A stretch of 64,000 nucleotides of DNA, taken from Fermentimonas sp. (lineage in GTDB: Bacteria; Bacteroidota; Bacteroidia; Bacteroidales; Dysgonomonadaceae). Shown one piece after another: positions 1 to 64,000 of this stretch (within the stretch, counting starts at the first letter, position 1; every line of letters begins with the position of its first letter). The position numbers and the translations under genes are program-made. Location of the stretch: assembly GCA_015478775.1 (NCBI GenBank), contig JADMKP010000007.1, positions 310,001 to 374,000 on the forward strand, read 5' to 3'. The notes under the pieces were generated by a model. That model was not told where the DNA came from. It did no database searches and worked only from the letters and a program-made list of their open reading frames with translations.

Positions 1-683
1 CCGGGGAATAATTTCAGGATAACCACATTGGCATCTAAATAATAGTTAAAAACTGTCTCTTTGCTATAATCGGGCTTAATTATTATATGACTATCATATC
101 TAAATTCTATACCTGTTTCTGCAAGATATGGGCAGTTGGGACTTCTGAATGCACTAAAATTATCTGCATTTAGTTTTGTTGTACGGTTTCCCCTCATCAA
201 CAAATTCTGCATATAAACAGCAACTTCAGGCACTTTGGGGTTGTTATTTTGATCTTTGTCAGCAGCAATCTCAAGCGCTGTAATAAGGTTCTCTTTACCA
301 TCAGTTCGCAACTTACCAATTGGCAATTGCGACCCAGTTAGTATTACAGGCTTAGTAAGGTTTTCTAGCATAAAGCTCAATGCAGAAGCAGTGTACGCCA
401 TTGTATCTGTGCCATGTAAAATAACAAAGCCATCATATTTGTAATAATTAATTTCAATAACTTCCACAATTTGTCTCCACGTATCCAATGTCATATCCGA
501 CGAGTCGATTGGTGGATCAAACAAATAACTCTCTATATTGAAATTCAATCGTTTAATTTCTGGAAAATTGGAATATAGATGATCAAAATTAAAAGGCTCT
601 AAAGCCCCGGTTTTTTTATTTTCAACCATCCCAATTGTTCCACCCGTATAAATCAATAATATATTTGAGTTTATATCAATCAT
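1..683 (-). CDS. ansA: Type I L-asparaginase (AnsA-like), C-terminus truncated by window edge
   Basis: Reverse-strand translation from ATG at 683: MIDINSNILLIYTGGTIGMVENKKTGALEPF...ILHGTDTMAYTASALSFMLENLTKPVILTGSQLPIGKLRTDGKENLITALEIAA; TGGTI and HGTDTM motifs typical of asparaginase. Runs off position 1. Confidence 0.9.
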   Translation of the reverse strand, partial: MIDINSNILLIYTGGTIGMVENKKTGALEPFNFDHLYSNFPEIKRLNFNIESYLFDPPIDSSDMTLDTWRQIVEVIEINYYKYDGFVILHGTDTMAYTASALSFMLENLTKPVILTGSQLPIGKLRTDGKENLITALEIAADKDQNNNPKVPEVAVYMQNLLMRGNRTTKLNADNFSAFRSPNCPYLAETGIEFRYDSHIIIKPDYSKETVFNYYLDANVVILKLFP

Positions 684-844
684 CACTTTAAATTTTGAAT
701 ACAAAAATAGCAATTTGCAAACAATATCTATCTATTTGACACATATAATCCAAAACAAAAGTGTTATTATTTTGTTTAAGATGACATATATAATACAAAG
801 AGAACATTTTCAATTTTATTACGGAAAATTTTCCATATTATTAT

Positions 845-852
845 TATCTTTG
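845..852 (+). promoter_or_regulatory. Candidate Bacteroidota -7 element TATCTTTG for pgk
   Basis: Exact TAnnTTTG match in the intergenic region upstream of pgk; -33 element not clear. Confidence 0.45.
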
Positions 853-962
853 CAATTAAATATTTGCTTCACTTACAATTCCGTCTAACTAGGTTATCAT
901 ATTAAAACTTAGATGGCTATCTGCAAGTGATTTTAATTACATTATCATTAAAATACAGAACA

Positions 963-2222
963 ATGCAAACAATGGACTCGTTTAATTTTGCCGATAAGAA
1001 GGCATTTGTGCGTGTGGATTTTAATGTTCCACTGGATGAAAACTTCAACATTACAGATGATACTCGTATCCGTGCAGCAGTACCAACGCTTAAGAAAATT
1101 CTTAAAGATGGGGGTAGCGTTATTATCGGATCGCACTTGGGCAGACCCAAAGGTTCAACCGACAAGTTTTCTCTAAAACATATTCTTCCTCGTGTATCTG
1201 AGCTACTTGGTGTTGATGTGCAGTTTGCCGACGATTGTATTGGTGAAGAAACAGAAACAAAAGTTGCCGCTTTACGTGCTGGCGAAGCTCTACTTCTAGA
1301 GAACCTGCGCTTTTATGCAGAAGAAGAAGGCAAGCCACGTCTTTCGGCCGACGCCACTGAAGAAGAAACAGCAAAAGCTAAGAAAGAAGTTAAAGAATCG
1401 CAGAAAGAGTTCACAAAACAATTGGCTTCTTATGCCGATGTATATGTAAATGACGCATTCGGAACAGCTCACCGTGCACACGCCTCTACAGCGTTAATAG
1501 CTGAGCATTTCGACAGCGAGCATAAATTATTTGGATACCTGTTGCAAAACGAAATTACAGCAGTTGAAAAAGTGATGAAAGATACTGCTCGTCCGTTTAC
1601 CGCCATCATGGGTGGTTCAAAAGTATCATCTAAGATAGAGATTATCAAAAACTTACTCGATAAGGTAGACAATCTAATTCTTGCGGGCGGAATGACCTAC
1701 ACATTTGCAAAAGCATCTGGTGGCAACATTGGCAACTCAATAGTTGAAGATGATAAGTTAGAACTTGCAAAAGAACTAGTTGAGATGGCAAAAGAAAAAG
1801 GTGTTAACCTTGTTCTTGCTACCGACGCAAAAATTGCAGATGATTTCTCAAACGATGCAAACACAAAATTTGCTTCAGTAAAAGATATCCCCGAAGGATG
1901 GGAAGGCCTCGATATTGGCGCAGAGTCAGAAAAAGCATTTACAGAAATCATCAAAAACTCAAAAACTATTCTTTGGAACGGACCAGTTGGAGTATTTGAA
2001 TTTGAGAACTTCGAAAAAGGATCTCGCTCAGTATCAGATGCTATTGTAGCAGCAACTAAAAACGGAGCTTTCTCACTTGTGGGTGGTGGCGACTCAGTTG
2101 CTTGTGTAAACAAATTTGGTCATGCCAATGAGGTGTCATATGTATCTACCGGTGGTGGAGCCCTTCTTGAAATGATTGAAGGTAAAGAACTTCCAGGTAT
2201 TAAAGCAATCAGAGGATACTAA
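963..2222 (+). CDS. pgk: Phosphoglycerate kinase
   Basis: ORF 927..2222; likely start ATG at 963 ([26 protein letters not shown]). [17 protein letters not shown] and [13 protein letters not shown] motifs. Confidence 0.97.
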
Positions 2223-2257
2223 TAAAATACTATTTTAGAGTATCTATAAAATATGAT

Positions 2258-2291
2258 AAGGCTGTCTCATGAAAATTGGGGCAGCCTTTTT
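2258..2291 (+). terminator. Rho-independent terminator after pgk
   Basis: AAGGCTGTCTC-ATGAAAATT-GGGGCAGCCTT stem (11 bp including G-U pairs) followed by T-run. Confidence 0.8.
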
Positions 2292-2364
2292 AGATACAAA
2301 TGATGCAAGTATTAATAATTTTGTTTTCATTTATCATAAATTTTAAAAGTCTCTGAAAGGTTCT

Positions 2365-3876
2365 TCATCTATAAAAATCAGCCAGTGAAATCCACGAAAA
2401 CTGTGCTGAGTAACTGAAAGTGCGTAAGCCAGAAACCCTAACATCATCCCTGTTGTCATAATTATCTTCTGCTATCATTTCGTGTTTCCAACCAAACAGA
2501 TGGTCCATTGGTAAAAAACCATCTTTATAGTAATTATCGTAAGCATAGTTAAGAGTCTTGGAAAATGCATCTATATAATTAGATGTGTCATATATCGAAT
2601 TAATATATACTTCAACCCATGCGCGCAGCAAGCAGGCATCAAACTCTGCCTTTCCAGTACTATTCTGTGGAAACGAGTAATAGCCCTCTCTTCTTTCCGG
2701 ATCAGCGAAATAATTAAATGAAGCATCAGATAATGCAACAAGATCTTCGAAATATCTTTTCTTCTTCTCCAGATCATCCGTAACACGGTATAAATCGGCA
2801 ACACCCGATAAAGTTGAACCTGAATTGTAAGAATATGCTTTCCTGTCCAGATTACCATTTGATATTGTCGTTCTTAAACCTTTATTGGGGCCATCTTCAG
2901 GAATAGTGGTTCTGCATCCTATCATATCACCATAAACATTGTCTTCACGTAAGAATGTGCTGTTAACGAAGTTATATATCTTTTCAGCATAGTTCAGATA
3001 GTAACTACTTTTCAGCATAGTTTCGGAGGTAACATTGTTAGTGTTGAAATCACCTCTCACCAAGAAGTCAATTTTATCCGGCAATTCACTGTAAATTTCA
3101 GATAGCCAAACCAATGGAGAAATAATAGGGCTGTTTGAACAAGTATGCTTGCTACTATAGCCCGGTCCCCAGGTAATTCCACCCCATTCCTCACCGTTAG
3201 GTTTTTTGCTCTGGTCCCAACCATCCAAACAGTAAGCGGTAAGATATTCAGAATAATCCAGATACCAGTCTCTTCGTTCTTTATTTAACGCTAATGCTTC
3301 TCCAGTAAGATTATCTGCTTCTTCCTCAAGCATAAAATAGGCTTCGAGGAAGCAGCGAATAAGCCACATTTGATCATCATACACATTGAGTCGACCACTT
3401 ATATTATGATTTTGAATATCAATTTTATCCTGTCTGTGAACACCTATAATATTTTCCCATCTCACGTCAGATTGCGTTGATGATGTAACAATTGCATACC
3501 CTTTATAATAATCGAGATTTATTGTTGAGGCGTCCCATACCAGCTGTTCATAATGATTAAATAGTCTTTGATATTCAGGGTCTGCATCAGGAAGGTCTTT
3601 AACTTTCTGCAAACTTTTCATTGCCGTCAGTAACATTTCAATTATGTTAGTGTATTCGTAGCAGTTATAGCTTTTTCCCACCGTTTCATCTGTATAGATA
3701 TTGTATTTTGGGTGAGGATTTAAAATCCTGCTATTTTCCCAATCTTCAAAGCTTGTGTACTTCCAGATTGTACTGTTGGCGATGTCTACAGCCCGAAGTA
3801 AATTTTTATTATCGTTAGCGAAGCTATTAAACAACAAACATACTCCAGCTAAAAAAAGAACTAAATTTTTTTTCAT
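2365..3876 (-). CDS. Secreted GH76-like (alpha/alpha)6-barrel glycoside hydrolase, putative
   Basis: Likely start at 3876 (MKKNLVLFLAGVCLLFNSFA signal peptide). NVYDDQMWLIRCFLEAY (Asp-Asp pair) and YSYNSGSTLSGVADLYRVT resemble GH76 motifs. Confidence 0.6.
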   Translation of the reverse strand: MKKNLVLFLAGVCLLFNSFANDNKNLLRAVDIANSTIWKYTSFEDWENSRILNPHPKYNIYTDETVGKSYNCYEYTNIIEMLLTAMKSLQKVKDLPDADPEYQRLFNHYEQLVWDASTINLDYYKGYAIVTSSTQSDVRWENIIGVHRQDKIDIQNHNISGRLNVYDDQMWLIRCFLEAYFMLEEEADNLTGEALALNKERRDWYLDYSEYLTAYCLDGWDQSKKPNGEEWGGITWGPGYSSKHTCSNSPIISPLVWLSEIYSELPDKIDFLVRGDFNTNNVTSETMLKSSYYLNYAEKIYNFVNSTFLREDNVYGDMIGCRTTIPEDGPNKGLRTTISNGNLDRKAYSYNSGSTLSGVADLYRVTDDLEKKKRYFEDLVALSDASFNYFADPERREGYYSFPQNSTGKAEFDACLLRAWVEVYINSIYDTSNYIDAFSKTLNYAYDNYYKDGFLPMDHLFGWKHEMIAEDNYDNRDDVRVSGLRTFSYSAQFSWISLADFYR

Positions 3877-3967
3877 ATCCTCCCTATTTTCATCTGGGTC
3901 ATTTTCTAATTTCAATAAATAAGTACCCTATGTTTTAGATGTTAAGTAAGTTCAAAAAGATTATCTA

Positions 3968-4924
3968 TTATAGATAAGAAATAATCTCATCCATCTGCTC
4001 CGAAATTTTCTTCAAGTGATTCCTGTCTCCTCCCGAAACCTCAGCTGTAAGCCAACCTCCCTGATGATTAATATCACTAACTGCTTTCATTACCACAGGC
4101 CAGTTATTGTCACCTTTCAAAAGATCAACTTTGAAGCCCTCCCATAAACCGGATGAGTTCATAAGTTCACGGCTGAATTCTTTAATGTGAAGCTTCATGA
4201 TCCGCTGGTTTAGAGTCTTAATCCAATGTTCAGGCCACCCATAGCGCAATACATTGCCGATATCAAAATACCACCCAACAAGCGGATGATTAATCTCATC
4301 GATAAATCTCTTAGCTTCAACCGGACTGATCAGAAAGTTGTTCCAAACGTTTTCCAGGCCAATCTGCATACCTGTTTTCTCAGCATATGGAATCAGTTCA
4401 CGAATAGAATTCTGAGATCTGTAGTATGCATCTTCATATGAAACCTTGTCATTTACTACGCCGGGAACAACTAAAACTGTATCTCCTCCAAGCTCTTTAA
4501 TCTCTTCAAGTGACTTAGCAACTGAAACAATACAGTTTTTTCTGACTTCAGGATCCGGATCAGAAAGTGGAACCCTCCAGTGGTCCTTGTTTACACCTGT
4601 AGGAGTTTCGATACCCGAGTTTGCCTTAGCTTTTTTAATCTCATCTAGAGTGAAATCAACCGGACTATTCAGTTCCACACCCTCAAAACCAAGATCTTTT
4701 GCAAGTTTAAATTTATCCGAAAGAGATAAATCTTCAGTTATCATGCCAAGACCCAAACTCTTTTTTAGTGTTACTTTACCGTTCGATTGATTATTCATCT
4801 TAGCCGAAGCGGTAGTTAATTCAGAAGCAACTGAAGAGCTTTTCATGCTAGAGGAAAATAACGGGCTTACAGTAGTTGCTCCCGCTATAACCGCAGCTGA
4901 TTTTAAAAAATCTCTTTTGTTCAT
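3968..4924 (-). CDS. Sugar phosphate isomerase/epimerase-type TIM-barrel protein with Tat-like leader
   Basis: MNKRDFLKSAAVIAGATTVSPLF leader; LAKDLGFEGVELNSPVDF, IGLENVWNNFLISP, HPLVGWYFDIGNVLRYGWPEHWI, KLHIKEFSRE typical of xylose-isomerase-like TIM barrels. Confidence 0.85.
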   Translation of the reverse strand: MNKRDFLKSAAVIAGATTVSPLFSSSMKSSSVASELTTASAKMNNQSNGKVTLKKSLGLGMITEDLSLSDKFKLAKDLGFEGVELNSPVDFTLDEIKKAKANSGIETPTGVNKDHWRVPLSDPDPEVRKNCIVSVAKSLEEIKELGGDTVLVVPGVVNDKVSYEDAYYRSQNSIRELIPYAEKTGMQIGLENVWNNFLISPVEAKRFIDEINHPLVGWYFDIGNVLRYGWPEHWIKTLNQRIMKLHIKEFSRELMNSSGLWEGFKVDLLKGDNNWPVVMKAVSDINHQGGWLTAEVSGGDRNHLKKISEQMDEIISYL

Positions 4925-4931
4925 GATTACA

Positions 4932-6254
4932 TTATTTAAATTCAGTTATACCGGGGATAGCAATAGATATATCATATTTTGAATCCAGAGTTAAGCTGTC
5001 ATCAAACAAAACCTCAGAAGAATTAAGAGCCTGATCAAAAGTTATTGTCTGTCCTGAGTAAGCAGCCATCCTTCCAGCTAAAGCCAGCATGTTAGAGCGA
5101 GTCATCCATTCACCATCATTCATCGGCTTATTTGCTCTGATAGATGCAAACAGTTCATCATGTTCTACCTGATACATGCCTCTCACTTCAGTTTCTTTAT
5201 ATGCCTCAGCATCGGTAAATTTGGTGTCATCTGCAAGACTCCATGCATGTTTGCCTGTAATCTTATGCTCACCAGTTCTGCAGTCAACATAACATCTTCC
5301 ATCCTCACCAATCAGTTCAACTGCATAAGAAGGGGTAGTGTTGTTTTGCTGGCGACAGAAGAAGTAGATCTTTGTTCCGTTATCATATTCATATGTAAGT
5401 CCGAAATGGTCGAAAACATTACCGAATTTTGGATCAGTACGTTTTTGTCTGCCACCCGTTCCGCTGATTCTCAATGGAGTCTTATCACCCATAGCCCACG
5501 AAAACATATCTATACTGTGGATAGCCTGTTCAACAAGATGATCTCCCGATAGCCAGCTGTAATATAACCAGTTCCTGAGTTTATACTCCATGTCAGACCA
5601 GCCTCTCTGTCGCTCCTTGAACCACAATTCACCTGTATCATAAGTGGCTTCACCTCCTAAGATATTTCCAATCTGTCCATTTAATACCCTTCCAAAAGTA
5701 TCTCTCTTTGACTGATGATACCTCCAGCAAAAACCTGAAACAAGTGATAAATTATTTGCTTTCGCTTTTTTAGCAGCCTCCATAACTCTGCGTAGTCCCG
5801 GAGCATCAACTGCAAATGGTTTCTCACAGAATATGTGTTTTTTAGCATTAACAGCAGCTTCCAGATGCATAGGTCTAAAAGCGGGTGGGGCAGCCAATAG
5901 AACAACATCCACGTCAGAGTCTATCAGTTTTTGAAATGCATCAAGCCCAACAAAACGGTTACTCTCAGGTACCTGTACTTTGTCACCATATCTCTCTTTC
6001 AGATTGTTGTATGATGATTGCAAATGATCTCCAAAAGCATCAGCCATAGCAGTCAAAATCACATTGGGATCTGCATTAAGAGCTTCACCTGCAGCTCCTG
6101 TACCTCTTCCACCGCAGCCAATAAGTCCCACTTTTAGTGTATTACTGTTAGATGTCCATATAGAGTTTGATCCCAATGATGCGTGAGTGGCAAAAATTGT
6201 TCCGGCAGTTGCTAACCCGGCAGTTTTAATAAATTGTCTTCGTGAATAAGTCAT
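4932..6254 (-). CDS. Gfo/Idh/MocA family oxidoreductase with twin-arginine signal
   Basis: MTYSRRQFIKTAGLATAGTIFA Tat signal; LKVGLIGCGGRGTGAAGEAL Rossmann motif; HIFCEKPFAVD (EKP motif). Confidence 0.92.
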   Translation of the reverse strand: MTYSRRQFIKTAGLATAGTIFATHASLGSNSIWTSNSNTLKVGLIGCGGRGTGAAGEALNADPNVILTAMADAFGDHLQSSYNNLKERYGDKVQVPESNRFVGLDAFQKLIDSDVDVVLLAAPPAFRPMHLEAAVNAKKHIFCEKPFAVDAPGLRRVMEAAKKAKANNLSLVSGFCWRYHQSKRDTFGRVLNGQIGNILGGEATYDTGELWFKERQRGWSDMEYKLRNWLYYSWLSGDHLVEQAIHSIDMFSWAMGDKTPLRISGTGGRQKRTDPKFGNVFDHFGLTYEYDNGTKIYFFCRQQNNTTPSYAVELIGEDGRCYVDCRTGEHKITGKHAWSLADDTKFTDAEAYKETEVRGMYQVEHDELFASIRANKPMNDGEWMTRSNMLALAGRMAAYSGQTITFDQALNSSEVLFDDSLTLDSKYDISIAIPGITEFK

Positions 6255-6330
6255 AGTTATTGTTTTTATTTATCATGAGAAAATTTTGATGTTATGAAAA
6301 ACTATTGGGTATGTGTTTCTTGTTTATTCA

Positions 6331-7494
6331 TCAATATTTCTGCAGAAGTGTCAGAAGCTTTCTATCTAGTTTATGGCCATGCCAATTCTCATAATCCACA
6401 TCCTTTCTACCGGAATCTAGCAAGCCAAATTCTCCCCTGAAGTTCCATAAACCCCAGCCAATATTGTGAGAAGTCAGTATGTCCAACTGATCACCAAACC
6501 AGGCGAGAAAAACATCATGAGGTGTCTCTTTATAGCAGCCGCACTCACCACAATGCACTCCCACACCCTGATTAACCAGATCTATCCATGGCTGATAAAA
6601 CTCCTCGAGCACCTGTCGGTCAAATCTCTTGCCATCTATCACACCCGGCCACACAGGCACAGGTGCGTCATCAGGATTCTTCCAAACCCAGCCTGCACGG
6701 TAATGAGACACATAGTGGGGATAATAACCTCTGCAACTCTGTCCAATTGGTAAATCCACCAGTTCCGGAATCACCAGACTGCCACCATGATTACCGTCTG
6801 CAACTACAATCCTGTCAGCGTTCTGACGATGAATTACATCCAGGCAGCCAATGGCTACCTTACGATAAATATCACCCGGAATTGCTGATGAAGGAGCAAA
6901 TTGATCATTCATATCCTCCTTAAAACAGGGTTCATTTACCAAATCAAAACTCAATAACTCTGGGGAAACATTCTTGAAACGCTTTGCCCACATATCCCAA
7001 TGCTGATAAAACGCTTGTTGCGCCTCTTCGTCTTTCCATAAGTTGAATGGCTCATGAAACCCCGCATTGATACAAAAACCCGGTGCACGGTGTAGATTAA
7101 GGCTCACATGCAATTTGTACTTATTGGCAGCATAAACAATTCTTTCGACAGCATCAACAGCTTCCTCTCTGAAATCAACTGTTTCATCCGGATAAATATC
7201 CCTTCCGACAGCCGGGTCATAATTAAGATAGCTTGGATACGCCATTGGAATGCGTACAAAGTCGAACCCCCAGTCGGCCATCCATTTAAAATCCTGTTCA
7301 GTAGCCATGAATCTTTCAAGATTTGAAATATACCTGTTGGGAGTGAAAAAGTCGAGTATATTAAACCCTCTCCAATGTGGCAGATTATTCTTTTTGATCT
7401 GATAATTAGGTAGAGAGAAAACATCAGAACGACTGCCTATAGCAATCATTCCTGTTCCTATGGCTGTAGTCTTTAAGAAATCGCGTCGTTTCAT
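6331..7494 (-). CDS. GH5-type (cellulase-fold) glycoside hydrolase with twin-arginine signal
   Basis: Start at ATG 7494 (MKRRDFLKTTAIGTGMIAIGSRS). FDLVNEPCF (acid/base NEP), GVHCGECGCY (nucleophile Glu), GWGLWNFRGEFGLLDS. Confidence 0.88.
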   Translation of the reverse strand: MKRRDFLKTTAIGTGMIAIGSRSDVFSLPNYQIKKNNLPHWRGFNILDFFTPNRYISNLERFMATEQDFKWMADWGFDFVRIPMAYPSYLNYDPAVGRDIYPDETVDFREEAVDAVERIVYAANKYKLHVSLNLHRAPGFCINAGFHEPFNLWKDEEAQQAFYQHWDMWAKRFKNVSPELLSFDLVNEPCFKEDMNDQFAPSSAIPGDIYRKVAIGCLDVIHRQNADRIVVADGNHGGSLVIPELVDLPIGQSCRGYYPHYVSHYRAGWVWKNPDDAPVPVWPGVIDGKRFDRQVLEEFYQPWIDLVNQGVGVHCGECGCYKETPHDVFLAWFGDQLDILTSHNIGWGLWNFRGEFGLLDSGRKDVDYENWHGHKLDRKLLTLLQKY

Positions 7495-7527
7495 GTTATG
7501 TGATATTTGATTTTTATAGATTTGCAT

Positions 7528-7535
7528 CAAATATA
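7528..7535 (-). promoter_or_regulatory. Candidate -7 element (TATATTTG on minus strand) for the GH5-led operon
   Basis: Plus strand CAAATATA = TATATTTG on minus, about 33 nt upstream of the GH5 start. Confidence 0.35.
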
Positions 7536-7820
7536 CACATAAATTGACAAGTTGTTGAAAAATTAACATAAATGGTTCACAATGGCATCTACCATCCCGG
7601 GGCTTTATTCTTGGTGGTCTAATAATGTCTTTCATCGGTATATTTATATTTCTGCCTTTAATGATGGCTAGGAAACAAGAACAGACAAGACAGACTTTGC
7701 TCAGTCTTTATCCATACCTTGCCCGTACATTGTTCGGTTAATACCCATTTACATACGAGCAAAATAATGACGAGGTGATAATAAGAACATTTTAATGAAA
7801 TGCACATGTGTTATGCTATT

Positions 7821-7951
7821 CTATACAAAACTGCACCAAATCATACATAATTATACCTTTACTTACCTTTTCATGCCAAATCGAGACAAACCATACAATA
7901 CCAGGACAAATCATACCAAAACCATACATAACGACGACAAATCGACCGTTT
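7821..7951 (+). repeat. Degenerate 10-bp tandem repeat array (about 13 units, consensus roughly YCATACCAAA)
   Basis: Consecutive decamers: ctatacaaaa ctgcaccaaa tcatacataa ttataccttt acttaccttt tcatgccaaa tcgagacaaa ccatacaata ccaggacaaa tcataccaaa (a) ccatacataa cgacgacaaa tcgaccgttt. Confidence 0.75.
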
Positions 7952-7983
7952 TTTGATAATCCCACAACAAACATTGACCTTTG
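7952..7983 (+). promoter_or_regulatory. Candidate Bacteroidota promoter (TTTG - N20 - GACCTTTG) for the DUF6266-like gene
   Basis: TTTG at 7952-7955, 20-nt spacer, GACCTTTG at 7976-7983 (one mismatch to TAnnTTTG), 37 nt upstream of ATG 8020. Confidence 0.5.
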
Positions 7984-8019
7984 AGCACATAAATTATTAA
8001 CACATAAATATAAAAAATT

Positions 8020-8694
8020 ATGGCACGTTTAAAAACTGGAATTAATGGAGACTTAACTGGCAAGGTTGGCACTGTTGTTGGTGCAAAATGGAGAGATATA
8101 TACTACATAAGGAGTTTGCCAACCAAAAAAAATAATCCAAGAACAAAAGGTCAGGTAAGGCAACGAAGCAAGCTTTCTGTAACAATGGAGTTTTTGAAAA
8201 GTATAACCCCGTACATAAGAATTGGTTATAAAGAATATTCAACGGGTAGGCTAACGGCATTTAATGCAGCAACTTCATACAACATAAAAAATGCAACCAC
8301 AGAAAACAACAATAAAATTGAATTAGATTTTTCGAAAGTACTGGTTACTCGAGGCTCTTTAATCACTGCTCCCGATATTAAATCTGAAATAGTTAATGGG
8401 CAATTACATTTTAGCTGGGATACAGCTTTAAAAGAAAATGCACGCTCAAACGATTTGGTGATGCTGCTTGCATACAGCCAAACAAAGAAAGAAGCTATTT
8501 ACAATATTTGTGTGGCACAAAGGTCTCACTCAACTGCACAAATGCGATTGCCATCTGCTTGGCATGAAGATATAATTCATTCATATATATCATTTAGGTC
8601 TGCTGATGGTGAATTGGTGTCTGATAGTATTACGATATCTCATCATTTTTTTGTAATTTTGAAAACTTTTAAAAAGTTTGATTTTAAGGACTAA
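8020..8694 (+). CDS. DUF6266-like family protein
   Basis: MARLKTGINGDLTGKVGTVVGAKWRDIYYIRSLPTKKNNPRTKGQVRQRSKLSVTMEFLKSI: recognisable N-terminal signature (G..G...GKVG.VVG..W....Y.R..P....NP.T..Q..QR). Function unknown. Confidence 0.75.
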   Translation: MARLKTGINGDLTGKVGTVVGAKWRDIYYIRSLPTKKNNPRTKGQVRQRSKLSVTMEFLKSITPYIRIGYKEYSTGRLTAFNAATSYNIKNATTENNNKIELDFSKVLVTRGSLITAPDIKSEIVNGQLHFSWDTALKENARSNDLVMLLAYSQTKKEAIYNICVAQRSHSTAQMRLPSAWHEDIIHSYISFRSADGELVSDSITISHHFFVILKTFKKFDFKD

Positions 8695-8706
8695 CTCAAA
8701 TATTAA

Positions 8707-11169
8707 ATGAATATTTCGTACAATTGGCTCAAAGAGTATCTTCAATTTGATTTAACGCCAAAAGAGACAGCTAACGTGTTAACTCACATTGGGCTTGAAG
8801 CAGAGAGTATAGAAGAGGTGCAAACCGTAAAAGGGGGGTTGGAAGGATTGGTTATTGGTGAGGTTGTAACTTGCACAAATCATCCAAACTCTGATCACTT
8901 GCATCTTACAACAGTTAATATTGGCAACCCCAAAGAATTACTTAATATTGTTTGTGGAGCACCAAATGTGGCTGCCGGGCAAAAGGTTGTGGTTGCCACG
9001 GTTGGCACTACGCTCTACTCGGGTGATGAGGAGTTTAAGATAAAGCGCTCTAAGATTCGAGGAGAGGAGTCTCTTGGTATGATTTGCTCTGAGGCTGAGT
9101 TGGGCTTAAGTGATAATCACGATGGTATAATTGTTTTGCCCGAGGACACTAAAGTGGGCACTCTTGCAAAGGATTATTATAATATTAAAAGCGACTGGGT
9201 TATTGGTATTGATATTACGCCTAACCGTGTTGATGCCGCTTCTCATTATGGGGTGGCGCGCGATCTTGCAGCATGGCTTAAGCAGGCTGGCAAACAAGTT
9301 AAGTTGACTAAACCTTCCGTTGATCAGTTTGCAGTAGACACCGAGGATGGTGGCATTGAGGTGATTGTTGTGAATACCGAGGCTTGCCCAAGATATTCGG
9401 GGTTAACTATACGTGGTGTGAAGGTTGAAGAGAGCCCCGATTGGTTAAAAGAAAGGCTTCTGACGGTTGGTCTGAGACCTATAAATAATATTGTGGATAT
9501 CACTAATTTTATACTTCATGAAACTGGTCACCCTATGCATGCATTTGATGCGGGATATATAACCGGCAATGAGGTTGTAGTTAGAACATTGCCCGAAAAG
9601 ACAAAGTTTACAACTCTTGATGAAGAGGTGCGTGAGCTTAACGAAAGAGACCTGATGATTTGTAACTCGGATGAGGGCATGTGTATTGCAGGTGTTTTTG
9701 GCGGGATGAATTCGGGAGTAACATTTGATACTAAAGATGTTTTTCTTGAATCGGCATATTTTAACCCTACATGGGTAAGAAAAACTGCTCGCAGGCATGG
9801 ATTGAATACCGACTCATCTTTCCGATTTGAGCGTGGGGCTGATCCAAACAACACTGTTCATGTGCTTAAAAGAGCTGCTTTGCTTATTAAAGAGATTGCA
9901 GGGGGTGAAATTGCTGGTGAGATAAGGGATATATATCCAACTCCTATTAATCCTAAAACTGTAACGCTTTCGTATGAGAAGACTTCAAAGCTTATAGGTA
10001 AAGATATTCCGGCAGATGTTATTAAAAGCATTCTGGGGAGTTTGGAAATGGAGATTGAAAGTGAAACCGATGAAAATGTAACATTTAAGGTTCCTACATA
10101 TAGAGTAGATGTTACCCGTGATGTGGATGTTATTGAGGATATCTTACGCATTTATGGTTACAATAATATAGAGATTAGTGATTCGCTTAAGGCCAATCTT
10201 TCTTATCAAACCCTAACTGACAGAAAGAATAATCTGCAAACATTAATATCCGAACAGCTTACTGCTAACGGGTTTAATGAGATTATGTATAACTCTCTTA
10301 CTAAAAAGAGTTATTATGAATCGCAGGAAACATATCCTATTCAAAACTGTGTTTCTCTTGTAAATCCTTTGAGTGGCGATTTAAGTGTAATGCGTCAGAC
10401 ACTATTGTTTGGTGGACTTGAGAGCATTGCATACAACCGAAACAGAAAGCATGGTGATATTCGCTTTTATGAGTTTGGCAATTGCTATTTCTTTGACAAC
10501 AATAAGAAAAAAGAGGGAGATATTCTTGCTGAGTACTCTGAGTCAACATTTTTAGGGTTGTGGTTAAGTGGCCGAAGAACTCATAAAAATTGGGCTGCTC
10601 CCGAAGAAAACAGCTCTGTGTATGAACTCAAAGCTTATGTTGAGGGTATTGTTAACAGACTTGGAATTAAGAGTGATGAAATAGAATTTGAGCCAATTAA
10701 GAACGACCTGTTTTCTGCTGCTGCATCTGTTACTGTAAATCGTAAACAGCTGGGTTATTTTGGTATAGTATCAAAAAAACTTACCAAGCTTACGGATATT
10801 GACGCTGAGGTTTATTATGCTGAACTTAACTGGGATGCGTTGATGAAGATTACAGCTAAGAAGTCTGTTAAGTTTACCGAGATGTCTAAGTTCCCGGCTG
10901 TTAGCAGAGATTTAGCACTATTGATTGATAAAAACATCACCTTTGCAGAGATTGAACAAATTGCGTTGAAGTCGGAACGAAAATTACTAAAGAAGGTCTC
11001 ACTATTTGATGTGTATGAAGGTAAGAACTTACCCGAGGGCAAGAAATCATATGCGGTTAACTTCCAGATTCAAGATGTAGAGAAGACTCTAACCGATAAG
11101 CAGATCGACAAGGTGATGGCAAAGATTAGACAAAACTTAGAGAGAGAACTAAACGCGCAATTAAGATAA
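8707..11169 (+). CDS. pheT: Phenylalanine--tRNA ligase subunit beta
   Basis: 820 aa; MNISYNWLKEYLQFDLTPKETANVLTHIGLEAESIEEV, tRNA-binding domain, RPINNIVDITNFILHETGHPMHAFD, ferredoxin-fold anticodon-binding C-terminus. Confidence 0.98.
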   Translation: MNISYNWLKEYLQFDLTPKETANVLTHIGLEAESIEEVQTVKGGLEGLVIGEVVTCTNHPNSDHLHLTTVNIGNPKELLNIVCGAPNVAAGQKVVVATVGTTLYSGDEEFKIKRSKIRGEESLGMICSEAELGLSDNHDGIIVLPEDTKVGTLAKDYYNIKSDWVIGIDITPNRVDAASHYGVARDLAAWLKQAGKQVKLTKPSVDQFAVDTEDGGIEVIVVNTEACPRYSGLTIRGVKVEESPDWLKERLLTVGLRPINNIVDITNFILHETGHPMHAFDAGYITGNEVVVRTLPEKTKFTTLDEEVRELNERDLMICNSDEGMCIAGVFGGMNSGVTFDTKDVFLESAYFNPTWVRKTARRHGLNTDSSFRFERGADPNNTVHVLKRAALLIKEIAGGEIAGEIRDIYPTPINPKTVTLSYEKTSKLIGKDIPADVIKSILGSLEMEIESETDENVTFKVPTYRVDVTRDVDVIEDILRIYGYNNIEISDSLKANLSYQTLTDRKNNLQTLISEQLTANGFNEIMYNSLTKKSYYESQETYPIQNCVSLVNPLSGDLSVMRQTLLFGGLESIAYNRNRKHGDIRFYEFGNCYFFDNNKKKEGDILAEYSESTFLGLWLSGRRTHKNWAAPEENSSVYELKAYVEGIVNRLGIKSDEIEFEPIKNDLFSAAASVTVNRKQLGYFGIVSKKLTKLTDIDAEVYYAELNWDALMKITAKKSVKFTEMSKFPAVSRDLALLIDKNITFAEIEQIALKSERKLLKKVSLFDVYEGKNLPEGKKSYAVNFQIQDVEKTLTDKQIDKVMAKIRQNLERELNAQLR

Positions 11170-11211
11170 AGAATTAAGAGATAAAGGATTAAACGGTCAC
11201 GACAATAAATT

Positions 11212-11946
11212 ATGGGAAGAGCATTTGAATATCGTAAAGCACGAAAAATGAAACGCTGGGGCAATATGTCGCGCGTTTTCACAAAACTGGGTAAGGAAAT
11301 AACAATCGCTGTAAAAGAGGGCGGCCCCGATCCGGAGACTAACCCACGCTTACGAGTACTTATTCAGCAATCTAAAAAGGAAAATATGCCCAAGGAAAAC
11401 GTAGAAAGGGCAATTAAGAAAGCTACAGATAAAGATTCGTCGGATTATAAAGAGGTTATATATGAGGGTTACGGGCCTTATGGTATTGCTATAGTTGTTG
11501 AAACGGCTACCGACAATACTACACGTACTGTAGCCAATGTACGCAGCTACTTTAATAAATATGGTGGTTCTTTAGGAACAACGGGTAGTCTTGAGTTTTT
11601 GTTTGACCATAAATGTGTTTTTAAAATTGCTCCTAAAGAGGGCGTGGATATTGATGAACTTGAACTTGAATTGATCGACTTTGGTGTGGATGAAATTGAG
11701 GTTGAAGAGGATGATATTCTTCTATATGGCAATTTTACTTCTCATTCCGAAATACAGAACTACTTAGAGAGTAATGGTTACGAAATCTTCTCTGCTGAAT
11801 TTGAGCGTATTCCACATGACACAAAAACTCTGGATGCGGAGCAACGTACGCAAATTGAAAAGCTTCTAGAGAAGTTTGAAGATGATGAGGATATTCAGAA
11901 TGTATTTCATAATATGGATGAAACAGGAGGAGAAGAGGACGAATAA
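11212..11946 (+). CDS. yebC: YebC/PmpR family protein
   Basis: MGRAFEYRKARKMKRWGNMSRVFTKLGKEITIAVKEGGPDPETNPRLR...NMPKENVERAIKKA. Confidence 0.95.
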   Translation: MGRAFEYRKARKMKRWGNMSRVFTKLGKEITIAVKEGGPDPETNPRLRVLIQQSKKENMPKENVERAIKKATDKDSSDYKEVIYEGYGPYGIAIVVETATDNTTRTVANVRSYFNKYGGSLGTTGSLEFLFDHKCVFKIAPKEGVDIDELELELIDFGVDEIEVEEDDILLYGNFTSHSEIQNYLESNGYEIFSAEFERIPHDTKTLDAEQRTQIEKLLEKFEDDEDIQNVFHNMDETGGEEDE

Positions 11947-11952
11947 TTCTAC

Positions 11953-12024
11953 CTGAATAGTAAGAATAAAACTACCTTAATAGGGAGATTAAAACTATCT
12001 GAATGGGGAGATTAAAACTATCTC
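11953..12024. repeat. Tandem 23-nt repeat, three copies, overlapping the meaB stop codon
   Basis: Copies 11953-11975 ctgaatagtaagaataaaactac; 11976-11998 cttaatagggagattaaaactat; 11999-12021 ctgaatggggagattaaaactat. Copies 2 and 3 share GGGAGATTAAAACTATCT exactly. Confidence 0.85.
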
Positions 12025-12025
12025 C
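12007..12025. terminator. Hairpin between convergent yebC and meaB
   Basis: GGAGAT-TAAAACT-ATCTCC, perfect 6-bp stem; no strong T-tract, so terminator function is uncertain. Confidence 0.35.
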
Positions 12026-13118
12026 TGTTTATCAAATTACTATAAACATCTAGAGCTTCTTTTGCAGCCGCATAGGAGCTCTTTTTTGCATTAAGAAGTT
12101 CGGTTTCGAGTTTTAAAAGAAGGTTGGTTATAACAGGGTTATTATAAAAATTGTTGTGCAGATTCTCGTTGATAGTTTCAAACATTAAGTATTTGAGTTG
12201 CTCATTTCGCTTTTCATTGAAGTATCCACTGTCTTTTACAAATTTTATATATTTGTCAATCATATCCCAAATAGGTTCTATCCCTAATTTATAGTAGCCT
12301 GAATATGTAAGTACCTCTGGTGCCCAACCTGAGTCGGGTAGCGGAAATAGGTGCAAAGCATTGCGTAACTGCCTCTGGGCCATCTTAGCTTTTTCTATGT
12401 TATCACCATCGGCTTTGTTTATTACTATGCCATCGGCCATCTCCATTATGCCACGCTTTATGCCCTGAAGCTCATCGCCAGTGCCGGAAAGCTGAATAAG
12501 CAGGAAGAAGTCGACCATAGAGTGCACGGCAATTTCGGACTGCCCCACCCCAACTGTTTCAACAAATATATAATCAAAACCAGCTGCTTCACATAGTATA
12601 ATAGATTCTCTTGTTTTACGAGCTACACCACCCAGAGAACCCGCAGAAGGGGAAGGTCGGATAAAAGCATTTTCTGCAACTGAGAGGTTCTCCATTCGTG
12701 TTTTATCGCCCAAAATACTTCCTTTAGATCTTTCGCTTGAAGGATCAATTGCCAATACAGCTAGCTTATGACCTTTTTCGAGTAAATGCATCCCGAAGGT
12801 ATCAATGGAAGTACTCTTTCCGGCTCCTGGGACTCCTGTAATCCCAACTCTGATAGAATTACCCGAATGAGGTAAGCATTTCTCTATTATCTCTTGAGCA
12901 AGTTGGTGATGCTCTGCAAGTGAGCTTTCTATTAATGTAACGGCCTGACTTAATACAACTCTATTCCCAGAAAGAATTTCTTTTACAAATTCATCCGAGG
13001 TGAGCAATATGCTTTTTTTACGTTTTGCCCTGTATGGATTAACACTTGGGGGTTGAGTTACACCTTTGTTTACCAAAAGTCCTTTAAATTTTGAATGATT
13101 CTCAGGATGTTCCATCAT
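12018..13118 (-). CDS. meaB: Methylmalonyl-CoA mutase-associated GTPase MeaB
   Basis: RVGITGVPGAGKSTSIDTFG Walker A, LAIDPSSERSKGSILGDKTRM, FVETVGVGQSE, VINKADG. Confidence 0.95.
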   Translation of the reverse strand: MMEHPENHSKFKGLLVNKGVTQPPSVNPYRAKRKKSILLTSDEFVKEILSGNRVVLSQAVTLIESSLAEHHQLAQEIIEKCLPHSGNSIRVGITGVPGAGKSTSIDTFGMHLLEKGHKLAVLAIDPSSERSKGSILGDKTRMENLSVAENAFIRPSPSAGSLGGVARKTRESIILCEAAGFDYIFVETVGVGQSEIAVHSMVDFFLLIQLSGTGDELQGIKRGIMEMADGIVINKADGDNIEKAKMAQRQLRNALHLFPLPDSGWAPEVLTYSGYYKLGIEPIWDMIDKYIKFVKDSGYFNEKRNEQLKYLMFETINENLHNNFYNNPVITNLLLKLETELLNAKKSSYAAAKEALDVYSNLINRR

Positions 13119-13132
13119 TTTATTTTAATATT

Positions 13133-13175
13133 AAAAAAACCGAACGAAGCTTCTTCACAAAATTACTTCATTCGG
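13133..13175 (-). terminator. Rho-independent terminator after DUF1573 gene
   Basis: Minus strand: CCGAATGAAG...CTTCGTTCGG stem (one G-U) followed by T7. Confidence 0.8.
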
Positions 13176-13205
13176 CTTCTATAATCAACCGTAATACTGA
13201 ATATT

Positions 13206-13589
13206 TTATTTCTTAGGAGTAACGTTTCCTTTTATAGTAAGTACATAAACTTCATCGGGAACATTACTATAAACCCTGATTGTTTTATTAAATGTACCGG
13301 GACGACGCACTGTTGAGTATTGTACAGAAATCACTCCTTTTTTACCTGGTAAAATTGGTTCGCGCGTGTAACTCGGTGTTGTACATCCGCAAGACGCAGC
13401 TACTCTTTGAATAATAATAGGGCTATCGCCTTTGTTTGTAAACTCAAACTGTGTAGTTACCGCTCCTATCTCTTCTTTGATAGTACCAAAATCATGTTCT
13501 GTTTTAGTGAAATCCATTGATGGTTTAGCTGCAAATGAAACAGCACTGAAAAGGATTGTAAAAAGTAAAATAAGACTTGTTTTTTTCAT
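13206..13589 (-). CDS. DUF1573 domain-containing secreted protein
   Basis: MKKTSLILLFTILFSAVSFA signal; FTKTEHDFGTIKEEIGAVTTQFEFTNKGDSPIIIQRVAASCGCTTP is the DUF1573 signature. Confidence 0.92.
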   Translation of the reverse strand: MKKTSLILLFTILFSAVSFAAKPSMDFTKTEHDFGTIKEEIGAVTTQFEFTNKGDSPIIIQRVAASCGCTTPSYTREPILPGKKGVISVQYSTVRRPGTFNKTIRVYSNVPDEVYVLTIKGNVTPKK

Positions 13590-13686
13590 TACTAAATATA
13601 TTTAATACAACTATTTAATTCTAAGATCTGTAATGTCAGACACAAAAGTAACAATTCTGTTTAAGAACGGTTCTCCGTTTAACATG

Positions 13687-13753
13687 TTTTTAATCTATTA
13701 CTTCAATTCTTCATTAAACTATTACTTCTGTTTTTAATCTGTTACCTCAACTC
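13687..13753. repeat. About 22-nt degenerate tandem repeat, three copies, overlapping the A2M-gene stop codon
   Basis: 13687-13709 tttttaatctattacttcaattc; 13710-13730 ttcattaaactattacttctg; 13731-13753 tttttaatctgttacctcaactc. Confidence 0.75.
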
Positions 13754-16700
13754 TATTGCCCTCGGTGTGCGATGTGAATTCAGGTGCATACATACTTAGA
13801 ATTGTAGCAATACCGCTTGAGTAGTTGCCTTTACGAGTTACGTATACCGAGTATTCGAGTACATAAGTACCTTTTGGTAGATTGTCAAAATAGAAGTTTG
13901 TAGAAGCATCTGTGGATGTTTGGTAGTACATAAGTCCGTTTTGCCATTTAAGTCCCGATACTTGATTAACCGGTTCGAAAGAGCTTGCCCTTAAATCTTT
14001 TAAATGTATAAACTCCATATCTCTATCGCTTCTGACAGTTAGCCTAACAGTTACCTTATCTCCAACCTTTAGTGACCTCTCTTCTGATATTGACATTAAA
14101 CGTTGTCCTTCAGGAGTTGTTACTTCTACAAACATCATCTTTTCGATATCTAGCGAGCCGTCGCTCTTTTGAATCTTGTCCATATCTTCAAAATACTGAA
14201 GGTATAGTGCTCCCCATGAGGGTGAATTACCTTTGTGAGTTACGGAAACATTGGCCATATCTGGTGATATTTCTGTGCGGCTCCATGCCTCTTTGAAGTA
14301 ACCAGTACCAAGTTCGCTGCTTTTAGGTTCTACTAGTTTATTGCCCAACGTAACTTTGGTAGTGCCATCTACAGAGAACCAGTCACTTCCACTGCTTAAT
14401 AATGCATAAACAGCATCTGCTGTAGCGTGTGTGGACTCCCATAGCTGAGTTTGCTTTTGTTTTAACAACCATTTCTTCAAATTATCTATTTCATCATTTG
14501 TTGCTCCACCTATTTTAAAGGCATCCATAATAAATGTATGTACAGAAATGGAAGATTGCGACATAAATACATTTGCACGATTATTAGGCCAATACATTCC
14601 CATCTCATCAGAAACTACCGAATGCTCTCTATATGATTTAATTATATCTTGCAATACTCTTGTATTATTCTTCTTATTCATTAACCGAGCAATAAGCGAA
14701 CGTTCGTAAAGACCGTAGCTAGTCCAGTTTTTCTCAACTACCGACAAATAAAAATTGTATAGTTCACTTACCTCTTTATCCATTTGATGCTGATTGTAAG
14801 AAGAGCGAACAAATAAATACTCAAGGTCGGTAGTGGAGATAGATTTAATATTTTTCCAATCTTTGTTATATTTCTTCAATGACTCGAACCTGCGAATTGC
14901 CTCAGCATCAATATATTTTATTGCATTCAGTTTCATTGAATTTACTTGATCAGAATCGATATCGATATTAAGGCCGGTTAATTGATTAAAGCCATAAAGT
15001 ATATACTGTGTTATACTTATACTTGGTCTGAAACCTTTGAACCAGCTCCAGCCCCCTTCGGTAGTTTGCAAGTCTTGCAACCTTAATAAAGCAGTTTGAG
15101 TGATATTTCTATTACGATTAAGATCGAACAGCAATGACAACTTCTCTTTCTGCTCTGTTTCATTTTTAGCGTCTAGCACCCATGGAGTCTCTTGAAGTAG
15201 AATATTCTTAAGCTCCTCATTCTTTTCAAGATTAGATAGTAGAGTCTCCTCATTACCACCCTGCTTTTTCCATGAATCTATCAAAGCTGATACTCTTGGA
15301 TAAGCCTTACCAATATGAGCACCTATTGAATTTGCATAAAAAGCAGCAAACCACGATACCGCATTATCACTTGTGGGCTCACCAAGAACCGTTAGTGCTT
15401 GAACTGCATACCAGGCAGGATTGGATGTAAACTCGAGAGTAAGTCTATAATTCTCTTGGGTAAGAGAATTGCTATTAAGTTTATCAAAATTGAAAGTTTT
15501 TGTTTCATCTCCATTCAAATCCATTCTCATGCTTTCGGTAACGAGCATACGGTTTGGAAGAATTGCCAAGGCGTGCTGTTCACCATCACTAAAGAGATTG
15601 CTTTGAGCAATAATTCTAATGCCTATGACATCAATATTATCTGGTACATCAAACATCCAATTGGCATCTGTTGAAGCAGCAGGATTAAGTGTGAACGACT
15701 GTTCTATATTGTCTAACAGGATATTATCTATTATTTCATCTGTGACAGGATTAAAGAATTCCATCCTGACCTTACCTTGTTGAACAGAATCTGATAAATT
15801 AGAGATCTTAGTGGATATACTAACTCTGTCACCTTGCCTTAAAAAACGAGGCATATTTGGTGTAATCATAAGTTTCTTTTGAGATACCGTAAAGGCTTCT
15901 GCAGTGGCATAATTTAACTTTTTATCATGAGCTAGCACTCTAAAACGCCAACGAGTATTATTCTCGGGTACGTCAAATACAATTTGAGTTTCACCTTTAT
16001 CATTTGTTCTTAGCTGTGGATAGAAAAAAGCTGTTTCATTAAAATTCCTGCGTATTTGAGGAGCTTGGGTTTGGGAACCAGCTTGAGAGTCAACTTGGTT
16101 ATCAAGTTTCGCATTTGATGGTGCAGGAGGTGGAGCCATTGATGATTCCGTAGCAACTTCAGCTTTATTAAGTTGTGCATATCCAACAACAATATTATCT
16201 GCGCTAGCATCTAAACTTCTAGTACCTCTTATCATAATTCCTTGCCCACTATAAAACGAAAAGCCAAACCAATTGAAGCGATCATACTCAAAAGATGTTA
16301 CCTCCTTAAAAGATATCGGGTAATATGCATTTGCATTTTCTTTGTTAAATGACAGATCGATTGTGAGCATTCTCATAGAAATGTATCTATCGAAATTATA
16401 AAGCGACAAATTCCATGGGTGTGAAGGATAAATATTGTCTAGAGAAAAATCATACATTGAAGCTAACACTTCTGCTGCTCTCGGATTACCAAGAGTGTCT
16501 GTAATGCTAATACGCCATTCCTCTTTACCGCCTGGAATTATTTTATCTCTAAACACATCTAACTTTACTTTAATTTCATCCTGCTCTTTCTTGGGACGAA
16601 GCTCAGCTTTATGAGAATAGAATTTTTGGTCCTTAATATATGTAAGCATCAGACTTACACCATTTTTATATTCTTCTTTATATGGGAAAGAAAATAATTT

Positions 16701-19613
16701 GTTCTCATTATTCAACTCAATCCATCTTCGTTCTAAAAGATTGTTTTCCTGCCAAAGTTCGTATAAAACATTAACTCTTTCTGAAGCCCCCAATATTACT
16801 TCAGCGGCTTTATCTTTTGAGTAAGAATTGCTTTTTATGATAAACCAGTCGTTGGTCTTAATTGGAGGACGTTTATCTCCATAAGAGAAAACTACAAAGT
16901 CGTTTTGCGCTTCTATTGCGTTGCCTCTGTCATCCTCTGAGGTCAGTTTTAATCGATACTTACCCGACTCAAGTTTTGCAACTACCCTTTTAATTTCATC
17001 CTGATTACCAGTTTTAAACTCACCCTGAGACACTTGATTATTTATTGAATCATTCTCATGTAAGGAATAGATAGTATATATGCCACTTGCATCAATATTA
17101 GCACCATCGAGATTTTGAGCGCTTATTATTATTTCATCATCACTATTTTTCTCAAATAACGAAGGCATTTGAATAAGAAGAATCATTGAGATATCGCCAA
17201 CTGTGACAGAGTAATTGGCCACTTGAGTTTCACCATTTATATCTGTAACAACTGCCTCAACATTAAATGACAAAACAGATCTGAGAGAAGTCTGATTATC
17301 GGACTTCTCGGGAGTGAAAGTTATATTGAAATTTCCATCTTCGTCTGTTGTTGCACTGCCTTGGGTATAATGCTCTGCAGAGCCACCCCATCGCCACCAC
17401 CATGCTTGCTGACGAGTGATTGTCCATTCAACCAATGCATTCTGCAACTTAATACCAGAGAAGCTTTCGGCTTTGCCTATTAAAGTAATTTCTTCTCCGA
17501 ACTTATAAGTCTTATCAATCTTTTCGAATGTAACTTCAAATGTGGGTCGCTTATACTCCTCTACTTGAAAGTTTGCACTACCATTTTTCGTTTCTATAGT
17601 AAAAGAACCGGGCAGTGTTCCCTGTGGTATAACAAATTCACCAGATACAGACCCGTATTCATTTGTAGTTAAAGTTTGCTTTGAAATTTCACGAGAATTG
17701 GCATCTCTAAGAATAAACTCAACACTTTTTTGTGTTTGCAGTAGATGCTCATTATTATTTGATTGAGTTGATATTGCTTTAAAAAAGACAGTTTGACCAG
17801 GGCGGTACAGACTACGATCGGTAAATATGTGTGTCGACTCTCTATCTACATCCTGATTATTGGACATGTTGTAATATGCATAGGGCAATCTGCTTAACAT
17901 TAAACTATTATCATTACCCGATTCAACATTGTAGAAAACATCGTTATTGGGTATATTCTTGTGATATACTGCTAATCCGCTGGTATTGGTTGTTAAAGTC
18001 TCTACCAAAGTTAACTTTGTATCGCGCCAGTTGCCGGGTAGCTTATAGATATTAACTTTAGCATTTCTCACCGGCTTACCCGTAACTCTATCTACCACAA
18101 ATAGATCGTATTTATCCTTAGATGATAATCGAGAGAATGCAGCCAGATCAGAAACTGTAAAGAAGTAATTGGCGTTTATGCCATATGACTCTAATTTAGG
18201 TGTTGAATCAAATTCAAGCATATATATGCCCGGCACGTCTACACCAATGGTGAATGTTGTATCATTGAATAAATACTCTTCGGATTTAGGTATCGGAATA
18301 TTTATATCTTTAATGAATATTCTTTTATTATTAATCTCATAACTCGATCTCATTTGTGCCATTTGAACAACAATAGGAGAATTTATTCTATATAATTTGG
18401 CATTTAGAGATTTTATATTTCTGAAAGAGATGGTGAGCACCTTATCTGCTTTAATTGGGAAAGTTTTATTTCCTGTAATATTAAATTGAGGTTGCGTCAT
18501 TGATGAAACCCTATTTTCCAAAATAGAGATTCTACTATATTCTGGAAATTTACGTATACTATTTACCAGTAACTCATACAGCTCTTTTGTTTTAGTGGCT
18601 TTAAGAAGGCTGTCGCTTTCTTCTATGCTGTATATTTCATTTTGATATATGTTTGCAAGCTTGTCAATTACCTCAACACTTAATGAATCTTCCTCCCATT
18701 TTTGAAGCAATTTTGTGAGTTGAGATTTAGTGTTTTCTGAATTACTATTATTTAATACAGAAAGCTTCTCCAAAAGATTTAATTCTGTTAAAAGAACTGC
18801 CCCTTTATTTCCTCTATCTAACAAAGAAGAAAGTAAATTGCGGTAGGTTTCATAAACCCACAAATTGTAGTCTGAAGGTATTATATTGAAATCGATTTTA
18901 ACAAACTCTTCGGCAGACGCAAAGAGTGATTTTTGAGGAATCCCTTTTCGTGCAAGCGTTTTGCTTAGATCTTCATCAGATTCTAAAGATGCAAATACTT
19001 CTATAGCTCTGAGTGAAAGAAAATCAAACATAGTGGGATAATACTTGCGTGAATCTTTGCCAAGTTCAATAACTGCAGCGTAATCTTCTACTTTTGTATT
19101 AATCAATAGATTCTCGTTGGATAAAGAGGCGCTGAGATGCTCAACAACCTTATTATAGAATGTATTTTTGGTCCACTCCTTCATATCTGAAGGAACAAAA
19201 TCGCCAAGCTCTGTACGCTGGTTGATAGTCCATTGCTCTTTTTGATAATATTGAAGATACAGTTCTCCCAACATTGAGTGTATTACCGACTTCTCGATTT
19301 CATCACTGCTTTTTTCAAGCATCTGATTTAGGTTTAGGAAGATAGTTGTATCATTTTGATTATCAATGGATATCTGATACTTACCTTGATGTATTAATGC
19401 CTTGATTATCTGAGGGCTATTTTTTTCATTTATAGCTTTTAAAAGAATTGCATCTACAACTTTCGAAGCAGATTGTGGCAACGATTTCTTCTCAAATTCT
19501 GCTACTTCCAACCACTCTTGGGTATAACTTACATCTTTCATAATTGGTCTGTTTTGCGCCGTTACACCTAAAACAGTAGTTAATATTAATAGTACAAGGA
19601 TTACTTTTTTCAT
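13734..19613 (-). CDS. Alpha-2-macroglobulin family protein (MG2-type), large secreted/periplasmic
   Basis: About 1960 aa; signal peptide MKKVILVLLILTTVLGVTAQ (start 19613 preferred). THIFTDRSLYRPGQTVFFKAI (MG2 signature), FYPQLRTNDKGETQIVFDVPENNTRWRFRVLAH, bacterial A2M C-terminal layout. Confidence 0.92.
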   Translation of the reverse strand: MKKVILVLLILTTVLGVTAQNRPIMKDVSYTQEWLEVAEFEKKSLPQSASKVVDAILLKAINEKNSPQIIKALIHQGKYQISIDNQNDTTIFLNLNQMLEKSSDEIEKSVIHSMLGELYLQYYQKEQWTINQRTELGDFVPSDMKEWTKNTFYNKVVEHLSASLSNENLLINTKVEDYAAVIELGKDSRKYYPTMFDFLSLRAIEVFASLESDEDLSKTLARKGIPQKSLFASAEEFVKIDFNIIPSDYNLWVYETYRNLLSSLLDRGNKGAVLLTELNLLEKLSVLNNSNSENTKSQLTKLLQKWEEDSLSVEVIDKLANIYQNEIYSIEESDSLLKATKTKELYELLVNSIRKFPEYSRISILENRVSSMTQPQFNITGNKTFPIKADKVLTISFRNIKSLNAKLYRINSPIVVQMAQMRSSYEINNKRIFIKDINIPIPKSEEYLFNDTTFTIGVDVPGIYMLEFDSTPKLESYGINANYFFTVSDLAAFSRLSSKDKYDLFVVDRVTGKPVRNAKVNIYKLPGNWRDTKLTLVETLTTNTSGLAVYHKNIPNNDVFYNVESGNDNSLMLSRLPYAYYNMSNNQDVDRESTHIFTDRSLYRPGQTVFFKAISTQSNNNEHLLQTQKSVEFILRDANSREISKQTLTTNEYGSVSGEFVIPQGTLPGSFTIETKNGSANFQVEEYKRPTFEVTFEKIDKTYKFGEEITLIGKAESFSGIKLQNALVEWTITRQQAWWWRWGGSAEHYTQGSATTDEDGNFNITFTPEKSDNQTSLRSVLSFNVEAVVTDINGETQVANYSVTVGDISMILLIQMPSLFEKNSDDEIIISAQNLDGANIDASGIYTIYSLHENDSINNQVSQGEFKTGNQDEIKRVVAKLESGKYRLKLTSEDDRGNAIEAQNDFVVFSYGDKRPPIKTNDWFIIKSNSYSKDKAAEVILGASERVNVLYELWQENNLLERRWIELNNENKLFSFPYKEEYKNGVSLMLTYIKDQKFYSHKAELRPKKEQDEIKVKLDVFRDKIIPGGKEEWRISITDTLGNPRAAEVLASMYDFSLDNIYPSHPWNLSLYNFDRYISMRMLTIDLSFNKENANAYYPISFKEVTSFEYDRFNWFGFSFYSGQGIMIRGTRSLDASADNIVVGYAQLNKAEVATESSMAPPPAPSNAKLDNQVDSQAGSQTQAPQIRRNFNETAFFYPQLRTNDKGETQIVFDVPENNTRWRFRVLAHDKKLNYATAEAFTVSQKKLMITPNMPRFLRQGDRVSISTKISNLSDSVQQGKVRMEFFNPVTDEIIDNILLDNIEQSFTLNPAASTDANWMFDVPDNIDVIGIRIIAQSNLFSDGEQHALAILPNRMLVTESMRMDLNGDETKTFNFDKLNSNSLTQENYRLTLEFTSNPAWYAVQALTVLGEPTSDNAVSWFAAFYANSIGAHIGKAYPRVSALIDSWKKQGGNEETLLSNLEKNEELKNILLQETPWVLDAKNETEQKEKLSLLFDLNRNRNITQTALLRLQDLQTTEGGWSWFKGFRPSISITQYILYGFNQLTGLNIDIDSDQVNSMKLNAIKYIDAEAIRRFESLKKYNKDWKNIKSISTTDLEYLFVRSSYNQHQMDKEVSELYNFYLSVVEKNWTSYGLYERSLIARLMNKKNNTRVLQDIIKSYREHSVVSDEMGMYWPNNRANVFMSQSSISVHTFIMDAFKIGGATNDEIDNLKKWLLKQKQTQLWESTHATADAVYALLSSGSDWFSVDGTTKVTLGNKLVEPKSSELGTGYFKEAWSRTEISPDMANVSVTHKGNSPSWGALYLQYFEDMDKIQKSDGSLDIEKMMFVEVTTPEGQRLMSISEERSLKVGDKVTVRLTVRSDRDMEFIHLKDLRASSFEPVNQVSGLKWQNGLMYYQTSTDASTNFYFDNLPKGTYVLEYSVYVTRKGNYSSGIATILSMYAPEFTSHTEGNRVEVTD

Positions 19614-19670
19614 ATTGATATTTTTCAATTATATACTTCATATAGACAAATGAATGGTAAATGTATAGTT

Positions 19671-22649
19671 TTATGGTTTTAACACCACTCCCATTCTTTT
19701 TTTGCCGTTTATTTTTATGATAATCGGACTTTCAAATTTAACGTGACGCACAAACTCGGTTTCATATTCTGCCGGCTGTTCATTTAAATAGCTCTCATTG
19801 AATAGACCTTCATTATGCATAAAAGGATTAATCGTGAAGTAACCAACACCGAAAGAAGTAAGATTTTGGAAAAAGTGTGTTCCTTGACTGGGCTCTATAC
19901 GATAGCTCTCGATACCCGACTCTACAATTACTCGTGCTTGTGAGATATGAGGCCATTTTACTGGAATTCCTAACCATGGGTCTGAAGAGCCCCACCTGCC
20001 CGGACCGACAAGCACATAGTTGTTTCCATTTTGTATGAATTTTGTGTTAAGTGCTTCAATCTCTCTTGCTATAAGTGGATTTTTTGATGCATTAAAACTA
20101 CTGCTTTTAACATATACTATATCACAGACATCATCTGATATTCCATTGCCAAGAGCATTTTTTGAAAATAAAATTGCGGTATCCAATTCTACTTCCTCAA
20201 GATTTTCGTGCATGACTTCTCTGTTGTCAACAATTGGTCTTATTTGTAGAACATAAAATGTGGCATTTTTTTGATCCTGTATATCTACTGCAAATTCTAT
20301 CTCTACCGGTCTCCCCATCTCCTTTTGCCCTGCTTTTAGTAATTTGACAAAAGTTTCTGCTAACGGAAAAGTATCGTGTTGTAATATATTTGCAAATGAT
20401 ATAATCTTTCTGCCTCCTTCGTAATAACCATCGCGAATAATCTGATCTTGAGGATCGTAAGTGGAGGCAACATATTTTAATGGGCTTGTATTATCGGCCA
20501 TCTTGAGACGTGATTTTACTAGATTGAAACTGTCATCAACAGTAAAATCTTTTGACACCGAATCGAGGTCTAAGGCATAAAACTGTGTTTGTGTCTCTTT
20601 TAATGCCAGATCGAGTGAACTTAATTGCAGAATGTTGGACGTATGCATAGGCGAAAAACGTAGTCCAGTATTACCATCTACAATATACTTGCCCAAACCG
20701 AATGCCATATTTATGATACCATCTTCAGATTTTTCGTTTCCAATTGGATAATAATTGATAGAACGGGCTACACCAGAAATAGCAGGGTAATATAGATTAT
20801 CATATTTTGAACCAACCACCTCTTGTAACACAATTGCCATTTTTTCCTGATCGATAAGGTTTTGAGTGGCCGACATATACGCTTTGCTATCTTTATAGAA
20901 GACAGATGCATAAACAGCTTTAACTGCATCGCTTAAAAGACGCACCATTACATATTTATCATTTACGTATGGTATCATGTATGTTGAGTAAATACCGGCA
21001 AATGGCTGATACTGTGAATCTTCGAGCAAGCTGGATGATCGAATGGCGATTGGTGATTCTATTGCTTCAAAAAACACTAAAAAATCACTTACAAGCCTCT
21101 TTGGTAATTTAGCGGCAAGAAACTGTTTGAGTATTTGTTCATCTGGGCTATCGGCAAGCGCCGATTCGTAAAGCTGGTTTGCCTCCATAAACTCATCAAA
21201 AATATCTGTACAGAGCACAACAGTTTTTGGTGTAGTTACAGGAAGATTAGTATGATTATTAAGTTCGAGATGAGTTTTTACCATATAACCAATAAAAGCT
21301 AGCCCTCTTCCTTTACCTCCGAGTGAGCCTTCGCCAATTCTTGCGAAATTTGAATATTGATCGAATCTGTCTTTCTCAAAAACTGCTACAACACCAGTGT
21401 TTTTCATCCTACGGTATTGTACGATAGTTGCATATATTAATTCACGTGCATCGTTCATATTGGCATACTCAGAAACATCAATTTTTTTGAGCATCTCGGC
21501 AACGGGAAACATGGCACGTGAATAGAAAAAGCGTGAGAAATGATTGTGTGAAAGGTGGTAGTAAAGAGAATCATCGGGTATATTTCTAATATTCATTTGA
21601 AGCTCCTTAAGATTTCTGATACGGAAAATCTCTTTACCTGTACCCGGATCGGAAATAATGAAATCCCCAAATCCAAGGTTCTCTTTAATAGCCTTGTAAA
21701 GATCTTGTGGAAATGTTTTTGAGTTTTTATCTATGAAAAGATCTTGTGTGTTCTCAATATATTTACGGTTGTCAGATTCTGAAGAAGTATATATAAAAGG
21801 TATGTCAGGGTCTATTGATCTTATCCATTCGCCTAATTTCATTCCTGCCAATTTATCTTTCACTCCATCGCGATTAAAACTCATATCGCTTATTACTCCA
21901 AGCATATTATCTCCATACTTTTTGTAGTATGATACTGCCTCTTCATAATTTCGGGCAAGTAAAATTTTAGGACGACCCCTCATTCTGAGCATTTGGAGGT
22001 GATCGTTTAGAGCCTCTTTTGAAAAGTCTTTTGATTCAGAAAGCACAAATTTATAAAGCAGTGATAGTGCCGAAGAATAAAAACGAACTGAATCTTCTAC
22101 AAGCATAATAGTTTGAACACCAACTGTGCTAACGTCATGCTCCACATTTATGCTATCTTCTATAAGTTTAATTATTGCTAAGAGCAAATCGGTATCTCCC
22201 AACCAGCTAAATACATAGTCGATACCACTTAAATCTTCTCTGCTGAGCGACTTTGTAACTGCTTTTGAGAAAGGTGTTAAAAGAACAACAGGTATTCGTG
22301 GATATAGCTCTTTCAATTGCTTTGCAAGCATAAAAGTATCGCTGCTATCCATATTTGGCATACAAATAATTAACTCATAATTGCTGTATTTTAATTCGGC
22401 CAGCGCTTCTTTGTTACTGCTTACTTGGGTAAAGCGAGGTGGATATCGGAGGTTAAGAGAGGTATATTCATTGAATATTTGTTCATCTACTCGCCCATCA
22501 TCTTCGAGTATGAACATATCGTATCTTGAAGCCACCATAAGTATATTATAAATACGCTTATTCATCAAATTCACGAAAGGGGTATCTCTAAATCTTAGCT
22601 GGCTTATATCGTGGGCTCTAATTACCGAGTTGGAAGTTTTCAGTTTCAT
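19671..22649 (-). CDS. PEP/pyruvate-binding (PPDK_N-type ATP-grasp) protein with N-terminal receiver-like domains
   Basis: ARIGEGSLGGKGRGLAFIGYMV, PIAIRSSSLLEDSQYQPFAGIYSTYM, IEFAVDIQDQKNATFYVLQIRPI; N-terminal TIMLVEDS...GVISDMSFNRDG receiver-like stretch. Confidence 0.88.
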   Translation of the reverse strand: MKLKTSNSVIRAHDISQLRFRDTPFVNLMNKRIYNILMVASRYDMFILEDDGRVDEQIFNEYTSLNLRYPPRFTQVSSNKEALAELKYSNYELIICMPNMDSSDTFMLAKQLKELYPRIPVVLLTPFSKAVTKSLSREDLSGIDYVFSWLGDTDLLLAIIKLIEDSINVEHDVSTVGVQTIMLVEDSVRFYSSALSLLYKFVLSESKDFSKEALNDHLQMLRMRGRPKILLARNYEEAVSYYKKYGDNMLGVISDMSFNRDGVKDKLAGMKLGEWIRSIDPDIPFIYTSSESDNRKYIENTQDLFIDKNSKTFPQDLYKAIKENLGFGDFIISDPGTGKEIFRIRNLKELQMNIRNIPDDSLYYHLSHNHFSRFFYSRAMFPVAEMLKKIDVSEYANMNDARELIYATIVQYRRMKNTGVVAVFEKDRFDQYSNFARIGEGSLGGKGRGLAFIGYMVKTHLELNNHTNLPVTTPKTVVLCTDIFDEFMEANQLYESALADSPDEQILKQFLAAKLPKRLVSDFLVFFEAIESPIAIRSSSLLEDSQYQPFAGIYSTYMIPYVNDKYVMVRLLSDAVKAVYASVFYKDSKAYMSATQNLIDQEKMAIVLQEVVGSKYDNLYYPAISGVARSINYYPIGNEKSEDGIINMAFGLGKYIVDGNTGLRFSPMHTSNILQLSSLDLALKETQTQFYALDLDSVSKDFTVDDSFNLVKSRLKMADNTSPLKYVASTYDPQDQIIRDGYYEGGRKIISFANILQHDTFPLAETFVKLLKAGQKEMGRPVEIEFAVDIQDQKNATFYVLQIRPIVDNREVMHENLEEVELDTAILFSKNALGNGISDDVCDIVYVKSSSFNASKNPLIAREIEALNTKFIQNGNNYVLVGPGRWGSSDPWLGIPVKWPHISQARVIVESGIESYRIEPSQGTHFFQNLTSFGVGYFTINPFMHNEGLFNESYLNEQPAEYETEFVRHVKFESPIIIKINGKKRMGVVLKP

Positions 22650-22850
22650 ATACTCAACACTTTTATATTAATTATCAAATATATATCAAATAATGTAATC
22701 TGTATTATTTTGCATCCAAAGTTACAATGTAATGGTTTAAAATGGTGGATTAATGTTTGTTTATTGATTTATAAATAGTATAATTATAACTAATAGGATT
22801 TCCATGAATCATTTTTTTTATCTATTTTTGGTTTAATAATAAAACCACTT

Positions 22851-23831
22851 TTGAAAATGAAGAAATCTCTTTTTATCTCAATATTTATATTTTTTGCCAT
22901 CCTTGCTACTGCATTTGTTCTGCTTACTGCAGGCAAAGAGCTTGAGAAGATGGAATCTGAAAAGCCACATGTACTTTCGATGACTGCTTCGGTGGAAATT
23001 CCCGAGAAAATGAATTTCGCCGGTGAAGAAATTATATTCGACAGATATGACAAGCGTGAGAGAATGGATAGGGAGTTAAATAGCTTTACCTACTTTCATT
23101 CTACTACACTGTTGCTCTTCAAACGTGCCAATCGTCTTTTCCCTATAATTGAACCTATACTTAAAAGAGAAGGAGTGCCCGATGATTTGAAGTATTTGGC
23201 AGTTATTGAGAGTAGCCTCGACTGGAGAGCAGTTTCTCCTGCTAATGCTGTAGGATTGTGGCAGTTTTTACAAACAACCGGCAGAGAGCATGGTCTGGAA
23301 GTGAGAACTGATGTGGATGAGCGTTATCATGTAGAAAAATCGACAGTTGCTGCTACTAAATATTTAATGGATGCATATCGCAGATATGGGTCATGGAGTG
23401 CCGCAACAATGGCATACAATGGGGGTCAGGGTAGAATAACCAATTCATTGAGCAATCAGCGTGCTGAAGAAGCACTTGACTTGTGGCTTGTTGAGGAAAC
23501 CTCGAGATATTACTACAGGATGATGGCTATTAAACAGATATTTGAGCATCCCAGACAGTATGGGTTTGTAATTAAACCTGAGCATCTTTATAAACCAATG
23601 GATTTTAAGAGGGTTACAATTACAAATTCAATCCCCGATTTAGTTGCATTTGCAAGGGATAATAACATTACGTATGCACAACTAAAAGATTTCAACTCAT
23701 GGCTAAGAAGCGATAAGCTGAATAATGCTTCTGGTAAATCTTACACATTACTAATACCAACCAAAGACGATCTCTACTACAAAAGTGGAGATAGACCAAA
23801 GGTTCACAATCCTGTATGGGTTAGTGAATAA
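22851..23831 (+). CDS. Lytic transglycosylase (SLT/MltD-like) domain protein
   Basis: VIESSLDWRAVSPANAVGLWQFLQTTGREHGL...AATKYLMDAYRRYGSWSAATMAYNGG; N-terminal hydrophobic segment. Confidence 0.92.
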   Translation: MKMKKSLFISIFIFFAILATAFVLLTAGKELEKMESEKPHVLSMTASVEIPEKMNFAGEEIIFDRYDKRERMDRELNSFTYFHSTTLLLFKRANRLFPIIEPILKREGVPDDLKYLAVIESSLDWRAVSPANAVGLWQFLQTTGREHGLEVRTDVDERYHVEKSTVAATKYLMDAYRRYGSWSAATMAYNGGQGRITNSLSNQRAEEALDLWLVEETSRYYYRMMAIKQIFEHPRQYGFVIKPEHLYKPMDFKRVTITNSIPDLVAFARDNNITYAQLKDFNSWLRSDKLNNASGKSYTLLIPTKDDLYYKSGDRPKVHNPVWVSE

Positions 23832-23863
23832 ACTTTTAAGGTTATCAATCGTTAATACATATT

Positions 23864-26686
23864 ATGAATTCTGAAACAGAACAGATACATGTGTATGGTG
23901 CCCGTGTACACAATTTAAAAAATATTGATGTTACAATTCCACGCGACTCGCTTACCGTAATTACCGGTTTGAGTGGAAGTGGAAAATCATCTCTTGCATT
24001 TGACACCATTTTTGCTGAGGGACAGCGACGTTATATTGAAACATTTTCGGCATATGCTCGTGGATTCCTTGGGAAGATGGAACGCCCGGATGTGGATAAA
24101 ATAACCGGACTTAGCCCTGTAATCTCAATAGAACAGAAAACTACTAACAAGAATCCCCGCTCAACAGTTGGAACTTCAACTGAGGTTTATGATTTCCTGC
24201 GACTACTTTTTGCGCGTGCAGGTGAGGCATACTCGTACCTTACCGGTGAAAAGATGGTTAAGTATACAGATGAGCAGATTCTTGAACTAATTCTTGAGAA
24301 ATATATTGGAAAGAAAATATATATTCTTGCACCTGCAGTAAGAAATAGAAAAGGTCATTACAAAGAACTTTTTGAGCAGATTCGCAAAAAAGGGTACTTA
24401 AATGTTAGGGTGGATGGTGAAGTAAAAGAGATTTTGCCCGGAATGAAAGTGGACAGATACAAGAATCACAGTATTGAAATATTGATTGACAAATTAGTTG
24501 TATCTAATAAATTTGCTGATAAGCTTAAGGCTAGTGTTAGAACTGCAATGAAGCAGGGGTCGGGACTTATTATGATTCAGGATGTTGAGGCCGGTGAAGT
24601 AAGGCATTATAGCAGAAGTTTAATGTGCCCATCAACTGGTCTTTCTTATAGTGAACCTGCTCCACACAACTTTTCATTCAACTCTCCACAAGGTGCTTGT
24701 CCCAAATGCAAAGGTATTGGAACAGTAGATCAGGTAGATGCGGAAAAGATTATTCCAAATCCTGAGCTAAGCATTGCTGCAGGAGGAATTATACCGCTTG
24801 GTAAGGAGAAAAGCAATATGCTTTTTTGGCAAATTACAGCCATCTGTGAGAAGTATGGCGTAACTCTTAAAACTCCAATCAACATGATTCCTGAAGAGGC
24901 TATGGAAGAGATTCTATACGGCACTAACGAACGATTGAAGATAAAAAATGAGTCTTTGGGCAACTCAAACTATATGGTTAGCTACGAAGGGGTGGCAAAA
25001 TATATTGAGATGCAGCAGGAAGAGGATGCTTCGGCAACAGCACAGAAATGGGCGGGACAATTTATCACAACTTCTATTTGCCCCGAATGTAGTGGTCAAC
25101 GGTTAAATAAAGAGGCACTTCATTTTAAGATAAACGATAAAAACATTTCTCAGCTTGCAGATATGGATATCCAGTCGTTATACGATTGGTTTGCAGATTC
25201 TGACACTGAAGTTTCTGAAAGACAGCGCTTAATAGCTGTTGAAATAAAAAAAGAGATAATGACCCGACTACAATTTCTGCTTGATGTGGGTCTGGATTAT
25301 CTATCGCTCTCTAGAGCTTCTGCATCTCTTTCGGGTGGTGAAAGTCAAAGAATTAGACTTGCCACTCAAATTGGCTCGCAGCTTGTAAATGTTTTATATA
25401 TTTTGGATGAACCAAGCATTGGGCTTCACCAGAGAGACAATCACCGACTTATCAATTCACTCAAAAAATTGCGTGATTCGGGCAATTCTGTAGTTGTGGT
25501 AGAGCATGATAAAGATATGATGCTTGCATCAGACTATATAGTAGACATGGGCCCTTTTGCCGGTATAAAAGGAGGTGACGTTGTATTTGAAGGTATCCCA
25601 TCTGAGATGCTTAAAAAGAACACCTTAACCTCTAACTACCTCAACGGAAAGCTGGAAATTGCTATCCCCGAAAAAAGGAGAAAAGGGAACGGAAACTATT
25701 TGATTATAGAAGGTGCATCAGGCAACAACTTGAAAAATGTAACTGCTAAATTCCCTCTTGGAACACTAATAAGTGTGACAGGAGTTTCTGGTAGTGGAAA
25801 ATCAACTCTTATAAATGAAACACTACAACCAATTCTTAGTCAAAAGTTTTATCGCTCACTAAAAGATCCTCTTGAATTTAAATCTGTAAAGGGTATAGAG
25901 CATTTGGATAAAGTTGTTAGTGTAGATCAATCTCCTATTGGCAGAACTCCTCGTTCTAACCCGGCTACATATACCGGTGTTTTTTCTGATATAAGAAACC
26001 TGTTTGTAAATATGCCTGAAGCAAAAATAAGAGGATACAAACCGGGCAGATTTTCATTTAATGTAAAAGGTGGAAGGTGTGAGAAATGTAAAGGAAACGG
26101 CTATAAAACTATAGAAATGAATTTCCTGCCAGATGTGATGGTTCCATGTGAAGAGTGTAGAGGAAAGAGGTACAACCGCGAAACATTGGAAGTACGTTAT
26201 AAAGGAAACTCGATTGCTGATGTTCTTGATTTAACCATTAATGCAGCAGTTGATTTTTTTGAGAATATACCTAATATATTGCATAAGATTAAGGTTCTGC
26301 AAGAGGTGGGACTTGGATACATAAAACTTGGACAATCGTCAACAACTCTTTCGGGTGGTGAGAGCCAGCGTGTGAAGCTTGCAACTGAACTTGCTAGAAT
26401 TGATACTGGTAGCACTCTTTATATTTTGGATGAACCCACAACAGGTTTGCATTTTGAAGATATCAGAGTTTTACTAACAGTATTAAATAAGCTTGTGGAT
26501 AAAGGCAATACTGTAATTGTAATTGAGCATAATCTTGATATAATAAAATGTGCAGATTATATTATTGACCTGGGTCCTGAAGGTGGTGAAAGAGGTGGAA
26601 CAATACTTGCTACAGGTACACCCGAAGTGATTGTCAAAAGTAAAGAAAGCTTTACCGCCAAGTTTCTTTTAGAAGAATTGAAGTAA
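23864..26686 (+). CDS. uvrA: Excinuclease ABC subunit A
   Basis: [28 protein letters not shown]; zinc-finger CPKCKGIG and [10 protein letters not shown]; two LSGGESQR signatures. Confidence 0.98.
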
Positions 26687-26819
26687 TTATATTTAGTAAA
26701 ATCACTTTCATAATGAGTTTAACGTTAAAATACAAATTTGTTTGAACTTTTTAAACAGACCCATTGTTTACTAATTGAAATAAGCATAATATATATATTA
26801 TTATAGTTTTTAAGAAGAT

Positions 26820-27320
26820 ATGGCAAATATAACATTTAAAGGTAACCCTGTAAATACAGTTGGTGAACTTCCTGCAATAGGCACAGAAGCACCAGATTTT
26901 AGTTTAGTAAACGGTCAGCTTTCTGAAGTAAAGTTATCAGATTTTAAAGGAAAAAATGTAGTTCTTAACATTTTCCCAAGTCTTGATACTGGTACTTGTG
27001 CAGCATCGGTTCGCCGATTCAACAAAGAAGCTACTGCACTAGATAATACAGTGGTACTTGGTATATCTGCCGACCTCCCTTTTGCGGCTAACAGATTCTG
27101 CTCTGCAGAAGGTATAGAAAATGTAGAGACGCTTTCTACTTTCCGTGATACGGCTTTTGCCAATGAATATGGCTTGTTAATGGCAGACGGACCTCTTAAG
27201 GGTCTTTTGGCTAGAACAGTTGTAGTAATTAATCCGGAAGGGAAAGTTGTTTATACAGAGCTGGTTCCTGAGATTGCACATGAACCAGATTATAATTCTG
27301 CAATCAACTCGATAGTGTAG
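26820..27320 (+). CDS. tpx: Thiol peroxidase
   Basis: FPSLDTGTCAASVRRFN (peroxidatic Cys) and NRFCSAEGIENV (resolving Cys). Confidence 0.95.
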   Translation: MANITFKGNPVNTVGELPAIGTEAPDFSLVNGQLSEVKLSDFKGKNVVLNIFPSLDTGTCAASVRRFNKEATALDNTVVLGISADLPFAANRFCSAEGIENVETLSTFRDTAFANEYGLLMADGPLKGLLARTVVVINPEGKVVYTELVPEIAHEPDYNSAINSIV

Positions 27321-27349
27321 TTTGTTTCATGAAGATTGTGTTAACAAGG

Positions 27350-27377
27350 AAGGTCTGCGAAGTGATTCGCGGACCTT
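27350..27377 (+). terminator. Terminator hairpin after tpx
   Basis: AAGGTCTGCGAA-GTGA-TTCGCGGACCTT, 12-bp stem with one G-U; short T-run. Confidence 0.7.
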
Positions 27378-27515
27378 TCGCAATATATAGAATATCAATA
27401 TTATAGATAATTGTATACATTCAATTAAAATATAACTTTAGAGCTAATACTTTCAATCTAAGTTTCTTTTTCTTAAATTTGTACTTTAAATTTCAGAAAT
27501 AGCTTCACCCTACTT

Positions 27516-30020
27516 ATGGCAAAAAGAAAAAGGAAGAGAACATCTTCAACAAAAAAAAAGAGTGCAATCTTGCTCCAATTCTTAAAAAGTGAACGCACTC
27601 ACTTTATACTTGGAGTGATTATTGCCTTTTCAGGTATATTTATGCTTCTTGCTATAATTTCATTCTTCTTCACAGGCGCGGCCGATCAGAGTATAGTACT
27701 TAATGCTACATATGGTGAACTGGTAAGATCTAATACGATTGAAGTAGAGAATTGGACTGGCGCTGGGGGTGCATTTATTGCCGAAAGGTTGGTGAATGAC
27801 TGGTTCGGAATATTTTCTGCTTTGATTCCTGCTTTCTTTATATACATTGGATTGCGGTTCATGAATGTTTCGAACTTTCATTTTCTAAAGGCGCTATTTA
27901 TAACTGCATTCGGACTTATTTGTGGTTCCATAACAAGTGCTTTTATCTTCGACAAGCATCTTCCTCATTCTCATGTTAAATGGGGAGGAGCTCACGGCAA
28001 TCAGGTTGAAGAATTGCTTGAAAGCAGTATTGGCTGGCCAGGGATTGTATTACTAATCATTCTTTTTATCATTATAACTGTGGTTATGGTAAAAAAAAGT
28101 TCAATGTATAAGATTCAGAAATCGCTGGTTGACAACAAGCCATCTTTTATGAAATCTGAAGCTATATCTGAAACAATCCTTGAAACTGAAGAAGAGTTTA
28201 ATATAGAAGAAAACAAAGAGCCAGGATTTTTTAAACGTTTTATTAATAATGCAAAGATTAGATTAGCAGCACCTAAATCTGAAGAAATTATAGATACAGA
28301 TGAAAGTGTTGTTGTAGAACCTATTCCTGTGAAAAAAAGCGAATCTTTGATATCTACAAATGCACCTACTACAATAACATCCACTATAAAGGGCACTACA
28401 GATGATGGTGAATTTGAAATAATTATACCGGGTGAAGATGAGAAGATTGAGAACCTTCATCCTGAAAATGATAAAAACAAATCGTTATTTAAATCTAAGA
28501 TTTTGGGTAGTGACGAAGAGTATGATCCTAGAAAAGATCTTTCTTCATTCAAATTCCCTACTCTCGACTTGCTCAAAATTTACAATACAGGTAATCGCGA
28601 AGTGAATATGATTGAGCAGAATGAGAATAAAGATAAAATCATTCATACACTGCGCAATTACGGAATTGAAATAACATCTATTAAAGCAACAGTTGGTCCA
28701 ACTATAACACTTTATGAGATAGTACCTCAAGCAGGGGTAAGAATTTCGAAGATTAGAAATCTTGAAGATGACATTGCATTGAGTCTTTCTGCTTTGGGAA
28801 TACGTATTATTGCACCAATGCCAGGCAAAGGAACGGTTGGTATTGAAGTTCCTAACAAAGACCCTCAAATAGTTTCAATGCACTCTGTACTGTCTTCTAA
28901 ACGCTATCAGGAATGCGATTATGAGTTGCCTGTTGCACTTGGGAAAACTATTACTAACGAGGTATTCATTTTCGATCTTACCAAGATGCCTCACTTGCTT
29001 GTTGCAGGGGCTACAGGGCAAGGCAAGTCTGTAGGTCTTAATGCAATTATAACTTCGTTGTTATATAAAATGCATCCTTCGGAGATGAAGATGGTACTTA
29101 TTGACCCTAAGATGGTTGAGTTTAGTTTATACTCAACTATTGAACATCATTATCTTGCAAAACTTCCTGATGAGGAGAAACCAATTATTGTTGATGTAAC
29201 TAAAGTAACACAGACACTTAATTCTCTTACAAAAGAGATGGACGACCGGTATGAGTTGCTAATGAAAGCACATGTAAGAACAATAAAAGAGTATAACGAA
29301 AAGTTTAAAAACAGACGACTGAATCCAAATAACGGTCATAAGTTTATGCCTTATATCGTTGTAATTATTGATGAATTTGGTGATCTAATTATGACTGCAG
29401 GTAAGGAGATTGAAATGCCTATTGCCCGAATTGCGCAGAAAGCCCGTGCTGTAGGAATTCATATGATAATAGCTACCCAGAGACCTACAACAAATATTAT
29501 AACCGGAACAATTAAAGCTAACTTCCCTGCTAGAATGGCTTTTAGAGTTACATCACAGATAGACTCTAGAACTATTCTTGATATGAGTGGTGCAAACCAG
29601 CTTATTGGCCGAGGTGATATGCTTTTTTCGCAGGGCAGTATAATTACTCGTATACAATGTGCATTTGTTGACACTCCAGAATTGGATAATCTGACTAAAT
29701 ATATTGCAAAACAACAAGGTTACGATACAGCATACCCATTGCCAGAAGTAACTACAGAGGCAGCAACTGGTCCTGGTGCTGTTGATTTAAACGACAGGGA
29801 TGTTTTGTTTGAAGAAGCAGCTCGGCTTATTGTAGTGCATCAACAGGGCTCAACTTCTTTAATTCAAAGAAAATTCTCGATAGGTTATAATCGTGCAGGA
29901 AGACTTATGGATCAGCTTGAAACTGCTGGAATTGTTGGAGGTACACAAGGAAGTAGACCGCGTGAGGTGTTTATTCAGGACGAATATTCACTAGAAAAAC
30001 TGCTCGATTCTTTAAACTAA
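27516..30020 (+). CDS. ftsK: DNA translocase FtsK/SpoIIIE
   Basis: N-terminal TM segments, LLVAGATGQGKSVGLNAIITSLLYK Walker A, VVIIDEFGDLIM, ATQRPTTNIITGTIKANFPARMAF, C-terminal gamma-like winged helix. Confidence 0.97.
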   Translation: MAKRKRKRTSSTKKKSAILLQFLKSERTHFILGVIIAFSGIFMLLAIISFFFTGAADQSIVLNATYGELVRSNTIEVENWTGAGGAFIAERLVNDWFGIFSALIPAFFIYIGLRFMNVSNFHFLKALFITAFGLICGSITSAFIFDKHLPHSHVKWGGAHGNQVEELLESSIGWPGIVLLIILFIIITVVMVKKSSMYKIQKSLVDNKPSFMKSEAISETILETEEEFNIEENKEPGFFKRFINNAKIRLAAPKSEEIIDTDESVVVEPIPVKKSESLISTNAPTTITSTIKGTTDDGEFEIIIPGEDEKIENLHPENDKNKSLFKSKILGSDEEYDPRKDLSSFKFPTLDLLKIYNTGNREVNMIEQNENKDKIIHTLRNYGIEITSIKATVGPTITLYEIVPQAGVRISKIRNLEDDIALSLSALGIRIIAPMPGKGTVGIEVPNKDPQIVSMHSVLSSKRYQECDYELPVALGKTITNEVFIFDLTKMPHLLVAGATGQGKSVGLNAIITSLLYKMHPSEMKMVLIDPKMVEFSLYSTIEHHYLAKLPDEEKPIIVDVTKVTQTLNSLTKEMDDRYELLMKAHVRTIKEYNEKFKNRRLNPNNGHKFMPYIVVIIDEFGDLIMTAGKEIEMPIARIAQKARAVGIHMIIATQRPTTNIITGTIKANFPARMAFRVTSQIDSRTILDMSGANQLIGRGDMLFSQGSIITRIQCAFVDTPELDNLTKYIAKQQGYDTAYPLPEVTTEAATGPGAVDLNDRDVLFEEAARLIVVHQQGSTSLIQRKFSIGYNRAGRLMDQLETAGIVGGTQGSRPREVFIQDEYSLEKLLDSLN

Positions 30021-30078
30021 ACAAGATTAAACTTAGTTCTGCTATTATTGTCTTATAGTTAAATTAATAGCATATAAT

Positions 30079-30723
30079 ATGAAAAAGAGCATTTTTACAA
30101 TATTGACACTACTTTTTGCAGTGGGGGTGTTTGCCCAAAACTCAGCTGAATCAAGAAAAATAGTTGATAAAACATACAACGATTATATCTCTTCTGAGGG
30201 TATTAAATTATCCTTTATATTTACTACTCTAGACTCTGATGGAGACGAGTATGATTCTCAAAAAGGAGTTGCATCTATAAAGGGTAATAAATTTCATCTT
30301 GAGATGAACGACATGATTGTGTGGTTTGATGGTAAAACACAATGGGTACTTATGAAAAGTATTGACGAAGTAAATATAAGTAACCCGTCTGATAGTGAAT
30401 TAGCATCGATTAGCCCTCTTGCATTATTGGGATTATATAAAGATGGTTATCTATTAAAAGCTCCGATAAGTAAAACCGTCAATAATATAAATGCTCACTT
30501 GATTGAAATGACTCCTATGGATGCTAATAAGGAGTTTAAATCAATAAATATTTATGTTGATAAACTATCGGGAAGACTTACGCAAGCTCTTTTTACTTTG
30601 AAAAACAATATGAAAACGAAGATAGATATTACAGACTACAACGATAATTATAAATTCAGTGATAGTGATTTTGTATTTGATAAATCTGAATACAAGGATA
30701 CTGAAGTAATTGATTTAAGATAA
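30079..30723 (+). CDS. LolA-like outer membrane lipoprotein carrier protein
   Basis: Signal MKKSIFTILTLLFAVGVFAQ; KGVASIKGNKFHLEMNDMIVWFDGKTQWVLMKSIDEVNIS pattern of Bacteroidota LolA-like proteins. Confidence 0.8.
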   Translation: MKKSIFTILTLLFAVGVFAQNSAESRKIVDKTYNDYISSEGIKLSFIFTTLDSDGDEYDSQKGVASIKGNKFHLEMNDMIVWFDGKTQWVLMKSIDEVNISNPSDSELASISPLALLGLYKDGYLLKAPISKTVNNINAHLIEMTPMDANKEFKSINIYVDKLSGRLTQALFTLKNNMKTKIDITDYNDNYKFSDSDFVFDKSEYKDTEVIDLR

Positions 30724-30797
30724 TATTCTACGCTATTTCATCTGTTTAACCCAAATAGATAATTGTAATATCCGTTTAATAATAAGGGGAATATTAG

Positions 30798-30805
30798 TAT
30801 CTTTG
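30798..30805 (+). promoter_or_regulatory. Candidate -7 element TATCTTTG for trxB
   Basis: Exact TAnnTTTG, 26 nt upstream of ATG 30831. Confidence 0.45.
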
Positions 30806-30830
30806 AGCTAATAAAAAAAACTATTAAAAT

Positions 30831-31772
30831 ATGAGAGATAAAGTTCGCTGTCTGATTTTAGGATCAGGTCCTGCTGGATATACTGCAGCTATATATGCTT
30901 CGAGAGCAAATTTGGAACCTGTACTTTATGAAGGTATGGAACCAGGCGGGCAATTAACAACAACTACTGATGTTGAGAATTTCCCTGGTTATCCTGAAGG
31001 TATTACAGGACCTCAGATGATGGAAGATTTAAAAAAGCAGGCTCAACGGTATGGCGCTGAAGTGTTATCTGGAAGAGGAACTGCGGTTGACTTCTCTACA
31101 CATCCACTTAAAGTGACCATTGATGACGAAAAAGTGATTGAGGCTGATACTGTAATTATATCAACAGGCGCGACAGCTAAATATTTGGGACTGGAAGATG
31201 AAACTAAGTATGCCGGACAAGGTGTTTCAGCCTGTGCTACTTGCGATGGTTTTTTCTACAGGAAGAAAAGAGTTGCTGTTGTTGGTGGAGGCGATACCGC
31301 TTGTGAGGAAGCTACGTATCTATCAGGATTGGCAGATAAAGTTTACATGATTGTTCGTAAACCTTATCTACGAGCTTCAGAAATTATGAAGGAGAGGGTT
31401 ATGAACAATCCAAAGATTGAGATACTATTCGAGCATAATGCCGTAGGTCTTTTCGGAAATAATGGTGTTGAAGGGGCTCATCTCATTAAGCGTATGGGTG
31501 AACAGGATGAAGAGAAAATTGATATTGAAATTGATGGCTTCTTTCTTGCTATTGGTCATAAACCCAACACTGAAATCTTTAAAAATTATATTGAGTTGGA
31601 TAATGTAGGCTATATAAAAACTGAACATCCTACTACAAGAACTAACATTGAAGGTGTTTTTGCTTGTGGCGATGTGGCTGACCCTATTTATCGTCAGGCA
31701 GTAACTGCCGCAGGTACAGGCTGCCGTGCTGCAATGGATGCCGAACGATATTTATCTGAAAAAGGTTTGTAA
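30831..31772 (+). CDS. trxB: Thioredoxin-disulfide reductase
   Basis: ILGSGPAGYTAAIYASRA, SACATCDGFFYRKKRVAVVGGGDTA (CxxC), FACGDVADP. Confidence 0.97.
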   Translation: MRDKVRCLILGSGPAGYTAAIYASRANLEPVLYEGMEPGGQLTTTTDVENFPGYPEGITGPQMMEDLKKQAQRYGAEVLSGRGTAVDFSTHPLKVTIDDEKVIEADTVIISTGATAKYLGLEDETKYAGQGVSACATCDGFFYRKKRVAVVGGGDTACEEATYLSGLADKVYMIVRKPYLRASEIMKERVMNNPKIEILFEHNAVGLFGNNGVEGAHLIKRMGEQDEEKIDIEIDGFFLAIGHKPNTEIFKNYIELDNVGYIKTEHPTTRTNIEGVFACGDVADPIYRQAVTAAGTGCRAAMDAERYLSEKGL

Positions 31773-31800
31773 GTTTTTAGATATTAAAGAATATAAAATT

Positions 31801-31835
31801 AAGTGTCTCAGATAATTGATTATCTGAGACACTTT
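31801..31835 (+). terminator. Rho-independent terminator after trxB
   Basis: AAGTGTCTCAGATAA-TTGA-TTATCTGAGACACTT perfect 15-bp stem followed by T-run. Confidence 0.92.
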
Positions 31836-31998
31836 TTTAATGTAGTATTTGTATGTTTTCTTGAATTCTTTATTTATAAATATTATTATTAAATACCATT
31901 ATTTGCAATTATCTGTATTTAATCTTATATTTCATTAAAACCGCTTTAGTAATGAATATATCATGTTAACTAGATTTTATAAATGTATTTATTACTCT

Positions 31999-32006
31999 TA
32001 TATTTG
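31999..32006 (+). promoter_or_regulatory. Candidate -7 element TATATTTG upstream of the first susC-like gene
   Basis: Exact TAnnTTTG, about 120 nt upstream of ATG 32127. Confidence 0.3.
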
Positions 32007-32126
32007 TATACATATTTAAAAATGCCAACAATATTTTAAGGTTTGCTAGGTTATCTACTACATATTTTAAATATATAGGGCTATATGATCTTATATTACT
32101 AATAATTAATTAATTAAAAAGAGAGA

Positions 32127-35100
32127 ATGAAAAGAAACAAATTATTTGACTTGAGAGGTGTATTGACTCTTTTTCTGAGTTTAATAGCCTTGTCGATTTC
32201 TGCTCAAACAGTTACCGTGAGTGGTACAATAAAAGACGATACCGGTTTCGAGGTTATTGGAGCTACCGTTATCGTTGAAGGAGACGCAACTCGTGGGACG
32301 GTTACAGACATTGATGGAAATTACACTTTAACAAATGTGCCTACAAATGGTGCACTGCAAATCAGCTATGTTGGTATGAGAACGCAGGTAGTTCCAGTTG
32401 AGGGAAGATCAACTATAGATATATTACTAGCATCAGACACAGAACTTCTTGATGAGGTGGTGGTTGTGGGTTTTGGTACGCAAAAGAAAGAAAATCTTAC
32501 TGGTGCGGTTTCGGCAGTGAGCTCGGATGAACTTACAGCACGTCCTGTAAACAACGTAGTTGAAGCTCTGCAGGGTGTTGTCCCGGGTATGAATATCTCT
32601 ACAGGTATAAGTGGAGGTGCATTAAACTCGACACAAAGATTTAACATTCGTGGAGTTGGGACCATCGGCACAGGCTCTAGTGTTTCACCATTAGTTCTTA
32701 TTGATGGCATGGAAGGTGATATGAACACCCTTAATCCAAATGATATTGAAAGTATTTCTGTACTTAAGGATGCTGCTGCTTCATCAATTTATGGATCACG
32801 TGCTCCTGGTGGTGTTATTTTAATTACTACAAAGAAAGGTAAAGAAGGAAAGCCATCTGTAAACTATAATAATAGTTTCAGATTTCTTTCTCCTCTGAAT
32901 ATGCCTGAGATGGCTGATTCATATAGTTTCGCTAATGCTATTAACGATCAGTTAGGTAACGGTGGGCAAGCTCCCATGTATAGCGAAAATAAACTTCAAC
33001 AAATATTGGATTTCCAGCAAGGTAAATCTGGACAGTTTATGTGGGAACGCAATGGTCGCTGGAACTCGTTTGATGACCCTGAAAGACAAGATATTATGCC
33101 TGCAGGGAATACCGATTGGTTAAAAACACATTTTGGAAACAGTTTTACTCAAGAACACTCATTAAGTATTAATGGTGGTGGAGAAAACGTTCAGTACTAC
33201 TTTTCTGGTAATTACCTAAATCAAGGTGGTTTATTAACATATGGTGACGATAGCAAACAAAGATATTCTGTTAATGCAAGAATAAACAGCAAGCTAGCCG
33301 ATTGGTTAAAAATGGGATATACAGCTCGTTTTAGCAGAACTGATTATGAAGCCCCTACTCATACGGGAGGTAATGATATAGTTTGGAACCAATTCTATTT
33401 TGACATGTTTAGATTTTGGCCAGTAATTCCTTTAAAGGATCCAAATGGATACTATACAGCTGAATCTCAAGTGTATCAGATTCAAAATGGTGGTCGCGAA
33501 AAGACTCAAAATGATGTTTTAACACAACAGCTTTCATTTACTTTGGAGCCAGTTGATAACTGGATTACTAATGTTGAATTGAATTATAAAACTAGTAATC
33601 ATTTCAGACACAGAAATTGGCAAACAACTTATGCTTATGATGTGAACGAAATACCATATTCTATTTCTAATAATACAACTACAGTTAATGAATATGCATA
33701 TAAGAGTAATTTCTTTAATCCAAATATCTTCACAGAATATAGTACGGAGTTAGGTTATGGACATAATGTTAAAGGTTTACTTGGATTTCAAGCTGAAGTA
33801 TATACCGATAGAAATTTATCGGGTACACAAGACAATATTGCAGCTGGAATTCCTACATTAAATACTACTACTACAAATGCACGAACTGGTGGTGGATATG
33901 GTCATTGGGCAACTGCAGGATATTTTGGACGTGTAAACTACGACTACCTGGGACGTTATCTTGTTGAAGCCAACTTACGTTATGACGGAACTTCGAGATT
34001 CCTTGCTGATCAGCGTTGGAATTGGTTCCCATCATTCTCATTGGGATGGAATATTGCAAGAGAAGAATTCTTTGAAGATTACACAGATATTGTAAGTAAC
34101 CTGAAACCAAGACTTTCATGGGGTCAGTTGGGTAATCAGAACACAGACAATTGGTATCCATTCTATAGAGTTATCAATAGAGGTAATGCTAATGGATCGT
34201 GGTTACTTAATGGTCAAAGACCAAATACTTCTGCAGAGTCTTCACTTGTGTCTGCACTTCTTACATGGGAGAAAACTCAAACTCTTAACATAGGTGCCGA
34301 CTTATCAATGTTACGCAACAGATTGAATGCATCTTTTGACTGGTATCAGCGAAAATCACTTGATATGGTGGGTCCAGCTCCGGAGCTTCCACATATATTA
34401 GGTATTGGAACTCCACGTGTCAATAATCTTGATATGACATCTAAAGGTTGGGAAATTCAACTTAACTGGAGAGACATTGTTGGGGACTTCAGATATGGAG
34501 CAACTTTCTCATTGTCGGATAATAATGTTACAATTGATAGCTACCCTAACGAATCAAAATCACTTTCTCTGTATTATCCGGGAGCAGTAATTGGCGATAT
34601 ATGGGGATATGAGACTGTGGGAATTGCAAAAACTAATGAAGAAATGCAAGCTCACTTAAACTCAATGAACAATGGTGCGCAAAGTGCACTGGGGTCTAAT
34701 TGGGGAGCAGGTGATATTATGTATAAGGATTTAAATGGTGACGGGAAAATTGACGGTGGAAAAAACACTGTTGATGATTCGGGAGACCGCAAAATTATTG
34801 GTAATTCAAATTCAAGATATAATTTTGGTTTAAATCTGGATGCAGATTACAAAGGATTTGACCTGAAAGTATTCTTGCAAGGGACTCTTAAGAGAGATTA
34901 CATGCCAGGTGGTGGTACAACTGTATTTTGGGGTGCCGTAGGATATTGGCAAACCAACTTCTTTGAACCACATCTAGACTACTTTAGACCTGAAGGCACA
35001 AATAGTCCACTTGGAGCTAATGTTGAGGCATACTATCCACGTCCTCTTGAAAATGGAAGAAATAGAAATAGCCAAACAAGATATTTGCAAAATGCAGCAT

Positions 35101-35321
35101 ATGCTCGCTTAAAGAACGTTACACTTGGTTATACATTACCGCAATCTTTAACTGAGAATCTAAGTGTTTCTAATTTAAGATTCTTTGTTTCAGGTGAGAA
35201 CCTGCTTACTATTACTAAATTGAAAATGTATGATCCCGAAACAGTTGGTGTTGGAGGATGGGATGGAGCTACATACCCGCTTTCTAAAACATTCTCTGTT
35301 GGTTTGACAGTAACCCTTTAA
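32127..35321 (+). CDS. SusC/RagA family TonB-linked outer membrane protein
   Basis: Carboxypeptidase-regulatory-like N-terminus (VSGTIKDDTGFEVIGATVIVEG), EVVVVGFGTQKKENLTGAVS, VLKDAAASSIYGSRAPGGVILITTKKG. Confidence 0.97.
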   Translation: MKRNKLFDLRGVLTLFLSLIALSISAQTVTVSGTIKDDTGFEVIGATVIVEGDATRGTVTDIDGNYTLTNVPTNGALQISYVGMRTQVVPVEGRSTIDILLASDTELLDEVVVVGFGTQKKENLTGAVSAVSSDELTARPVNNVVEALQGVVPGMNISTGISGGALNSTQRFNIRGVGTIGTGSSVSPLVLIDGMEGDMNTLNPNDIESISVLKDAAASSIYGSRAPGGVILITTKKGKEGKPSVNYNNSFRFLSPLNMPEMADSYSFANAINDQLGNGGQAPMYSENKLQQILDFQQGKSGQFMWERNGRWNSFDDPERQDIMPAGNTDWLKTHFGNSFTQEHSLSINGGGENVQYYFSGNYLNQGGLLTYGDDSKQRYSVNARINSKLADWLKMGYTARFSRTDYEAPTHTGGNDIVWNQFYFDMFRFWPVIPLKDPNGYYTAESQVYQIQNGGREKTQNDVLTQQLSFTLEPVDNWITNVELNYKTSNHFRHRNWQTTYAYDVNEIPYSISNNTTTVNEYAYKSNFFNPNIFTEYSTELGYGHNVKGLLGFQAEVYTDRNLSGTQDNIAAGIPTLNTTTTNARTGGGYGHWATAGYFGRVNYDYLGRYLVEANLRYDGTSRFLADQRWNWFPSFSLGWNIAREEFFEDYTDIVSNLKPRLSWGQLGNQNTDNWYPFYRVINRGNANGSWLLNGQRPNTSAESSLVSALLTWEKTQTLNIGADLSMLRNRLNASFDWYQRKSLDMVGPAPELPHILGIGTPRVNNLDMTSKGWEIQLNWRDIVGDFRYGATFSLSDNNVTIDSYPNESKSLSLYYPGAVIGDIWGYETVGIAKTNEEMQAHLNSMNNGAQSALGSNWGAGDIMYKDLNGDGKIDGGKNTVDDSGDRKIIGNSNSRYNFGLNLDADYKGFDLKVFLQGTLKRDYMPGGGTTVFWGAVGYWQTNFFEPHLDYFRPEGTNSPLGANVEAYYPRPLENGRNRNSQTRYLQNAAYARLKNVTLGYTLPQSLTENLSVSNLRFFVSGENLLTITKLKMYDPETVGVGGWDGATYPLSKTFSVGLTVTL

Positions 35322-35341
35322 TAATTTAGTTAAATAAAACA

Positions 35342-37333
35342 ATGATGAAAAAATATATAAAACTATCAATATTAACAGCTATTGTTGCTCTGTTTATTGG
35401 GTGTGACTCTTTCCTTGATAGAGAGCCTCTTGATCAGGTAACTCCGCAGATGTACTTCAGAACTGTTGACGATCTGGCAGCTTATACTATAAACAATTAC
35501 ACATTTCAAACTGTAACTTCCGGCTATGGTCTTAATTTGTTTGGAATAGATAATCATACTGATAATCAAGCTGGAACAGGCTATCCTACATTTTGGCAGC
35601 CAGGAGAGAAAAAAGTCCCTTCTGGCAGTGGTGGCTGGGACTGGGGTAATATCCGTTCTAACAACTATTTCTTCGAGAATGTACTACCAAAATATGAAGC
35701 TGGTGAAATAAGTGGTAATCAAGATCACGTTAAACATTACATTGGAGAAATGTATGTTATAAGAGCTTATAACTACTTTGATAAACTAAAAGCATTTGGA
35801 GATTTTCCAATCGTAACTGAAGTATTAACAGATACTGAAGATCTATTAATTGAAGCGAGTAAGAGAAAACCTAGAAATCAGGTTGCTAGATTTATTCTGG
35901 AAGACCTTGATAAAGCGGCTGATTTATTAATGGTAACTCCTCCTAATGGTAAAAATAGAATATCAAAAAATGTTGCTCATCTTTTAAGAGCACGTGTTGC
36001 ACTATATGAAGGAACATGGGAAAAGCATCACAAAGGGACTTCATTTGTACCAGGAGGCACAGGATGGCCAGGCAACCAAGCTGATCTTCAGGGTTTCAAT
36101 ATAGATGCAGAGATCTCATACTTCCTTGATGAAGCAATGAAATCTGCTAAGATAGTTGGTGACCAAATGGTAAATAGCCTGGCTGTAAACACCGAGACGG
36201 CAGAAGGAATGGACTCTTCTTTGAATTCCTTAAATCCATATTATATGATGTTTGCTGATGAGGATATGGAGAAGTATGATGAAATTCTGATGTGGAGAGA
36301 ATTCAACAGATCGGTAGGTATTATAAATAACCTACAGATGGAACTAACTCGTAATGGTGGTGGATCTGGTTGGACAAAAGGAATGATAAATTCATTTGTT
36401 ATGAGCAATGGTTTACCAATTTATGCCCCAGGATCAGGTTATAACACTGACTGGGAAAAGGAAGGTGTTAATGAAACTCTTCAGAATAGAGATTCAAGAA
36501 TAGTAATTTTCACTAAAAAACCTGGTGATGTTAACTTTTATCAAACTGATGGTTCTCCTGCAATTGCTGACATAAGATTAATATTTGGTGATGCAGGTAG
36601 TCAGTCAACAACCGGATTTATGATCAAAAAAGGTAAGCATTACTCTCCTGTAATGGCACAAGACCACAATGCGGGTACAAGTGGAGGTATAGTGTTTAGA
36701 GGAACAGAAGCTATGCTAATTTACATGGAAGCTTCATATGAAAAGAATGGTACAGTTGACGCTACTTCAAGCAACTATTGGAAAGCTTTACGAAGAAGAG
36801 CAAATGTTGATGAAGATTTCAATAAAACAATTAATGCTACTATAATGAGCGAGGAAGCAAAAGGTGACTTTGGTGCTTACTCTCATGGTCAACTTATAGA
36901 TCCTGTTTTGTATAATATTCGTAGAGAACGCCGAAATGAACTTGCTGCCGAGGCATTTAGATGGGACGATTTAAAACGTTGGAGAGCATTAGATCAGCTT
37001 AAAAACAACCCATATAAAGTAGAAGGCATGCGTTTTTGGGGAACTGATTATGAAACTCAACTTGCCGATCTAACATTAGTTAATCCGGCGACCGGTAATA
37101 TGTCTTCGCCTTCATTAAGCGATTATATTTTACCTTACGAAAAGATTACTGTAAATAATAATATTGCCGCTCAGGGTGGTTTCCTATTTACTCCTGCACA
37201 CTATCTAGAGCCGATTGGCATGGATGTATTCAGACTTACATCTTCTGATAAGTCTAATTACACTACTTCGGTAGTATATCAAAATCCAGGGTGGAGTACA
37301 CAGGCACAAACCGGAGCTACAGATGTTGAATAG
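35342..37333 (+). CDS. SusD/RagB family nutrient-binding lipoprotein
   Basis: Lipobox LFIGCDSFLDREPLDQVTP; IRRERRNELAAEAFRWDDLKRWRAL. Confidence 0.95.
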   Translation: MMKKYIKLSILTAIVALFIGCDSFLDREPLDQVTPQMYFRTVDDLAAYTINNYTFQTVTSGYGLNLFGIDNHTDNQAGTGYPTFWQPGEKKVPSGSGGWDWGNIRSNNYFFENVLPKYEAGEISGNQDHVKHYIGEMYVIRAYNYFDKLKAFGDFPIVTEVLTDTEDLLIEASKRKPRNQVARFILEDLDKAADLLMVTPPNGKNRISKNVAHLLRARVALYEGTWEKHHKGTSFVPGGTGWPGNQADLQGFNIDAEISYFLDEAMKSAKIVGDQMVNSLAVNTETAEGMDSSLNSLNPYYMMFADEDMEKYDEILMWREFNRSVGIINNLQMELTRNGGGSGWTKGMINSFVMSNGLPIYAPGSGYNTDWEKEGVNETLQNRDSRIVIFTKKPGDVNFYQTDGSPAIADIRLIFGDAGSQSTTGFMIKKGKHYSPVMAQDHNAGTSGGIVFRGTEAMLIYMEASYEKNGTVDATSSNYWKALRRRANVDEDFNKTINATIMSEEAKGDFGAYSHGQLIDPVLYNIRRERRNELAAEAFRWDDLKRWRALDQLKNNPYKVEGMRFWGTDYETQLADLTLVNPATGNMSSPSLSDYILPYEKITVNNNIAAQGGFLFTPAHYLEPIGMDVFRLTSSDKSNYTTSVVYQNPGWSTQAQTGATDVE

Positions 37334-37376
37334 AAATCACTACGCATATAGATATATATGACTAGTATAAATTAAG

Positions 37377-37404
37377 CCGCTCTCGTTATGAGGGCGGTTT
37401 TTTT
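37377..37404 (+). terminator. Rho-independent terminator after SusC/SusD pair
   Basis: CCGCTCTC-GTTAT-GAGGGCGG stem followed by T-run. Confidence 0.88.
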
Positions 37405-37482
37405 ATCTTAACTTTTCCTGTAATAAAAATTAATGCTACTTTTGTATAGAAACAACTAATTTGATTCTTCTATATCGCATTT

Positions 37483-38190
37483 ATGAAAAATATAATAATA
37501 TTGATTGCTATTCTATTTAATGTAATGTTAGTTGAAGCACAAACATTGAATGGAACTTACAAAAACGGCTCAGATTCGCTTTTTTTCTCCAATGAGCATA
37601 TAACTTTCCGAATAAGTGGTTTTGGAGGTTTATCATCTGCCCTTGTGGGTGAAGGTAGTTACGAAATTGTGGACACTTATATACTTGTACATACAGATGA
37701 ATATAGTGGGATGAAATCGAACTTTGAGGAGTTAGAAGGCTCTAAAAAAGATACTTGTGTTGTGAAAGTAGTAGCAGATAACAATTATCCTGTGCAAGGT
37801 ATTTTGATTGAATCGAAAAACAAATCGGGTAAAACAATTAATGCAGGAGTAACAGGAAATGACGGCACGGTATATTTAACTGATAATGAGAAGAGTATTA
37901 ATATAGTAGCTTCTGCAATGGGATATAATTCAATAGCTTTTGACTACAAGGCTGGGAGCGACTATCGTATAAGATTAGCCGATAATGATGTAATAGAAGA
38001 GACAACTGCCGTTCTTAGATATAATGTAATTGATGAAGAAACTATATCCATTATATTATTAACCGACAACTTCAATATTGAAAAGAAACGAGAAGAAGAA
38101 CTGAAGAAACTAGAGAAGAGGGCACGCAAAAGTAATAGACTGGACAAACGCTACAAGAAAGAGTTTGAACCATTTGATGATATATACTAG
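37483..38190 (+). CDS. Hypothetical secreted protein with possible carboxypeptidase-regulatory-like segment
   Basis: Signal MKNIIILIAILFNVMLVEAQ; central PVQGILIESKNKSGKTINAGVTGNDGTVYLTDNEKSINIVASAMGY resembles CarboxypepD_reg; basic C-terminus. Confidence 0.6.
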   Translation: MKNIIILIAILFNVMLVEAQTLNGTYKNGSDSLFFSNEHITFRISGFGGLSSALVGEGSYEIVDTYILVHTDEYSGMKSNFEELEGSKKDTCVVKVVADNNYPVQGILIESKNKSGKTINAGVTGNDGTVYLTDNEKSINIVASAMGYNSIAFDYKAGSDYRIRLADNDVIEETTAVLRYNVIDEETISIILLTDNFNIEKKREEELKKLEKRARKSNRLDKRYKKEFEPFDDIY

Positions 38191-38211
38191 TTATATATTT
38201 ATTACTTTTTT

Positions 38212-38661
38212 TTATGACAATAGCTTTCTTACTATTCCAGAAATAACACCACCCTCAGCTTTACCGGCAAGCTCTTTAGTGGCAATTGCCATCACCTTGC
38301 CCATATCTTTCATTGATGAAGCTTCGGTATCGAGGATTACTTTTTTTACTATTGACTCAATTTCGTCAGTTGAAAGCTGAGCAGGAAGAAATTCCTGAAT
38401 AACATTCATTTGCTCAATCTCTGTTTCTGCTAGGTCGGAACGATTTTGTTGTGAATAAATCTCAGCACTTTCTTTTCGCTGCTTAACCATTCTCTGCAGG
38501 ATAGAAATAGCTTTGTCATCTGATAGCTCATCACCTCCTCCTTTTGCTGTTTTGGCTTCGATAAACTCTTTTTTCGCACCTCTTAAAGCATCTAATCTTA
38601 CTCTATCTTTAGCAAGCATGGCTTTCTTAATCTCTTCTGTAATTATATCAAAAAGTTTCAT
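38212..38661 (-). CDS. GatB/YqeY domain-containing protein
   Basis: Start 38661: MKLFDIITEEIKKAMLAKDRVRLDALRGAKKEFIEAKT...MKDMGKVMAIATKELAGKAEGGVISGIVRKLL. Confidence 0.92.
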   Translation of the reverse strand: MKLFDIITEEIKKAMLAKDRVRLDALRGAKKEFIEAKTAKGGGDELSDDKAISILQRMVKQRKESAEIYSQQNRSDLAETEIEQMNVIQEFLPAQLSTDEIESIVKKVILDTEASSMKDMGKVMAIATKELAGKAEGGVISGIVRKLLS

Positions 38662-38671
38662 TTTATTAATG

Positions 38672-39967
38672 TTATAAATCAAATAATGTAGATGACTGTT
38701 GTTGAATATCAATGTGATAAGTGCGAGGATTAAATGAACGATCGCGTTTAAAAACAGGGTTCTTTTCGAGTGCTTCTAAAATCTTATCATCATCCAGCTC
38801 CTCAATTGTAAGAACAAATGGCTCTTGTCTGTAGTTATTTGTTGCTAGTGATTCTAAACCAGCTTTTCCATAATATTTCTCTATAAGCTCTCTATCTTTT
38901 GTATCCTGCTTTCGTTCTTCGTCTTCAATAAACTTACGTTCTAACTCTTCAGCTTTGGTTTCCTCATCTTTAATTTCCCTAATGCCAGGTACACTATTAA
39001 TGGTAAATCCGGTAGCTAAAAGTGTAACTTTCACCTCGTCCTTGAGTGACTCATCAACTGCGGCTCCCCAAATAACTTCTATCTCTTTACTGAATTTAGA
39101 CATGAAGTCATGTAAAGCATTCATCTCTTCCATCATGAGAGGATTCTCTTCGCCAAAACATAGATTGATTAATATTTTCTTAGAACTGAAAACATCATTA
39201 TTATTTAATAATGGTGAATGAAGAGCATCCTTAATTGCTTCATTGATTCTATCTGTTCCATTAGCAATTCCACTACTCATTATAGCAACACCTCCATCTT
39301 TAAGAGTTGTATTAACATCTGCAAAGTCGAGGTTAACGTGCCCATGAACCGTTATAATCTCGGCTATACTTTTTGCAGCAGTTGTAAGTGTATCATCGGC
39401 TCTGGCAAATGCATTGAGCATTGTAAGATCACTATATATATCACGCAATCGCTCATTATTTATAACAAGTAATGCATCTACGTTTTTTGAGATTTCTTCT
39501 ACACCTTTTAGAGCTTGAACTATTTTACGAGATCCTTCAAAAACAAATGGAATTGTTACTATACCAACTGTAAGTATGCCTAAATCTTTAGCAATTCGAG
39601 CAATAACAGGAGCTGCACCAGTGCCAGTACCTCCACCCATTCCGGCAGTAATAAATACCATTCGGGTACCATCATTTATCAGTCTCTCAATTAAATCTGC
39701 ACTCTCTTCGGCTGCTTTGCTGGCTATTTCAGGTTTATTACCTGCACCCAGACCTCCGGTAGTGTGTGATCCCAGCTGCACTTTAACTGGTACAGGAGAT
39801 TCCATCAATGCCTGATTATCGGTGTTGCAAAGTGCAAATGAAACATTATGAATACCCTCTTGAAACATATGATTCACGGCATTTCCTCCACCTCCTCCTA
39901 CACCAATTACTTTAATGATAGCATCGGTATGGCTCTCTAATTGAAAATCTAATAAATCTACGTTCAT
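38672..39967 (-). CDS. ftsZ: Cell division protein FtsZ
   Basis: VIGVGGGGGNAVNHM, ITAGMGGGTGTGAAPVIARIAKDLGILTVGIVTIPF tubulin signature. Confidence 0.98.
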   Translation of the reverse strand: MNVDLLDFQLESHTDAIIKVIGVGGGGGNAVNHMFQEGIHNVSFALCNTDNQALMESPVPVKVQLGSHTTGGLGAGNKPEIASKAAEESADLIERLINDGTRMVFITAGMGGGTGTGAAPVIARIAKDLGILTVGIVTIPFVFEGSRKIVQALKGVEEISKNVDALLVINNERLRDIYSDLTMLNAFARADDTLTTAAKSIAEIITVHGHVNLDFADVNTTLKDGGVAIMSSGIANGTDRINEAIKDALHSPLLNNNDVFSSKKILINLCFGEENPLMMEEMNALHDFMSKFSKEIEVIWGAAVDESLKDEVKVTLLATGFTINSVPGIREIKDEETKAEELERKFIEDEERKQDTKDRELIEKYYGKAGLESLATNNYRQEPFVLTIEELDDDKILEALEKNPVFKRDRSFNPRTYHIDIQQQSSTLFDL

Positions 39968-39985
39968 AAAATCACTTCATTTAAT

Positions 39986-41308
39986 TTATTCATCGTCATC
40001 AGAAAACATATTTCCAAAGACATCTCCAAATTTGTCCAATAATCCCTGTTTTGTTGACTTCTTGTTTTTCTTACTTTCTTTTGCACTTTGTTTTGCACTT
40101 TGCTTTGATTCAGATCGTTTCTTATCAGAATAATGATCCTCATTACTTTTTTCAATAACCTCTTCTATTTCTAATTTACAGCTTTCTTGACCCATTAACA
40201 GCATGCCTAATGCCTGAGTGAAACTAGGGTTACTAATAAGTTCGGGAGCATTATTTATTAAAGACTTCTTGGCAGTAGCTCTACGAATAGGCATTTTAAG
40301 TTTTTGTCCGAGATACTCAGTGAGATTTTTTAGTTGAGAAGCACCGCCAGTTATAATAACGCCTGCGCCAAGTTTATTTTCATAGTTTGACAAACGTATT
40401 TGTTCAATAATATTAGCTGTTATTTCGTCTAAACGTAATGCAATTACCCTGTTAAGTTCAGTAAGATCAATATCAGGTTTAGAAGAGAAAGGAGATGAGA
40501 AGAACGGACTTTCATGTGTTTCCATTGCTTTCCCAAATTTAATCTTTAATTGCTCAGCATCACTTTCTGTAAAATTTAGAGCGCTAATATCCTTTGTTAT
40601 ACTTTTTCCTCCAAAAGGAATAACAACAAATCTTCTAAGAATACCATCTTTGTAAACCGATACGGAGGTAGTACCTGCACCAAAATCTATAAATACACAA
40701 CCAAGCTCTTTTTCCTCGTCATTGAGAGTTACCTCAGCAGAAGCCAAGGCACCAACTATATAATCTGCTATTGGCAATTTAGCCTTTCCGGTTACACTTT
40801 TTTCTATATTTGATAGGAGATTGGGCCTTCCAACAACTATCTGAAAGGATGCTTCGACCTCAGTCCCTGCAACCCCAACAGGATTTTTCTCTGTTTTAGC
40901 ATCTACATAATATTCAACGTCAGCTACTGCGTAGTTTTTTTGCAAATCGGGTGTATACTTTTTTGCAGAGCTATTAAGTTGATCAACTACCTCTTGACTT
41001 ACTATTCCACCTGAAGAGAGCATTTTCCTTTCTCTGAATTCCAGAGTGTGCAGCGATTGTCCCGTTAGCGAAACATATACTTTGCCAATTTTGTCACCAA
41101 TGCTATTCTCAAGCATTGTCAATATTTTTCGAATACTCGCTCCTGCTTCCTCAATATTATAGACCATTCCTCTTCTTACAGAGTTACCAGAATCAATGAT
41201 TTCACTATCCATTATTGAAATCACATTGTTCTCATTTTTTCGTCCTACAACACCTTTTATCTTTGAGGTTCCAAGATCAATTACAGCTATAAAATCAGAT
41301 TGCGTCAT
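39986..41308 (-). CDS. ftsA: Cell division protein FtsA
   Basis: FIAVIDLGTSKIKGVVGRKNE, CVFIDFGAGTTSVSVYKDG actin-fold motifs; C-terminal amphipathic GLLDKFGDVFGNMF. Confidence 0.96.
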   Translation of the reverse strand: MTQSDFIAVIDLGTSKIKGVVGRKNENNVISIMDSEIIDSGNSVRRGMVYNIEEAGASIRKILTMLENSIGDKIGKVYVSLTGQSLHTLEFRERKMLSSGGIVSQEVVDQLNSSAKKYTPDLQKNYAVADVEYYVDAKTEKNPVGVAGTEVEASFQIVVGRPNLLSNIEKSVTGKAKLPIADYIVGALASAEVTLNDEEKELGCVFIDFGAGTTSVSVYKDGILRRFVVIPFGGKSITKDISALNFTESDAEQLKIKFGKAMETHESPFFSSPFSSKPDIDLTELNRVIALRLDEITANIIEQIRLSNYENKLGAGVIITGGASQLKNLTEYLGQKLKMPIRRATAKKSLINNAPELISNPSFTQALGMLLMGQESCKLEIEEVIEKSNEDHYSDKKRSESKQSAKQSAKESKKNKKSTKQGLLDKFGDVFGNMFSDDDE

Positions 41309-41396
41309 ACTTTGGTTAATGGTTATTCAGTTGTTTAACAAACACACTTGCAACTACATTTGTTTTTTTGTTAACATCCTTTTAATTGAAGGCTAA

Positions 41397-42128
41397 TTAT
41401 TTTATAGTACAAACAACTTGATTATCGAATTTCAGATTTATCTCAGAATATCGATTCCAGCCAAGTTTATTTAGTCCCTCGTCAACAAAACGTACAAATT
41501 TATTCAATTTAGTTTGGTAATCCTCAAGGCTTCCCATAATAATTCTGAAATTACCTGCTCGAGGTATCAGTTCGACCTCATTACCATTCTTTACAACAAT
41601 TTGCTCTACCCATGCATCCCAATCGGAATTGTTATTAAGAAACATTGCAAAATCATAAAGCTCATTTTTAGCAAACTCCTCATCAATTTCTCCCGTAGCA
41701 ACAGGTACATATACAGCAAAACTAGAAGCTACAGGCATAATTTCCCTATCCTTGTCAATATAAAAATCACCTTTGCTATTGGATATTACCCTAAGAACAG
41801 GTTCTCTTTGCTTGATAGTTGCCATTACCGTTCCTCCAGATGTAATAAACACTTTAGCAGATTCCACTAGTCGGCTGGTCATTATTATATCACGAATTGC
41901 AAGAGTATTAATATTATTAAATGACTTTCCCACCGGGTGCAAGTCATGTTTTTTCACTAATTCCTCTATTTCAACAGCAGTAACAAATTGAGTTTTAAGG
42001 CTATCTTTAATTTCCACTTCAAAACCAATACACTCTCGGTTATGAGATGAATCTCTGAAAAAGTTGGCAGATAGTATTATATATCCTATCACCACAACGG
42101 CTATCAATATAATAAGAAACCTCTTCAC
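41397..42128 (-). CDS. ftsQ: Cell division protein FtsQ-like
   Basis: Single N-terminal TM, POTRA-like region, position between murC and ftsA in the dcw cluster. Confidence 0.85.
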   Translation of the reverse strand: MKRFLIILIAVVVIGYIILSANFFRDSSHNRECIGFEVEIKDSLKTQFVTAVEIEELVKKHDLHPVGKSFNNINTLAIRDIIMTSRLVESAKVFITSGGTVMATIKQREPVLRVISNSKGDFYIDKDREIMPVASSFAVYVPVATGEIDEEFAKNELYDFAMFLNNNSDWDAWVEQIVVKNGNEVELIPRAGNFRIIMGSLEDYQTKLNKFVRFVDEGLNKLGWNRYSEINLKFDNQVVCTIK

Positions 42129-42142
42129 TCTCAGTTATTTTA

Positions 42143-43525
42143 CTAGTTGTTTTTGCTTAATATTTCTTTTATACGAGGCACTATTCTATCTATATCACCT
42201 GCACCAAACGTAACAACCAATTCGGGATTTTTCTTGCTAATCAAATCCAATAGCTCCGACTTTATAATCAATTGCTTATTTGGTGACATTATTTTATCAA
42301 ATATAATTTTAGAACTAACTCCTTCAATTGGCTCTTCTCTAGCCGGATAAATATCAAGAAGTATTATATCTTCGGCAAGAGAAAGACTTTCGGCAAATTC
42401 ATTTGCAAAATCTCTCGTTCGGGAATATAAGTGTGGTTGAAATATTGCAGTTAATTTTTTATCAGGATAAAGAGCCTTTATCGATACTATTGCAGCTTTA
42501 AGCTCATGGGGATGATGTGCGTAATCATCAATAAATATTATATTTTCATTCTTTAAATGAAACTCAAATCGTCTTTTCACCCCCATAAAGGAACCCATAG
42601 CCTCTTTAATCTCTTCAGGAGTCGCTTCACAAAGTTCAGCTGCCGCCATTGCAGCTATCCCATTCTCGATGTTAATCTTTACAGGCACTCCAAGAGAAAC
42701 ATCTTTTATTGTACTTTTTGGTGACACAAAATCAAATAATATCTCCCCATTTCCTATTCTAATATTCTCGGCATGAAAATCTCCTTTAGTCTCGGAATAA
42801 CTCCACACTTTAACTGAATCATTTACTTTAGGTGTAAGATGTGCATCAATTTTTAAAATAAGATGACCATTTGGGCTAATTAGTGATGTAAACTTCTCAA
42901 AACTCTCTTTGTACGCTTCTTCAGTGCCATATATATCCAGATGATCAGGATCGGCAGAAGTTATTATTGCGATATGAGGTTGTAAACTGTGAAACGATCT
43001 ATCGTACTCATCGGCTTCAACAACAGTGAAGTTACTTTTTTCTGAAAGTAATAAGTTGCTATTATAGTTTTTGAGTATACCTCCTAAAAAAGCATTACAA
43101 TCGATATGAGATTGTTTGAACAGATGTGCAACCATGCTCGAAACGGTTGTTTTTCCATGTGTGCCTGCTACACATATTGCATCACTCTGCTTTGTTATTT
43201 CACCTAAAAGTTGAGCTCGTTTAACAATTACAAAATCGTTGTCTTTAAAATAATTTAGCTCACTATGTGTTGTGGGGACTGCAGGTGTATAAACAATTAG
43301 TGTGTTTTCTTTATCCGTGAACTCAGCAGGTAATAGTAATAAATTATCTTCATAATGAACCAATGCACCTTCTTTTGAAAGTGTTTCAGTGAGTTCAGAT
43401 TCTGTTCTATCGTAACCACCAACATTTGCACCTTTAAGAAGGAAGTAACGAGCCAGATTACTCATCCCAATTCCTCCTATACCAATAAAATATATATTTT
43501 TGTAACCGTTACTTTTTACCTTCAT
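42143..43525 (-). CDS. murC: UDP-N-acetylmuramate--L-alanine ligase
   Basis: YFIGIGGIGMSNLARYFL, VAGTHGKTTVSSMVAHLF, FIDDYAHHPHELKAAI. Confidence 0.97.
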   Translation of the reverse strand: MKVKSNGYKNIYFIGIGGIGMSNLARYFLLKGANVGGYDRTESELTETLSKEGALVHYEDNLLLLPAEFTDKENTLIVYTPAVPTTHSELNYFKDNDFVIVKRAQLLGEITKQSDAICVAGTHGKTTVSSMVAHLFKQSHIDCNAFLGGILKNYNSNLLLSEKSNFTVVEADEYDRSFHSLQPHIAIITSADPDHLDIYGTEEAYKESFEKFTSLISPNGHLILKIDAHLTPKVNDSVKVWSYSETKGDFHAENIRIGNGEILFDFVSPKSTIKDVSLGVPVKINIENGIAAMAAAELCEATPEEIKEAMGSFMGVKRRFEFHLKNENIIFIDDYAHHPHELKAAIVSIKALYPDKKLTAIFQPHLYSRTRDFANEFAESLSLAEDIILLDIYPAREEPIEGVSSKIIFDKIMSPNKQLIIKSELLDLISKKNPELVVTFGAGDIDRIVPRIKEILSKNN

Positions 43526-43526
43526 C

Positions 43527-44630
43527 TTATTTTTTCAAAATCTTCTCAATTTCATTTACAATTCTTTCTGCTGAGTTATGTTGTGCAAGCTTAAGTATAT
43601 TTTCACTCAGTTTATTTAATTCACGATCGTTTTTAACTAATGAGAGTGCTAAATCAAACAACATATCAACTGCAATATTGTCAGACATCATTACAGCAGC
43701 ATCTTTATCAACAAGAGCTTTAGCATTCATGGTCTGATGATCTTCTGCAACGTTGGGCGAGGGAACCAAAATTACAGGTTTTCCTAAAATACTGAACTCA
43801 GAGATGGAGCCTGCACCTGCTCTGGAAATCACTAAATCGGCTACAGAATAAGCATAGTCCATTCGAGAGATAAAATCTGACAAGTATACATTCGAAGGAA
43901 TTTCACCTTTAATCTGCAGACTACTCATTTCATTAAAATAATATTTACCACACTGCCATAGTATCTGCACATCTTCCATGGCATTTATTTTTGTAAAAGC
44001 ATTCACAATACTTTTATTAAGAGTTGCTGCTCCTAGACTGCCACCCAGCATAAGTATAGTTTTCTTTTGCGGGTCTAATTTAAAGTGCACATACCCTTCA
44101 TTACGATTTTCTTTAGAAATCACAAGGTCTTGACGACAAGGATTTCCTGTAAGCACTATCTTTTCCTTTGGGAAAAACTTTTCCATCCCCTCATATGCCA
44201 CACAGATGGAAGTAGCTTTTTTGGCCAGCATTTTATTTGTTACACCTGCGTATGAATTCTGCTCCTGAATTAATGTGGGGATATTTTTAGCAGCAGCCGC
44301 TCTTAAAATAGGACCACTAGCATAACCTCCCACACCAACTGTAATATCGGGATTAAAGTTTTCAATTATTCTTCTTGATCTCTTCATGCTTTTAAGCAAT
44401 TTGATAGCAACACTGAAGTTCTTTAAGAGCCGTTTGCGATTAAAACCAGCAACAGGAAGTCCAATGATTTTGTAACCTGCAGCAGGAACACGCTCCATCT
44501 CCATACGATTATCGGCTCCTACAAATAGTATTTCAGAGTCGCTCCAACGCTTTTTCACTTCATTAGCAATGGCGATTGCAGGAAAAATATGTCCACCTGT
44601 GCCACCACCACTTATGATTATTCTCTTCAT
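43527..44630 (-). CDS. murG: Undecaprenyldiphospho-muramoylpentapeptide beta-N-acetylglucosaminyltransferase
   Basis: IISGGGTGGHIFPAIAIANEV, LMLGGSLGAATLNKSIV, VISRAGAGSISEFSILGKPVILVPSPNVAEDHQ. Confidence 0.97.
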   Translation of the reverse strand: MKRIIISGGGTGGHIFPAIAIANEVKKRWSDSEILFVGADNRMEMERVPAAGYKIIGLPVAGFNRKRLLKNFSVAIKLLKSMKRSRRIIENFNPDITVGVGGYASGPILRAAAAKNIPTLIQEQNSYAGVTNKMLAKKATSICVAYEGMEKFFPKEKIVLTGNPCRQDLVISKENRNEGYVHFKLDPQKKTILMLGGSLGAATLNKSIVNAFTKINAMEDVQILWQCGKYYFNEMSSLQIKGEIPSNVYLSDFISRMDYAYSVADLVISRAGAGSISEFSILGKPVILVPSPNVAEDHQTMNAKALVDKDAAVMMSDNIAVDMLFDLALSLVKNDRELNKLSENILKLAQHNSAERIVNEIEKILKK

Positions 44631-46015
44631 ACTTTATATATTTCAAATTCAACTTTATCTTCAAGATCTGCAATAGTCTCTTTTTCTAAACCGTTCTGAT
44701 CGGAAGCAATTCCTGTAGTTAATAATTCATCATTGATAATTTCCTCATCCATAATTGCATTTACTTCCGATACCATCTGCTCTTTCTTTTTACCAATTCC
44801 AAAACGGTCGGCACTTAATATTAGACCAAAATAAGCACATGTAATTAAAGTAGATGTTCCTCCCCTACTTATAAGAGGAAGTGGCTGCCCCGTTACAGGA
44901 ATAAGATTAACTGCAACGGCCATATTCACAAACGCTTGAATTGACAACATCATTGCTGATCCAAGAACCAAATATTTTGGGAAAAGCTTTTCTGTTTTCC
45001 TTGCAATCATACCCGACCTAATAAGAATTATTACATATAGGAGCAGTACAAATACCCCTCCTAATATACCCATTTCTTCTATTATTATAGCATAAATAAA
45101 ATCTGAATATGCTTGAGGTAAAAAATCCCTTTCTGTGCTATTTCCTGGGAAAACGCCAAAAACACCTCCATTTGATATAGCAATTTTGGCATGAGCAACT
45201 TGATAGTTTTCGTCAGTAATTGTATAATACTCCTCCTCAGACATTTCTTTTGCTTCACCAAAATGAGTAATTCTATTCTGCCATGTACCCATACGGTTTA
45301 AAGGCCCCTTATCTGTCCAACTATCTGGTATTATATTCAAAAATAGAATAAATAAAAGCACCAATGCGACTCCTGCACCTGCTACCTTAAACATACGCAT
45401 TAACTTTACATTGCCAATAAACATCAGAAGGAAACAAACACCAAACAATAGCACAGCTGTTGAAAGATTATCCATTGCAATGATTCCACAAACAACTATC
45501 ATTAAACCAATCATCCATTTAAATAGAATAGAGTCATTAACCCCATTCTGCTTACTTAAAAGGAATGCTATTGTGCCCATAAGCGATATCTTAGCTATCT
45601 CTGAAGGTTGAATAGTAAATCCCATGAATGATATCCACCTGTCGGCATTATTAACGCTCTCGCCTATAAAGGGCGTTAGAATTAATAAAACAATAGCACC
45701 AAGAAGAACAAAAATAAGCGACGAAAAAAAACGGTACGGTATATTATGAATAAATAATATTACCCCTACTCCACCTATCAAAAACATTGCATGTCTGAGT
45801 ATTGGGCCCCACTGATTCTGCTGACGATAAACAATTGTGCTTATAGCACTAAAAATCTCTATTAGCGAAATAACACATAATATTATAAAGACAGTCCAAA
45901 TTACTTTGTCCCCTTTGAATACCTTGCGACCGAAATCATTCAGAATTGACCCTGATTCATTTATATCTTCAACAGGATTATTATGTTCTGTTTTAAAAAA
46001 ATCTTTATCAAGCAT
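44627..46015 (-). CDS. ftsW: FtsW/RodA/SpoVE family protein (FtsW)
   Basis: Polytopic; GFTIQPSEIAKISLMGTIAFLL, PVTGQPLPLISRGGTSTLITCAYFGLILS. 4-nt overlap with murG. Confidence 0.95.
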   Translation of the reverse strand: MLDKDFFKTEHNNPVEDINESGSILNDFGRKVFKGDKVIWTVFIILCVISLIEIFSAISTIVYRQQNQWGPILRHAMFLIGGVGVILFIHNIPYRFFSSLIFVLLGAIVLLILTPFIGESVNNADRWISFMGFTIQPSEIAKISLMGTIAFLLSKQNGVNDSILFKWMIGLMIVVCGIIAMDNLSTAVLLFGVCFLLMFIGNVKLMRMFKVAGAGVALVLLFILFLNIIPDSWTDKGPLNRMGTWQNRITHFGEAKEMSEEEYYTITDENYQVAHAKIAISNGGVFGVFPGNSTERDFLPQAYSDFIYAIIIEEMGILGGVFVLLLYVIILIRSGMIARKTEKLFPKYLVLGSAMMLSIQAFVNMAVAVNLIPVTGQPLPLISRGGTSTLITCAYFGLILSADRFGIGKKKEQMVSEVNAIMDEEIINDELLTTGIASDQNGLEKETIADLEDKVEFEIYKV

Positions 46016-46032
46016 CTTTTTAAGTTAAATGA

Positions 46033-47373
46033 TTATAGTTTTCTGACATACTCTTTAAACTGATCACCCCTATCTTCATAATTATCAAATAGATCAAAGC
46101 TAGCACAACAAGGAGAGAGTAAAACTGTATCACCCTTCTCTGCTAACTCATAAGCACTTTTTACAGCATCAGACATAGAGTCTACATCTTTTATAACATC
46201 AATTTTACCATCAAAGAAAGAGTGTAGTTTGCTATTATCTTTACCCATAAATATCAACGCCTTAACTTTTGAAGTTACCAGTTCTTCGATTTCTTGATAA
46301 TTATTACCTTTATCAACTCCCCCAATTATAAGTATTGTTTTACTACGCATCGATTGTAATGCATACCAACAGGAGTTTACGTTAGTCGCTTTTGAATCGT
46401 TTATATATTGCACTCCTCTAATTGATGCAACTTTTTCCAATCTGTGGGGTACACCCTTAAAATCTGCAAGAGACTCTCTAAGCTGGTCGTCAGTTATATC
46501 CATCAACTTGGCAACAATGCCCGATGCTAATGAATTATAGACATTGTGCATTCCTTCTAATGCAAGTAATTCAAGCTCCATATTAAATGTACTCCCTTTA
46601 GAATTAATAAATATTCTTCCATTCTCAATATATCCGGCAGAAAGTCCTTTGTTAATCTCACTAAATGGATATCTTGTTACTTGCGGTTTAAGCTTCTCAA
46701 TCTCCCTCGTTACAACTGGATCATCATCCCAATATATAAATGCATCATCGATTTGTTGATTGCGAATAATTCTCATTTTTGCATCAATGTAATCCTGCAG
46801 ATTGTAATTATATCTATCGAGATGATCGGGTGTAATATTTAGTAATACAGCAACATCTGCTTTAAATTCATAAAGTCCCTCTAATTGAAAACTACTTAAC
46901 TCGAGCACATAATAATCGAATTTCTCTTCGGCCACCTGTTTTGCAAAACTTACACCTATATTCCCTGCAAGAGCTACATTGAGTCCAGCCGATTTTAAAA
47001 TATGATAGATTAAACTTACTGTTGTTGTTTTTCCATTACTACCGGTAACACAAATAAGTTTAGCATTAGTGTACCTTGCTGCATACTCTATCTCAGAGAT
47101 AACATGAACTCCTTTTTCTATAAGTTTGATTATAATTGGAGAATTGTCGGGGATACCAGGACTTTTTACTACTTCATCGGCTTGCAAAACTTTATATGCG
47201 GTATGACCATCTTCTTCAAAATCGATACCATAACTCAATAGTGCTTCACGATGCTTATCCTTTAGTTTTCCGCTATCAGACAAGAATACCCTGAATCCTT
47301 TTTTTTGAGCCAAATAAGCAGATCCAACTCCGCTTTCTCCACCACCAAGTACTACTATCAATTTATCATTCAT
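46033..47373 (-). CDS. murD: UDP-N-acetylmuramoyl-L-alanine--D-glutamate ligase
   Basis: VVLGGGESGVGSAYLAQKKG, ICVTGSNGKTTTVSLI, LSPCCASFDLFDNYEDRGDQF. Confidence 0.97.
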   Translation of the reverse strand: MNDKLIVVLGGGESGVGSAYLAQKKGFRVFLSDSGKLKDKHREALLSYGIDFEEDGHTAYKVLQADEVVKSPGIPDNSPIIIKLIEKGVHVISEIEYAARYTNAKLICVTGSNGKTTTVSLIYHILKSAGLNVALAGNIGVSFAKQVAEEKFDYYVLELSSFQLEGLYEFKADVAVLLNITPDHLDRYNYNLQDYIDAKMRIIRNQQIDDAFIYWDDDPVVTREIEKLKPQVTRYPFSEINKGLSAGYIENGRIFINSKGSTFNMELELLALEGMHNVYNSLASGIVAKLMDITDDQLRESLADFKGVPHRLEKVASIRGVQYINDSKATNVNSCWYALQSMRSKTILIIGGVDKGNNYQEIEELVTSKVKALIFMGKDNSKLHSFFDGKIDVIKDVDSMSDAVKSAYELAEKGDTVLLSPCCASFDLFDNYEDRGDQFKEYVRKL

Positions 47374-47381
47374 AATATTAC

Positions 47382-48641
47382 TTATCTCATTTTTAAAGTA
47401 GCTACTGCTAAAACAGCTAATAATATTCCTATTAACCAGAACCTTGTTACAAGCTTAGGCTCTGTAATTGGCGCATATGGTTTTTGAATAAGTGCATCTA
47501 TACTCCCATCTCCCGGCTTCTGATAATGATGATGAAGAGGAGTCATTTTAAAAATCCTTCTGCCTGCACCATATTTCTTTTTAGTATATTTAAAATAAGT
47601 AACCTGTGCTATCACAGAAAGCGCTTCAACAAAGAAAACCCCACATAAAATTGGGAGTAATAATTCCTTATGTATTAATACGGCAAAAACACCAATAATT
47701 CCTCCTAGAGTAAGGCTACCCGTGTCACCCATAAAAACCTGTGCAGGATATGCATTATACCACAAGAAACCTATACAAGCACCAACAAAAGCAGATGAAA
47801 ACACCATTAGTTCATCACTTCCAGGTATATACATTATATTGAGATAAGAAGCAAAGTCGACACGACCCGATACATATGCAAGAATACCCAAAGCCACACC
47901 TATAATAGCAGATGTCCCCGAGGTTAAACCATCAAGGCCATCAGTTAAATTCGCACTATTCGAGACAGCTGTTACAATGAGGATAACTACTAATATAAAA
48001 ACAATCCATACAGCTGTATCGGCATAATCACCCATCCAGTTTACAAGTCTTTTGTAATCAAAATTGTTATTCTTTAAAAATGGAATAGTTGTTCCCGTAG
48101 TTTTTACATCTTCAGTCTTGAATGTTACATCCTCAATAACATTATCCACACGTACTTCACTGTTTTCACGTACTACAATTTCGGGACTAAAAATGATGGT
48201 AAGCCCTACAATTAACCCGAGACCAATTTGTGCTATAATTTTAAATTTACCTTTTAAACCCTCTTTGTCTTTTCTGAATACTTTAATATAATCATCTGCA
48301 AAGCCTAGTGCACCTAACCATATAGTGCTAACCATCATCAAGATAATATAAATATTCTCAAGCTTGCCAAAAAGAAGTATTGAAGCTAGAATAGAAATAA
48401 TTATTATTACACCTCCCATAGTTGGAGTACCCCGCTTACTGTATTGCCCCTCCAAATCAAGATCACGAATAGTTTCACCAATCTGCTTCTGTTGAAGTTT
48501 ATTTATTATCTTCTTGCCAGCAAACACTCCCACAAGAAGGGAAAAAACTGCAGCCATAGCCGACCTGAACATCACATACTGAAACATTCCGGCACCTGGA
48601 AAATCAAGCTTGTCTAAATATTCAAAAAGATAATACAGCAT
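47382..48641 (-). CDS. mraY: Phospho-N-acetylmuramoyl-pentapeptide-transferase
   Basis: [66 protein letters not shown]. Confidence 0.97.
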
Positions 48642-48664
48642 CTTATTTAACTTCTAACTTTATT

Positions 48665-50119
48665 TTACTTAAAAAATATATTTTCTACTTCCTCTTTATC
48701 ATCAAAATGGTGTTTCACACCTTTAATCTCTTGATAATCTTCATGTCCCTTACCAGCTATTAGCACCACATCGCCCGGTTGAGCTAATGCACATGCCGTT
48801 TTTATAGCTTCATGCCTATCCATTATTGTTAAAGCAATGCTCCTTTGTTCCTCAGATAATCCATCAAGCATATCACTGAGAATATCCATTGGCTCTTCAA
48901 AACGAGGGTTATCAGAAGTAAAAACCACTCTATCACTTAATTGAACTGCTTCTCTAGCCATTAAAGGTCGCTTAGTTCTATCTCTGTTACCTCCACATCC
49001 CACTACAGTAATTAGCTTTCCATCATCACCCAGAACTTCATTCACGGCACTCAAAACATTAGTCAATGCGTCAGGGGTGTGAGCATAATCAATTATAGCC
49101 GTAATATTTTTTGGAGATCTAATTGTCTGAAATCTTCCCGCAACGGGTTTAAGCATAGAAAGTGTTCTTAAAAGCTCATCTTTATTTAGGCCTAATAACA
49201 CTCCGGTACCATATACAGCAAGCAGATTATAAACATTAAACACTCCCACAAAAAGCACTGTCAACTCTTTTCCGTTAATTTCAATGTCACTTCCATCAAA
49301 GTGTTTTTCGAAAACACGTGCTTTAAAATCTGCCATACCTTTTAGAGAGTAGCTATACTTACTGGCTTTTGTGTTTTGAAGCATAACCGCTCCATTTCTA
49401 TCATCTGAATTAGTTAATGCAAATGCTTCTGATGGGAGAATATCGAAAAATGATTTTTTTACATCACGATACTCAAGCATGTTCTTATGGTAGTCTAGAT
49501 GATCTTGCGTAAGATTAGTAAACACCCCTCCAACAAAATTCAAGCCACCCACTCTTTTTTGATGAATAGCATGTGAGCTTACTTCCATAAAAGCATACTC
49601 ACAACCTGCATCTACCATCCTACGAAGATAACTATTTATTGTAATTGAATCGGGGGTAGTGTGCGTTGTAGCAAAAAAGTCTCCATCTACATAGTTGCCT
49701 ACCGTAGAGATTAAACCTGCAGGAAAGCCTAGCATTTTTAACGTATTATATAAAAGAGTGGCTACAGTCGTCTTGCCATTTGTGCCGGTAACACCCACTA
49801 ACTTTAATTTACTTGATGGGTTGCCATACCATTCAGATGCAATCTGTGCCAAAGCATCAGCACTATTCTCTACAAGAACGTATGTTACTCGCGAAAAGTA
49901 CTCGTCAATTAACGGTTTATCATAAATTACTACTGCTACATCTTGCTCTATAGCTTTTCCTATGTATGAGTGACCATCTGTAAAAATTCCTTCTACAGCG
50001 ATAAAAAGAGAGCCTTTGTCAACAGTTCTCGAATCAGATGTAATGGACAAAACCTCTACATCCTCATATCCTTTAATACTGACTACTTTACACTTTTCTA
50101 ACAGTTTGCTTAACTTCAT
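48665..50119 (-). CDS. murE: UDP-N-acetylmuramoyl-L-alanyl-D-glutamate--2,6-diaminopimelate ligase
   Basis: LVGVTGTNGKTTVATLLYNTL, YAFMEVSSHAIHQKRVGGLNF, TSDNPRFEEP (meso-DAP ligase DNPR motif). Confidence 0.97.
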   Translation of the reverse strand: MKLSKLLEKCKVVSIKGYEDVEVLSITSDSRTVDKGSLFIAVEGIFTDGHSYIGKAIEQDVAVVIYDKPLIDEYFSRVTYVLVENSADALAQIASEWYGNPSSKLKLVGVTGTNGKTTVATLLYNTLKMLGFPAGLISTVGNYVDGDFFATTHTTPDSITINSYLRRMVDAGCEYAFMEVSSHAIHQKRVGGLNFVGGVFTNLTQDHLDYHKNMLEYRDVKKSFFDILPSEAFALTNSDDRNGAVMLQNTKASKYSYSLKGMADFKARVFEKHFDGSDIEINGKELTVLFVGVFNVYNLLAVYGTGVLLGLNKDELLRTLSMLKPVAGRFQTIRSPKNITAIIDYAHTPDALTNVLSAVNEVLGDDGKLITVVGCGGNRDRTKRPLMAREAVQLSDRVVFTSDNPRFEEPMDILSDMLDGLSEEQRSIALTIMDRHEAIKTACALAQPGDVVLIAGKGHEDYQEIKGVKHHFDDKEEVENIFFK

Positions 50120-50129
50120 AATCTAATAC

Positions 50130-52334
50130 CTATCTTAATGTAACAGAAATTGTAGTTCCTTTAACCAATCTCTGTCCGGGACGAAGAGATTGTGCTACAA
50201 CTTTTCCTGATCCATTTAAACTAACATTCATACCCGACTTTTCAAGCAAATACAAAGCGTCTCTAGCACCCATGCCTAAAACATCAGGGATAAGTGTAGC
50301 ATTAATCTCAATGGGTACTGGTTTATATTCGAGGCTATCTAAATTAACCTTTACCCAATCATAGTCCTCCTGTGGCTTCTCAACTTTTAAATTTAAAGAA
50401 GACAATAGCATAAGACTCTTTTTTGAGTTACCATTTTTAATTTCTGGCTCTTTAATTAATGTAGAATCAATCCTGCAATCATCAACAGAAAGCTGAACTT
50501 TTCTAAGATATGTTTGCTCTGCTATATTTTTGAATACCATACCCGCCATACCTCCACCTGAAGGTACTCCTTTTGGTTTCCGAAGACCCACAAAGATTGT
50601 ATACATAGGCTCTTCAGCAGGAAAATAGCCACAAAATGAAACATAATATCCAGAATAACCCCCTCCACCAGCTATCATCGCGGTTCCTGTTTTCCCAGCA
50701 ATTTCAAAATAATCCGATCCCACAACTTTAGCAGTACCATTTACAACTACAGATTTAAGCATTTCCTGAATTTCTTCTAATGTAGTATCCTTACAAATTT
50801 TAGGATTCACTACTTCTGCTTCAATATTCATTATCACCTTACCGTTTTCTACAAACTGTTTAGCAATAAATGGTTTAATCATTTTACCACCATTTGCAAT
50901 ACCGTTATAAAACATCAGTAAATAAATAGGAGGAATTTGTGTTTCATAGCCAAACGACATCCACGGAAGAGTAGTTTTAGACCAGTAGTTATCTTTATCA
51001 TTTGGATATCTTATTGACGATGTTCCTTCTATACCGCTTAATGGCACATCCCATTTAAGTTGTTTTCTTAGACCTATCCTATCGATACCATCTATAAACT
51101 TCTCAGGTTTGTTCTCATAACCTTTAAGAACAATTTTACTCATAACAACATTAGATGACACATCCATCCCTTCGCCTACAGTAAGATAACCTCTATCCTG
51201 TCCTCTACGCCAATAATGGTCTCTCACCCATCGTTTATTATATTGATAAAGACCGTTACCTACATAGAATGAGTCGGTGGGAGTTATAACACCATCATCA
51301 AGTGCTATCATAGTTGTAACCGTTTTAAATGTAGATCCAGGTTCATTCATATACGAGAAAGCGTTTGGGTTACCCTCTGCGTAGCTACCATCGCTTAGTC
51401 TATCTAGGTTAACAATCCCTTTTATTTCTCCAGTTTTTACCTCCATTATAATTGCTGTGCCCGATTCGGCCTCAGTCTCCGTTAACTTATTCCTAAGTGC
51501 ACGTTCCGAAATATCTTGTATATCTGCGTCTAAAGTAGTAACAATATCCCACCCCTCTTTCGCTGGCTCTTCAATTACATCCATCCACTTACCCTGAATT
51601 TTTTGCCTATACTTTACACCAGAAACTCCTTGCAGAAGTGAATCATACTTTAACTCCAGTCCACTCGCACCACCTTTTTCAATATCTTTATATACACTAC
51701 CAACTGTTCTTGTTGCAAGATTTCCGAACGGCTTCTTACGTGCATTTCGCTCTTCGGCAATCAATCCACTTCTATTTGATCTTTGGTTCCAGAATGGAAA
51801 AGTACGTATCTCTTTTAGCTCTATATAATTAATATCACGTCTAATTATTTTCACATATCTAGAACGAAGTGGAACTCTCTCCTCAGTACCTTTGGCCCTG
51901 TTTTCGGCAATCTTTTTTGCTTCCCTTTCCCTAAGATCCCAACCGTTAAGGATAACATTTTTATACTGAGCAGCAGATCTATCTGGAAATTTCTCAGCAA
52001 GTAAAATCGATAGATCTCCAACATATTTCATAAGTGTATCCTTCTTAATTCCATCTGCCCAAAAATCCATATAAATACTATATATTGGCTCTGTTGAGGC
52101 AAGAAGTTTATAGTCGTGAGTATAAATATTGCCCCTTTTAGGTATAATTACCCTATCCCTGATAACTGTCTCTTTCTCCCCAACCTCTTTCCACTTTTTA
52201 CCTTCAGTCGAGAAAACAATCTTACCAGCAGAGAATATTATCATGATAGAAAACAGCATTAATAAGGTCACAATTAGTCCGTACTTACCTAAAATACCTT
52301 TATTATTTCTTATGTTTCTATTCTCTTTATTCAT
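50130..52334 (-). CDS. ftsI: Penicillin-binding protein (FtsI/PBP3 class) with C-terminal PASTA domain
   Basis: MNEPGSTFKTVT (SxxK), DVSSNVVMSK (SxN), EIAGKTGTAMI (KTG); C-terminal PDVLGMGARDALYLLEKSGMNV PASTA. Confidence 0.95.
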   Translation of the reverse strand: MNKENRNIRNNKGILGKYGLIVTLLMLFSIMIIFSAGKIVFSTEGKKWKEVGEKETVIRDRVIIPKRGNIYTHDYKLLASTEPIYSIYMDFWADGIKKDTLMKYVGDLSILLAEKFPDRSAAQYKNVILNGWDLREREAKKIAENRAKGTEERVPLRSRYVKIIRRDINYIELKEIRTFPFWNQRSNRSGLIAEERNARKKPFGNLATRTVGSVYKDIEKGGASGLELKYDSLLQGVSGVKYRQKIQGKWMDVIEEPAKEGWDIVTTLDADIQDISERALRNKLTETEAESGTAIIMEVKTGEIKGIVNLDRLSDGSYAEGNPNAFSYMNEPGSTFKTVTTMIALDDGVITPTDSFYVGNGLYQYNKRWVRDHYWRRGQDRGYLTVGEGMDVSSNVVMSKIVLKGYENKPEKFIDGIDRIGLRKQLKWDVPLSGIEGTSSIRYPNDKDNYWSKTTLPWMSFGYETQIPPIYLLMFYNGIANGGKMIKPFIAKQFVENGKVIMNIEAEVVNPKICKDTTLEEIQEMLKSVVVNGTAKVVGSDYFEIAGKTGTAMIAGGGGYSGYYVSFCGYFPAEEPMYTIFVGLRKPKGVPSGGGMAGMVFKNIAEQTYLRKVQLSVDDCRIDSTLIKEPEIKNGNSKKSLMLLSSLNLKVEKPQEDYDWVKVNLDSLEYKPVPIEINATLIPDVLGMGARDALYLLEKSGMNVSLNGSGKVVAQSLRPGQRLVKGTTISVTLR

Positions 52335-52380
52335 ATTTCCAAGACTATTTATAAGTAAACAATGCTCCTTAATTTATCTT

Positions 52381-52710
52381 TTAGTCAATATAATACACCG
52401 GTTCATTAGACACCTTTAAATCTAATCCTGCCTCTTCTACCCTTTTCTCAATCTCTCCTTGTCGACTAGCTTCAGTTAGACTAGACGAGATAGTTAGAGC
52501 TTCATATTTTACATCTTTAAGTTCCTGCTGCAAACGCTCAACATCCGACATACCTTGTAGCATTGTATATCTATGACTTATAAAAAGTATCACAACAACC
52601 ACCAGTACAAGAATAAATCTCATGTTTCGGAGGAAGAAATCCTCTGTGAGAACACTCCCTCCAAAAACATGGACAAACGATTTTCGTATGTTATCGAACT
52701 TAAATTTCAT
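52381..52710 (-). CDS. FtsL-like cell division protein
   Basis: 109 aa, single TM then coiled-coil (ERLQQELKDVKYEALTISSSLTEASRQ), position between ftsI and rsmH. Confidence 0.85.
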   Translation of the reverse strand: MKFKFDNIRKSFVHVFGGSVLTEDFFLRNMRFILVLVVVVILFISHRYTMLQGMSDVERLQQELKDVKYEALTISSSLTEASRQGEIEKRVEEAGLDLKVSNEPVYYID

Positions 52711-52724
52711 TAATCATTTTTTAT

Positions 52725-53654
52725 TTATATTTTCTCAGCTACCCTAAGTTTTGCACTGCGAGAACGAGGATTATTCCTCTGCTCCTCATCAGATGGAACT
52801 ATAACTTTTCTATTAACCACCTCAAATGGCGTTAACGGATTTCCAAAAAAATCCTTTTCAAGATTACCCTCAAAATTACCAGTTCTAAAGAAGTTCTTTA
52901 CTAATCTATCTTCAAGTGAGTGATATGATATTACACTTAGCCTCCCACCGGGTTTCAAAACCTCTAATGACTGTACAAGCATCTCTGTGAGAGCATCCAT
53001 TTCTCCGTTAACCTCAATTCGAAGTGCTTGAAAAGCTTGTGCCAATATTTTCTTTTCTTTATCTCTTCGGGTAAATGGAGATACAATTTCAAGAAGATCA
53101 TCTGTTTTCTCTATCTTCTTTTTAGACCTATATTCTACAACTGAAGAAGCAATTCTTCGAGCATTCTTAAGCTCACCCCATTTATAAAAAACATCAGCAA
53201 GCTTTTCTTCCTGATATTCATTTAATATATCTGCAGCATTTAAACTGGCCCCCCTATTCATTCTCATATCAAGATCTCCCGAAAAACGAAATGAAAACCC
53301 TCTTACAGAATCATCAAAGTGATGCGAAGACACTCCCAAGTCGGCTATTACACCATCAACTTGGTTTATACCGTGATATCTTAAAAAGTTTTTTAGATAA
53401 CGAAAATTGCTGCGAACAAATGTAAAACGATTATCAGGAATAATATTTGCAACAGCATCTTCATCCTGATCGAAACCTAACAACCTTCCATTTTCTCCGA
53501 GTCTATTTAGGATTTCTCGAGAATGGCCCCCACCTCCAAACGTAACATCAACATAAATACCGGATGGTAAAACCTTCAATCCATCTATACTTTCATTAAG
53601 CAATGCCGGGACATGATACAATGCCTTCTGATTGTCTTTTGACTCTATTCCCAT
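52725..53654 (-). CDS. rsmH: 16S rRNA (cytosine(1402)-N(4))-methyltransferase
   Basis: HVPALLNESIDGLKVLPSGIYVDVTFGGGGHSREIL, DGVIADLGVSSHHFDDSVRGFSFRFSGDLDMRM. Confidence 0.97.
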   Translation of the reverse strand: MGIESKDNQKALYHVPALLNESIDGLKVLPSGIYVDVTFGGGGHSREILNRLGENGRLLGFDQDEDAVANIIPDNRFTFVRSNFRYLKNFLRYHGINQVDGVIADLGVSSHHFDDSVRGFSFRFSGDLDMRMNRGASLNAADILNEYQEEKLADVFYKWGELKNARRIASSVVEYRSKKKIEKTDDLLEIVSPFTRRDKEKKILAQAFQALRIEVNGEMDALTEMLVQSLEVLKPGGRLSVISYHSLEDRLVKNFFRTGNFEGNLEKDFFGNPLTPFEVVNRKVIVPSDEEQRNNPRSRSAKLRVAEKI

Positions 53655-53668
53655 AATGGTGCTCTTTA

Positions 53669-54118
53669 TTATTTATCACCCATCAACTCCTCTATCTTAA
53701 ATGAAAACTCATCTGGTTCTACCAAAGGCTTCTCTAGCTTCTCTTTAGACCATACCTCAATTGTGTTGTCAACACCAAGAAAACGTATTTCAGTTTCAAT
53801 TGAAACAAGCTTAAGATATCGCTTTGGAATTAAAATCCTTCCGCTTGCATCCATTTCAAGCCTTTCTGCATCAAGCACAAACTGACGAAATATCTGCTGC
53901 TGATCTTTATTCCATCTGCTAAGACTAGCTCTGAGCGTTTCTATTTCTTTTTCCCAAACTGTTCCGGGATATAATACAAGGCAATCCTGAAAAATATCTT
54001 TTCTCAGTACTAAATACTCCTCACCTTCCACTTGCAGACATTTTCGGAATAGAGCAGGCACAAAAACTCTGCCTTTAGCATCAGCCTTTGCCTCCATATT
54101 TCCTAAGAACTGCAACAT
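53669..54118 (-). CDS. mraZ: Transcriptional regulator MraZ
   Basis: FLGNMEAKADAKGRVFVPALFRK and LEMDASGRILIPKRYL: two AbrB-like MraZ repeats (DxKGR, DxxGR). Confidence 0.95.
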   Translation of the reverse strand: MLQFLGNMEAKADAKGRVFVPALFRKCLQVEGEEYLVLRKDIFQDCLVLYPGTVWEKEIETLRASLSRWNKDQQQIFRQFVLDAERLEMDASGRILIPKRYLKLVSIETEIRFLGVDNTIEVWSKEKLEKPLVEPDEFSFKIEELMGDK

Positions 54119-54167
54119 CTTTATTTCATTTTAAAACTAAGTAATGGAACTTTAAGGGGTAAAATTA

Positions 54168-54200
54168 CAAAATTATCCACTTCTCCCCACAATTCTTCAC
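54168..54200 (-). promoter_or_regulatory. Candidate MraZ operator overlapping the mraZ/dcw promoter
   Basis: Minus strand GTGAAGAATT-GTGGGGAGAA-GTGGATAATTTTG: three GTGRR pentamers at exact 10-bp spacing; TAATTTTG (-7-like) overlaps the last repeat. Confidence 0.6.
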
Positions 54201-54346
54201 ATATATTTATGAAAAAGTTATCAACAACTATTTCAAAAGAGCTTAGCACCTGATTCACTGATCATTACATAGCTCAAGCAAAGTGGGGCAATTTAGTTGA
54301 ATAGAGAAAAACATTAAATTATGGATATATCGTAAGCTAAATTTTG

Positions 54347-54354
54347 TACATTTG
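54347..54354 (+). promoter_or_regulatory. Candidate -7 element TACATTTG for acyltransferase gene
   Basis: Exact TAnnTTTG; overlaps the track's ORF start at 54352, supporting the downstream start at 54385. Confidence 0.4.
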
Positions 54355-54384
54355 CGTCAAAATTCAGAAATAGAGGATAATGCA

Positions 54385-55209
54385 ATGAGCAAAAACGATG
54401 CATTTAAAATCGATATTGATGGTATTTTAAAAGACAAAGCTCCAAAATATTATAATAAAATACCTCGTTTTTTAATCAACTATCTTAAACGGACAACTCA
54501 TCAGGATGACATCAATGGCATACTTGAACGAAACAAAGGTCTGGAAGGGGTAGATTTTATGCGTTCACTTGTCGACAATGAATTTAAACTAACACTTCAT
54601 ATCAAAGGGGAGGAAAATATACCTGACCACGGAAAATTTGTATTTGCCTCCAACCACCCATTAGGAGGTTTAGATGGTATATGCCTTTCTGCAGTACTTG
54701 GAGAAAAATATGATGGTAAAATAAAATACCTGGTTAATGATGTTCTTTATTACATCGATCCTTTAAAACCAATATTCGTGCCCATCAATAAATATGGAGC
54801 TCAAGCAAAAAACTCAGCCAAAGCAATAAACGAAGCTTATGCTTCAGAAAATCAAATAATAACATTCCCGGCGGGACTCTGTTCAAGAAAGATAAATGGG
54901 GAGATAAAGGATTTGGAATGGATGAAAAGTTTTATAATCAAATCAATAGAATTCAAAAGAGATGTTATTCCAGTTCACTTTAAGGCCAAAAACTCTAATT
55001 TCTTTTATAACTTTGCTAATATAAGAAAAAAATTAGGCTTAAAATTTAATATAGAATTGATATATTTACCCCACGAAATGTACAAAAATTCAAATCAGAC
55101 TTTCACAATCACATTTGGCAAACCCATTCCGTGGACAAAGTTCGACAAAAGTAAAACACCCACTCAATGGGCACAATTTGTGAAAGACATCGTTTATACG
55201 ATAATTTGA
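54385..55209 (+). CDS. 1-acylglycerol-3-phosphate-type O-acyltransferase (GlsA/OlsA-like)
   Basis: FVFASNHPLGGLDGICLSAVLG (NHxxxxD) and TFPAGLCSRKINGEIKD motifs of PlsC-type acyltransferases. Confidence 0.85.
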   Translation: MSKNDAFKIDIDGILKDKAPKYYNKIPRFLINYLKRTTHQDDINGILERNKGLEGVDFMRSLVDNEFKLTLHIKGEENIPDHGKFVFASNHPLGGLDGICLSAVLGEKYDGKIKYLVNDVLYYIDPLKPIFVPINKYGAQAKNSAKAINEAYASENQIITFPAGLCSRKINGEIKDLEWMKSFIIKSIEFKRDVIPVHFKAKNSNFFYNFANIRKKLGLKFNIELIYLPHEMYKNSNQTFTITFGKPIPWTKFDKSKTPTQWAQFVKDIVYTII

Positions 55210-55236
55210 TTTTCAATGGTGCGAATAAGATAAATT

Positions 55237-56301
55237 ATGGAAAAGATAATAGATCCTATAGATAAGAATTTGATTAAAAGTGAACTTACCGTACAAAAAA
55301 GGGTAAGAACAACTAATAAAGCAAATAACGAAATATACGTCTTTACAAGTCACGACTCTCCAAATTTAATGAGAGAAGTAGGGCGACTTCGTGAAATAGC
55401 CTTCCGTCACTATGGCGGTGGCACGGGCTTAGAAGCAGATATCGACCCTTATGATGTAATGAAAGTTCCTTACAGACAATTAATTGTATGGGATCCTGAA
55501 AACGAGGAAATTCTTGGAGGTTATCGTTTTATTTATGGCTCAGATGTAGAATTCGATGAAAGTGGTAAACCAATGCTGGCAACAGCACACCTTCTAGATT
55601 TCTCACAGGAGTTTCTGGATGATTATCTACCATATACAGTAGAATTAGGCCGCTCTTTCGTGTCACTTGAATACCAGTCAACACTAATGGGAAGAAAAGG
55701 CATATTCGCCCTCGACAATTTGTGGGACGGACTGGGAGCTCTAACTGTTATCGATCCTGATATCAAGTATTTCTTTGGTAAAGTAACAATGTATGGCACA
55801 TACAACAAGGATGCTCGAAACATGATACTTTATTTTCTGAATAAGCATTTTCCAGATAATAACAATTTGGTTAAACCCATCAAACCGCTTGTTACAAATA
55901 CAGATTATGCAAAGATGAATAAACTTTTCCAAGGCAAAAACTTCAATGTAGATTATAAAATCCTGAACAAAGAAGTGCGTGCTTTGGGATGGAATATACC
56001 TCCATTAATTAATGCATATATGGGACTTACTCCAACTATGCGCTTTTTCGGGACTTCAATAAATGATGAGTTTGGAGATGTTGAAGAATCGGGTATCCTT
56101 ATTGAAATTGATCAAATTTTAGAGGACAAACGTGCCCGTCATATCGAGTCTTATATAAAAAGCAAACCCAGTAAACGTTTTCTTATTAACCTAAAAAGAA
56201 AAATCACTTCTAACAGAAGAAAGAGAAAAGTTACTGCCCCTAGCACAATGTCAGAGGTGATAGAGAAAAGAGGCCTTTTTTCTACAAAAAGAAAGAAATA
56301 A
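55237..56301 (+). CDS. GNAT-type N-acyltransferase (GlsB/OlsB-like)
   Basis: LREIAFRHYGGGTGLEADIDPYDVMKVPYRQLIVWDPENEEILGGYRFIYG, VELGRSFVSLEYQ: OlsB/hemolysin-like acyltransferase features. Confidence 0.82.
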   Translation: MEKIIDPIDKNLIKSELTVQKRVRTTNKANNEIYVFTSHDSPNLMREVGRLREIAFRHYGGGTGLEADIDPYDVMKVPYRQLIVWDPENEEILGGYRFIYGSDVEFDESGKPMLATAHLLDFSQEFLDDYLPYTVELGRSFVSLEYQSTLMGRKGIFALDNLWDGLGALTVIDPDIKYFFGKVTMYGTYNKDARNMILYFLNKHFPDNNNLVKPIKPLVTNTDYAKMNKLFQGKNFNVDYKILNKEVRALGWNIPPLINAYMGLTPTMRFFGTSINDEFGDVEESGILIEIDQILEDKRARHIESYIKSKPSKRFLINLKRKITSNRRKRKVTAPSTMSEVIEKRGLFSTKRKK

Positions 56302-56387
56302 CTATAAATCACTTTCTGAATCAACATCATTTTAGCGACAATTCACCATTTTAATTGTCGCAATACCCTTATTGTAACTAATTGACA

Positions 56388-56428
56388 ATAGTGCCATTAA
56401 ACGTTTAAAATGCAAACGATTGCACTAT
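56388..56428. promoter_or_regulatory. Nested palindromes, candidate LacI-family operators upstream of susCDEF
   Basis: TTAAACGTTTAA (56397-56408, perfect palindrome) and TGCAAACGATTGCA (56411-56424, CG-centred), both inside ATAGTGC (56388-56394) ... GCACTAT (56422-56428). Confidence 0.6.
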
Positions 56429-56446
56429 CGTTCCAAGTTAATTACC

Positions 56447-56454
56447 TAATTTTG
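56447..56454 (+). promoter_or_regulatory. Candidate -7 element TAATTTTG for second susC-like gene
   Basis: Exact TAnnTTTG just downstream of the palindromes; a second match TAACTTTG lies at 56479-56486. Confidence 0.4.
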
Positions 56455-56575
56455 TGTACATCCAGATTTAAGATAAACTAACTTTGTCAATAGAGTTATA
56501 TTTTTAAGTTAATCAACTCTATATTATTGAGAACAAAGTACTAAATTAAACAGATAATCTAATAATGTTAACAAC

Positions 56576-59500
56576 ATGTATGTAAATTTCAACAAAAAAA
56601 CGAAAGCATTTTTGATAACAATTTTATCAGGACTGCTAATGGTTTTATCGGTAAGTGCACAAACAGGTACTACGATAAATGTTAGAGGTACTATTACGGA
56701 TGTTGCCGGCGATCCTATTATCGGCGCCAATATTCTTATACAGGGCACCTCATCCGGAACAGTTACCGATTATGATGGTAATTACTTACTACAAGCACCT
56801 GCAGATGGTGTTTTAGAAGTAAGCTATATCGGGTATAATCCTCAATCAGTTTCTATTAACAACAGAACAACTATTAATTTCATTTTGGAAGAAGACAGAG
56901 AGTTATTAGATGAGTTGGTAGTAATTGGATATGGAACAGTTAGAAAAGATGATGCCACAGGTTCTGTAGTAGCAGTAGACGCTACTTCTCTTAACAAAGG
57001 CCTTGCTACTAACCCATCAGATATGTTAGCCGGAAAAGTTGCCGGATTAAGTATTATATCTTCCGGTGGTGCTCCTGGAGCTGGATCCACAATTCGCATT
57101 AGAGGAGGATCTTCGATGTCTGCAAGTAACGACCCTCTTATTGTAATTGACGGGGTACCTGTAGACAATACAAGTGGAGTAAGCGGTATGGCAGATCCTC
57201 TAAGTAGTATCAACTCAAATGATATTGAGACTTTTACAGTACTTAAAGATGCTTCTGCCACTGCAATTTATGGTTCACGCGCTTCAAATGGTGTTATTCT
57301 TATAACAACAAAGAAAGGACATTCAGGAAAAGTGAAACTATCATATAATGGTAATGTTTCTGTAAGTACAAAAACTGGTGCAGTTGATGTAATGGATGCT
57401 CCTACATTCAGAAATTATGTAAACAATTCATTCGGAGAAGATAGTCCCCAAGCAAACGCATTAGGTGACACCGAAACTAATTGGCAAGATCAGATATTCA
57501 GAACAGCTGTTAGCACAGACCACAACCTTAGCGTTTCTGGTTCAGCAGGCGATGCTCTTCCATATCGCGCTTCGGTTGGTTATACAGGTGAAAACGGAAT
57601 CTTAAAGACATCAAATCTTGAAAGATTTACTGGTAGTATAAACCTTTCACCCACTTTCTTCGACGATGATTTAAGAGTTCAGATAAATGCAAGAGGAATG
57701 TATATAACAAACCGCTTTGCAGATCAAGGAGCTATAAACTCTGCAACTCAGTTCGACCCAACTATGCCTATCTATTCACAAACAGAAAGTCAATATGGTA
57801 ATGGATATCATATGTCGCTCAAACCCGACGGATCTCCTATTGATATAGCCTTGGCTAACCCATTGGCTATTCTAGAGCAGAAACAGGACAACTCTAAAGT
57901 GCTCAGAAGCATAGGTAATTTACAAATGGATTATAGAATGCCGTTTCTCCCTGAACTAAGAGCAAATCTTAACCTGGGATATGATATTTCAAAAAGTGAA
58001 GGCGATGTTATTATAGAAGATAACTCTCCTATGTCATACACATGGGGTAATTACAAATCTGGTTGGGGAAATAATAGAAACTACTCTCAGTTTAAAAGCA
58101 ATACACTTTTTGACTTCTACCTAAACTATGCCAACGAGGTTGATATGCACCGCTTTGATGTTATGGGAGGTTACTCATGGCAAAGATTCTACAACGAAAG
58201 TGAAGATATCTATCCTTATTCAGCAGCTATGGCTTCAGAAACAGGAGAAGAGTTTTACAGAGAGTCAAATGATTACTCTACCGAGAGTTATGTAATTTCA
58301 TTCTTTGGTCGCTTAAATTACACTCTTTTGAATAGATACTTACTCACACTAACTGTTAGAAACGACGGATCATCTAGATTTAGTCCCGACAACAAATGGG
58401 GATTATTTCCATCTGCAGCTTTTGCATGGAAAATTAATGAAGAAGAGTTTATGCAAGATCAGAATCTCTTTTCAGATCTTAAACTTCGCTTAGGTTATGG
58501 TGTAACGGGACAGCAGAACCTTGGTAGTGGCGACTATCCATGGATGGGAAGATACAGCTACAGTCAGGCAGGTGCCAACTACTATTTTGGAGATCAAAAA
58601 GTATCTTTGATAAGACCGGTTGCTTACGACGAGAACCTGAAATGGGAAGAGACAGCAACAGTTAATGCTGGTTTAGATTTTGGTTTCCTAAACAACCGTA
58701 TTAGCGGTACATTTGATGTTTATAGTCGCACAACCTCCGATCTGTTAAATACTGTGGGTATTGCTGCAGGTACTAACTTCAGCAATCAGCTTCTTACAAA
58801 CGTAGGTGAGTTAACAAACAAGGGTGTTGAGTTTTCAATTACAGGCCGACCAATAGTTAGCAAAGATTTGAACTGGAATTTAAGCTACAACGTTACATAT
58901 AATAAAAACGAAATTACTAAGCTTACAATTACAGACGATCCAAACTATGTAGGTGTAATTTTTGGTGGTATCGATGGTGGTACTGGTAATAATATTGCAA
59001 TTCACAGAGTAGGATATCCAGCAGGTTCATTCTATATATACGAACAGGTTTATAATAATGAAGGAAGACCTCTTGAGGGTGTATATGTAGATCAGAATGC
59101 TGATGGCTCAATCAATGAGAGGGATTTAATTCCTTATAAAAATGCTGCACCTGATGTATACATGGGACTTTCTTCACAGCTTTCTTATAAGAACTGGGAT
59201 TTCAACTTCTCACTTCGCGCAAACTTGGGTAATTATGCTTATAATAATATCCAATCTAATCGTCAATCAAGAAATACTACATTCGACCCTTCGGGATGGT
59301 TAAAAAACAGAGTAAATAGTGCATTAGATACTCAATTTGAAGCTGTACAGTATCAATCGAGTCATTACATTCAAAATGCATCATTCCTGAAAATGGATAA
59401 TATTTCTTTAGGATATAATTTTGAAGAGATACTTAATCAGAATCAATCTGGAAGAGTATATCTAACAGTTCAAAATCCATTTGTCATATCCAATTATGCA

Positions 59501-59593
59501 GGTCTTGATCCTGAGTTTACAAACAACGGAATCGACAACAACATCTACCCTCACCCCCGTGTATTTATTCTGGGTGTTAGTTTAAATTTTTAA
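56576..59593 (+). CDS. SusC/RagA family TonB-linked outer membrane protein
   Basis: INVRGTITDVAGDPIIGANILIQGTSSGTVTDYDGNY, LDELVVIGYGTVRKDDATGSV, VLKDASATAIYGSRASNGVILITTKKG. Confidence 0.97.
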   Translation: MYVNFNKKTKAFLITILSGLLMVLSVSAQTGTTINVRGTITDVAGDPIIGANILIQGTSSGTVTDYDGNYLLQAPADGVLEVSYIGYNPQSVSINNRTTINFILEEDRELLDELVVIGYGTVRKDDATGSVVAVDATSLNKGLATNPSDMLAGKVAGLSIISSGGAPGAGSTIRIRGGSSMSASNDPLIVIDGVPVDNTSGVSGMADPLSSINSNDIETFTVLKDASATAIYGSRASNGVILITTKKGHSGKVKLSYNGNVSVSTKTGAVDVMDAPTFRNYVNNSFGEDSPQANALGDTETNWQDQIFRTAVSTDHNLSVSGSAGDALPYRASVGYTGENGILKTSNLERFTGSINLSPTFFDDDLRVQINARGMYITNRFADQGAINSATQFDPTMPIYSQTESQYGNGYHMSLKPDGSPIDIALANPLAILEQKQDNSKVLRSIGNLQMDYRMPFLPELRANLNLGYDISKSEGDVIIEDNSPMSYTWGNYKSGWGNNRNYSQFKSNTLFDFYLNYANEVDMHRFDVMGGYSWQRFYNESEDIYPYSAAMASETGEEFYRESNDYSTESYVISFFGRLNYTLLNRYLLTLTVRNDGSSRFSPDNKWGLFPSAAFAWKINEEEFMQDQNLFSDLKLRLGYGVTGQQNLGSGDYPWMGRYSYSQAGANYYFGDQKVSLIRPVAYDENLKWEETATVNAGLDFGFLNNRISGTFDVYSRTTSDLLNTVGIAAGTNFSNQLLTNVGELTNKGVEFSITGRPIVSKDLNWNLSYNVTYNKNEITKLTITDDPNYVGVIFGGIDGGTGNNIAIHRVGYPAGSFYIYEQVYNNEGRPLEGVYVDQNADGSINERDLIPYKNAAPDVYMGLSSQLSYKNWDFNFSLRANLGNYAYNNIQSNRQSRNTTFDPSGWLKNRVNSALDTQFEAVQYQSSHYIQNASFLKMDNISLGYNFEEILNQNQSGRVYLTVQNPFVISNYAGLDPEFTNNGIDNNIYPHPRVFILGVSLNF

Positions 59594-59605
59594 TTCTTTC
59601 TTATT

Positions 59606-61228
59606 ATGAAGACAGCAAAATATAAAATCATATACCTATTTGTAATCGGATTAATGATTACAGGCCTATCCTCTTGTCTCGACGACCTGAACACTATTCC
59701 TCTCGACGAAGATGAATTAGTATCGGATGTAGTCTTTGGCAGTGAAATAGGACCATATCAAGAACTATTGGCCAAAATTTATGCAGGGCTTGCAATAAGT
59801 GGAAACAGTGCAGGTGACGGTGACCCTGATGTGGCTGGCGTTGATGGTGGCAGCCAGGCTTCCTTTTTAAGGGGACTATGGAACCTTCAACAATTACCTA
59901 CTGACGAAGCACATTGCGCATGGAATGATGTGGGTTTGCCCGATTTAAATTCTATTTCCTGGACATCAAGTAACGTGTTTATTAAAGGGTTTTATTATCG
60001 TCTCTATTATCAGATAAATCTTGCTAATGCACTTTTAAGGGAAACTACTGAAGAGCAGTTAAACGCTAGAGGTGTAAGTGCAAGTGATCAGACCCAAATA
60101 AACTATTTCAGAGCTGAGGCTCGTTTTCACAGGGCACTATCATATTACTATCTTTTAGATATGTTCAGAAACGTACCTTTTGTAAATGAAGACAGCCCGG
60201 TTGGCAGTACACTTCCTCCTCAAATTCAGGGTGCAGATCTATTTGATTATATAGAAAGTGAACTCCTTGCAATAGAAACCGAATTATTAGATCCTTTTGT
60301 TGGATATAACCCAAATTACTACGGTCGCGTACATAAAGCTGCAAACTGGGCATTACTATCTCGCTTGTATCTAAACGCTGAAACTTATTCAGGAAATGCT
60401 AAATACACCGAAAGTATAACATACAGCAATAAGGTTCTTAACGAGAACTTCTCACTAGATCCAGTTTATGCAAACATTTTTACGTCAGACAACCACATCT
60501 CACCCGAGATGATACTCCCAGTTCGTTATGAAGGAGCAGAAACTCAAACTTGGGGAGGAATGACATTCTTATTAAGTGCTATGGAGCCATCTGATATGCA
60601 AGAGGAAGTAAACGCTGTAGGTGCCTGGCAAGGTAACCGCGCCCGCTCTTCGATACTCCGCACATTTGAAAAAGAAAACTTGCACGAGAATGACAGTCGC
60701 TTTGATATGGTATATGTAGACAAAACTGCAAATATTGAAATCGAAGATCCTTCTCTGTTTACAGATAACGGAATACCTGTTGTAAAATACTATAACAGAA
60801 ATAGCGATGGCTCATTACCAGCAAGCAACATTGCTTATACCGATTTTCCTCTTTTCAGATTAGGTGAGATTTATCTTAACTATGCCGAAGCAGTATTAAG
60901 AGGTGGTACAGGTGGCGACCAGGCTACAGCCCTTCAGCTAATTAACGAATTAAGAGAAAGAGCATACCACCAGGCACCATACAGCATAACAGCGGGTGAA
61001 TTAAATCTCGATTTCATCCTAGATGAAAGAGGACGCGAGTTTTTCTTCGAAGGACAGCGCAGAAGCGATCTTATCCGCTTTAATAAATTCACTGGTTCAT
61101 CATACATATGGCCCTGGAAGGGGAATGTAAAGGATGGCAGATCTGTTGCAGATCATTTTAAAGTGTATCCTATACCTGCAGATGACCTAGGTGCAAATAA
61201 TAATCTGGTTCAAAACACAGGATATTGA
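59606..61228 (+). CDS. SusD/RagB family nutrient-binding lipoprotein
   Basis: Lipobox GLSSCLDDLNTIPLDE; ILDERGREFFFEGQRRSDLIRFNKF. Confidence 0.96.
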   Translation: MKTAKYKIIYLFVIGLMITGLSSCLDDLNTIPLDEDELVSDVVFGSEIGPYQELLAKIYAGLAISGNSAGDGDPDVAGVDGGSQASFLRGLWNLQQLPTDEAHCAWNDVGLPDLNSISWTSSNVFIKGFYYRLYYQINLANALLRETTEEQLNARGVSASDQTQINYFRAEARFHRALSYYYLLDMFRNVPFVNEDSPVGSTLPPQIQGADLFDYIESELLAIETELLDPFVGYNPNYYGRVHKAANWALLSRLYLNAETYSGNAKYTESITYSNKVLNENFSLDPVYANIFTSDNHISPEMILPVRYEGAETQTWGGMTFLLSAMEPSDMQEEVNAVGAWQGNRARSSILRTFEKENLHENDSRFDMVYVDKTANIEIEDPSLFTDNGIPVVKYYNRNSDGSLPASNIAYTDFPLFRLGEIYLNYAEAVLRGGTGGDQATALQLINELRERAYHQAPYSITAGELNLDFILDERGREFFFEGQRRSDLIRFNKFTGSSYIWPWKGNVKDGRSVADHFKVYPIPADDLGANNNLVQNTGY

Positions 61229-61263
61229 TTAACATCAAATTTAATTTGTAAAAAAGAAAAACA

Positions 61264-62409
61264 ATGAAAAAGATATATAACATATTATTACTGCTGGTAA
61301 CTCTTGGCATGTTGTGGTCATGCAAAGAGGATGATCAAGTGATTCTGCAACAACCAGAGAGCTTTGTGCTTAATGTGCCAAAATATGCATCTGGTATATA
61401 CGACTTGCAAAACATTGAGACTATTGAATTTACAACTTCTCAACCTGAGTATGGTTTTACTGCAGTCGCAAACTATAGTGTAGAGATTTCATTAAATCAA
61501 GATTTCTCCAATTCTGTAGTACTTCCAGGAAGTTACACATCAGCAAAATTTAATATACAAGCTATTGACTTGGCTCTTGTATTAATGGGCTTGCATGGAG
61601 TTGAGCTAGAAGAAGATTATCCAACAAGTCCTCACCCTCTTTATGTAAGGCTTACTTCTGTATTGAACAGTAAGAACGATGGTGAAGTTAAATCAAATAT
61701 CGTTACACTTCCACAGGTAAAAGGTTATTTCGCACTCGATCCGGTGGTAATGCCAGAAGAGATGTATATCATTGGTAATGTTGCTGGTGACTGGAGTTGG
61801 GATAATGCAACTGTAATGATTCCAGTTTGGGGTACACCCGGAAAATTCTGGGCAATGCAATATCTTGGCCAAACAGCTGATGGTGTTAATGCAGAAATTA
61901 AGTTTAACTATGACAAAGCTTGGGATGGAAATGAATTTGGATTCGAAGGAACTGCTATCAATGAAAATGGTGGAACCGCAGACGTAGGAGCTTCAGATTC
62001 TGGTGGTAATATCGGTATCGGTAATCCAGGATGGTATATAGTTGTTGTTACAACAAGCATCGAAGGCAGAAGTTATGAGTATGCAGTTGACTTCTTCCCA
62101 CCAAATGTTCACCTTCAGGGTGAAACAGCATCAGGCAACTGGGGAACAACCGATGTAGCTTATCGTTTTGCAATACCCGAACTCTCTTTAGGTGCAGATG
62201 CAGAATTCGTATCACCTCCATTCTCAAATACAGCAGAAGTTAGGGCAAGCATTCAGCTTGAGGGGCATGAGTGGTGGCATACCGAATTCATTGTTTTAGA
62301 TGGTGTCTTTGTACCTCGTGGAGATGGAGACGATCAAGATCGTGTAACAGGTAATGCTGGCATGAGATTACATATCAACTTTACCGAAGGTAAAGGTAAG
62401 ATACAATAA
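61264..62409 (+). CDS. SusE-like outer membrane lipoprotein
   Basis: Lipobox LWSCKEDDQ; N-terminal SusE-type domain; EEMYIIGNVAGDWSWDNATVMIPV starch-binding-like repeat; position after SusD. Confidence 0.88.
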   Translation: MKKIYNILLLLVTLGMLWSCKEDDQVILQQPESFVLNVPKYASGIYDLQNIETIEFTTSQPEYGFTAVANYSVEISLNQDFSNSVVLPGSYTSAKFNIQAIDLALVLMGLHGVELEEDYPTSPHPLYVRLTSVLNSKNDGEVKSNIVTLPQVKGYFALDPVVMPEEMYIIGNVAGDWSWDNATVMIPVWGTPGKFWAMQYLGQTADGVNAEIKFNYDKAWDGNEFGFEGTAINENGGTADVGASDSGGNIGIGNPGWYIVVVTTSIEGRSYEYAVDFFPPNVHLQGETASGNWGTTDVAYRFAIPELSLGADAEFVSPPFSNTAEVRASIQLEGHEWWHTEFIVLDGVFVPRGDGDDQDRVTGNAGMRLHINFTEGKGKIQ

Positions 62410-62425
62410 TTGAGTTAACTAAGGG

Positions 62426-62455
62426 AGCCCCACTCCCAAACGGTTTGGGGCTTTC
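62426..62455 (+). terminator. Hairpin between susE-like and susF-like genes
   Basis: AGCCCCA...TGGGGCT 7-bp stem followed by TTTCT. Confidence 0.55.
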
Positions 62456-62474
62456 TAATTAAAAATAATAAAAC

Positions 62475-63896
62475 ATGAACAAAAATATATATTTAGTTAC
62501 AACACTGATTGCCGTACTGTTTTTCAGTGCATGTGAAGATGTTTACGAACATATCGCTGCAGACCCGCAATCATACGAGCAAGAAGATCAGCAATCTATT
62601 AATGGGTTCACTTTTGCTCTTGCATCAGACCTTGCATCTCCTTTGGTGCTAACAAACGAGCTACTTGAAAATGAAACAATGTTGGCGGCAATAAATACAA
62701 CCGCCACACCAGAATTAGCTGAAGGCGCTACTGTTAAACTAGTTATTGAAGCTTCTGATACTGAAGATTTTGCAAAAAGTGTTGATTTAAATTCAACTGC
62801 CGATGGCAATAACGCTACAATTCTAGCTTCAGACCTTAATGAGGCTGTTAAAGAGCTATATGGCAAAAGACCCGACTCGCGTGAAGTTTATTTACGTGCC
62901 ACCTACTACATTGTTGATGGCACAACTGCTTCTTTGATGCCAACTCCTATAGTACTAGGACCTGCTACAGTTACGCCTGTTGGACCAACTATCGAAACTG
63001 AGTATTACATGGTTGGCTCGGCAAATGGATGGAATATCGAAGACTTAAACGACTGGCAGTTCAGCCATAGCGGTAACGATGTTTATGACGATCCATATTT
63101 TTCACTGTTAGTTGAAAACCCTGGTGAATTTAAGATTGTTCCAAAATCGAGTAAAGAAGCTGCTTCATGGGATGGAGTTTTCGGTACACTAGATGCAGCT
63201 GCACTAGAAGGTGAGCTTGATCTTTCAGGAGGCAATTTCAATGTTGAAGGACCTGGATGGGCCAGAATTACCCTAAATATGATGGAGAATACTTACACTA
63301 TTGTGGAAATTGGCGAAATGAATCTCACTCTATATGTGGCAGGCGGACACCAAGGATGGAGTCCTGATACAGCTCCAACATTATATAGTCGCAACTTCGA
63401 TTTCAAATATGATGGCTATGTATACTTCCCCGAAGCAAATACAGAATATAAGTTTACTTCACAACCCAACTGGGACGGTCCAAATTATGGGAATATCGGT
63501 ACTGATGGACAGCTCAGCGATGATGGTGGAGCAGGCAATCTTGTAATGGCAGAACCGGGCTATTATAAACTTGATGTAGACCTATCCGGATCGCCATACA
63601 CATATTCAGCTACTAAAACTGAGTGGGGGCTAATTGGCGATGCTACACTAGGAGGTTGGGATAATGATACTGATATGACTTTTGATCCTAATACAGGCAT
63701 ATGGACTGTAACAACTGACTTAAGTACAGGTACTTTTAAGTTCCGTGCAAATGATGTATGGGATATAAACTTAGGTGGAAGTATAAACAATCTTTCTTAT
63801 GGAGGAGATAATATCTCAGTTGAAGAAGGCACCTATACAATCAAACTTGATTTAAGCGATTCACAGCAATTCAAGGGAACAATTGTTAAACAATAA
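62475..63896 (+). CDS. SusF/SusE family outer membrane lipoprotein
   Basis: Lipobox FFSACEDVYEH; repeated YYMVGSANGWN / LYVAGGHQGWSPD / WGLIGDATLGGWDNDTDMTF modules. Confidence 0.88.
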   Translation: MNKNIYLVTTLIAVLFFSACEDVYEHIAADPQSYEQEDQQSINGFTFALASDLASPLVLTNELLENETMLAAINTTATPELAEGATVKLVIEASDTEDFAKSVDLNSTADGNNATILASDLNEAVKELYGKRPDSREVYLRATYYIVDGTTASLMPTPIVLGPATVTPVGPTIETEYYMVGSANGWNIEDLNDWQFSHSGNDVYDDPYFSLLVENPGEFKIVPKSSKEAASWDGVFGTLDAAALEGELDLSGGNFNVEGPGWARITLNMMENTYTIVEIGEMNLTLYVAGGHQGWSPDTAPTLYSRNFDFKYDGYVYFPEANTEYKFTSQPNWDGPNYGNIGTDGQLSDDGGAGNLVMAEPGYYKLDVDLSGSPYTYSATKTEWGLIGDATLGGWDNDTDMTFDPNTGIWTVTTDLSTGTFKFRANDVWDINLGGSINNLSYGGDNISVEEGTYTIKLDLSDSQQFKGTIVKQ

Positions 63897-63911
63897 GTTT
63901 CTCATAAAAGA

Positions 63912-63939
63912 GCGCGGCAATTACTGCCGTGCTTTTTTA
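63912..63939 (+). terminator. Rho-independent terminator after susF-like gene
   Basis: GCGCGGCA-ATTAC-TGCCGTGC (one G-U) followed by TTTTTT. Confidence 0.88.
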
Positions 63940-63974
63940 TGCATTTAATATAAAAAATCCATTTAAGAAAAGAA

Positions 63975-64000
63975 ATGAAACATATCTTATTAAAAATTGC
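63975..64000 (+). CDS. Start of a further gene truncated by window end
   Basis: ATG at 63975 followed by MKHILLKI..., resembling the start of a signal peptide; only 26 nt visible. Confidence 0.45.

Follow-up and report, generated by a model that had tools for sequence, protein, structure and literature searches.

What is the meaning of a row of about 13 degenerate 10-bp units that a DUF6266 gene has directly upstream of its promoter-like boxes? The row lies in the window, that is, the whole 64,000-nucleotide stretch of Fermentimonas sp. DNA that was analysed, and the features around it are collected in Table 1. The units read, in order, CTATACAAAA CTGCACCAAA TCATACATAA TTATACCTTT ACTTACCTTT, then TCATGCCAAA TCGAGACAAA CCATACAATA CCAGGACAAA TCATACCAAA, and after the slip at 7921 CCATACATAA CGACGACAAA TCGACCG. 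An earlier note had described them as a helically phased, G-poor array of about 13 decamers with one 1-bp slip, and the array proved to be real. The identity at lag 10 within 7821-7951 is 0.479 versus 0.306 in dinucleotide shuffles (z 4.3; reached by 0 of 2000 shuffles). Lag 20 gives z 4.5, and the helical phasing is supported. The part before the slip (7821-7920) has a lag-10 z of 5.1. Over 7750-8019, the span that the earlier note had proposed for this check, z is 2.7, as the signal is diluted by the broader span. The strongest 100-bp lag-10 window in the 64 kb is the array itself (0.54), compared with 0.47 for the runner-up elsewhere and 0.48 for the highest among 30 shuffled windows. The base counts of 7821-7951 are A55 C36 G10 T30, which bears out the poverty in G on the + strand.

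Table 1. Features at the DUF6266 locus of the window (positions counted from the first letter of the window)
Feature	Position	Strand	Basis
Degenerate copy of the dispersed intergenic 11-bp-unit element (TACCTTGCCCG TACATTGTTCG GTTAATACCC...)	7693..7780	+	lag 11 z 4.6
Decamer array, about 13 degenerate units, consensus about YCATACCAAA, core [GT]AC[AC]AAW, 1-bp slip at 7921	7821..7948	+	sequence, lag-10 periodicity
Array end GACCG, 35 bp ahead of CTTTG in the -7 box	7944..7948	+	35-36 bp spacing recurs in 10-bp arrays
Candidate Bacteroidota promoter: TTTG 7952-7955 (-33), GACCTTTG 7976-7983 (-7)	7952..7983	+	sequence; kept in orthologue L027
DUF6266 gene, 224 aa, basic N-domain and FN3-like C-domain	8020..8694	+	PF19781 E 1.9e-53
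Last DUF6266 codons, overlying DNA that matches the pheT promoter of relatives (CATCATTTTTTTGTAATTTTG)	8641..8694	+	
pheT (phenylalanyl-tRNA synthetase beta), unrelated neighbour	8707..11169	+	Pfam

Could the array work as RNA, or code for protein? Both possibilities were rejected. Rfam has no match anywhere in the 64-kb window, shuffled sequences fold as well as the array (z 1.1), and the array lies upstream of the promoter-like boxes. As for coding, two 10-bp indels shift the frame relative to the orthologue, and the middles of the two frames are unlike. It may be recorded here that a 53-aa open frame spans the array (7795-7956), and that a 65-aa frame occurs at the equivalent place in the orthologue (L027). 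Other repeats were also noticed in the window. A 23-bp tandem repeat (CTACCTGAATAGGGAGATTAAAA), 3.1 copies long and with about two helical turns to the unit, occupies 11949-12020, directly after the gene at 11212-11946. A 12-bp tandem repeat of 2.9 copies (ACTTTGTTTTGC) lies at 40046-40107, and a window-wide scan finds raised self-similarity at lags 13, 16, 25, 29 and 31 within 31796-31960.

Is the array peculiar to this one gene? We scored periods of 6-26 bp in 55-bp windows, with 60 dinucleotide shuffles per region and z>4 as the call for an array, in the upstream regions of 108 DUF6266 (PF19781) genes from the same order (set 1). The controls were 162 upstream regions with a gap of at least 200 bp, taken from 800 kb of two genomes, that of the window (G000) and G024. 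Period 11 exceeds z>4 in 45% of the DUF6266 upstreams versus 1.2% of the controls, period 10 in 9.3% versus 0.6%, and period 22 in 20% versus 1.9%; periods 20 and 21 are slightly up, and the other periods within 6-26 bp are not raised. A 10- or 11-bp array is thus present in 57 of the 108 (53%) and in 3 of the 162 controls (1.9%), with a Fisher p of 2e-24 that is overstated because only two genomes supply the controls and the DUF6266 loci share ancestry. Set 2, which consists of 27 DUF6266 upstreams from other Bacteroidota families, goes part of the way to answer this: period 11 is found in 44% and period 10 in 15% of them. Downstream of DUF6266 genes (n=44) the arrays of period 10 or 11 reach at most 4.5%, and at -800..-400 (n=39) at most 2.6%, without enrichment in either place; upstream of HU-HIG genes they are found in 0 of 18.

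The search was also made in the opposite direction. The 11-bp doublet GTAYCAAGTCCGTAYCAAG, with at most one mismatch, has 12 matches at 10 distinct places in 295 genomes of the order, and eight of these places sit 78-113 bp upstream of a same-strand DUF6266 match. The other two are a solitary array in a genome that has DUF6266 (G254) and a place where no DUF6266 was found (G181). Similarly, the end motif AAATNRACCGNTWTTT marks six 10-bp arrays in the genus (two in G000, one in G001, two in G008 and one in G013), all of them upstream of DUF6266, and the remaining genus matches of this pattern show no array by eye. The association between array and DUF6266 is specific and reciprocal, and the 10-/11-bp arrays are a Bacteroidota-wide class at DUF6266 genes, with about a third of set 1 (34 of 108) showing no array in this test (z<3 at each of 10, 11 and 20-22). 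The link that the earlier note had drawn between array and gene therefore extends to further DUF6266 genes, the close G001 orthologue among them. Its 10-bp unit holds for the window array and not for the class, which is mostly of 11 bp and has unit sequences that vary widely among loci.

How do such arrays change in evolution? Compared with the G001 orthologue (L027), the window array shows one 10-bp deletion and one 10-bp insertion. The identity is 63% in the array (gaps counted), 88% in the 5' flank, 73% in the promoter and leader, and 87% at the start of the coding sequence. Two paralogues (L164 and L167) have arrays of visibly unequal unit number. Whole units gained and lost between orthologues, and unequal arrays in paralogues, are what a functionless minisatellite left behind by neutral replication slippage might give; however, such a remnant fits poorly with an enrichment confined to 10 and 11 bp and multiples of these, with the phylum-wide restriction to -400..-30 of DUF6266 genes, and with a preferred spacing to the promoter. 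We regard it as the least probable of the explanations considered.

The array also has a preferred spacing to the promoter-like boxes. The boxes TTTG and GACCTTTG are found where the earlier note had put them, adjoining the array. We take them to be of the Bacteroidota promoter type (-33/-7), and they would be the working promoter of the gene. Measured from the array end [GA]ACC[GC] to [ACT]TT[TC]G, the distance to the -7 box is 35-36 bp in 9 of 15 loci with 10-bp arrays versus 1 of 210 control upstreams, the boxes having been picked after inspection of the same loci. With this spacing the array therefore stops directly upstream of the -33 box. A sigma-70 scan found no excess.

One explanation, which we consider somewhat more probable than its opposite, is that the window array is a cis-regulatory element, cooperatively bound by a protein and controlling the DUF6266 gene. 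Degenerate binding sites would stand in a tandem row, one per helical turn, which would bring them to one face of the DNA. A protein would bind them cooperatively, with one subunit per turn, and the bound protein would act on transcription by controlling the DUF6266 promoter from directly upstream of the -33 box. The pitch, the promoter spacing, a recognisable consensus and the turnover by whole units all fit sites for a protein that binds cooperatively at the DNA level. The specific and reciprocal association with DUF6266, the agreement of array class with the DUF6266 tree and the correlation of DUF6266 number with that of a dispersed 11-bp element (both below) also speak for it; the third of set 1 that shows no array and the lack of a significant consensus among the 10-bp units speak against it.

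Is it the unit or merely the pitch that is kept? The 36 non-redundant 11-bp arrays have a degenerate consensus in common, CAAGTCCGTAT on the coding strand, with an IC of 3.77 versus 3.15+-0.10 for the null (null maximum 3.45), which is what a recognised site should show. Over 11 non-redundant arrays of 10 bp there is no significant common consensus (z 0.9); within the genus, the 10-bp arrays have by eye the [GT]AC[AC]AAW core in common. Alternatively, any repeat of 10-11 bp may sum small bends into an intrinsic curvature, and selection would then keep the pitch and not the letters. The unit letters do vary at a constant pitch, and a position upstream of promoter-like boxes would suit a bend, but a common consensus of the 11-bp units is not expected from pitch alone. 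Moreover, A/T tracts of 4 or more are rare in the 11-bp arrays (0.9 per 100 bp, versus 2.3 in all upstreams and about 3.1 in the 10-bp arrays), and these counts do not give the tracts of 4 or more at a pitch of about 10.5 bp that make phased A-tract curved DNA. The earlier note had offered phased A-tract curvature as an alternative to protein binding; as a general basis it is not supported, and intrinsic curvature of any kind seems quite improbable.

There is a further question of what the 11-bp element upstream of the decamer array is, which the earlier note had not mentioned. R1, a sequence model without base pairs, finds it as G000:C7:317694-317778 with E 2.9e-17. A pattern search of the own genome gives 19 matches to the element versus 3 in the control, and 16 of 17 inspected matches are intergenic, in any orientation relative to genes. 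R1 matches G000 at 48 places, and the 39 genomes of the genus have 0-55 matches each; the model favours genomes near G000 because it was built from G000 copies. Across these 39 genomes the number of elements follows the number of DUF6266 genes (rho 0.73, p 1e-7, kinship uncorrected). Genomes with at least 4 DUF6266 genes have 23-55 matches; among the 12 without DUF6266, 11 have 0 elements, and the exception is G324 (an assembly that is 85% complete and in 440 contigs), where 35 elements occur although DUF6266 has no match. For G319-G332, several DUF6266 genes had been predicted only in G324 and G330; 10 were found in G330, 0 in G324, 3 in G320 and 2 in G319, so that the prediction was at best half right.

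These copies bring to mind REP/BIME elements, which have RAYT transposases (PMC2817692, PMC3116915). Both are dispersed and intergenic, and in both the number tracks a gene family with a copy of its own; the elements here differ in their 11-bp direct-repeat units. The whole might then be a selfish or structural repeat system that organises or mobilises DNA and does not control the DUF6266 promoter. DUF6266 would be the partner protein, the array at its gene the home copy, and each dispersed 11-bp element a solitary copy. The 48 matches in the own genome, their intergenic places and the correlation in number all agree with it. The history and setting of the gene agree as well. In G000 and G001, DUF6266 seems to be a gain upstream of pheT: other genomes of the genus have pheT without an adjoining DUF6266, related genomes (L213-L222) have the CATCATTTTTTTGTAATTTTG motif ahead of pheT as non-coding DNA, and the final codons of DUF6266 appear to have arisen from the old pheT promoter DNA. 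Some other DUF6266 copies are within a phage-lysis-like gene run, and the window copy stands alone. At two loci (L174, 17812-19998, and L052) the gene has as neighbours one for a putative membrane protein of 160-161 aa and a GH19-like lysozyme gene, and the three together make a putative lysis-like module.

Several observations stand against such a system. The predicted fold of DUF6266 (AF2, Foldseek) is not that of a transposase, including the tyrosine (Y1, HUH) type of RAYT, and the likeness is one of behaviour and not of membership. When 16 elements of G001 were compared with G000 DNA, most had matching surroundings in both, some with an altered interior, which indicates that they have rarely moved. 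In addition, the 10-bp arrays hold a preferred spacing to the promoter boxes, and G324 has its elements with no DUF6266 match. We think a REP-like system unlikely. On the other hand, the regulatory reading of the window array may not cover the 11-bp class with one promoter-based role, since the dispersed copies take any orientation and many 11-bp arrays are far from a promoter or form hairpins. Single 11-bp loci fold well (L003 z -4.4, L132 z -5.1); a hairpin as a general trait of the 11-bp elements was rejected, as RNAalifold gave no consensus pair over 15 dispersed copies.

If a protein binds the array, which one is it? The most speculative candidate is DUF6266, which would bind by way of its basic N-domain; we hold it doubtful. 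The AF2 model of DUF6266 has a pLDDT of 92.9, and Foldseek identifies the C-domain as FN3-like. The mean net charge over 52 members is +10.9 for the N-domain and -7 for the C-domain. The N-domain modelled alone (pLDDT 81) is without a solved relative and unlike any solved DNA-binding fold. A phage origin was rejected, with no tblastn match in the phage collection and nothing below E 0.1 in PHROGs. The array class tracks the DUF6266 protein tree (24 label changes versus 37.9 when shuffled, 0 of 200 as low), in a test that leans towards clustering, as up to 11 loci were hand-labelled as 10-bp and labels are common to close relatives. Strict matching of protein and array is argued against by a locus of G008 (L033). 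Its flanks and array are 93-100% identical to the orthologue in G013 (L051), and the block from about the start codon through DUF6266 and the next gene is 92-100% identical to a paralogue (L052); the coding block was exchanged between paralogous loci, with the upstream array left unchanged. A bolder and unlikely version is that DUF6266 proteins would found a DNA-binding family of Bacteroidota and form a self-propagating or genome-organising kind of system unlike REP/RAYT or Par, acting on the arrays of its own genes and on dispersed elements, where one subunit might sit on each helical turn of 10- or 11-bp arrays and of tens of dispersed 11-bp elements.

Protein-bound arrays with 10- and 11-bp units do exist, as the CarH operators (PMC9304148) and parC (PMC9426499) demonstrate. 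The operators of CarH and CarA, of the MerR family, are tandem 11-bp direct repeats across the -35 or -10 region, three to five in number and with a TnnACA motif (PMC9304148). Like the window array, they are degenerate direct repeats, one per helical turn, at a promoter. The window array differs in having about 13 units of 10 bp and in ending upstream of -33; the 11-bp element of the window is further upstream, and no CarH or other MerR gene is next to the locus. At another locus (L041) an HTH_17/MerR_1 gene is upstream of DUF6266.

The parC centromeres of R1 (11 bp) and pB171 (10 bp) are bound by ParR (PMC9426499). Their direct repeats of 10-11 bp, with a sequence that varies between systems, resemble the DUF6266 arrays, which differ in being chromosomal and tied to DUF6266. 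It might be supposed that a mobile element carries DUF6266 and that the array serves it as a site like a centromere or an origin, of the parC or iteron type. The unit lengths equal those of pB171 and R1, the units vary between copies like incompatibility groups, and one DUF6266 locus has a DUF6371/zinc-ribbon gene upstream. Yet the window copy is alone, with no partition or replication gene next to it and with a GH5-like gene and pheT on its flanks in place of an adjacent parM and parR, and this makes such a site very improbable.

Two other kinds of short intergenic repeats deserve comparison. The BrickBuilt MITE of Porphyromonas gingivalis (PMC4596501) is likewise an intergenic tandem repeat of Bacteroidota, with a 23-nt unit between a leader and a tail with inverted ends; the units here are of 10 and 11 bp, and a link to DUF6266 is not known for BrickBuilt. 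The TAACTGA heptamer repeats of Beggiatoaceae, Cyanobacteria and some Bacteroidetes (PMC4679880) are also short tandem repeats upstream of genes, but have a 7-bp unit of a single fixed sequence and are mostly near start codons. No 10- or 11-bp array of this kind in Bacteroidetes was found in the literature searched, and the open-access literature searched gave no paper with the term DUF6266.

The finding means that an unannotated DNA element tracks, throughout a phylum, a widespread gene family of unknown function. The array is a direct handle on the role of DUF6266 and a cheap means to detect further members of the family. It also offers a case in which to test how a helically phased array can change by entire units and yet keep its pitch.
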